This document shows positions 1 to 25,288 of a stretch of DNA of 25,288 nt, in pieces. Within the stretch, counting starts at the first letter, position 1; each line of letters starts with the position of its first letter. The position numbers were made by a program, and so were the translations under genes. The DNA comes from a virus. The stretch is from IMG/VR virus record IMGVR_UViG_3300047284_000047, positions 1 to 25,288 of that record; one strand, 5' to 3'. The notes under the pieces are model-generated. The model did no database searches. It saw only the letters and a program-made list of their open reading frames with translations, and was not told where the DNA came from.

Positions 1-65
1 TGAAACAGGTGCCGGTTGCCGGTGCTGGTGGTCAGATCGAAGAACTGACAGATGCGGATGTCCAT
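1..65 (-). CDS. Minor tail protein, 5' fragment (cut by left edge)
   Basis: Only the first 21 codons lie in the window. They start at an ATG whose A overlaps the TGA stop of the upstream gene in a TGATG arrangement, which supports the start. The visible peptide begins MDIRICQFFDLTTSTG and shows no diagnostic domain. Its position directly downstream of the tape measure and the 134-residue tail protein is where siphoviruses encode distal-tail or baseplate-hub components, so a tail-tip role is inferred from position only. Too little is present to assign a family. Confidence 0.5.
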   Translation of the reverse strand, partial: MDIRICQFFDLTTSTGNRHLF

Positions 66-469
66 CAGTCGTCAAGGCGTGGGTTGCGGATCTCGCCAGC
101 AAGGCTCACGCGGACATTGTTGAAGCCGGGACGGACGGTTTGCACCTCCGGCGGGTTGGCATACTCCCAACGCAGGCCGTCGATGCTGGCATTGGCGCGG
201 GCTGCCAAAGTGCTTGACATACCAGAGGTGACGCTGGCGCTAAGGGTAAAGCGGCTGTTGGCAGCAGTCTGGCTGCGGTAGTGGTCCAGCAGAGTCACCA
301 CTGTTGCGTCTGAGATATTGTCAAACTCCAAGTCAAGCTGGGCGCCGTAGGGCGAGTTGCCGTAGGTGCGCTTGACGACTGCACCGCTAAGAGCGCGGTA
401 CGTCTTTTGTGGGTACACGCCAGGGCGGAAGCTGCGGCCTGTTGGTTTGATTGACGGGAACGTTGCCAT
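65..469 (-). CDS. Minor tail protein (134 aa), next to tape measure
   Basis: The start ATG overlaps the TGA of the tape measure gene (ATGA), and the stop overlaps the start of the next tail gene, so the three are translationally coupled. The protein has no signal peptide or membrane segment. It opens with a short Pro/Gly-rich arm and is otherwise mixed alpha/beta, with a typical tail-component composition. Proteins of about 130 residues at this place, immediately after the tape measure, usually cap or extend the distal tail tube. I recognise the general type but no named family with certainty. The tail role is inferred mainly from synteny. Confidence 0.7.
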   Translation of the reverse strand: MATFPSIKPTGRSFRPGVYPQKTYRALSGAVVKRTYGNSPYGAQLDLEFDNISDATVVTLLDHYRSQTAANSRFTLSASVTSGMSSTLAARANASIDGLRWEYANPPEVQTVRPGFNNVRVSLAGEIRNPRLDD

Positions 470-2709
470 CAGCGGATACCGATGCGGCTACGGGTTTGCG
501 GGGATTGCTTGATGCGGTCCAGGGTCATGGACATGCCGCGACTGGCGCCATCGCGTGTGGCTTGGCGGCGGGTTTCGGCCATGGCCGCCTCCAGCTGCTC
601 TCTACTGACGTACTCTACGCCGCCGATGCTGGTTGTCTGGAAGCTCATGTTGAGCACCGGCGAGCCACCGCTGCCGGGTGCAGCTCCCATGGCATCGCGC
701 AGGCCGGAGTTGGACACCACACTGCCGTTGCGCCCTGGCACGAACAGCTCGGGGCCGTGCTCACCAACGACGTAAGGAGCACCAGCAGAGACGGGGCCGC
801 CGTTGGCGCGGAAGCTTAATCCGGCGGTGCTGAATGGCGTAGGAGTAAAGTTGCCGGAAATCATTGATGTTCCCAGCGGATTGCCAGTAACACCTTGATA
901 CGAAAAGCCGCCGCCACCGCCACCGCCGCCAATTCCGAGGGCTTTTAAGATGGTACCCAAGATCACCATTGTGGTTTGTTGGGCAATAATTTGTACGGCC
1001 ATATTGACGAAGTTTTCACCGATGCTTCGCATCATGCTGGCGAGCGCTTCTTGAGCACTTGATGAGCCATTGATTATTTCTTGAAACGCTCGGCCAAAGG
1101 CACCGCCGATATTATCCGCTGCAGTAATAGAGATGCTCTCAAGATTTGTAAGCTGAGCAAACTCTGTCCGCAATTGCTCCATACGCTTTTGGCCTTCTGT
1201 CAGTTGCGCCTGCAGTCCAACCTGAACCTGTAGGGCTGCAATTTGATTTCGTGCGCTTTCATTTTGCAGTTGATTTAACTCTCGCTGGATGTCTCGCTGG
1301 TTGGCAATTTGTTCAGTATTGCCTACATAGATAATTGCCTCTTGTGCCTTGATGTCTTTTTCTTGTGCTAGCAGTTGGGCGTAGCGGTATTCAATGTCTA
1401 GTTGCTTTTCCTGTCCTTTTAATCTGACTACAAGTTGCTCGTTGCCCGCCATTTCTGCCGCGGCAATTTGATCCTGTATAGTTGATCTCAATTGCATCAT
1501 TTGGCCTTCTGCCAAACGATCGCGGATCACCTGCGAAACACGATCAGCTTCTTTTGCGGCAGCCTCAGCAGCACGTTCGGCTTCACGTGCTGCTTTGTTT
1601 GATCCGCCGCCACCGCCACTAGATGGAGCAAGCAGTTTAGGTGCAGCGCCAATTGCGCCAGCAGCCATCGCAGGTGGTGCAGCAGCTGGCTTGACCTGCC
1701 CGGTCCTAATGCCATAAGCCTCGATTAGATCGCGTTCACGCTGCGCCGTGAGTTCTTGAATCAGCCTTCCACGCTCAAATGGATTTGAAATTCTTCGGCC
1801 TGTTTGTGATGTTCGGCCAAGAATATCAAGAGCCTCTTCGCGTGCTTGATTCAGAATATCTTTGCGCTGCCCTTGACCAAGACCAAATCCTCTGGCTCTG
1901 GCACCTGTTGCTATAAGTTGATTAATTGTATTGATGGCAAAAATTGCCTCATTGAGCACTGCCTTGATTGCCGGCGATAGCGCAGTTCCAATACCGCGAG
2001 CCAGCACTTCAATGCCATCTTGCAACGTAGATAGTCGACCACTCAGGGTATCACTCTGCGCAATGGCACCATTGGCATATTTGCCGCCAGCGCTGGTTAG
2101 GCGCTGAATTGCTACCTCAACAGCTTGAGCACTGATGCGGCCTTTTTCTAGTGCCTTCTGGAATTCATCTCCAGATAGGCCATACATTTTGCGCAGTTCT
2201 GCCTGCAGCGCTACGCCGCGCTCTTGAAACTGCAGCAGCTCTTCACCCTGCAGCCTGCCTTTAGCCTGCACTTGGCCGTAAGCGGTCACCAAGCCCTGTA
2301 GCTCAGCGCCGGTGGCGCCGCTTACGTCGGCCAGCCTTTTGGTGGTCTCGACAACGTTGTTTGCCTCAACGCCAAATGCCTGCAGCCGCTTTGCCGCATC
2401 AACAAGTTCGGTACTGGTAAACGGTGTTACCGCGCCAAGCTGTTGCAGTTCTTCAATAATTTGCTTAGCTTTTTGTGCGCTGCCGGTTAATACCTGTAAG
2501 CTGCGGGTTTGACTTTCTAACTCTGCGGTTTTGGCAAAAATGAACTCAGCTGCCTGTATGCCACCAAATGCAGCCGCTAACTTGCCAACAGCAGCGCCAA
2601 GGCCATCAAATGCACGCTGCGTTGCGCCTGCCTGTGACTGAACGTCACGCAGCTTCGAGACGGCAGCACGGCTGTCAACGTTAATAGCAACGTTTGCTAC
2701 GACAGACAC
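469..2709 (-). CDS. Tail tape measure protein
   Basis: At 746 residues this is the largest protein in the tail cluster. The N-terminal half (about residues 60-260) resembles the tape-measure domain, with amphipathic helices and motifs such as VTPFTSTEL, DVSGATGAEL and QGEELLQF. Residues about 370-520 are Ala/Gln/Glu-rich and predict long coiled coil. A hydrophobic stretch near residue 580 (MVILGTILKALGIG) runs into a poly-glycine linker. The C-terminal part (about 630-680) carries GPELFVPGRNGSVVS, a pattern I know from many tape measures. The protein sets tail length and is thought to be ejected with the DNA; at about 0.15 nm per residue the tail would be near 110 nm. The start is GTG, a few bases after the chaperone stop. 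No sheath gene is seen, in keeping with a non-contractile tail. Confidence 0.93.
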   Translation of the reverse strand: MSVVANVAINVDSRAAVSKLRDVQSQAGATQRAFDGLGAAVGKLAAAFGGIQAAEFIFAKTAELESQTRSLQVLTGSAQKAKQIIEELQQLGAVTPFTSTELVDAAKRLQAFGVEANNVVETTKRLADVSGATGAELQGLVTAYGQVQAKGRLQGEELLQFQERGVALQAELRKMYGLSGDEFQKALEKGRISAQAVEVAIQRLTSAGGKYANGAIAQSDTLSGRLSTLQDGIEVLARGIGTALSPAIKAVLNEAIFAINTINQLIATGARARGFGLGQGQRKDILNQAREEALDILGRTSQTGRRISNPFERGRLIQELTAQRERDLIEAYGIRTGQVKPAAAPPAMAAGAIGAAPKLLAPSSGGGGGSNKAAREAERAAEAAAKEADRVSQVIRDRLAEGQMMQLRSTIQDQIAAAEMAGNEQLVVRLKGQEKQLDIEYRYAQLLAQEKDIKAQEAIIYVGNTEQIANQRDIQRELNQLQNESARNQIAALQVQVGLQAQLTEGQKRMEQLRTEFAQLTNLESISITAADNIGGAFGRAFQEIINGSSSAQEALASMMRSIGENFVNMAVQIIAQQTTMVILGTILKALGIGGGGGGGGFSYQGVTGNPLGTSMISGNFTPTPFSTAGLSFRANGGPVSAGAPYVVGEHGPELFVPGRNGSVVSNSGLRDAMGAAPGSGGSPVLNMSFQTTSIGGVEYVSREQLEAAMAETRRQATRDGASRGMSMTLDRIKQSPQTRSRIGIR

Positions 2710-2712
2710 GGC

Positions 2713-2898
2713 TTACCGTCGGTGTTGCTTCATTCTACGTTCTTGCTCTTCATTGATCACATCAAAATAAGCCGACCACAGAAGCAGCTCTTCCATGGTC
2801 AGCTCTGACTTAAGGCGTGTCAAGGTGTAGCCCAGTTCTTTGGCTACACCCAGTTGCAGCATTAGCAGGTTATCGCGCTTTAGCTCTGCCTTGAGGGC
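2713..2898 (-). CDS. Tail assembly chaperone, second frame (T-like), probably made by +1 frameshift
   Basis: This is the open frame downstream of the first chaperone gene, ending four bases before the tape measure start. It encodes about 61 residues including ELTMEELLLWSAYFDV, which resembles the ELxxWxAYY pattern of T-type tail chaperones (DUF4035-like). The frame is open from the run of four A at 2899-2902 and lies +1 relative to the upstream gene. A slip there would fuse it to residue 111 of that gene, giving a product of about 172 residues, comparable to lambda gpGT. An ATG at 2862 could allow separate translation (49 aa), but no good ribosome binding site precedes it. The partner role is to coat the tape measure and recruit tail tube subunits. 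Confidence 0.72.
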   Translation of the reverse strand, partial: ALKAELKRDNLLMLQLGVAKELGYTLTRLKSELTMEELLLWSAYFDVINEEQERRMKQHRR

Positions 2899-3232
2899 TT
2901 TTCATGTCTACCTCTTCGGTAGCCTCCGGCTCTGTAATGATCGCAAGCATCATTGCCTGCAGGTCACTGTCTAGCACCTCATTTTTCAGCTCGGCAATTT
3001 CGCCAGCTTGGAACAACCGCTGGCCTGCGTCGTCCACTGCTTTGGTTATAAGCAGATTCAAGGCAAAGCCATTGGTCTCATCGCCACCGGGCATTTTCTG
3101 CGCCCGTTCACGTTCAGCCATGGTTAGCGGCGTCGCGTAAAACTCAAACGAACTGCCGTCATTAAGAACAACAGTCCGCTTGGATGGCGTTAGGTTGGCT
3201 GCCTTTTTAAGGCGTGCAAGTGCGGTAGACAT
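2870..3232 (-). CDS. Tail assembly chaperone, first frame (G-like)
   Basis: The protein has 120 residues and is soluble, helical and acidic near its end (EPEATEEVDMK). Contents such as SFEFYATPLTMAERERAQ match the tail tube/tape measure chaperones found between tail tube and tape measure genes in siphoviruses. I chose the ATG at 3232 because its A overlaps the TGA of the tail tube gene (TGATG); an upstream in-frame TTG at 3235 is less likely. The unshifted product ends SPQGRAKAR a few codons after a slippery AAAA run, and the following frame encodes a second chaperone segment. Genome order and overlap with that frame are the main evidence. Confidence 0.85.
   Translation of the reverse strand: MSTALARLKKAANLTPSKRTVVLNDGSSFEFYATPLTMAERERAQKMPGGDETNGFALNLLITKAVDDAGQRLFQAGEIAELKNEVLDSDLQAMMLAIITEPEATEEVDMKSPQGRAKAR
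2896..2905 (-). other. Candidate +1 programmed frameshift site (AUG AAA A GCC)
   Basis: On the minus strand the sequence reads ATG AAA AGC in the first chaperone frame. The lysine tRNA on AAA can move one base forward and pair with AAA again, after which the ribosome reads GCC CTC AAG in the second frame. That second frame has a TGA sharing the first A, so this is the earliest place a +1 shift could work. A -1 shift leads to a stop after six codons. Tail chaperone frameshifts are well known, usually -1; +1 and -2 forms exist. Function is inferred. Confidence 0.5.
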
Positions 3233-3990
3233 CAAGCGCTCGTGCTGAAGTCAAACGATGGCGCACCGGTTGGGCGGAATGTGATTTCCACCTGCTGCGC
3301 ATCGTCTGGGTTGATGTTGAGGCTAGCAGTAAGCAGGACGGCGTCCATGCTGATGCTACGGCTCAGTGCTTCCGTCGCTGCCTTGTCGGTGTACAGCTTG
3401 AACGCGCAACCGACCTGTTGGCGCTGGAGCACGTCCTCAACCATGCGATTGGACAGCGCTGCATCCTCGTTGGTCACGTAGACGGTGGCAGTGCCGTTGC
3501 CATCTGCAAAGCCAGGGATATAAGCCCTGAACGGCGCATACTGCCCAGCGGTCTGGCCGATGGTGGTCACGTCAATCTCGGCACGGCTGATCTCAAAAGA
3601 CCAGGACTGCACTTGACCAACGGCTGCGTAATCGGCGTAATACACCTCAAACTCATTCGGTGATGCCACGCTGCCGTCGTCGGTGATGGCAAGGATGGTG
3701 CCGCCCAAGGTGTCAGAAACTGTCAGTGCACCAGTTGCAGCGGTGTAGCTCAAAACGTAATAGGTGGTGGCAGCAGAGATCGGAGCAGGCAGGGTGCCAG
3801 CGCCAGCGCCGCCGGTTTGGCTGTTGACCACCCGAAACTTAACCGGATCTCCAACTTTGAGGTTTAGGTAAGTTTGAACGGTGATGGTATCCGTGCCAAC
3901 GTTGACGGCGGCTTCGTTAAAGGTGCCCGTGGTGCCGGCAGGTTTGTAGTAAAGGGCGCCGGACGTACCGGACAAAACTGTAACAGCCAT
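3232..3990 (-). CDS. Major tail tube protein
   Basis: The protein has 252 residues, is rich in Thr, Val, Ala and Gly, and has alternating beta-strand patterns without membrane segments. This suits a tail tube subunit that stacks into hexameric rings. The second half (about 120-250) reads like the tube core, with WSFEISRAEIDVTTIGQ and a C-terminal QQVEITFRPTG strand. Residues about 25-110 form a beta-rich, Gly/Thr-rich segment (for example GTDTITVQTYLNLKVGDPV) that looks like an inserted or added domain. It lies between the tail terminator and the chaperone genes, the normal place. Starts at ATG 3990. Confidence 0.85.
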   Translation of the reverse strand: MAVTVLSGTSGALYYKPAGTTGTFNEAAVNVGTDTITVQTYLNLKVGDPVKFRVVNSQTGGAGAGTLPAPISAATTYYVLSYTAATGALTVSDTLGGTILAITDDGSVASPNEFEVYYADYAAVGQVQSWSFEISRAEIDVTTIGQTAGQYAPFRAYIPGFADGNGTATVYVTNEDAALSNRMVEDVLQRQQVGCAFKLYTDKAATEALSRSISMDAVLLTASLNINPDDAQQVEITFRPTGAPSFDFSTSA

Positions 3991-4014
3991 GTTATGAACG
4001 GTAGTTGGCTGGCG

Positions 4015-4437
4015 TCAGTCTACATACGCTTCAAACGTAATGGTTAATTGCGTTTGGTAATACGGCTCAGGCGACGCTGGCGTCACCTGCGCTGGCCCTG
4101 ATGCTGCATCAAAGATGATGCCAGATACCGTGCGCCGATCAAACAGGTCCTTTACGCGCTCGGCAATGGTGAAGTTAGCGCCAGCACCAACACCGACAGG
4201 TGTAAATACGTTTATGACCAGCGTTCCGTTCTGCCGGTTAAAGCCAGCGCTACCGATTGGTCGCAGCGTTGCGTAAGCATTATCGCCAAAGCGGATGAAC
4301 GCCTGCAGCCATGGCGTGTTGTTTGGCGGGCTGAAAGGAACGTTCTGATAACTGACCGGGTACGCGGGTGCAATAGCCATCTCAGTGGCAATGCGACCTT
4401 CAATGGCAGCCCGGACGTCGTTGTAGGTGCTGCTCAT
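4015..4437 (-). CDS. Tail terminator-like protein (DUF4128-type)
   Basis: The protein has 140 residues, opening with a helix (NDVRAAIEGRIATEMA) followed by strands and a second helix near FTIAERVKDLFDRR, then a closing strand pair (YYQTQLTITFEAYV). This layout matches the DUF4128 family of tail terminators, which form a ring that stops tail tube growth and makes the tail side of the head-tail joint. The start overlaps the upstream neck gene by four bases (ATGA), and the tail tube gene follows. The family is recalled from pattern, not from a search. Confidence 0.8.
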   Translation of the reverse strand: MSSTYNDVRAAIEGRIATEMAIAPAYPVSYQNVPFSPPNNTPWLQAFIRFGDNAYATLRPIGSAGFNRQNGTLVINVFTPVGVGAGANFTIAERVKDLFDRRTVSGIIFDAASGPAQVTPASPEPYYQTQLTITFEAYVD

Positions 4438-4832
4438 GATTCCCTGCCGATGCGGTCTGCATTGACGCGGACAAACCCTTGGATGTCTTTAGCGATGCCT
4501 TGGACCCAACCAGCTGGCGCCTGCTTACTGCTGCCATTGGCCAACGGCTCAGCATATGGCAAGTTGTTGTGAACTGAGTAGATGTTGCCTACCTTTTCTT
4601 GGCTGTAACCAATTCGGTTGATAGATGGCGTGGCCGTGTAACTGCCCTCTGGCGCTTGTCCGCCTGGCGCGGCATTCTCGCCCACCTGCCAACTAACGCG
4701 GAACCTGCCGGTATCAACAGGGCTGGCCAGCTTAAGGCGGCTGTCGGTTTCCAGCACTGCAACCCGCAGCAGCTTTTCATACTGCTGGCTTGCGTAGTCG
4801 CCAATGTCTGCAATGCGGATGCTGCGTGCCAT
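4434..4832 (-). CDS. Neck/tail completion protein, HK97 gp10-like
   Basis: The protein has 132 residues. The segment ASPVDTGRFRVSWQVG near residues 36-51 is the hallmark of the HK97 gp10 family (sPvdTGrLRdSw), and a later YAEPLANG segment matches the family's YAxxvEfG motif. These proteins sit at the head-tail interface. The gene starts one base into the stop of the head closure gene (TGATG-type junction) and ends overlapping the tail terminator start, consistent with the conserved connector gene order. Confidence 0.85.
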   Translation of the reverse strand: MARSIRIADIGDYASQQYEKLLRVAVLETDSRLKLASPVDTGRFRVSWQVGENAAPGGQAPEGSYTATPSINRIGYSQEKVGNIYSVHNNLPYAEPLANGSSKQAPAGWVQGIAKDIQGFVRVNADRIGRES

Positions 4833-5191
4833 CAGTCCCTCAGGATCAACTCGTAGGTGATCGCCGTGTTGTCCTGCTCAATGGTGCGCACCTCGATAAT
4901 CTGCATGCTGCGGCTGCTGATGACGATCCGGTCCGCTGTTGTAGGTGTAGTGCCGTTTAGGTCCAGTGCAGCAATGATTAGCCGCTTGTCACCTTGCTGA
5001 ACCAGGTCATTGACTTCGCTGCGGCGCACATCCTCAAGTACACCCCTGATGTCGATGTTGGTAACGGTTTCAGTCGATGCGCCTGTGGTCGTGTTATACG
5101 CGCCAGCGGTCACGCTGCGATACGTTACCTCGCCGCCAAACTTTGCCATCAGCTTGCTGGCAACGCTCCGTAGCGACGTAGCAAGTGCCAT
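4832..5191 (-). CDS. Head closure / head-tail joining protein
   Basis: This protein of 119 residues is mostly beta, with the pattern of the SPP1 gp16 / lambda FII type closure ring: an N-terminal helix (SLRSVASKLMAKFG), a strand with YRSVTAGAYNTTTGA, RGVLEDVRRSEVNDLVQQGDKRLIIAA, and a closing strand with AITYELIL. The segment 'V.ed.r...v...l.q.gd..l.i' is typical of these neck proteins. It acts at the portal exit, preventing DNA leakage and docking the tail. It is coupled by one-base overlaps to the genes on both sides. Confidence 0.8.
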   Translation of the reverse strand: MALATSLRSVASKLMAKFGGEVTYRSVTAGAYNTTTGASTETVTNIDIRGVLEDVRRSEVNDLVQQGDKRLIIAALDLNGTTPTTADRIVISSRSMQIIEVRTIEQDNTAITYELILRD

Positions 5192-5418
5192 CAGAGCTTA
5201 TAGGCGATGACAGTGCCGCTGGTCAGTGTGATGCTGGTGAACACGCCGTCCATTTCGCAGCTTGCATTGAGCGGGATGGCACTCAGCGTGTTGCCGGTGT
5301 AGTCCATTGCGGTCAGGCTGGCGATCACCGAGTCCTCAAGGGCAACGATCTTGCCAAAGCGGCCGGCATGCGCTGCGGTGTCGTCGATAAACTCAGCGCC
5401 GGGATACTTGTAACCCAT
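5191..5418 (-). CDS. Small protein of unknown function in head-tail connector cluster (75 aa)
   Basis: The gene has a strong ribosome binding site: AGGAG about 6 bases before ATG 5418, inside the end of the upstream gene. The 75-residue product has no membrane segment and predicts mainly short beta strands (VFTSITLTSGTVIAYKL at the end). The composition would suit a small capsid or neck accessory subunit, but I do not recognise a family. Its stop overlaps the head closure start, so it belongs to the connector operon. The quality of its initiation signal relative to its neighbours suggests it is made in quantity. Confidence 0.75.
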   Translation of the reverse strand: MGYKYPGAEFIDDTAAHAGRFGKIVALEDSVIASLTAMDYTGNTLSAIPLNASCEMDGVFTSITLTSGTVIAYKL

Positions 5419-5420
5419 GT

Positions 5421-5984
5421 CTAGCTCCTGCGGATGGATAAGTTGCCTGGTCCACTAATTCTAAGCCCTGTAAGGTAACGCTCCATCAACGGCGGCACCT
5501 TGTCAGCACCGACAGCGCCATAGCCAAGGTTAGGCGTCACGTCAAGGCTGCCGATCTTCACATTCTTGTAATCTTCCAGCCCGCTCAGGCCAAGTGCGCT
5601 GGTGTTGTTGTGCAGGAACACCGCGAGCACGGTTTGCGCGTACTTGATCTGCGTTGGGATCTCGGTATCAGTAAAGTAGTCCGTCGTGATGCGGAACGGG
5701 AACCCAACGGCGTAGGTGTTGATGTATGTGTCAGGCTTGCGCACGCCGGTACGCGGCCACTGCAGCGCCTGCGTATCAGTCGCCCGTGCACCAAGGAACC
5801 GCTCACGGTCTAGCCGTTGCGTTGCGGTAAACAGCGCACGGTTGCGACTGTCAGTGTTGCCGGTGTTCCAGTGCTGTACGTCAGCATCCTCGACAAAGCC
5901 ATCAATGATCGCTTGCGCTTCCGCCAGCGTCAGGTATGAGTTTGCGTTTGCGGCCCCTACTGTGGCCACGATCACTACTGCCAT
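5421..5984 (-). CDS. Head-tail adaptor (family often labelled DnaT-like ssDNA-binding)
   Basis: The protein has 187 residues, with ANSYLTLAEAQAIIDG near the start, NRALFTATQRLDRERFLGARA, and LQWPRTGVR in the middle. This is the pattern of a phage family often annotated 'DnaT-like ssDNA-binding protein' (SYxtvaeAdaY ... AL..At..lD ... L.WPR). Genomic position just after capsid genes and before the closure protein shows that these act as portal-proximal head-tail adaptors; the DNA-binding label is probably misleading. The gene overlaps the preceding small ORF by 83 bases. Confidence 0.82.
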   Translation of the reverse strand: MAVVIVATVGAANANSYLTLAEAQAIIDGFVEDADVQHWNTGNTDSRNRALFTATQRLDRERFLGARATDTQALQWPRTGVRKPDTYINTYAVGFPFRITTDYFTDTEIPTQIKYAQTVLAVFLHNNTSALGLSGLEDYKNVKIGSLDVTPNLGYGAVGADKVPPLMERYLTGLRISGPGNLSIRRS

Positions 5985-6096
5985 TAGTCTGCACCTCTGG
6001 GGTCAGTGTAGGTGTAGGCTCCGCCATAGAAAGAGAGGCCACCTCCGTAGAGGCAGCCTCGCGATCACGCAGTCGCCGGAAAGCGAACAGCCCCAT
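5902..6096 (-). CDS. Small Pro/Thr-rich, basic-ended protein after capsid genes (64 aa)
   Basis: The ATG at 6096 overlaps the TGA of the upstream gene (TGATG), and this is the only frame filling the 111 bases before the adaptor gene. The product starts MGLFAFRRLRDREAAS, then is Glu/Thr/Pro-rich and ends with a basic GRKRK segment. It looks disordered. Many phages carry a comparable short, low-complexity ORF right after the major capsid/decoration genes. It runs 83 bases into the adaptor gene in another frame, so its last third may be incidental coding. Function unknown. Confidence 0.5.
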   Translation of the reverse strand: MGLFAFRRLRDREAASTEVASLSMAEPTPTLTPEVQTNGSSDRGHSRGRKRKLIPDAGGSASDH

Positions 6097-6497
6097 CAGA
6101 CGCGCTTGAGCAGCACGGTGACGATCACACCAGCCAGGGTGGTGGTGGTGCCGGTGACGTCCAGCGACAGGCGGTCGCCTGCATCCAGGGTCAGGTTGGC
6201 GGTGGTGCTGGTGAGAGCAGGGGCCTGCTCGGTCAGAGCGGTGCCCTTGAGGTTGATCTTGGTGGCACCAAGCAGGTCGTCACCAGCGGTGGCGGCCTCA
6301 GTGCCTTGGCAACGACGGATGGTGCCGGTCACATCACCAGCATCGTTGCCGGCGGTGGCGTGCACCTCACGGATTGCAACCACTTCGCACTTCACCGGAG
6401 CGGTGTAGAACTGCACATCAGCCACCGAGGAGGCGATGTAGTGGGTAGCAACCAGATACTGCTCTGTGGACAGTTCAAACTGGGAAGGTTGGGCCAT
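6096..6497 (-). CDS. Candidate head decoration protein (133 aa)
   Basis: Directly downstream of the major capsid gene (11-base gap), with GAGG about 9 bases before ATG 6497. The 133-residue product is rich in Thr, Ala and Val and reads as a beta-sandwich with alternating hydrophobic strands (PVKCEVVAIREVHATAG, TANLTLDAGDRLSLDVTG, LAGVIVTVLLKRV). Decoration or stabilisation proteins of this size usually occupy this place. No named family is recognised, so the decoration role comes from position and fold impression only. A head fibre base or minor capsid protein is the alternative. Confidence 0.72.
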   Translation of the reverse strand: MAQPSQFELSTEQYLVATHYIASSVADVQFYTAPVKCEVVAIREVHATAGNDAGDVTGTIRRCQGTEAATAGDDLLGATKINLKGTALTEQAPALTSTTANLTLDAGDRLSLDVTGTTTTLAGVIVTVLLKRV

Positions 6498-6508
6498 GGT
6501 TAGTTACC

Positions 6509-7540
6509 TCAATCAAAGTTAGAGGTGTTGGTGGCGCGCACGATGCCGAGGTTCTTCAGCTCGTACACCTTCGACCAGTTGCCAACGGTTTCCAGCTGAG
6601 CGCGGGTCGGGTTGACAGTAGTCACGCCCCACTTGGCACCAACAGGGTGGTAGCAGTAGTGCAGGTCGATCGACATGGCATCACTCTTGGCGAGGATGTC
6701 ACGATCGGTCTCGGTCTGCATTGCCAGCTGTTCGCCGGAGGCAACAGCGCCCTGGGTGAAGAAGTAGGTGGCGTACTCAGTCGAGCTGCCGCTACCTTCG
6801 GTTTGGACATCGTCCGACACGATCACACGCAGACCCATGTAGGTCGGCACGCTCACGGGGCCGTAAGCGCCAGCGATGCTGCCGCCGACGAAGTCAGTGA
6901 CGCTGGAGGTCAGACGTGCGTCTGTCTCGGTCACGTAGTCAATTGCCTTGCGCTCAACCAGGTCGTAATAGACCTTGGAGTGCATGGCAACAGCGGCCAG
7001 TTTGTCGCCTTGATCGCCCAGCAGGCTGCGGGCTTCGGCAACGTGACGGGGGCTCAGCGTGGTGGGGGTATCGCCAGACTCGCCGTCAATGGTCAGGCCA
7101 AAGAAAGCGGCAGAGCTGGTCGTGGTGCCCAGTGTGCCGAACACACCGCCAAGGCAGGACAGCAGGTCCTTTTGGCGCTGGTTAGCAACGTAGTCAGCGA
7201 TCTTGGCGCCGATGGCGGCCATGGGATCGGCACCAGCAGCCAGGGCTGCCAGGTCACGAGCCTCAAAGGCGCGGCCGCGGTGCAGGATCACGCCGACTTG
7301 CTTGTCGGCAGTGATTTTGCCGGGCGTCAGCGAAGTGCTGTCAGTCAGCACCTCGAAGTCACCGCTTAGGTTGGCTTTCCAGAAGGGGACGTTGATAAAA
7401 TCACCACCCTCAGTAGCATTCAGCTCAGCCATCGGCTGGACCACACCGGAAGCCAGGAAGGCATCACGCTGGGTGGTCTGCTCAATGACGTAAGGCGTAA
7501 AAACCTCTGGGATGATGATGTCAGAGCGAAGAGTCGCCAT
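6509..7540 (-). CDS. Major capsid protein (HK97-fold coat)
   Basis: The protein has 343 residues. It begins with RSDIIIPEVFTPYVIEQT, the entry pattern of a coat family in which 'pevf.pyv...t...a...sG' precedes the E-loop. Later it has DFINVPFW, MHSKVYYDLVERKAIDYV (spine helix region and P-domain), and VSVPTYMGLRVIVSDDV, which matches the 'g.p.y.G..Vivsd' strand seen in this coat family. It follows the scaffold gene after a 70-base spacer, and no protease gene is seen nearby, so maturation probably does not involve an encoded prohead protease. The coat forms the icosahedral shell. The ATG start at 7540 is the natural one. Confidence 0.92.
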   Translation of the reverse strand: MATLRSDIIIPEVFTPYVIEQTTQRDAFLASGVVQPMAELNATEGGDFINVPFWKANLSGDFEVLTDSTSLTPGKITADKQVGVILHRGRAFEARDLAALAAGADPMAAIGAKIADYVANQRQKDLLSCLGGVFGTLGTTTSSAAFFGLTIDGESGDTPTTLSPRHVAEARSLLGDQGDKLAAVAMHSKVYYDLVERKAIDYVTETDARLTSSVTDFVGGSIAGAYGPVSVPTYMGLRVIVSDDVQTEGSGSSTEYATYFFTQGAVASGEQLAMQTETDRDILAKSDAMSIDLHYCYHPVGAKWGVTTVNPTRAQLETVGNWSKVYELKNLGIVRATNTSNFD

Positions 7541-7610
7541 GATTCATCTCGGGGAATGGTTTACGGTGTGGGCGCAGCCCGAAGCACCAGCGCAGCCGGT
7601 TGGCAATAGC

Positions 7611-8288
7611 TTAACGGTTAGCAGCTGCTTTCATCCGATCGTATAGATCACGATCAGTGCGGAACAGCCTAGCCTGTTCGGTCAGGTTGAACGACTCACG
7701 ACTGAACGGGTTGCTCATGCCGGTAGGAATGCCGCCAGTGCTGGCACCGGCTGATGGTGCACCACTGCCTTGCGGCTTGGGTTGCTTCTGCATCCATGCC
7801 GGTAACGTCTTGGCCCATTCTTGGACGGGCGTGCGCTGGTAGCCATCGACTACCACCACAGTGCCATCGGCATCGCGTTCAATCTGATCAGCGCTCAGCT
7901 TGGTCTTTAGCACCATGTCCGGATCATGCACGATGTCCGCCAGCGCCGTGACGGCTGGTGTGACCAACTCCAGCTCGCGCACGCGGCCTTCCAGTGCAGC
8001 AATGCGCTGGTCTTTCTCCGCTGTCGCCTCACGAAACTGCTGCTCTAAAGCCTGCCGCGCCTCTTGATACTTGCCTTGAGACTCAAGCTGCTGCTGTTCG
8101 TAGTTGCGCTTGAACTCAAGCAGCTCATTGACATCAACACCATCAGGTAGCTTTGTTTTTTTTGCCGCACGCAATTCTGCGATTAGCTCCTGATTTTTGC
8201 GTTCAAGTGCCTCGACGCTGCGCTGCAGTGCCTCGGTATTGTCACCCCCGGTAGCCGCAGGCTCCTGGGTTTGTGTTTCATCAGACAT
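7611..8288 (-). CDS. Capsid scaffolding protein
   Basis: The 225-residue protein lies directly before the major capsid gene. Residues about 18-125 are a continuous charged coiled coil (for example RSVEALERKNQELIAELRAA and EATAEKDQRIAALEGRVRELEL). A Pro/Gly/Ser-rich linker with PQGSGAPSAGASTGG follows near 175-190, then a short helical, basic C-terminus (LFRTDRDLYDRMKAAANR) of the type that binds coat protein. This coiled-coil, linker, coat-binding tail layout is typical of internal scaffolds. A sigma70-like promoter lies 30-58 bases upstream of its ATG at 8288. Confidence 0.88.
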   Translation of the reverse strand: MSDETQTQEPAATGGDNTEALQRSVEALERKNQELIAELRAAKKTKLPDGVDVNELLEFKRNYEQQQLESQGKYQEARQALEQQFREATAEKDQRIAALEGRVRELELVTPAVTALADIVHDPDMVLKTKLSADQIERDADGTVVVVDGYQRTPVQEWAKTLPAWMQKQPKPQGSGAPSAGASTGGIPTGMSNPFSRESFNLTEQARLFRTDRDLYDRMKAAANR

Positions 8289-8317
8289 GGATAAGCCGCA
8301 GGCTTAATTACGCTGTC

Positions 8318-8346
8318 ATCGTAATGGCGCGTGGTAATCGTGTCAA
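8318..8346 (-). promoter_or_regulatory. Sigma70-like promoter for scaffold/capsid genes
   Basis: On the minus strand a perfect -35 TTGACA (8341-8346) is separated by 17 bases from TACGAT (8318-8323, 4 of 6 matches to TATAAT, including the key TA and T). The expected start of transcription near 8311 is about 23 bases before the scaffold ATG. This is the leftward start of the scaffold-capsid-tail block. The -35 element overlaps the beginning of the plus-strand gene at 8331. Confidence 0.6.
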
Positions 8347-8606
8347 AGCGTGAATGGGACACACCAACTCGTGAGCCGTGGAATCCGCTGATCAAGCAAT
8401 GCCTTGACGCAGTGGATCGCCATGAGCACCTGTACCGCAGCACCGGCAACGGCTGGCATGCGGCCAAAGCGCAAGACCTGCGGTGGTACGTCGCTGAACT
8501 AAAGGATTGGATTCACCGACAGGAAGCGGCTACCACTTCACCTTGTCCGCCCAGTACGCCGGCGACATCTTCCCGCGAGCAATGTTACTGGCGTGCCTTG
8601 CCTTAA
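8331..8606 (+). CDS. Plus-strand small protein inside the minus-strand late cluster (91 aa, unknown)
   Basis: This is the only credible gene in 8289-8529, where the minus strand has no coding frame. First possible starts are GTG 8331 and GTG 8340; a stop lies just upstream. The peptide is hydrophilic and helical, with a Trp/His-rich core (YRSTGNGWHAAKAQDLRWYV then AELKDWIHRQE), and third codon positions are mostly G or C as in true genes here. After about residue 68 it becomes low complexity where it overlaps the end of the opposing gene by 77 bases. The ribosome binding site is weak. No family is recognised; it could be an accessory gene inserted in the late region. Confidence 0.6.
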   Translation: MVIVSKREWDTPTREPWNPLIKQCLDAVDRHEHLYRSTGNGWHAAKAQDLRWYVAELKDWIHRQEAATTSPCPPSTPATSSREQCYWRALP

Positions 8607-8802
8607 AGGATGCCCGCCTGGCCCTGTCCGCGTCTGACTCTCCTTTGCGTGCTGGGCTGCCGCTGACGCCTTGCTGCCCGAACCGAATCAGCTTGACGGT
8701 CTCGCCTTCTTTGGCAAGTACGGCATGCGATTTGGTTGGGTGGCCTGGCGTCCGCTTGGGTTTGTTGTAACCCTCAAACTGCTCGCCGCGGTAGGTGATC
8801 AT
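8530..8802 (-). CDS. Conserved small basic phage protein (90 aa)
   Basis: This 90-residue protein carries the pattern I know from many podoviruses and siphoviruses: a start YRGEQFEGYNKPKRTPGHP, then HAVLAKEGETVKLIRFGQQG, and an end SFKARHASNIARGKMSPAYW. It is strongly basic, with no membrane segment. Its biochemical role is not established to my knowledge. The ATG at 8802 overlaps the stop of the preceding small gene by four bases. It is the last of three small basic proteins encoded between the MuF gene and the scaffold. The end overlaps the opposing plus-strand gene. Confidence 0.85.
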   Translation of the reverse strand: MITYRGEQFEGYNKPKRTPGHPTKSHAVLAKEGETVKLIRFGQQGVSGSPARKGESDADRARRASFKARHASNIARGKMSPAYWADKVKW

Positions 8803-8960
8803 TTCCGCTTGGGCTTCTTGGCAGTCTTGGCAGCAGCCTTGAATGCAGCAGCAGTAGGGCGACCTGCTTCACCCTTGCGTGCCATGCGTTCGTTGCTGCC
8901 AGCTTCAATGCGCTTGCGCTTGGCGTTGATGTTGGCGTAGAGGCCAGGTTTCTTAGCCAT
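8799..8960 (-). CDS. Small lysine-rich protein (53 aa)
   Basis: Reading the minus strand from ATG 8960 gives [20 protein letters not shown] followed by a Lys/Ala-rich tail ending KTAKKPKRK. The [15 protein letters not shown] start is a familiar pattern among tailed-phage small proteins. The ATG overlaps the preceding gene's TGA (TGATG), and the stop overlaps the next gene's ATG (ATGA), so coupling on both sides argues for a real gene. The high positive charge suggests nucleic-acid contact or a structural role in the head, but function is not known. Confidence 0.8.
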   Translation of the reverse strand: MAKKPGLYANINAKRKRIEAGSNERMARKGEAGRPTAAAFKAAAKTAKKPKRK

Positions 8961-9097
8961 CACTTTTTACCCTTGGGTTTACGGGATTTGCCGGCTTTTG
9001 ACAGCGCAATGGCGACGGCTTGCTTTTGTGGCTTGCCGGCCTTCATCTCAGTTTTGATGTTGGCCGAGATGGTCTTCTGAGAGCTACCTTTCTTCAA
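8960..9097 (-). CDS. Small lysine-rich protein (45 aa), TTG start
   Basis: The minus strand from TTG 9097 reads (M)[20 protein letters not shown] and then [15 protein letters not shown] with a Lys-rich end. Comparable phage proteins begin MKKGSSQ, which supports the TTG even though the ribosome binding site is weak. The gene overlaps the end of the MuF gene by 14 bases and leads by TGATG into the next small basic gene. The [11 protein letters not shown] segment is typical of this small family. Function unknown; association with packaged DNA or the head interior is conceivable. Confidence 0.75.
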
Positions 9098-10283
9098 CGG
9101 CACCGTACCGAGCCCGCAACTGATCCAAGGTTAGCTCTGACCCGTCGTCGCGTACCAGCTTGGCTATGGCATCCTTAGGGCCGTACTTAGCCGACAGCTT
9201 GTCAAAGTATGCAACCTTGTTGGCGCCCAATGCTTTTGCCTTGACCGGCAACGGCTGCTTAGCCAGCCACTGACCGTAGGACTCGTTGACTGGCACCTGC
9301 CCGTCAGCGCTGGCGCGGGTGCCTGATGGCGGTGGCGTGAACCCTAACTCTTTGTAGTCAATGACCGGGACGGTAGTGCTGCGGCAGTTGAAATGCTGCG
9401 GCGGCGTTGGTCCTTTGCCGTATTCAAACTCCCGGCCATCAAGCGCTCGGCAGATCGCGCTGGTCCTGGTGTCAAGCGTGGCGACGTACCTGTAACGCTT
9501 TGTGATGTCCTGATTCGCCTCATACACCTGCTGGCTGGCAGTATTGGCCACCTGGTTAATGCTGGTGCGTACTAGGGCGATGACTTGGTTATCGGCTACG
9601 GCTGTTGCCTGCCCACCTGCAGCAACGAGTTGTTTAACGGTCTTAGCCTCCTCGCCAAACTGCAGGCTGCCGATCAGTCGCTTAGCAATAGCTGGCGTCG
9701 GCTCACCGATCAGCAACCCTTGCCGCACCACCTGCGAAAACCGCTCAGCCTGGTCTACGGCGATGCCACGAAACGCTTTGCTGATCACCTCGCCATTGGG
9801 CAGCGTGATGGTTGCACCTTGAGCAGCGGTCAGGCTGAACGTCGCCGGCGCGCCTTGCACTGCCGCAAACAGGTCATCGCTGAGCGCTACCACGTTGATC
9901 TGGGTTGGGTCGGTTGTGACCACGCTTTGCGCAAACTGCGGGCTGATCTCAACGGTGCGCACTGCATCACGAGCGCCGGCGGGCAATGCACGCCGTAACT
10001 GATCGGTGACAAACTCAGACTGCAACTGCGCGATGCCCTGCAGTTCGGTTGCGGTTATTTCGGTTGCATCACCCGCCCAAGTGCTGAGGCTGTCCTTGAG
10101 CTGCGCAAGAATCGCCCGCAACCTAGCAGCCTTGACCGGTGCAGCTAACTCTTCAATGGTGCGCAGTTGATTTACTGCATCAATGATGATGTCGTTGTAG
10201 GCATTGATGATGCGCCGTGCAACGCTATTGCTGTAGCGGTTTAAGTCAATCGCATTGCGGTATAGCGCCTCTGGTGTACTCAT
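9084..10283 (-). CDS. Minor head protein, MuF / SPP1 gp7 type
   Basis: The protein has 399 residues. The C-terminal MuF domain is recognisable near residues 265-320: [20 protein letters not shown] then [15 protein letters not shown], the conserved T-R-x-x-x-C ... G ... P-P-x-H-x-x-C-R-S pattern. The preceding about 250 residues are helical. MuF proteins are minor capsid components bound near the portal, thought to influence DNA entry or be ejected with it. The ATG at 10283 overlaps the upstream gene's stop by four bases. Residues after the MuF domain (about 330-399) are helical with no toxin-like domain that I can identify. Confidence 0.9.
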
Positions 10284-10600
10284 GAGATGACACCAAGCTG
10301 CTCTGGGCGATATTGCGATCTGATGCTTACATTAGCGCCGCGGTTTAACGCACCTTGCACCGCTGCAGCAAAGGCGTCATACCCGTTTTGACCGTCTTCC
10401 ATAATGCGCAGCTCGTCCACTTCATCAGCTTTGCCGTTTTTGTACCACGTCAGCCGAATGACGGCTAGCACATCATCAGGCAGGTTGCAAACGGTGTAAT
10501 CAAGTTCCTGCTTCCTGGGCTTCTTCGGCTCCATCCAGATCATCAGGTCCACTAGCCAGTCTGTCAGCTTGTCCAGCAGACGGTAGATCAAGCCCCGCAT
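10280..10600 (-). CDS. Unknown protein overlapping portal 3' end (106 aa)
   Basis: The 106-residue reading assumes ATG 10600, which has GGAGG nine bases upstream inside the portal gene. That start gives a 101-base overlap with the portal and an amphipathic, aromatic N-terminus (IYRLLDKLTDWLVDLMIWM). Starts at the ATGs at 10543 or 10534 would shorten the overlap but have poorer ribosome binding sites. The core (CNLPDDVLAVIRLTWYKNGK, DELRIMEDGQNGYDA) is clearly coding and has no recognised domain. It couples to the MuF gene by a four-base overlap, so a portal- or head-related role is likely but unproven. Confidence 0.75.
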   Translation of the reverse strand: MRGLIYRLLDKLTDWLVDLMIWMEPKKPRKQELDYTVCNLPDDVLAVIRLTWYKNGKADEVDELRIMEDGQNGYDAFAAAVQGALNRGANVSIRSQYRPEQLGVIS

Positions 10601-11945
10601 TGGATGTGGCCTCCAGCTCCTCGTCTACATCAAAGTTATCGCCCAGTACATCGCCTTCAGCAAGCTCACGCAGCAGTGTCTCTTGGCTGATGGTGCCAGC
10701 GGTGTACAGCGACAGCAGCGCTGCGATGTCTTGCGGTTCAAGGCGTGCACCAAGGAAGTCACGGTTCACGTAAGCACTACCGGCAGCGGTTGCATTGCCC
10801 AGGTAGGTGGCGTGCCACTGCAGGCAGTTGTCGATCATGTCCTGCATGTTTTGGGCGATGACCATCATGGTGCTATCGCCTTGACTGCGATCAATGCGCT
10901 TTGCCTCAGCGGTCTCAGCGCTGAGCTTCTGGCCCAGCACTGCCGATAGGCCCAACTCGTTGATCTGCAACGCAAGCTGCTCAAGCCTGCGGAACTGGTA
11001 ATCAAAGCTGCGGCCTTGCGGTTCGATGTATTCAGCGCGTCCTTCGGCCGGAAACGCGATCGCTTCGCCCGGTCCTGCTGATACCTCCTCAGCGCTTGAC
11101 GGGAACCCGTAAAACGCCAGCATTGGCACGCAGGATACGTGGAGGATGTTGTCGAGGTCGGACTGGATCTGGTAGGTCTTGAGGTTCAGCTCAGCGATGT
11201 CCTCAAGCGGCGGCCGTGACTCCATGAAGCCATGCCGTTGCGCGTATGCAATGGTAAATGGGATCTCGCTGAGGCTGGTGCGGCCTTCGTCAACAACGGT
11301 GAACTCACCGCTGTCCTGCTTGCGGTGGATGCGGTACTCACCAGGCGTTAGCACCCGGATCTGCTCGACAGCCTTTTCGCCAAACTCACCGTCTGGCACC
11401 GTGACCACTTCCGCTAGCCGCAATTGCGTCAGTACCTGCCGGCCTTCTTGGGTTTCAGTGCGCCAGCCAAGGATCTGCCGCGGCGTGTAGGTCACCCAAT
11501 AGGGTCGACCCCCATTAGCTGGTGCATCCACCAATGTACCAACATGGCCATAGCGGACCATTTTGCGGGTTGTTTCATAGGTCCAGACGTTGAGGTCATT
11601 GCCTTGCAGGTCTACATCAAACAGTTGCTCACGGATGGCGTCGGCGGTGTCATCCAGCCTGACTGGTTTACGCGTGAGCATGCCGGCCAGCATGCGCTCA
11701 AGGCGCATGTAATACGGCGGGCAAACGCTACGGGCTAGACGGTTGTCATAGGACTCGTCCAGCTCACGTGGCTCTTGCGGCAGGTAACGGCGATGCTTCT
11801 TACGCATGCCGTAGGTGCCCTGCAGCAGATCCTCAATCAGGATCCAATGCGGCTCTTGCGCGTACCAAGCGGTGTTGGGGTCATTGACCCTAGAAATGGT
11901 GCGCTGAGCTAGCGGCCGGTCATACGCGCTGAAGCCTGTATACAC
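10500..11945 (-). CDS. Portal protein (DUF4055-type)
   Basis: The protein has 481 residues, in the normal range for portals. Visible features include PHWILIEDLLQGTYGMRKKHRRYLP at residues about 33-57, MLAGMLTRKP, a clip/stem-like region around VLGQKLSAETAEAKRIDRSQGDS, and a disordered acidic C-terminus. The N-terminal W..i.dll.Gt..mr.a...YLP pattern is that of DUF4055 portals. The dodecamer forms the vertex through which DNA enters and leaves and to which terminase docks. The start is GTG 11945. It follows terminase, separated by a small membrane protein gene. Confidence 0.92.
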   Translation of the reverse strand: MYTGFSAYDRPLAQRTISRVNDPNTAWYAQEPHWILIEDLLQGTYGMRKKHRRYLPQEPRELDESYDNRLARSVCPPYYMRLERMLAGMLTRKPVRLDDTADAIREQLFDVDLQGNDLNVWTYETTRKMVRYGHVGTLVDAPANGGRPYWVTYTPRQILGWRTETQEGRQVLTQLRLAEVVTVPDGEFGEKAVEQIRVLTPGEYRIHRKQDSGEFTVVDEGRTSLSEIPFTIAYAQRHGFMESRPPLEDIAELNLKTYQIQSDLDNILHVSCVPMLAFYGFPSSAEEVSAGPGEAIAFPAEGRAEYIEPQGRSFDYQFRRLEQLALQINELGLSAVLGQKLSAETAEAKRIDRSQGDSTMMVIAQNMQDMIDNCLQWHATYLGNATAAGSAYVNRDFLGARLEPQDIAALLSLYTAGTISQETLLRELAEGDVLGDNFDVDEELEATSNAGLDLPSAGQADRLASGPDDLDGAEEAQEAGT

Positions 11946-11974
11946 GACCGCTAGCTGCTGACAATGGTGTCAGT

Positions 11975-12118
11975 TTACGGCTTTAGCCCCTGATGGCAGG
12001 CGGGGTGATTGTGATGCGCCTCAGCGGCTTGATCACGGCCGACGCTGATGCCGACGGCGTACATCATGAACAGCAGCACCAGGGCTGCGCAGCGGTTGAC
12101 CCAGGGATTGGTGACCAT
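11975..12118 (-). CDS. Small membrane protein with His-rich tail (47 aa)
   Basis: The frame from ATG 12118 encodes MVTNPWVNRC, then a single hydrophobic segment (AALVLLFMMYAVGISVG, residues about 11-27) and a polar tail EAHHNHPACHQGLKP. It has its own sigma70-like promoter 24-52 bases upstream and fills the 227-base gap between large terminase and portal. There is no obvious ribosome binding site. The Cys at 10 is not in a clear lipobox. A membrane-exposed tail with three His in four residues and one Cys could bind metal, but no homologue is recognised; superinfection exclusion or lysis-related roles are guesses. Confidence 0.55.
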   Translation of the reverse strand: MVTNPWVNRCAALVLLFMMYAVGISVGRDQAAEAHHNHPACHQGLKP

Positions 12119-12141
12119 GGTTGGAATGGCAGGACAGGCGC

Positions 12142-12170
12142 ACGATATCACCACCTGCCGCCGTGGTCAA
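12142..12170 (-). promoter_or_regulatory. Sigma70-like promoter between terminase and portal
   Basis: The minus strand shows TTGACC (12165-12170), 17 bases, then TATCGT (12142-12147). It begins two bases after the large terminase stop codon. The first 22 bases match the plus-strand promoter at 21826 at 20 positions, including 15 consecutive identical bases (TTGACCACGGCGGCA). Expected transcription start near 12135, 17 bases before the small membrane protein ATG; it would also serve the portal gene. Confidence 0.6.
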
Positions 12171-12172
12171 CC

Positions 12173-13522
12173 CTAGTAGAGCCTGACCCCAGTGCCGCGG
12201 CCGGCGCCAGCGTGCAGTGGGTTGAACTCACGCCACACCAGGTAGCCGAGCGCGTCGTTCATGTGGTCAAACCCAGCATCCTTATCTGGCTCGCCCTTGT
12301 CGTTGTAGCACTGCAGCTCTAGGCACTCGATCACCCGTTTGCAGCCCTGCGCTACCTGCAGCCGCACCTGCCCTTTGCCGTTCTCTAGCAGTGCCTGCAC
12401 AGCTGCTACGCGGTCACGCACTGGCGGATTGCTGCGTGGTGACTGGTTCGACATGCCGTAGGACTCCAGTATTTGGATGTCGGTCTGGCTTGCGTTGGTG
12501 CTGCGGCTGCCACCGCTGGCGTCGGGGTAGACATAGATCTGCTGCTGCGGGTGCCGGCGGCGGATCTCTTGCGCCAAGGCGTCGGTGTCATGCGCGCCGG
12601 CGATTTCGTCAATGACCAGCAGGCCGTTGTTCAACCGAACGGCGATCACGGCAGACATGTTGCCAACGTTGAAGTCAATGCCAACGCGGATCGGTTCTGA
12701 TGCAGTATTTGGCGGCTTCGCAATGCAGTGTTTGTTGCGGTCAAAGCGGTCATAGACCTGCCCAGTGGTCAGGTTGACGAACTCACCGTCGAGGTACGCC
12801 CGCAGCAAGCTGGGGTCGTAGTTGGCCTCTAGCCGCTCGATGAAGTCCGGCGGCAGGTGCGGGTTGTCCGCCGTGCGCATCTTGATCAGCTGCCGGTCTG
12901 GCCTGGCCTTGGCCTCATCACTGCCAAATGTGTTCCACATCCACCGGAACCCTTCTGGCGTCGATGCCGCGCCAAACTGCCGGACATTGCCGCTGCGAAG
13001 TCGGCCAAGGATTTTCGGGAATGCCTTATTGGCAATGCTGGGCGTCACCGTGTCGATCTCATCCGCGAGCACCCAAGCAAGGTTCAGGCCGATGATGCGG
13101 GACCAGTTCTCAAAGCTGCGGCACAGGATTTTGGTGTCACCGCCCGGCAGGTGCAGCATGTACTCGGGCAGCGGGCTAGCGCGGAAGGTGTACGGGATGT
13201 CATACGCCTCAAGAAATGACTCGAAGTCCGTTTGCCAAATATCCCGAATCAGCGGTCCGGTCGGCTCCATCACGCAACCGATAAAGCCCTGATTAACCGC
13301 TGCAAGCATCACAGCCTTGGCGCACAATGCCCTGGTCTTGCCGGCGCCATAGCCTGCGCTGATGCCAAGGATCTGCGTTGCGGTGTCATCGACAAACGCA
13401 AGCTGACCAGGGTGCAAGTCAGCGCGGATGCGGGTGATCAGGTCGTCGGTATCTTCAGGCGTCTGCTGCTGCATGAATGACAGCAGTGGCGCGTCTTCGC
13501 AAATGCCAGCCAGCAGGCTCAC
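12173..13522 (-). CDS. terL: Terminase large subunit
   Basis: The protein has 449 residues. Walker A GYGAGKT at 57-63, Walker B LADEID at 152-157 (catalytic Glu 155), then an RNase H-like nuclease with Asp 283 (GIDFN), Asp 334 (YPDAS) and Asp 423 (HMNDALGY). All expected acidic residues are present, so both ATPase and nuclease should be active. It drives DNA into the prohead through the portal and cuts the concatemer. The GTG start overlaps the small terminase stop (GTGA), which fixes the start. No frameshift or intein. Confidence 0.95.
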   Translation of the reverse strand: MSLLAGICEDAPLLSFMQQQTPEDTDDLITRIRADLHPGQLAFVDDTATQILGISAGYGAGKTRALCAKAVMLAAVNQGFIGCVMEPTGPLIRDIWQTDFESFLEAYDIPYTFRASPLPEYMLHLPGGDTKILCRSFENWSRIIGLNLAWVLADEIDTVTPSIANKAFPKILGRLRSGNVRQFGAASTPEGFRWMWNTFGSDEAKARPDRQLIKMRTADNPHLPPDFIERLEANYDPSLLRAYLDGEFVNLTTGQVYDRFDRNKHCIAKPPNTASEPIRVGIDFNVGNMSAVIAVRLNNGLLVIDEIAGAHDTDALAQEIRRRHPQQQIYVYPDASGGSRSTNASQTDIQILESYGMSNQSPRSNPPVRDRVAAVQALLENGKGQVRLQVAQGCKRVIECLELQCYNDKGEPDKDAGFDHMNDALGYLVWREFNPLHAGAGRGTGVRLY

Positions 13523-13842
13523 GACATCTCAAATCGCAAGAGCTTTGCCTGATCCTCTAACGCCTTGATAGCAATACCAAGATTGCCCTTGGTGTGCGCT
13601 TCGCGCTCGTACTCTTGCAGCCGAGCAATAGCGGCAATTAGCCATTGCGGCCGCTCTAATTCAGCATCAAGCCTTTGCAGATCTCTAGCCCTGGCTATAT
13701 ATGTTTCCGCCTGGCGTTCACTAACTTGCCACTCTTCCGCAGCATAGCGAACAATTTGGGTTCTATTATAAGCGCGCAAAAGCATGTCGTAAACGACATT
13801 TATTCTTTGATCTATTTCGGTATTAGTGCTTTTGCGCGCCAT
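13519..13842 (-). CDS. terS: Terminase small subunit (putative)
   Basis: The protein has 107 residues and lies immediately before the large terminase, overlapping it by four bases. The N-terminal half predicts a helix-turn-helix (about residues 15-50, with RTQIVRYAAEEWQVSERQAETYI), followed by a helical region suited to oligomerisation and a C-terminal segment ending LLRFEMS. Small terminases bind the packaging start site and load the large subunit. Sequence-level family evidence is modest; position and the helix-turn-helix carry the call. Confidence 0.85.
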   Translation of the reverse strand: MARKSTNTEIDQRINVVYDMLLRAYNRTQIVRYAAEEWQVSERQAETYIARARDLQRLDAELERPQWLIAAIARLQEYEREAHTKGNLGIAIKALEDQAKLLRFEMS

Positions 13843-13846
13843 TGTA

Positions 13847-14887
13847 TTACTCCCGGATTTGAATTGGCATGATGAGGTATGTCTGCTCTGTCATGCTAGT
13901 CGGCCTTAGCACGACCGGTGTCGTTGCACTATTGGCCGACAGTGTAACAGTCTCCGACTGCCGCATGGCCTTCAGGCCATCAAGCAGGTAATGCACGTTG
14001 AACGCCCAAGTGCCAATGGCGTCACCATCGATGGCAATCGTCTCGCGGCCGTTGTTGGCATCGGCCTCGGCGGTAATGGAGACCTTGCCAGCAACGGCGA
14101 CGATTTTAACCACAGAGTTGTGCGCCTCTGCGATCAGGGCAACGCGCTCAAGGCATCGGGTGAACCGGTGCCGGTCCAGGGTCATGGTGTGCTCGAAGGA
14201 CTTGGGCACCAGCGCTGCCACGTCGGGGTACTTGCCGTCAAGGATGCGGCTGTAGATGGTGATGCCATCACCTGCATCGATGACCGCCTGGCCGGCTGCT
14301 GCTGCCACTGTCACCATCCGGTCCTGCAGCAGCTTCATGGTGCTTGCTGGTAGCACCAGGTCAATGCCATCCGGCAGCGCTACGGGGATACGCATGAGCC
14401 GGTGGCCGTCGGTGGCCTCCATGAAGCCGGCTGCCATGTGAATGCCTTGCAGGATCTGCTTGCTGGCGTCGGTGCTGACGGCTGCCATGCAGGCACGCAC
14501 ACCAGCGGTCAGGTCCAACTCAACGTCAGGGGCCTCCACAACGGGCATTGCCGGGTAATCGGCTGCATCACCCGTGGCAAGCCCGTAAGAGCCGCTGGAG
14601 GCGCTCACAGCACCGTCTGACAGCGTCACAGGCTCGCCATCGTCCATGCGGCTGACAAGCCCCGCCAGCAGCCGATACGGCAGCGCCACGGTGCCAGTGG
14701 TGTCCACTGCTGCGGGTACGGACACCGTGATGCCAAGGTCCAGATTGAAGCCGGTGACGGTCATGACACCGGCATCAGCGGCGATGAGGCAACAGCTCAA
14801 GATCGGGTGGCTGTTGCCGGTACCAACGGCTGGGGCAATGGTGCGTAGCGCGTGGGTGAGATCAGCCTGAGTGGTGATGAGTTTCAT
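13847..14887 (-). CDS. dnaN: DNA polymerase III beta sliding clamp-like protein
   Basis: The 346-residue protein is slightly shorter than bacterial clamps (about 365-390). Three clamp repeats can be read: residues 1-120 beginning MKLITTQADL with HPILSCCLIAA, 121-235 with the conserved FMEATDGHRLMRI, and 236-346 with LDGKYPDVAALVPKSF leading in. The end YLIMPIQIRE matches the M-P-M-R-L-type clamp terminus that forms part of the partner-binding pocket. Clamps encircle DNA and hold polymerase. No polymerase is in the window, so it may serve host polymerase III. Start ATG 14887 overlaps the upstream gene. Confidence 0.88.
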   Translation of the reverse strand: MKLITTQADLTHALRTIAPAVGTGNSHPILSCCLIAADAGVMTVTGFNLDLGITVSVPAAVDTTGTVALPYRLLAGLVSRMDDGEPVTLSDGAVSASSGSYGLATGDAADYPAMPVVEAPDVELDLTAGVRACMAAVSTDASKQILQGIHMAAGFMEATDGHRLMRIPVALPDGIDLVLPASTMKLLQDRMVTVAAAAGQAVIDAGDGITIYSRILDGKYPDVAALVPKSFEHTMTLDRHRFTRCLERVALIAEAHNSVVKIVAVAGKVSITAEADANNGRETIAIDGDAIGTWAFNVHYLLDGLKAMRQSETVTLSANSATTPVVLRPTSMTEQTYLIMPIQIRE

Positions 14888-15084
14888 GTGGCGGCATCGG
14901 TAAGGATGGAAACCAGCCGGTGGTAATCGGCTTCAAACGAGGCAACCAGTTCAGCCGGTATGGGCTGCTGGTCATCTTGCGCATTATCGCGGATCGCAGC
15001 GGCGTAGGCAAGCGCATGCTCCATGGCGTCATGAAGCCGGTTGATCACGGGTTGCTGCTTGGCTGGGATGTTGATGAGATCCAT
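14884..15084 (-). CDS. Small helical protein of unknown function (66 aa)
   Basis: ATG 15084 lies 40 bases inside the end of the upstream RHH gene, and the stop overlaps the clamp ATG by four bases. The product is soluble and helical (VINRLHDAMEHALAYAAAIR, then AELVASFEADYHRLVSILTD), with no recognised domain. Translational coupling to the clamp suggests a replication-linked role, but nothing in the sequence proves it. Confidence 0.7.
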   Translation of the reverse strand: MDLINIPAKQQPVINRLHDAMEHALAYAAAIRDNAQDDQQPIPAELVASFEADYHRLVSILTDAAT

Positions 15085-15317
15085 GTAATGACATAAGCGA
15101 CAAGCTGCTCAACCATGCGCCGTGGGATGTCCCCGCGCACATTGGCTAGCGCATCGGACACTAGCCGGTGGTATCGCGCCACGGTGAGGCTACTGTCGCA
15201 ATTCGACACAAGCGCCCGACTGCGGATCAACTCCGCCCGGCTGACACCTGCCATCGCTGCTTGCTGGTCCAGTGCCACCAGGTCCTCAGGCTCAAATCGG
15301 ACTTTGACTTCTTTCAT
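15045..15317 (-). CDS. Ribbon-helix-helix DNA-binding protein (90 aa)
   Basis: ATG 15317 begins MKEVKVRFEPEDLVALDQQA then AMAGVSRAELIRSRALV: a beta strand followed by two helices, the layout of CopG/MetJ-type RHH dimers, in residues 1-40. The remaining 50 residues are helical with an unusual aromatic end (VAYVITWISSTSQPSSNP). A TTG at 15353 in frame would add 12 residues that do not fit the fold. The gene follows a repeat-rich intergenic region of about 260 bases that could hold its operator sites; RHH proteins often control replication genes or copy number. Confidence 0.75.
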   Translation of the reverse strand: MKEVKVRFEPEDLVALDQQAAMAGVSRAELIRSRALVSNCDSSLTVARYHRLVSDALANVRGDIPRRMVEQLVAYVITWISSTSQPSSNP

Positions 15318-15334
15318 CCAGTCACCGTAAGGCA

Positions 15335-15592
15335 GTTCCCCACCTAAAGGCAAGGTGGGACGGGGTGGGGTACCGCCAAAAACCAGTCACAGAGCGGGAG
15401 TTCCCCACGTACCCTACCTAACCCCACCTATATCAAAACAAATAAAGGAATAGAAGGACACGAAGGGAACGTAGGGAAGTTTGAGACCGAGGTGGGACGC
15501 GAACCAGGTAGGGTACCTCGCCAACATCGCCTGCGGCGCAGCGTATCTCGGCGATCAATAGGTGGGGTACCCGTCCCACCTAGGTGGGGTAC
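15335..15592 (+). repeat. Iteron-like repeat cluster with AT-rich core (candidate replication origin)
   Basis: The 262-base gap between the second RHH gene and the primase gene holds about ten copies of a GC-rich motif close to AGGTGGG(G/A)TACC. Forward copies start near 15353, 15363, 15490, 15506, 15560 and 15582; reverse copies lie near 15336-15345, 15400-15410, 15409-15419, 15419-15429 and 15572-15581. Between them, 15428-15460 is AT- and purine-rich (tatcaaaacaaataaagg). Pairs form inverted repeats, such as CCCACCT/AGGTGGG at 15339-15345/15353-15359 and AGGTGGG/CCCACCT at 15560-15566/15575-15581. No gene is seen here. The layout resembles an iteron origin beside its primase; operator clusters are the alternative. 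Confidence 0.6.
15559..15582 (-). terminator. Hairpin at the primase stop codon, possible weak terminator
   Basis: In the leftward transcript the primase stop is part of TAGGTGGG, a 6-7 base loop, then CCCACCTA followed by TTGAT. The 8-base stem is strong, but the T run is poor, and the same bases belong to the repeat cluster. It may reduce read-through from primase into the clamp and late genes, or be only a by-product of the repeats. Confidence 0.3.
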
Positions 15593-17634
15593 TGCCGCCG
15601 GTACACGTACGCCCTGCTTGACCCTTTGCCGCTGCGGTAGCGCTTAAACCCAAGCCGCTTGAGCACGTCCGCAACCTGCATCTGGTCCGCCTTGGTCTGA
15701 CGTTCTACGGGCTTTTTAATGGCCTCAGTAAGCAACTTTTCAGTGGTCAAATCAATCTCGCCGTGCTTACGCAACCAGTCCTCAATTTCAGCCTGCCACG
15801 GGTTATCGACCACGTAAGATTCATTCTCGCTACTTAGCTGCTGCTCATACTCTGCAGGCAGCCGGCTTGTCTCACCTGCACGGTATGCAGCAACAGCAGC
15901 AGACCATATTGCGTCGCGTTCCAGTAATAGCGCGGCGGTATCAATCTGGTCAGCCTGCGTCTTGGTTGTGGGTATGACCCAGAAGCGGCGGTTGCCGGTT
16001 TCGTCCACCAAAAAGCCGGTCGTTCGGTTAGTAGTGCCGACAATAATTCCACGCCTTGGGAATGCCTCAGTGGCCTTGCCATACGGCACGCGAAACATAT
16101 CAACTGCCTGCGATAGGAAAGCCTTGACCTGACCTGCGTGCTTGCGATTAGTCACATGGTCAAGCTCTGCCCACTCCATAATCCATGACCTGTGCAACAC
16201 CATCAGATCATCTTTGCTGCTGATGTCACCCAAGGCATCGCTAAAAAAGTCATGGCCAAGGCACGCCCAAAACGATGACTTGTATGCGCCCTGGTCGCCC
16301 ATGATCACGCATGCTGTGTCGTGTTTGCAGCCAGGGTGATACGCACGGGCAACAGCACCAATCAGGGTGCGCTTGAGCATTTCGTCATAGATCGTGCCGG
16401 GCGTATCATCAGGCCGTAGGTAGCCGGTAGCTAGGGCTTCGATGTAAGCAGGTGCAACCGTGGCGGCAACGCGGTCGAGGTACTCGACAACAGGGTCATA
16501 TGGGGACTCATTGGCCACCTGCACAATGCAGTCCAAGGCGACCTCCTTAGAGACCTTGTAACCCATTTCAGCGAGGGTGAGGTAAAACCGTTCGGCGCCT
16601 TCAATGGGAGCGCCGTCTACCTCAATGCGCTGGGTAAAGGTGTTGTAGCGGTAGCTGCTGTCGCCGTGCCGCAGCAGATTTAGCAGCTCAGCAGCGTTCA
16701 TGGGCTGCAGTTGCGGGTTTACCGCTGACGGCGGCTGCTTGCTTGCAGGCCGCTCACGCCGGACAGGCTCTAATTGCTGCCGCCCGCGCCAGCCGTCTTG
16801 CTTGGCCAGTTGGCCAAGGGTGCCGAGGGTGATGCCACCGCCGGACTTGAACCCGCGCCACTTGTGCTCGCAGTCACCAGGCTTGAACTTGGATGATTGC
16901 GCTGACCAATTGATCCAGTCAGCCAGTAAGGCATCATCAACGCTGTGCAGCGCCATACCCACTTCAAGCCACTGGTCGTAGTCATCAGCACGGCTGGGCT
17001 GCAGCGCTTCGAGGTATGACCGAGCCCGGGCTGTGTCGTCACTGCCGGCAGGAGTCACCAACGGCAACGGCGGCTGAACCGGTTGGCGCAACATGCGTGC
17101 TATCAGGTCCGCCGGTGCCTCGGCAATGCCCACATCGCTTGGCGACCGACCTGGCACCCAGCTATATCCAGAGGTCAATGGGTGCGCCCCGGCAATGACG
17201 GACTGGCAGCCATCCCAGCGCAGCTCAACCTGCTCAGGCTTGCCTTCGCTGTCAATGACGCCAGTTTTGTACTTACGGGTGCGGATGTCTGCCCAGTACT
17301 GCTGAGGCACTTGGTAGATGATCTGAAACCGCCCGTCGCGGCCACTGGTTACGGTCCAGGACGGAGGCAACGAACTGACTGGAATGCCCCAGTCGTCAAA
17401 CAACCGCGACGCGGACTTGCCGTCATGGTCAACAAACAGCAAGCCACCGCTGAGGGTGCCGCAGCAGACGCCAATTGCCTTGGCGCGGCCTGACTTCAGC
17501 TCATTACCAAGCTGGGCGCGAGTGATGTGGCCATCTTGCCAATCCTTGATGTATGGCCGTTTTTCGCCATCAACTGGCACATAAGACCAGTCTCGTGGCA
17601 GCTTCATCAGCTGCGCTAACAGGTCGCTACTCAT
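15580..17634 (-). CDS. Primase-polymerase / VirE-type helicase fusion
   Basis: The protein has 684 residues. The N-terminal bifunctional primase-polymerase domain (about 5-185) has the metal-site pair D69 and D71 in FVDHDG, and later AGAHP. A PriCT-like segment (about 210-275) contains DDYDQWLEVGMALHSV. The C-terminal VirE/DUF5906-type AAA+ domain has Walker A GDQGAYKS at 446-453, a WAEL Walker B and GTTNRTTGFLVDETGNRRFW near the end. It should prime and unwind DNA at the phage origin. ATG 17634 overlaps the stop of the RHH gene, so the two are co-expressed. The repeat cluster at its 3' end may be the origin it acts on. Confidence 0.9.
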   Translation of the reverse strand: MSSDLLAQLMKLPRDWSYVPVDGEKRPYIKDWQDGHITRAQLGNELKSGRAKAIGVCCGTLSGGLLFVDHDGKSASRLFDDWGIPVSSLPPSWTVTSGRDGRFQIIYQVPQQYWADIRTRKYKTGVIDSEGKPEQVELRWDGCQSVIAGAHPLTSGYSWVPGRSPSDVGIAEAPADLIARMLRQPVQPPLPLVTPAGSDDTARARSYLEALQPSRADDYDQWLEVGMALHSVDDALLADWINWSAQSSKFKPGDCEHKWRGFKSGGGITLGTLGQLAKQDGWRGRQQLEPVRRERPASKQPPSAVNPQLQPMNAAELLNLLRHGDSSYRYNTFTQRIEVDGAPIEGAERFYLTLAEMGYKVSKEVALDCIVQVANESPYDPVVEYLDRVAATVAPAYIEALATGYLRPDDTPGTIYDEMLKRTLIGAVARAYHPGCKHDTACVIMGDQGAYKSSFWACLGHDFFSDALGDISSKDDLMVLHRSWIMEWAELDHVTNRKHAGQVKAFLSQAVDMFRVPYGKATEAFPRRGIIVGTTNRTTGFLVDETGNRRFWVIPTTKTQADQIDTAALLLERDAIWSAAVAAYRAGETSRLPAEYEQQLSSENESYVVDNPWQAEIEDWLRKHGEIDLTTEKLLTEAIKKPVERQTKADQMQVADVLKRLGFKRYRSGKGSSRAYVYRRQYPT

Positions 17635-17804
17635 GACTCACGACGCCCAGTTGCTGGCAACAGGCCGCGGCTGTGCAGCTCCATGGACTGCTGCAGCAGC
17701 AACCTGATAGCGGTGCCACGAGACATGCGGTCACCACGCCAAGAGTCCAGCCATTGCAATTGGTCTGGCGACAGGCGCACTGGTGTTGGATGGGCTAATC
17801 GCAT
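17631..17804 (-). CDS. Ribbon-helix-helix type regulator (57 aa)
   Basis: The frame from ATG 17804 reads MRLAHPTPVRLSPDQLQWLD, then SWRGDRMSRGTAIRLLLQQS and a basic end. The strand TPVRLSPDQLQWLDSW followed by two helices with SRGTAIRLLL is the CopG/Arc-like ribbon-helix-helix pattern. Its stop overlaps the primase start (ATGA), so it is the first gene of the leftward arm. Divergent promoters with a central inverted repeat lie directly upstream, so autoregulation and control of both arms is a reasonable inference. Confidence 0.75.
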   Translation of the reverse strand: MRLAHPTPVRLSPDQLQWLDSWRGDRMSRGTAIRLLLQQSMELHSRGLLPATGRRES

Positions 17805-17821
17805 CTGCGGCGGCTGGGTGC

Positions 17822-17850
17822 TTGCACACTGTAGCCGGGGCTGCTACGCT
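17822..17850 (+). promoter_or_regulatory. Rightward promoter for helicase-methyltransferase operon
   Basis: TTGCAC (17822-17827), 17 bases, TACGCT (17845-17850). The -10 resembles the TAnnnT elements of the other promoters in this window. Transcription would start near 17857, about 14 bases before ATG 17871, which excludes the upstream TTG at 17850 as the start. The leader is too short for a good ribosome binding site and none is visible. Confidence 0.5.
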
Positions 17851-17855
17851 TGCAA
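17828..17855 (-). promoter_or_regulatory. Leftward promoter for RHH-primase operon
   Basis: On the minus strand TTGCAA (17850-17855) is followed after 16 bases by TACAGT (17828-17833, 4 of 6 to TATAAT). Expected start near 17821, about 17 bases before ATG 17804. It interleaves face to face with the rightward promoter, so polymerase could bind only one at a time. Confidence 0.5.
17831..17847. promoter_or_regulatory. Inverted-repeat operator candidate between divergent promoters
   Basis: GTAGC, 7 bases, GCTAC, with an inner palindrome AGCC-GG-GGCT at 17833-17842. It sits in the spacers of both promoters, where a bound RHH dimer pair would block both. The neighbouring RHH protein is the obvious candidate ligand; binding is inferred. 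Confidence 0.45.
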
Positions 17856-17870
17856 GGCCACACGGCAGCT

Positions 17871-20129
17871 ATGACCTACAAAGACTTCCTAGCCTCCAAA
17901 TCCACCACCTGCCCTGCTGCTGGCTTTGATCCGCAGCAGTTCACGGCGCCGCTGTTTCCGTTTCAGCGGGACATCGTCACCATGGCTTGCCGCGTTGGCA
18001 GGTTCTGCATCTGGGCTGACTGCGGCATGGGCAAAACCGCAATGCAGCTTGAATGGGCGCATCAGGTGCATCAGCACACTGGCGGCAACGTATTGGTGCT
18101 GGCGCCGCTGGCCGTGGCGCATCAGACCGTGCGCGAGGGCAGCAAGTTCGGCATCTCATGCGCATTCGCTGCAACGCAAGCCGAGGTCAAGCCCGGTATT
18201 ACGGTCACCAACTACGAAAAGCTCAGCCACTTTGAACCGGCTGCCTTCGCCGGCGTGGTGCTCGATGAGAGCAGCATCCTCAAGGCGTACACCGGCAAGA
18301 TCCGCAACCAGATCATCGAGTCATTTGCGCAGACACCATTTCGCCTGGCATGCTCGGCCACGCCAGCGCCCAATGACCACATGGAGCTTGGCAACCATGC
18401 CGAGTTCATCGGTGTGATGACCAGGACTGAGATGCTGGCCATGTTCTTCGTCCATGACGGCGGCGACACCAGCAAGTGGCGGCTCAAGGGGCACGCAAAA
18501 GACAAGTTCTGGGAATGGGTCTGCAGTTGGGCTGTCACTATCCGCAAGCCGTCAGACCTGAACTACGAGGACGGCAACTTCATCCTGCCCGATCTGCGAA
18601 TCCAAGACTGCACGGTGGAAACACCACGCGAGGCTACGGCCGACGAAGCCGGCCAGATGGCGCTGTTTGCCATGGAAGCCCGCACCCTGAGCGATCAGCG
18701 TCATGTGCGCAAGGCATCGCTGCAGATGCGCGTCGATGCAGCCGCAGCCCTGGCCAACAACAGCGCAGAGCAATGGCTGATCTGGTGTGATCTCAACGAC
18801 GAGTCCAAGGCGCTGGCTGCTGCCATTGATGGCGCAGTTGAGGTGTCAGGCAGCGACAGCGACGACCATAAGCGCCGTGCCGCGATTGACTTTCAAGATG
18901 GCAAGATCCGCGTTCTGGTCAGTAAGCCCAGCATTTTTGGGTTTGGCCTGAACTTTCAAGGTTGCCACAACGTCGCTTTCGTTGGCCTTTCTCACAGCTA
19001 CGAGGCTTTTTATCAGGCCATCCGCAGGTGCTGGCGATTTGGGCAGCAGCACCCGGTTAACGCACACATCATCTACGACGTGGCCGAGGGTCGCGTGATC
19101 GAAAACATCCGTCGCAAGGAAGCGGACAGCATCGCAATGGCTGAATCAATGGTCACCATCATGAAGCAAACCACCATGGAACAACTCAAGAAGATCCAGC
19201 GCCAGGTTGCGCCGCACATCACTGAGCACAAGTCCGGCGACAACTGGGACCTGTACATGGGCGACTGCGTTGAAAGCATCAAGCAGCTCGACTCAGACAG
19301 CATCCACTACAGCATCTTCAGCCCACCTTTTGCATCGCTTTACACCTACTCCAACAGCGACCGCGACATGGGCAACAGCCGCAACGATCAGGAGTTTTTC
19401 GATCACTTCGTCTACTTGGCTAAAGAGCTGCATCGAGTGCTGATGCCTGGCAGGTTGATCAGCTTCCACTGCATGAACCTGCCTAGCAGCAAAGAGCGCG
19501 ATGGCTTCATTGGCGTCAAGGACTTTCGCGGCGACATGCTGCGCATCTTCCAGGCGGCAGGGTTTGTGTTCCACTCAGAGGTCTGCATCTGGAAGGACCC
19601 CGTCACCGCGATGCAGCGCACCAAGGCAATCGGCCTGCTGCACAAACAGATCCGCAAGGACTCAGCATTGAGCCGTCAGGGCATCCCTGACTACTTGGTC
19701 ACGGTGCGCAAGCTGGGCGATAACCCTGAGCCATGCGCTGGCCCGTTCACTGAGTTTGCTGGCGAGAACCCACCAGCCAAGACAGGCGACGCCATCAAGG
19801 ACAGCATCAACATCTGGCAGCGGTATGCCAGTCCGGTGTGGATGGACATTAACCCATCCGATACATTGCAGTACCGCAGCGCCCGCGCCAATGATGACGA
19901 GCGGCACATTTGTCCGCTGCAGCTTGAGGTGATCCGCCGCGGACTGCAGCTATGGAGCAACCCAGGCGATCTGGTGCTCAGCCCATTTGCGGGCATCGGC
20001 AGCGAGGGATACGTCAGCCTGCAGATGCAACGCCGGTTCGTCGGCTTTGAGCTGAAGCCCAGCTACTTCAACTGCGCAGTTAAAAATCTGCAGTCGGTTG
20101 AGTCGCATAAACAGGGGGAGCTGGTGTGA
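17871..20129 (+). CDS. SF2/SNF2-type helicase fused to DNA methyltransferase
   Basis: The protein has 752 residues from ATG 17871. The helicase part has GMGKT at 52-56, DESS at 132-135, SATPAPND at 162-169 and RRCWRFGQ at 385-392, typical of SNF2-like ATPases. After about residue 450 a methyltransferase follows: SPPF at 484-487 (catalytic motif IV) and FAGIG at 706-710 (SAM-binding motif I). Motif IV before motif I marks a beta-class amino-methyltransferase, N4-cytosine or N6-adenine. No restriction nuclease domain is fused, but a VRR-NUC gene lies two genes on. It may protect phage DNA from restriction, as the differently ordered P1 DarB does, or modify DNA while tracking along it. First gene of the rightward operon. 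Confidence 0.9.
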   Translation: MTYKDFLASKSTTCPAAGFDPQQFTAPLFPFQRDIVTMACRVGRFCIWADCGMGKTAMQLEWAHQVHQHTGGNVLVLAPLAVAHQTVREGSKFGISCAFAATQAEVKPGITVTNYEKLSHFEPAAFAGVVLDESSILKAYTGKIRNQIIESFAQTPFRLACSATPAPNDHMELGNHAEFIGVMTRTEMLAMFFVHDGGDTSKWRLKGHAKDKFWEWVCSWAVTIRKPSDLNYEDGNFILPDLRIQDCTVETPREATADEAGQMALFAMEARTLSDQRHVRKASLQMRVDAAAALANNSAEQWLIWCDLNDESKALAAAIDGAVEVSGSDSDDHKRRAAIDFQDGKIRVLVSKPSIFGFGLNFQGCHNVAFVGLSHSYEAFYQAIRRCWRFGQQHPVNAHIIYDVAEGRVIENIRRKEADSIAMAESMVTIMKQTTMEQLKKIQRQVAPHITEHKSGDNWDLYMGDCVESIKQLDSDSIHYSIFSPPFASLYTYSNSDRDMGNSRNDQEFFDHFVYLAKELHRVLMPGRLISFHCMNLPSSKERDGFIGVKDFRGDMLRIFQAAGFVFHSEVCIWKDPVTAMQRTKAIGLLHKQIRKDSALSRQGIPDYLVTVRKLGDNPEPCAGPFTEFAGENPPAKTGDAIKDSINIWQRYASPVWMDINPSDTLQYRSARANDDERHICPLQLEVIRRGLQLWSNPGDLVLSPFAGIGSEGYVSLQMQRRFVGFELKPSYFNCAVKNLQSVESHKQGELV

Positions 20130-21481
20130 ACCTCCGCCCCTACCAACAAAAGATGGTGGACGAAATCCGCCTTCAATATCAACTAGGCAAAAAGTCTGTT
20201 CTTGGTGTGCTTAGCACTGGCGGTGGCAAGACTTGCATATTCAGCTACATCGCCCAGTCCGCCGCCAAAAAAGGCAACCGCGTCTGCATCTTGGTGCATC
20301 GGCAAGAGCTGCTGGATCAAGCCAGCCGCATCCTCACGGCTATGGGCGTCACCCATGGCCGCATCGCAGCAGGCCGCAGCATGGACCTAAGCCATGCGGT
20401 GCAGGTGGCCTCAGTCCAGACCCTTGCCCGCAGGCTGCACAAGCTGCCGGCTGGGTTCTTTCAGCTCCTAGTGGTAGACGAGGCGCACCACACCAATGCT
20501 GGCCAGTGGTCCACGGTGCTGCAGCATTTCCAGCAAGCACATGTCTTGGGCGTGACTGCAACGCCATGCCGTGGCGACGGCCGTGGGCTTGGCGACCACT
20601 ATGAGGTCATGGTGCAAGGACCCAGCGCTGCGTGGCTGACCGATAACGGCTACCTGGCGGCTGCCCGTGTGCTGGCACCACCGGGGTTCGATACTGCCGG
20701 GCTGCGCAAGCGCATGGGCGACTTCGACACCAAGGACGCTGAGCAGCGCGTCACCACGATCATGGGCGACTGCGTTAGCCACTACCGCAAGCACCTGCCA
20801 GGCCAGACCGCGATCGCGTTTTGCTGCAGCGTGGCACATGCCGAGGCAGTTGCACGCTTATTCATGAGTCAGGGCATCCCTGCCGCCAGCATTGACGGCA
20901 CCATGACCACCGACCAGCGCAGGGACCTGCTGCGCGCACTGGAGCACGGCCGCATCAAGGTGCTGACCAGTTGCAGCCTGATCGGTGAGGGCGTGGACGT
21001 GCCCAGCGTCGGCGGGTGCATCCTGCTGCGTCCAACGCAGTCAGTCAGCCTGCACCTGCAGATGATCGGCAGATGCCTGAGACCAAGCCATGGCAAAACT
21101 GCTGTGGTGCTGGACCACGTGGGCAACACGCTGCGGCTTGGCCATCACCTAGAGGAGCGCGAATGGACGCTTGACGGTGCCAAAAAGCGCGACCGCGAGC
21201 AAGCACCCAGCGTCAAGGTGTGCCCGGTGTGCTTTGCCACCAGCATGAGCGCTGCGCAGGTGTGCCCAGACTGCGGGCATGTGTTCGCGCCGCAGGAGAC
21301 CAGGGAGCTGAAAGTGGTGGATGGCGAGCTGCAAGAGCTGACCACACGGGAGCGCAAGCGCGAGCAAGGCAGTGCGCAGTCCTTGGATGACCTACGCAAG
21401 CTGGCGCAGCAACGCGGCTACAAACGCGGCTGGGCAGAGCGGGTGTATCAGGCTAGGTTGGCCAAGCGGCATGGGCTATGA
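20126..21481 (+). CDS. DEAD/DEAH-box helicase with zinc ribbon
   Basis: The protein has 451 residues. Motif I STGGGKT at 30-36, DEAH at 118-121, GVTATP near 150, and motif VI GRCLRP at 315-320 show a complete superfamily 2 helicase of the UvrB/RAD25-like phage type. Four cysteines at 366, 369, 380 and 383 (CPVC ... CPDC) make a zinc ribbon, followed by a basic helical C-terminus. GTG 20126 overlaps the fusion gene's stop (GTGA) and is preceded by a strong AGGGGGAG ribosome binding site. Together with the VRR-NUC gene that follows it probably acts in replication or repair of phage DNA. Confidence 0.92.
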   Translation: MNLRPYQQKMVDEIRLQYQLGKKSVLGVLSTGGGKTCIFSYIAQSAAKKGNRVCILVHRQELLDQASRILTAMGVTHGRIAAGRSMDLSHAVQVASVQTLARRLHKLPAGFFQLLVVDEAHHTNAGQWSTVLQHFQQAHVLGVTATPCRGDGRGLGDHYEVMVQGPSAAWLTDNGYLAAARVLAPPGFDTAGLRKRMGDFDTKDAEQRVTTIMGDCVSHYRKHLPGQTAIAFCCSVAHAEAVARLFMSQGIPAASIDGTMTTDQRRDLLRALEHGRIKVLTSCSLIGEGVDVPSVGGCILLRPTQSVSLHLQMIGRCLRPSHGKTAVVLDHVGNTLRLGHHLEEREWTLDGAKKRDREQAPSVKVCPVCFATSMSAAQVCPDCGHVFAPQETRELKVVDGELQELTTRERKREQGSAQSLDDLRKLAQQRGYKRGWAERVYQARLAKRHGL

Positions 21482-21829
21482 GTGAGCGAACAGCGCATCC
21501 AGCAGGAGATCCGGCTAGCCATCAGCCACGGGGATACCAAGGTCTTCCGCAATAACACCGGCACGCTCAAGGACGCCAACGGCCGCCCGGTGCAGTTTGG
21601 ACTATGCAAGGGCAGCGCTGACCTGATCGGCTGGCGCACTGTCACGGTGACACCTGACATGGTCGGCACCCAGATGGCTGTGTTCCTGTCCATCGAGGTC
21701 AAGACCCCAACCGGCAGGCTCAGGCCAGAGCAGCAGCAGTGGCTGGATGCAGTCCAGGCTGCCGGCGGGATCGCTGGTGTGGCGCGGTCTGTGGAGGATG
21801 CGTTACGGATTGTGACTGAGCACGCTTGA
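21482..21829 (+). CDS. VRR-NUC domain nuclease
   Basis: The 115-residue protein is a stand-alone VRR-NUC domain. Catalytic residues in order: Glu 9 in the first helix (QQEIRLAI), Asp 47 in KGSADLIG, and Glu 72 with Lys 74 in SIEVKTP, followed by RPEQQQWLDAV, the family's closing helix. Such phage proteins are Holliday-junction or flap nucleases and are commonly paired with an SNF2/DEAD helicase, as here. GTG 21482 directly follows the helicase stop. Its own stop codon lies inside the -35 element of the next promoter. Confidence 0.92.
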   Translation: MSEQRIQQEIRLAISHGDTKVFRNNTGTLKDANGRPVQFGLCKGSADLIGWRTVTVTPDMVGTQMAVFLSIEVKTPTGRLRPEQQQWLDAVQAAGGIAGVARSVEDALRIVTEHA

Positions 21830-21853
21830 CCACGGCGGCACATGGTGTAGGAT
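21826..21853 (+). promoter_or_regulatory. Sigma70-like promoter inside end of VRR-NUC gene
   Basis: TTGACC (21826-21831), 16 bases, TAGGAT (21848-21853). The first 22 bases match the minus-strand promoter at 12142-12170 at 20 positions. Expected start near 21860, giving a leader of about 47 bases to ATG 21907 that contains two hairpins. Confidence 0.6.
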
Positions 21854-21863
21854 ATGTGCATCA

Positions 21864-21899
21864 GGGGGCAAGACCCCCACTCGGCAGCCCGGAGGCTGC
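21864..21899 (+). promoter_or_regulatory. Structured leader: two tandem hairpins, second one holding the ribosome binding site
   Basis: GGGGG-CAAGA-CCCCC at 21864-21878 is followed by GCAGCC-CGGA-GGCTGC at 21884-21899. The GGAGG at 21891-21895, the best ribosome binding site for ATG 21907 (11-base gap), begins in the second loop and runs into its stem, so folding would hide part of it. This may tune translation or protect the transcript's 5' end. Confidence 0.45.
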
Positions 21900-21906
21900 G
21901 CTTCAG

Positions 21907-22158
21907 ATGCTGATCCTTCAAGAAACTGGCACTCCGTTCACTGAGGCACAGCTTGATGCTGCTTTTGCCAAGGTTGCCGATCCTGCCGATTGGCGCAATC
22001 CCATCAACTATGCAGTTGTTGACCGGGACGAAGTGCATGTCACCGTTTCCGCAATCGGTTACTACACCGCTGCGCCTGTCACGGTGAAGGATCTGGGCTG
22101 GAATGACGAGTTCATGATCTTTTCCCCGGGCTATCGACTGGGACCTGCCGGGGCTTGA
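21907..22158 (+). CDS. Unknown small protein (83 aa) behind its own promoter
   Basis: The frame is open from TTG 21826, but that codon is inside the promoter, so I place the start at ATG 21907 with GGAGG upstream. The product opens with a helix (MLILQETGTPFTEAQLDAAF), then reads ADWRNPINYAVVDRDEVHVT and a beta segment, ending in FMIFSPGYRLGPAGA. It is soluble, with no membrane segment and no recognised family. Its promoter and structured leader suggest expression independent of the helicase operon. Confidence 0.65.
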   Translation: MLILQETGTPFTEAQLDAAFAKVADPADWRNPINYAVVDRDEVHVTVSAIGYYTAAPVTVKDLGWNDEFMIFSPGYRLGPAGA

Positions 22159-22218
22159 CCCACGCGGCCAGCCGGGAGCCGCACCCAATCCCGGCATCAT
22201 TCCACCCGCTTTAAGCAA

Positions 22219-22398
22219 ATGACAACCACACTCACCCTGATCCTTGTCCTGCTGCTGTTGCCGTTGCTGGTGCTGCTGTGGGCAACGGAGTCAACTGAGC
22301 AACGCGCCAAGCGGCTGCGTGGCTACGGCTGGTCGCAGCGCCGCATTGCGGAGCACATGCACATCAGCCGCTACCGCGTCCGCCTAGCGCTTGCATAA
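22219..22398 (+). CDS. Membrane-anchored helix-turn-helix miniprotein (59 aa)
   Basis: ATG 22219 gives a leucine-rich transmembrane segment (residues about 5-21, LTLILVLLLLPLLVLLW), then a cytoplasmic-type basic tail containing AKRLRGYGWSQRRIAEHMHI and SRYRVRLALA. The tail looks like a resolvase/transposase-type helix-turn-helix (a..lr..G.S...IA..l..s...V...L). DNA-binding motifs tethered to such a short membrane anchor are uncommon. The gene lies 60 bases after its neighbour, and a terminator-like hairpin follows its stop. Function unknown; tethering DNA to the membrane or sensing is conjecture. Confidence 0.65.
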   Translation: MTTTLTLILVLLLLPLLVLLWATESTEQRAKRLRGYGWSQRRIAEHMHISRYRVRLALA

Positions 22399-22403
22399 AG
22401 AAA

Positions 22404-22426
22404 ACGGGAGGCGCCACACCTCCCGT
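22404..22426 (+). terminator. Terminator-like hairpin
   Basis: ACGGGAGG, 7 bases, CCTCCCGT: a perfect 8-base stem preceded by an A run (aaagaaaa). It lies six bases after the miniprotein stop and before the recombination genes. The following bases (caccctta) lack a T run, so termination may be partial, or occur by read-through control. On the minus strand the same hairpin is followed by a T run (TTTTCTTT). Confidence 0.5.
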
Positions 22427-22451
22427 CACCCTTACCAAGTCCATTTTACCC

Positions 22452-22640
22452 ATGACATCAGACGACTTCTGGACATTTCAAACCGCCAAACAGCACGGCG
22501 GTGGGTTTATCTCACGCCTAGCCGACGCGGGGCTCGTTGCTGACCCAAGCAACCGCCAAGCCCTGTTCGCTGCATTCCCGCAGCTGTTGCACTGCTTTGG
22601 ACCCCAGACCGTGATCCACCGCCAACTGAGGCAGAAATGA
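22452..22640 (+). CDS. Conserved-looking small protein before recombination genes (62 aa)
   Basis: ATG 22452 encodes MTSDDFWTFQTAKQHGGGFI then SRLADAGLVADPSNRQALFA and FPQLL..FGP. This reads like a small, globular protein; similar short ORFs with a 'F..LA.A.l.AD..N...l..aFP.l...y' pattern occur in many tailed phages near recombination or replication genes. No function is known to me. The stop overlaps the exonuclease ATG (ATGA), so it is translationally coupled to the recombination cassette. Confidence 0.72.
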   Translation: MTSDDFWTFQTAKQHGGGFISRLADAGLVADPSNRQALFAAFPQLLHCFGPQTVIHRQLRQK

Positions 22641-23425
22641 CCATCACCAACGAGCAGTACCACGCCGACCCAGCCGTCAGCGCCAGTCACCTCAAGGCGG
22701 TAATGCAATCGCCTTACCACTACTGGAGCCGGTACGTTGACCCCAACCGCAAGCCAGTTGAGCCGACCGCTGCGATGAAGCTGGGCAGCCTTGCCCATTG
22801 CGCCATCCTTGAACCTGACGAGCTGCTGCAGCGCTACGGCGTGTGCGCACCACGCAACACCAAGGCAGGTAAGGAGCAAGCCGAGCGCATGGCCGCCGAG
22901 GGCATGGAAGCCGTCACCAGCAGCGACATGGCGCTAGCGCTTGGCATGAGCGCTGCAGTCCGTAATCACCGTGCAGCGGCTGCATTGCTGGCCGACGGCA
23001 AGGCCGAGCAGTCCTTCTGGTGGACTGATACGGCCACTGGCCTGCGCTGCAAGTGCCGTCCGGACTGGTACCACCGCGCCACGGTGGTAGACATCAAAAC
23101 CACCACCGATGCCAGCCCGCAGGCATTCGCCCGCAGCGTGGCGACATTCGGCTACCACATCCAAGCCGCGCATTACCTCGCTGGCCTGCATGGTGCCGAG
23201 CGGTTTGTGTTCGTAGCAGTCGAGAAGACTTACCCGCATGCGGTTGCGGTGTATGAACTCGACGCTGAAGCCCTTGCATTAGGGCGGACCATGCGCGACA
23301 ATGGCATGGACGTGATCGCTGCCTGCCATGCGGTTGACGTATGGCCGGGCTACGGCGACACGATCATTCAGACCATCAGCCTGCCTAAGTGGGCGACAAA
23401 TCCCATCGAAACAGAGACCTTCTAA
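22637..23425 (+). CDS. RecE-like PD-(D/E)XK exonuclease
   Basis: The protein has 262 residues. The start reads [23 protein letters not shown], the SxSxLkxxxxSPxhy signature of RecE/DUF3799 exonucleases, then [12 protein letters not shown] with the active-site His. Asp 143 (RPDW) and Asp 152/Lys 154 (VVDIKTT) form the PD-(D/E)XK centre, followed by YHIQAAHYL, the QxxxY helix of the family. It resects 5' strands of linear DNA, giving 3' tails to the Bet/RecT partner encoded next. ATG 22637 overlaps the upstream stop. Confidence 0.93.
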
Positions 23426-24180
23426 TGACCAGCGTTTCAATCACTACCTGGACCCCTGACCAGGTGCAACTGATCAGCAGCACCATTGCGCCGGGCTGCA
23501 CCAACGACGAGTTGCGGCTGTTTGCCTACGCCTGCCAGCGCACTGGCCTTGATCCGTTCAGCAAACAGATCTACGCCATCAAGCGTGGCGGCAAGATGAC
23601 CATCCAAGCCGGCATTGATGGCCTGCGTGCCATCGCTGAGCGCACCGGGCAGCTTGACGGCAGCCATACCGAGTGGTGCGGTGAAGAGGGCGGCTGGGCA
23701 GATGTATGGCTTGGCAGCAAGCCGCCGGCTGCAGCCAAGACCACCATCTGGCGCAAAGGCAGCCAGCATCCATTCGTTGGTGTTGCCCGCTTTGCGGACT
23801 ACAACGCCGGCCAAGGGCTGTGGTCCAAGATGCCTGCCACGATGATCGCTAAATGCTCTGAGGCACTGGCACTGCGTAAGGCATTCCCTGCGGACATGTC
23901 CGGTGTCTACACCACCGACGAGATGGACCAGGCCAGTGAGCCTGTAACGGTCACTACTGAGGCCACGCCGGCACTGCCTGCGGTCAAGGCTAAAGACACC
24001 AGCAAGACCTTCACTGCTGGTGCTGCAGCCATCGCCAAAGCCAAGAGCCTGCAGGACCTTGAGGACCTGCAACCGCGTATGGCGAAGCGGCTAGAGGACG
24101 GCGATCTGACGCAGGAGCAGCATGACAAGCTGCTGCAGCAGATGCTTGAAAAGGAGGCTGACCTTGTATCTGACGACTGA
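23425..24180 (+). CDS. bet: Bet/RecT-family single-strand annealing protein
   Basis: The protein has 251 residues from ATG 23425, whose A is the last base of the exonuclease stop (TAATG); an in-frame ATG at 23389 would overlap far more and is less likely. Family motifs: [50 protein letters not shown], and a later [21 protein letters not shown]. This is the Bet (Red-beta) annealase pattern, near lambda Bet's 261 residues. The C-terminal 60 residues are lysine/acid-rich and variable. It anneals complementary strands and works with the RecE-like exonuclease and SSB nearby. Confidence 0.95.
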
Positions 24181-24367
24181 ACAACTAGCAGCACGCTGGG
24201 GCTTGAAGCCAAGCACCATCAAATCGCAGCGGCTGCGCGGCCAGGGACCGACTTACTACACGGTCCCACGGTTCGGCTTGCCTTTAGGTGAGTCGCGGGT
24301 CAGGTATCCGATAGCGGATGTACTGGCCTTTGAAGAGTCCAATTCCATTATCCCTGTCAATCCATGA
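24164..24367 (+). CDS. Small helix-turn-helix (excisionase/AlpA-like) protein, TTG start
   Basis: A very strong AAGGAGG sits six bases before TTG 24164, inside the end of bet, and decides the start over the in-frame ATG at 24122. The 67-residue product reads (M)[20 protein letters not shown] then [11 protein letters not shown] and [14 protein letters not shown]. This is the MerR/AlpA/excisionase helix-turn-helix: T.eqlA.rwg....ti...r..g.gp.y......vrY...dvlafe. It probably binds DNA as a regulator or recombination directionality factor. No integrase is in the window. The stop overlaps the SSB start (ATGA). Confidence 0.85.
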
Positions 24368-24705
24368 GCCTTTATGCTTCCGGCATTGTTCGTATTATTA
24401 GCGAACCGCAGATTAAGTTTTTTGATTCTGGCACTTGTGTTTGCAACTTCGGTGGTGGCATCAGCGAAGGCAAAGACAAAGATGGCAATTACATCAATAA
24501 CGCCATCGACGTAGAAGTCTGGGGCAAAGGCGGCCAGATGATCGCTGATAACTGCAAAAAAGGCGACAGCATCATGGTGACCGGCGCTATCCGCCGCCAG
24601 GACTGGAACGATAAGGACACCGGCACCAAACGCAGCAAGCATGTGCTGAACGTGCAGCGGTTTGAGTACCTGCCACGCACCAAGACTGAGGAGGCTGCGT
24701 TCTGA
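24364..24705 (+). CDS. ssb: Single-stranded DNA-binding protein
   Basis: The 113-residue protein is an OB fold: [56 protein letters not shown] then DSIMVTGAIRRQDW, the shared bacterial SSB strand order with 'v.vWg..ae....l.KGd.v.v.G.l....w'. It is shorter than host SSB because the long disordered linker is missing. The C-terminus TEEAAF ends with acidic residues and a final Phe like the host DDIPF tip, so it might still dock partner proteins. It fits with the annealase and exonuclease upstream. Confidence 0.9.
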   Translation: MSLYASGIVRIISEPQIKFFDSGTCVCNFGGGISEGKDKDGNYINNAIDVEVWGKGGQMIADNCKKGDSIMVTGAIRRQDWNDKDTGTKRSKHVLNVQRFEYLPRTKTEEAAF

Positions 24706-24848
24706 TGAATGAAGCCGCCATCAAAGCAGCATTTGATGCGTGGTGGCGTGACAGTTATGGGGTGCCTCCGGGCACCCATGCCGTCATGACCCACGTTGCC
24801 TTTGCTGAGTACATCCTCAAGCTGATGGAGCTAAAGCAGGATGCCTGA
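24705..24848 (+). CDS. Small unknown protein (47 aa)
   Basis: ATG 24705 starts on the last base of the SSB stop (TGATG). The peptide MNEAAIKAAFDAWWRDSYGV, PPGTHAVMTHVAFAEYILKL, MELKQDA is soluble and helical, with a Trp-Trp pair. It has the look of a conserved small phage protein, but no family is recognised. Its end overlaps the start of the next gene by 8 bases, so it belongs to the same operon. Confidence 0.65.
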   Translation: MNEAAIKAAFDAWWRDSYGVPPGTHAVMTHVAFAEYILKLMELKQDA

Positions 24849-25288
24849 CTACAAAGCAACGCCCGAGCAGTGGGCTGAACTCCGCTCCAAGGTCGAGGCG
24901 TTGGAGGCTGCAAACAGAGCACGGTTGATTGAGATCATTCGCCTGACCAATGCTGTTGCTGATCAAGTGCCAGACAGAACCAAGTTTCTTACGGACACCA
25001 TGGCTGATGAGGATGACGCCAAGCCAACTCCTAATTCCCCCCAAATTAGGAGTTTAGACATCACCCCACCGCCGGAGCTGGTGAAGCAGTGGGACCGCGA
25101 GTACCGAGAACAAGAAAAGGTCGGCTGTATTGGCTTTGCCAGCAGCCTCATTGGTTACATCGCCGCTCGCGCCGCCCAATGGGGTGCCGACCAGGAATTG
25201 GATGCGTGCTGTGAAGAGATGAAAAGCCTTCCCAGCCCGCTTGGCATTCCGTTCGGAGAGATGGCATCCAACGCTCTCCGCAGCGCTC
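24841..25288 (+). CDS. Unknown protein, cut by right edge (149 codons visible)
   Basis: ATG 24841 opens a frame with no stop before the window ends. Residues 1-40 form a short coiled coil (EQWAELRSKVEALEAANRAR), followed by an acidic linker (MADEDDAKPTPNSPQIRS), then DITPPPELVKQWDREYREQE and a helical region with two adjacent Cys (ELDACCEEM). The PPPELVKQW phrase is reminiscent of phage and cyanobacterial small proteins of unknown function. The ribosome binding site (GGAG) lies upstream inside the preceding gene. No function can be assigned. Confidence 0.7.
   Translation, partial: MPDYKATPEQWAELRSKVEALEAANRARLIEIIRLTNAVADQVPDRTKFLTDTMADEDDAKPTPNSPQIRSLDITPPPELVKQWDREYREQEKVGCIGFASSLIGYIAARAAQWGADQELDACCEEMKSLPSPLGIPFGEMASNALRSA

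Follow-up and report, generated by a model that had tools for sequence, protein, structure and literature searches.

The repeat array immediately 3′ of a primase-helicase gene in this phage is quite likely its replication origin, an iteron origin built like those of SaPIs/PICIs and recognised by the initiator's own C-terminal domain; binding and origin activity are what we infer. The window, i.e., the whole stretch of DNA analysed (25,288 bases), is an IMG/VR record classed as without end repeats or with none stated and is therefore probably a fragment. Its relevant features are the following:

10500-11945: portal gene
12173-13522, minus strand: terminase large subunit gene
13847-14887, minus strand: DNA polymerase III beta-type sliding clamp gene (Pfam DNA_pol3_beta domains), unmoved by cassette exchange
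15045-15317, minus strand: downstream RHH gene (NikA-like/CopG-type), with a Pfam NikA-like match at 3.4e-5, below the cut-off
15335-15592: iteron array and candidate replication origin, with nine exact AGGTRGGR sites in both orientations
15374-15399: hairpin-like spacer on the RHH side of the core, with variants common to several initiator types
15418-15457: AT-rich core (65% AT) separating the two sets of iterons, a candidate for the site of melting
15518-15558: hairpin-like spacer on the primase side of the core
15580-17634, minus strand: type A initiator, a primase-helicase of 684 aa (Pfam PriCT_2 7.8e-24, VapE-like 7.7e-64)
15595-15798, minus strand: C-terminal domain of the initiator (aa 613-680), predicted winged helix and proposed iteron-reading domain
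17631-17804, minus strand: small upstream ORF of 57 aa, RHH-like by sequence pattern, with an ATGA overlap with the initiator start

The window belongs to a virus of freshwater cyanobacteria, a relative of the cultured freshwater Synechococcus phage S-LBS1, to whose primase its own is 51.5% identical. Head, portal, terminase, and tape measure-like genes form a tailed-phage set, and the terminase large subunit marks the element as a tailed phage and not a satellite. The possibility that the element itself is a PICI was rejected, since it has its own terminase, portal, tape measure-like, and head genes.

The exact motif AGGTRGGR occurs nine times in the whole window, and all nine sites fall within 15338-15589, five on the plus strand (15353, 15490, 15506, 15560, and 15582) and four on the minus strand (15338, 15412, 15422, and 15574). 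When one mismatch was allowed, 12 sites were found in 15318-15600 versus three or fewer per 283-bp stretch elsewhere in the window. These counts bear out the initial annotation, which had described AGGTGGG-like copies in both orientations around an AT-rich core. Repeated 7-mers on both strands formed 84 pairs in the array region, against a mean of 9 and a largest value of 35 in 1000 dinucleotide shuffles. The core, at 15418-15457, is kept in near relatives as TATTCCTTTATTTGTTTTGATATA (minus strand); one alignment row (L145) was excluded from this comparison and from the covariation analysis. The array lies between the stop codon of the primase-helicase gene (15580-17634, minus strand) and the ATG of the RHH gene (15317, minus strand). 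This stretch had been called non-coding. The description holds for most near relatives, in which the primase stops four codons earlier (YRK*YPT*) and the array is thus wholly non-coding, but not for the window, where the final iteron copy (15582-15592) lies inside the primase reading frame.

Searching viral contigs with the primase and the RHH protein as queries yielded 155 loci. Alignment with related phages showed the array, 265-280 bp long, at the same place in most near relatives. The motif search beyond the array, which found no exact site elsewhere in the window, gave the same picture in larger genomes: of the 48 AGGTRGGG sites in eight relatives of 31-42 kb, 46 belong to the array. Across type A initiators that are 52-100% identical, the core AGGTNRG is kept and the surrounding letters drift with the subtype; perfect copies per locus number 1.5 to 3 in the most distant type A subtypes versus 9.6 in the window's subtype. 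S-LBS1 carries 18 AGGT-type sites after its primase. No RHH protein of the downstream-RHH family and no clamp were detected beside that array, and the terminase small subunit is the next gene in the record. A Cyanobium contig offers a third gene setting, with the array 3′ of a 48% identical initiator and the RHH gene seemingly absent. GC skew, also proposed as a check, had neither a minimum nor a maximum at the array when seven relatives of ~40-42 kb were analysed; in mosaic genomes this small, such a result counts for little in either direction.

Spacers within the arrays are also recurrent. All 15 matches to the spacer element CAGTSATACCAAGG in 1.46 Mb of loci, some of them redundant, fell inside arrays. 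The spacer hairpins of arrays that belong to unrelated initiators are drawn from a small common set (the window, L059, L057, L084, L083, and L205).

Three different primase-helicases (types A, B, and C) occupy one slot, and the array differs with the type: AGGTRGG repeats in type A, GGACGCAA repeats in type B, and CCTAACG repeats in type C, where 30 of 37 repeat sites in the larger genomes lie in the array. In the type B initiator (789 aa), D5_N is present and the C-terminus of P4-family primases is matched in part; the type C initiator (830 aa) carries a zinc ribbon of the primase kind and matches Toprim weakly. As in type A, both arrays lie 3′ of the initiator, with opposite orientations around an AT-rich core. 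The cultured Synechococcus phage S-H1 (host strain WH 7803) has a type C initiator, array, RHH-like gene, clamp, and terminase in order. At some type B and C loci, the RHH protein is 92-97% identical to that of the window, the clamp matches, and another gene replaces the primase. DNA identity ends at the initiator ATG and restarts at the RHH ATG; most pairs switch precisely there, the others within 2 to 6 bases. The ATG of the downstream RHH gene is thus the 3′ junction of the exchanged cassette, and the ORF at 17631-17804, absent from the initial annotation, is its 5′ junction. Relatives of this RHH-like ORF were found at 132 loci, mostly immediately before the initiator; the window copy has no Pfam match, and one family member matched RHH_1 at E=0.13 only.

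The motif follows the initiator type at 84 distinct loci (64 of type A, 7 of type B, and 13 of type C), and among them no array parted from its own initiator type was seen. Between pairs whose RHH proteins are at least 90% identical, repeat profiles resemble each other within types but not between them (mean cosine 0.74 versus 0.10). A tree of 62 clamps requires about 17 changes of initiator type, compared with 19.4 when the labels are shuffled, and its supported branches force at least eight changes for type A. The nearness of 17 to the shuffled value points to many separate cassette exchanges, although the count is rough because recombination can affect the clamp gene too. At L028 (2241-2778), and also at L030 and L031, a hybrid array is followed by a leftover coding piece resembling the C-terminal winged helix of another initiator, probably the scar of a cassette exchange.

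Since the array sits next to the initiator gene, their joint inheritance could by itself be a product of linkage; this pattern is better at excluding the RHH protein as the reader than at proving the initiator. The initial annotation suggested binding assays with the CopG-like protein; as the specific reader of the repeats, this protein finds no support here. The protein is near-identical, and its DNA-reading strand KEVKVRF identical, beside all three unrelated repeat types, which makes it a very unlikely reader. The repeat type is thus independent of the RHH protein. A relative of this protein at L083 passes the Pfam NikA-like and RHH_1 cut-offs. Short repeats are often bound by RHH regulators, and here the array precedes the start codon of the RHH gene, with the last iteron of types B and C ending ~5 bases or less from the ATG. 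The repeats might on these grounds be operators of the downstream RHH gene, serving autoregulation or as a centromere-like array, and not an origin. Such a role is very improbable given the invariant reading strand, the arrays that occur without the RHH gene in S-LBS1 and seemingly in the Cyanobium contig, the lack of ParA in 18 records, and the lack of a sigma-70-type promoter at 15200-15700. A replicon of the CopG/RHH-controlled plasmid kind was rejected on comparative evidence that the repeats are very unlikely to be RHH-specific.

The initiator is very likely the natural reader of the repeats, by analogy with satellite systems. In SaPIs, the C-terminal domain of Rep recognises iterons directly downstream of its gene (PMC7581432), and a PICI origin, located directly 3′ of the initiator, consists of an AT-rich region with an iteron set on either side (PMC6092414). 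This plan was once said to be common to no known replicon except PICIs (PMC6092414). The window matches it in having the array immediately 3′ of the initiator gene, two sets flanking an AT-rich region, a primase-helicase of the VapE/D5 kind, and 7pds, a PriRep1/VapE helicase with dsDNA, as the nearest solved relative by profile (E=1.4e-29). It differs in being a tailed cyanophage with its own terminase, portal, tail, and clamp genes and with three exchangeable initiator types.

The C-terminal domain of the initiator is predicted to be a winged helix from its topology and from weak Foldseek scores. AlphaFold2 modelled it with a pLDDT of 79.5 and the element order H-(E)-H-H-E-E, i.e., the winged-helix order, and Foldseek returned mostly winged-helix proteins, including the C-terminal part of 7pds, none of them with E<0.1. 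The full-length model was poor (pLDDT 51.5) and usable at the C-terminus only; the S-LBS1 row was left out of the alignment for structure prediction. For this domain alone, Pfam gave chance matches only and a PDB sequence search gave nothing useful. By our reading, the N-terminus is PrimPol-like. The N-terminal 297 aa share ~43% identity with the replication protein CyRepA1 from small Synechococcus elongatus plasmids, a likeness suggesting that phage and plasmid initiators have domains in common. The closest design is nonetheless that of SaPI/PICI and not of a CopG-controlled plasmid.

We propose that the primase-helicase would bind the two opposed AGGTRGGR iteron sets through its C-terminal winged helix. 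The VapE-type helicase could then assemble on both sides and open the AT-rich core, where the PrimPol part of the initiator would prime. The phage clamp might thereafter work with a DNA polymerase, probably that of the host.

Such arrays are also found in full phages. APSE-1 and Enterococcus phage phiFL4A have repeat arrays 3′ of a VapE/VirE-domain gene (172 repeated 7-mer pairs versus 25 by chance and 150 versus 22, respectively), although their repeat sequences and hosts are unrelated to those of the window. The plan is thus not limited to satellites. A repeat array 3′ of the VapE gene of RcWhiteOak was marginal, and none was found after the VapE gene in Phormidium and Nostoc plasmids, after CyRepA1 in a Synechococcus elongatus plasmid, or in vB_Pae_U5. 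The alpha protein of phage P4 likewise unites primase, helicase, and a winged helix binding at origin repeats in a single protein (PMC4234260). The P4 primase, however, is of the Toprim kind, which type C resembles more than type A does. In the PLE satellites of Vibrio cholerae, initiator and cognate iterons are swapped as a module between otherwise similar elements (PMC8263062), an exchange linked to escape from an origin-cutting nuclease (PMC8263062). In contrast to the initiators here, that of PLE is a RepA_N protein without predicted helicase or primase (PMC7145576).

The Sulfolobus plasmid pRN1 has a similar gene order, with a repressor gene followed by a PrimPol-helicase with a C-terminal winged helix and an origin element downstream (PMC4234260). 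There orf56 precedes orf904, as the 57-aa RHH-like ORF precedes the initiator here. The pRN1 element is, in contrast, a stem-loop without iterons, and stem-loops have been proposed for phage relatives with PriCT_2 (PMC4234260). A large stem-loop downstream of the primase-helicase could therefore be the functional element, with the repeats as its arms, and the array strand does fold better than shuffles (z=-4.4). However, opposed iterons pair by themselves, and several same-strand repeat copies are needless for a stem. Covariation accounts for only -2.0 kcal/mol out of -51, and the compensated pairs, 6 of 54, are mostly in or beside iterons. Because of this, a pRN1-type origin is as improbable as RHH operators. 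A conserved stem-loop free of iterons was rejected, as iterons are present and there is little independent covariation.

The location between two gene groups would also suit a switch in transcription, or a terminator, separating the primase from the RHH-clamp-terminase operon; the initiator would then read the repeats as a regulator only. One weak terminator-like hairpin lies at 15409-15388 on the minus strand, but the count at the array is within chance (1 versus 0.4 expected, sd 0.7), and two iteron sets with an AT-rich core match the origins of same-family initiators and not operators (PMC6092414). We regard this role as highly unlikely. An Rfam search of the whole window gave no matches. 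A packaging (pac/cos) site is scarcely credible, since the repeat type tracks the primase-helicase while the clamp/terminase side stays constant through exchanges, even though the terminase genes lie 1.5 kb away and the terminase small subunit is the next gene in S-LBS1.

An iteron-type origin beside the primase, the central proposal of the initial annotation, has strong support from where the array lies, from its uniqueness within the genome and its conservation, and from the joint exchange of initiator and array. The episomal persistence proposed alongside it is unsupported. ParA was found in none of 18 records (searched with one ParA model; the window and several records may be fragments), a tyrosine integrase was found in three of the 18, including S-LBS1, and none in the window, and ordinary tailed-phage genes surround the array.

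To our knowledge, few cyanophage origins are known. The paper on S-LBS1 makes no mention of repeats or an origin (PMC6157547). The iteron origin design itself is ordinary; what is unusual is the clarity with which repeated cassette exchange ties the initiator to its own repeats. In effect, a natural exchange experiment has been run many times, with three initiator types and their respective iterons placed in near-identical surroundings, and an origin plan like that of PICIs is present in full phages. As initiator and matching repeats are swapped as one cassette, the rule of initiator-origin matching becomes directly testable, as do the drivers of module exchange in phages, the cultured phages S-LBS1 and S-H1 being available. 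A rather doubtful possibility, which we raise tentatively, is diversifying selection on the initiator-origin cassette: its three unrelated types would be exchanged repeatedly because one iteron type or another is targeted by some agent among the hosts, be it decoy origins, nucleases that cut origins, satellites, or co-infecting phages. In this view, the hairpin common to unrelated arrays would be a place where a shared host or phage factor lands.

Two further observations concern S-LBS1. The terminal part of its record (L157, 34237-34641) duplicates a stretch from the array, which may be an assembly effect at the repeats. Its helicase and N6/N4 DNA methylase are separate (A49 and A50), whereas in the window they are fused in one plus-strand ORF at 17850-20129.
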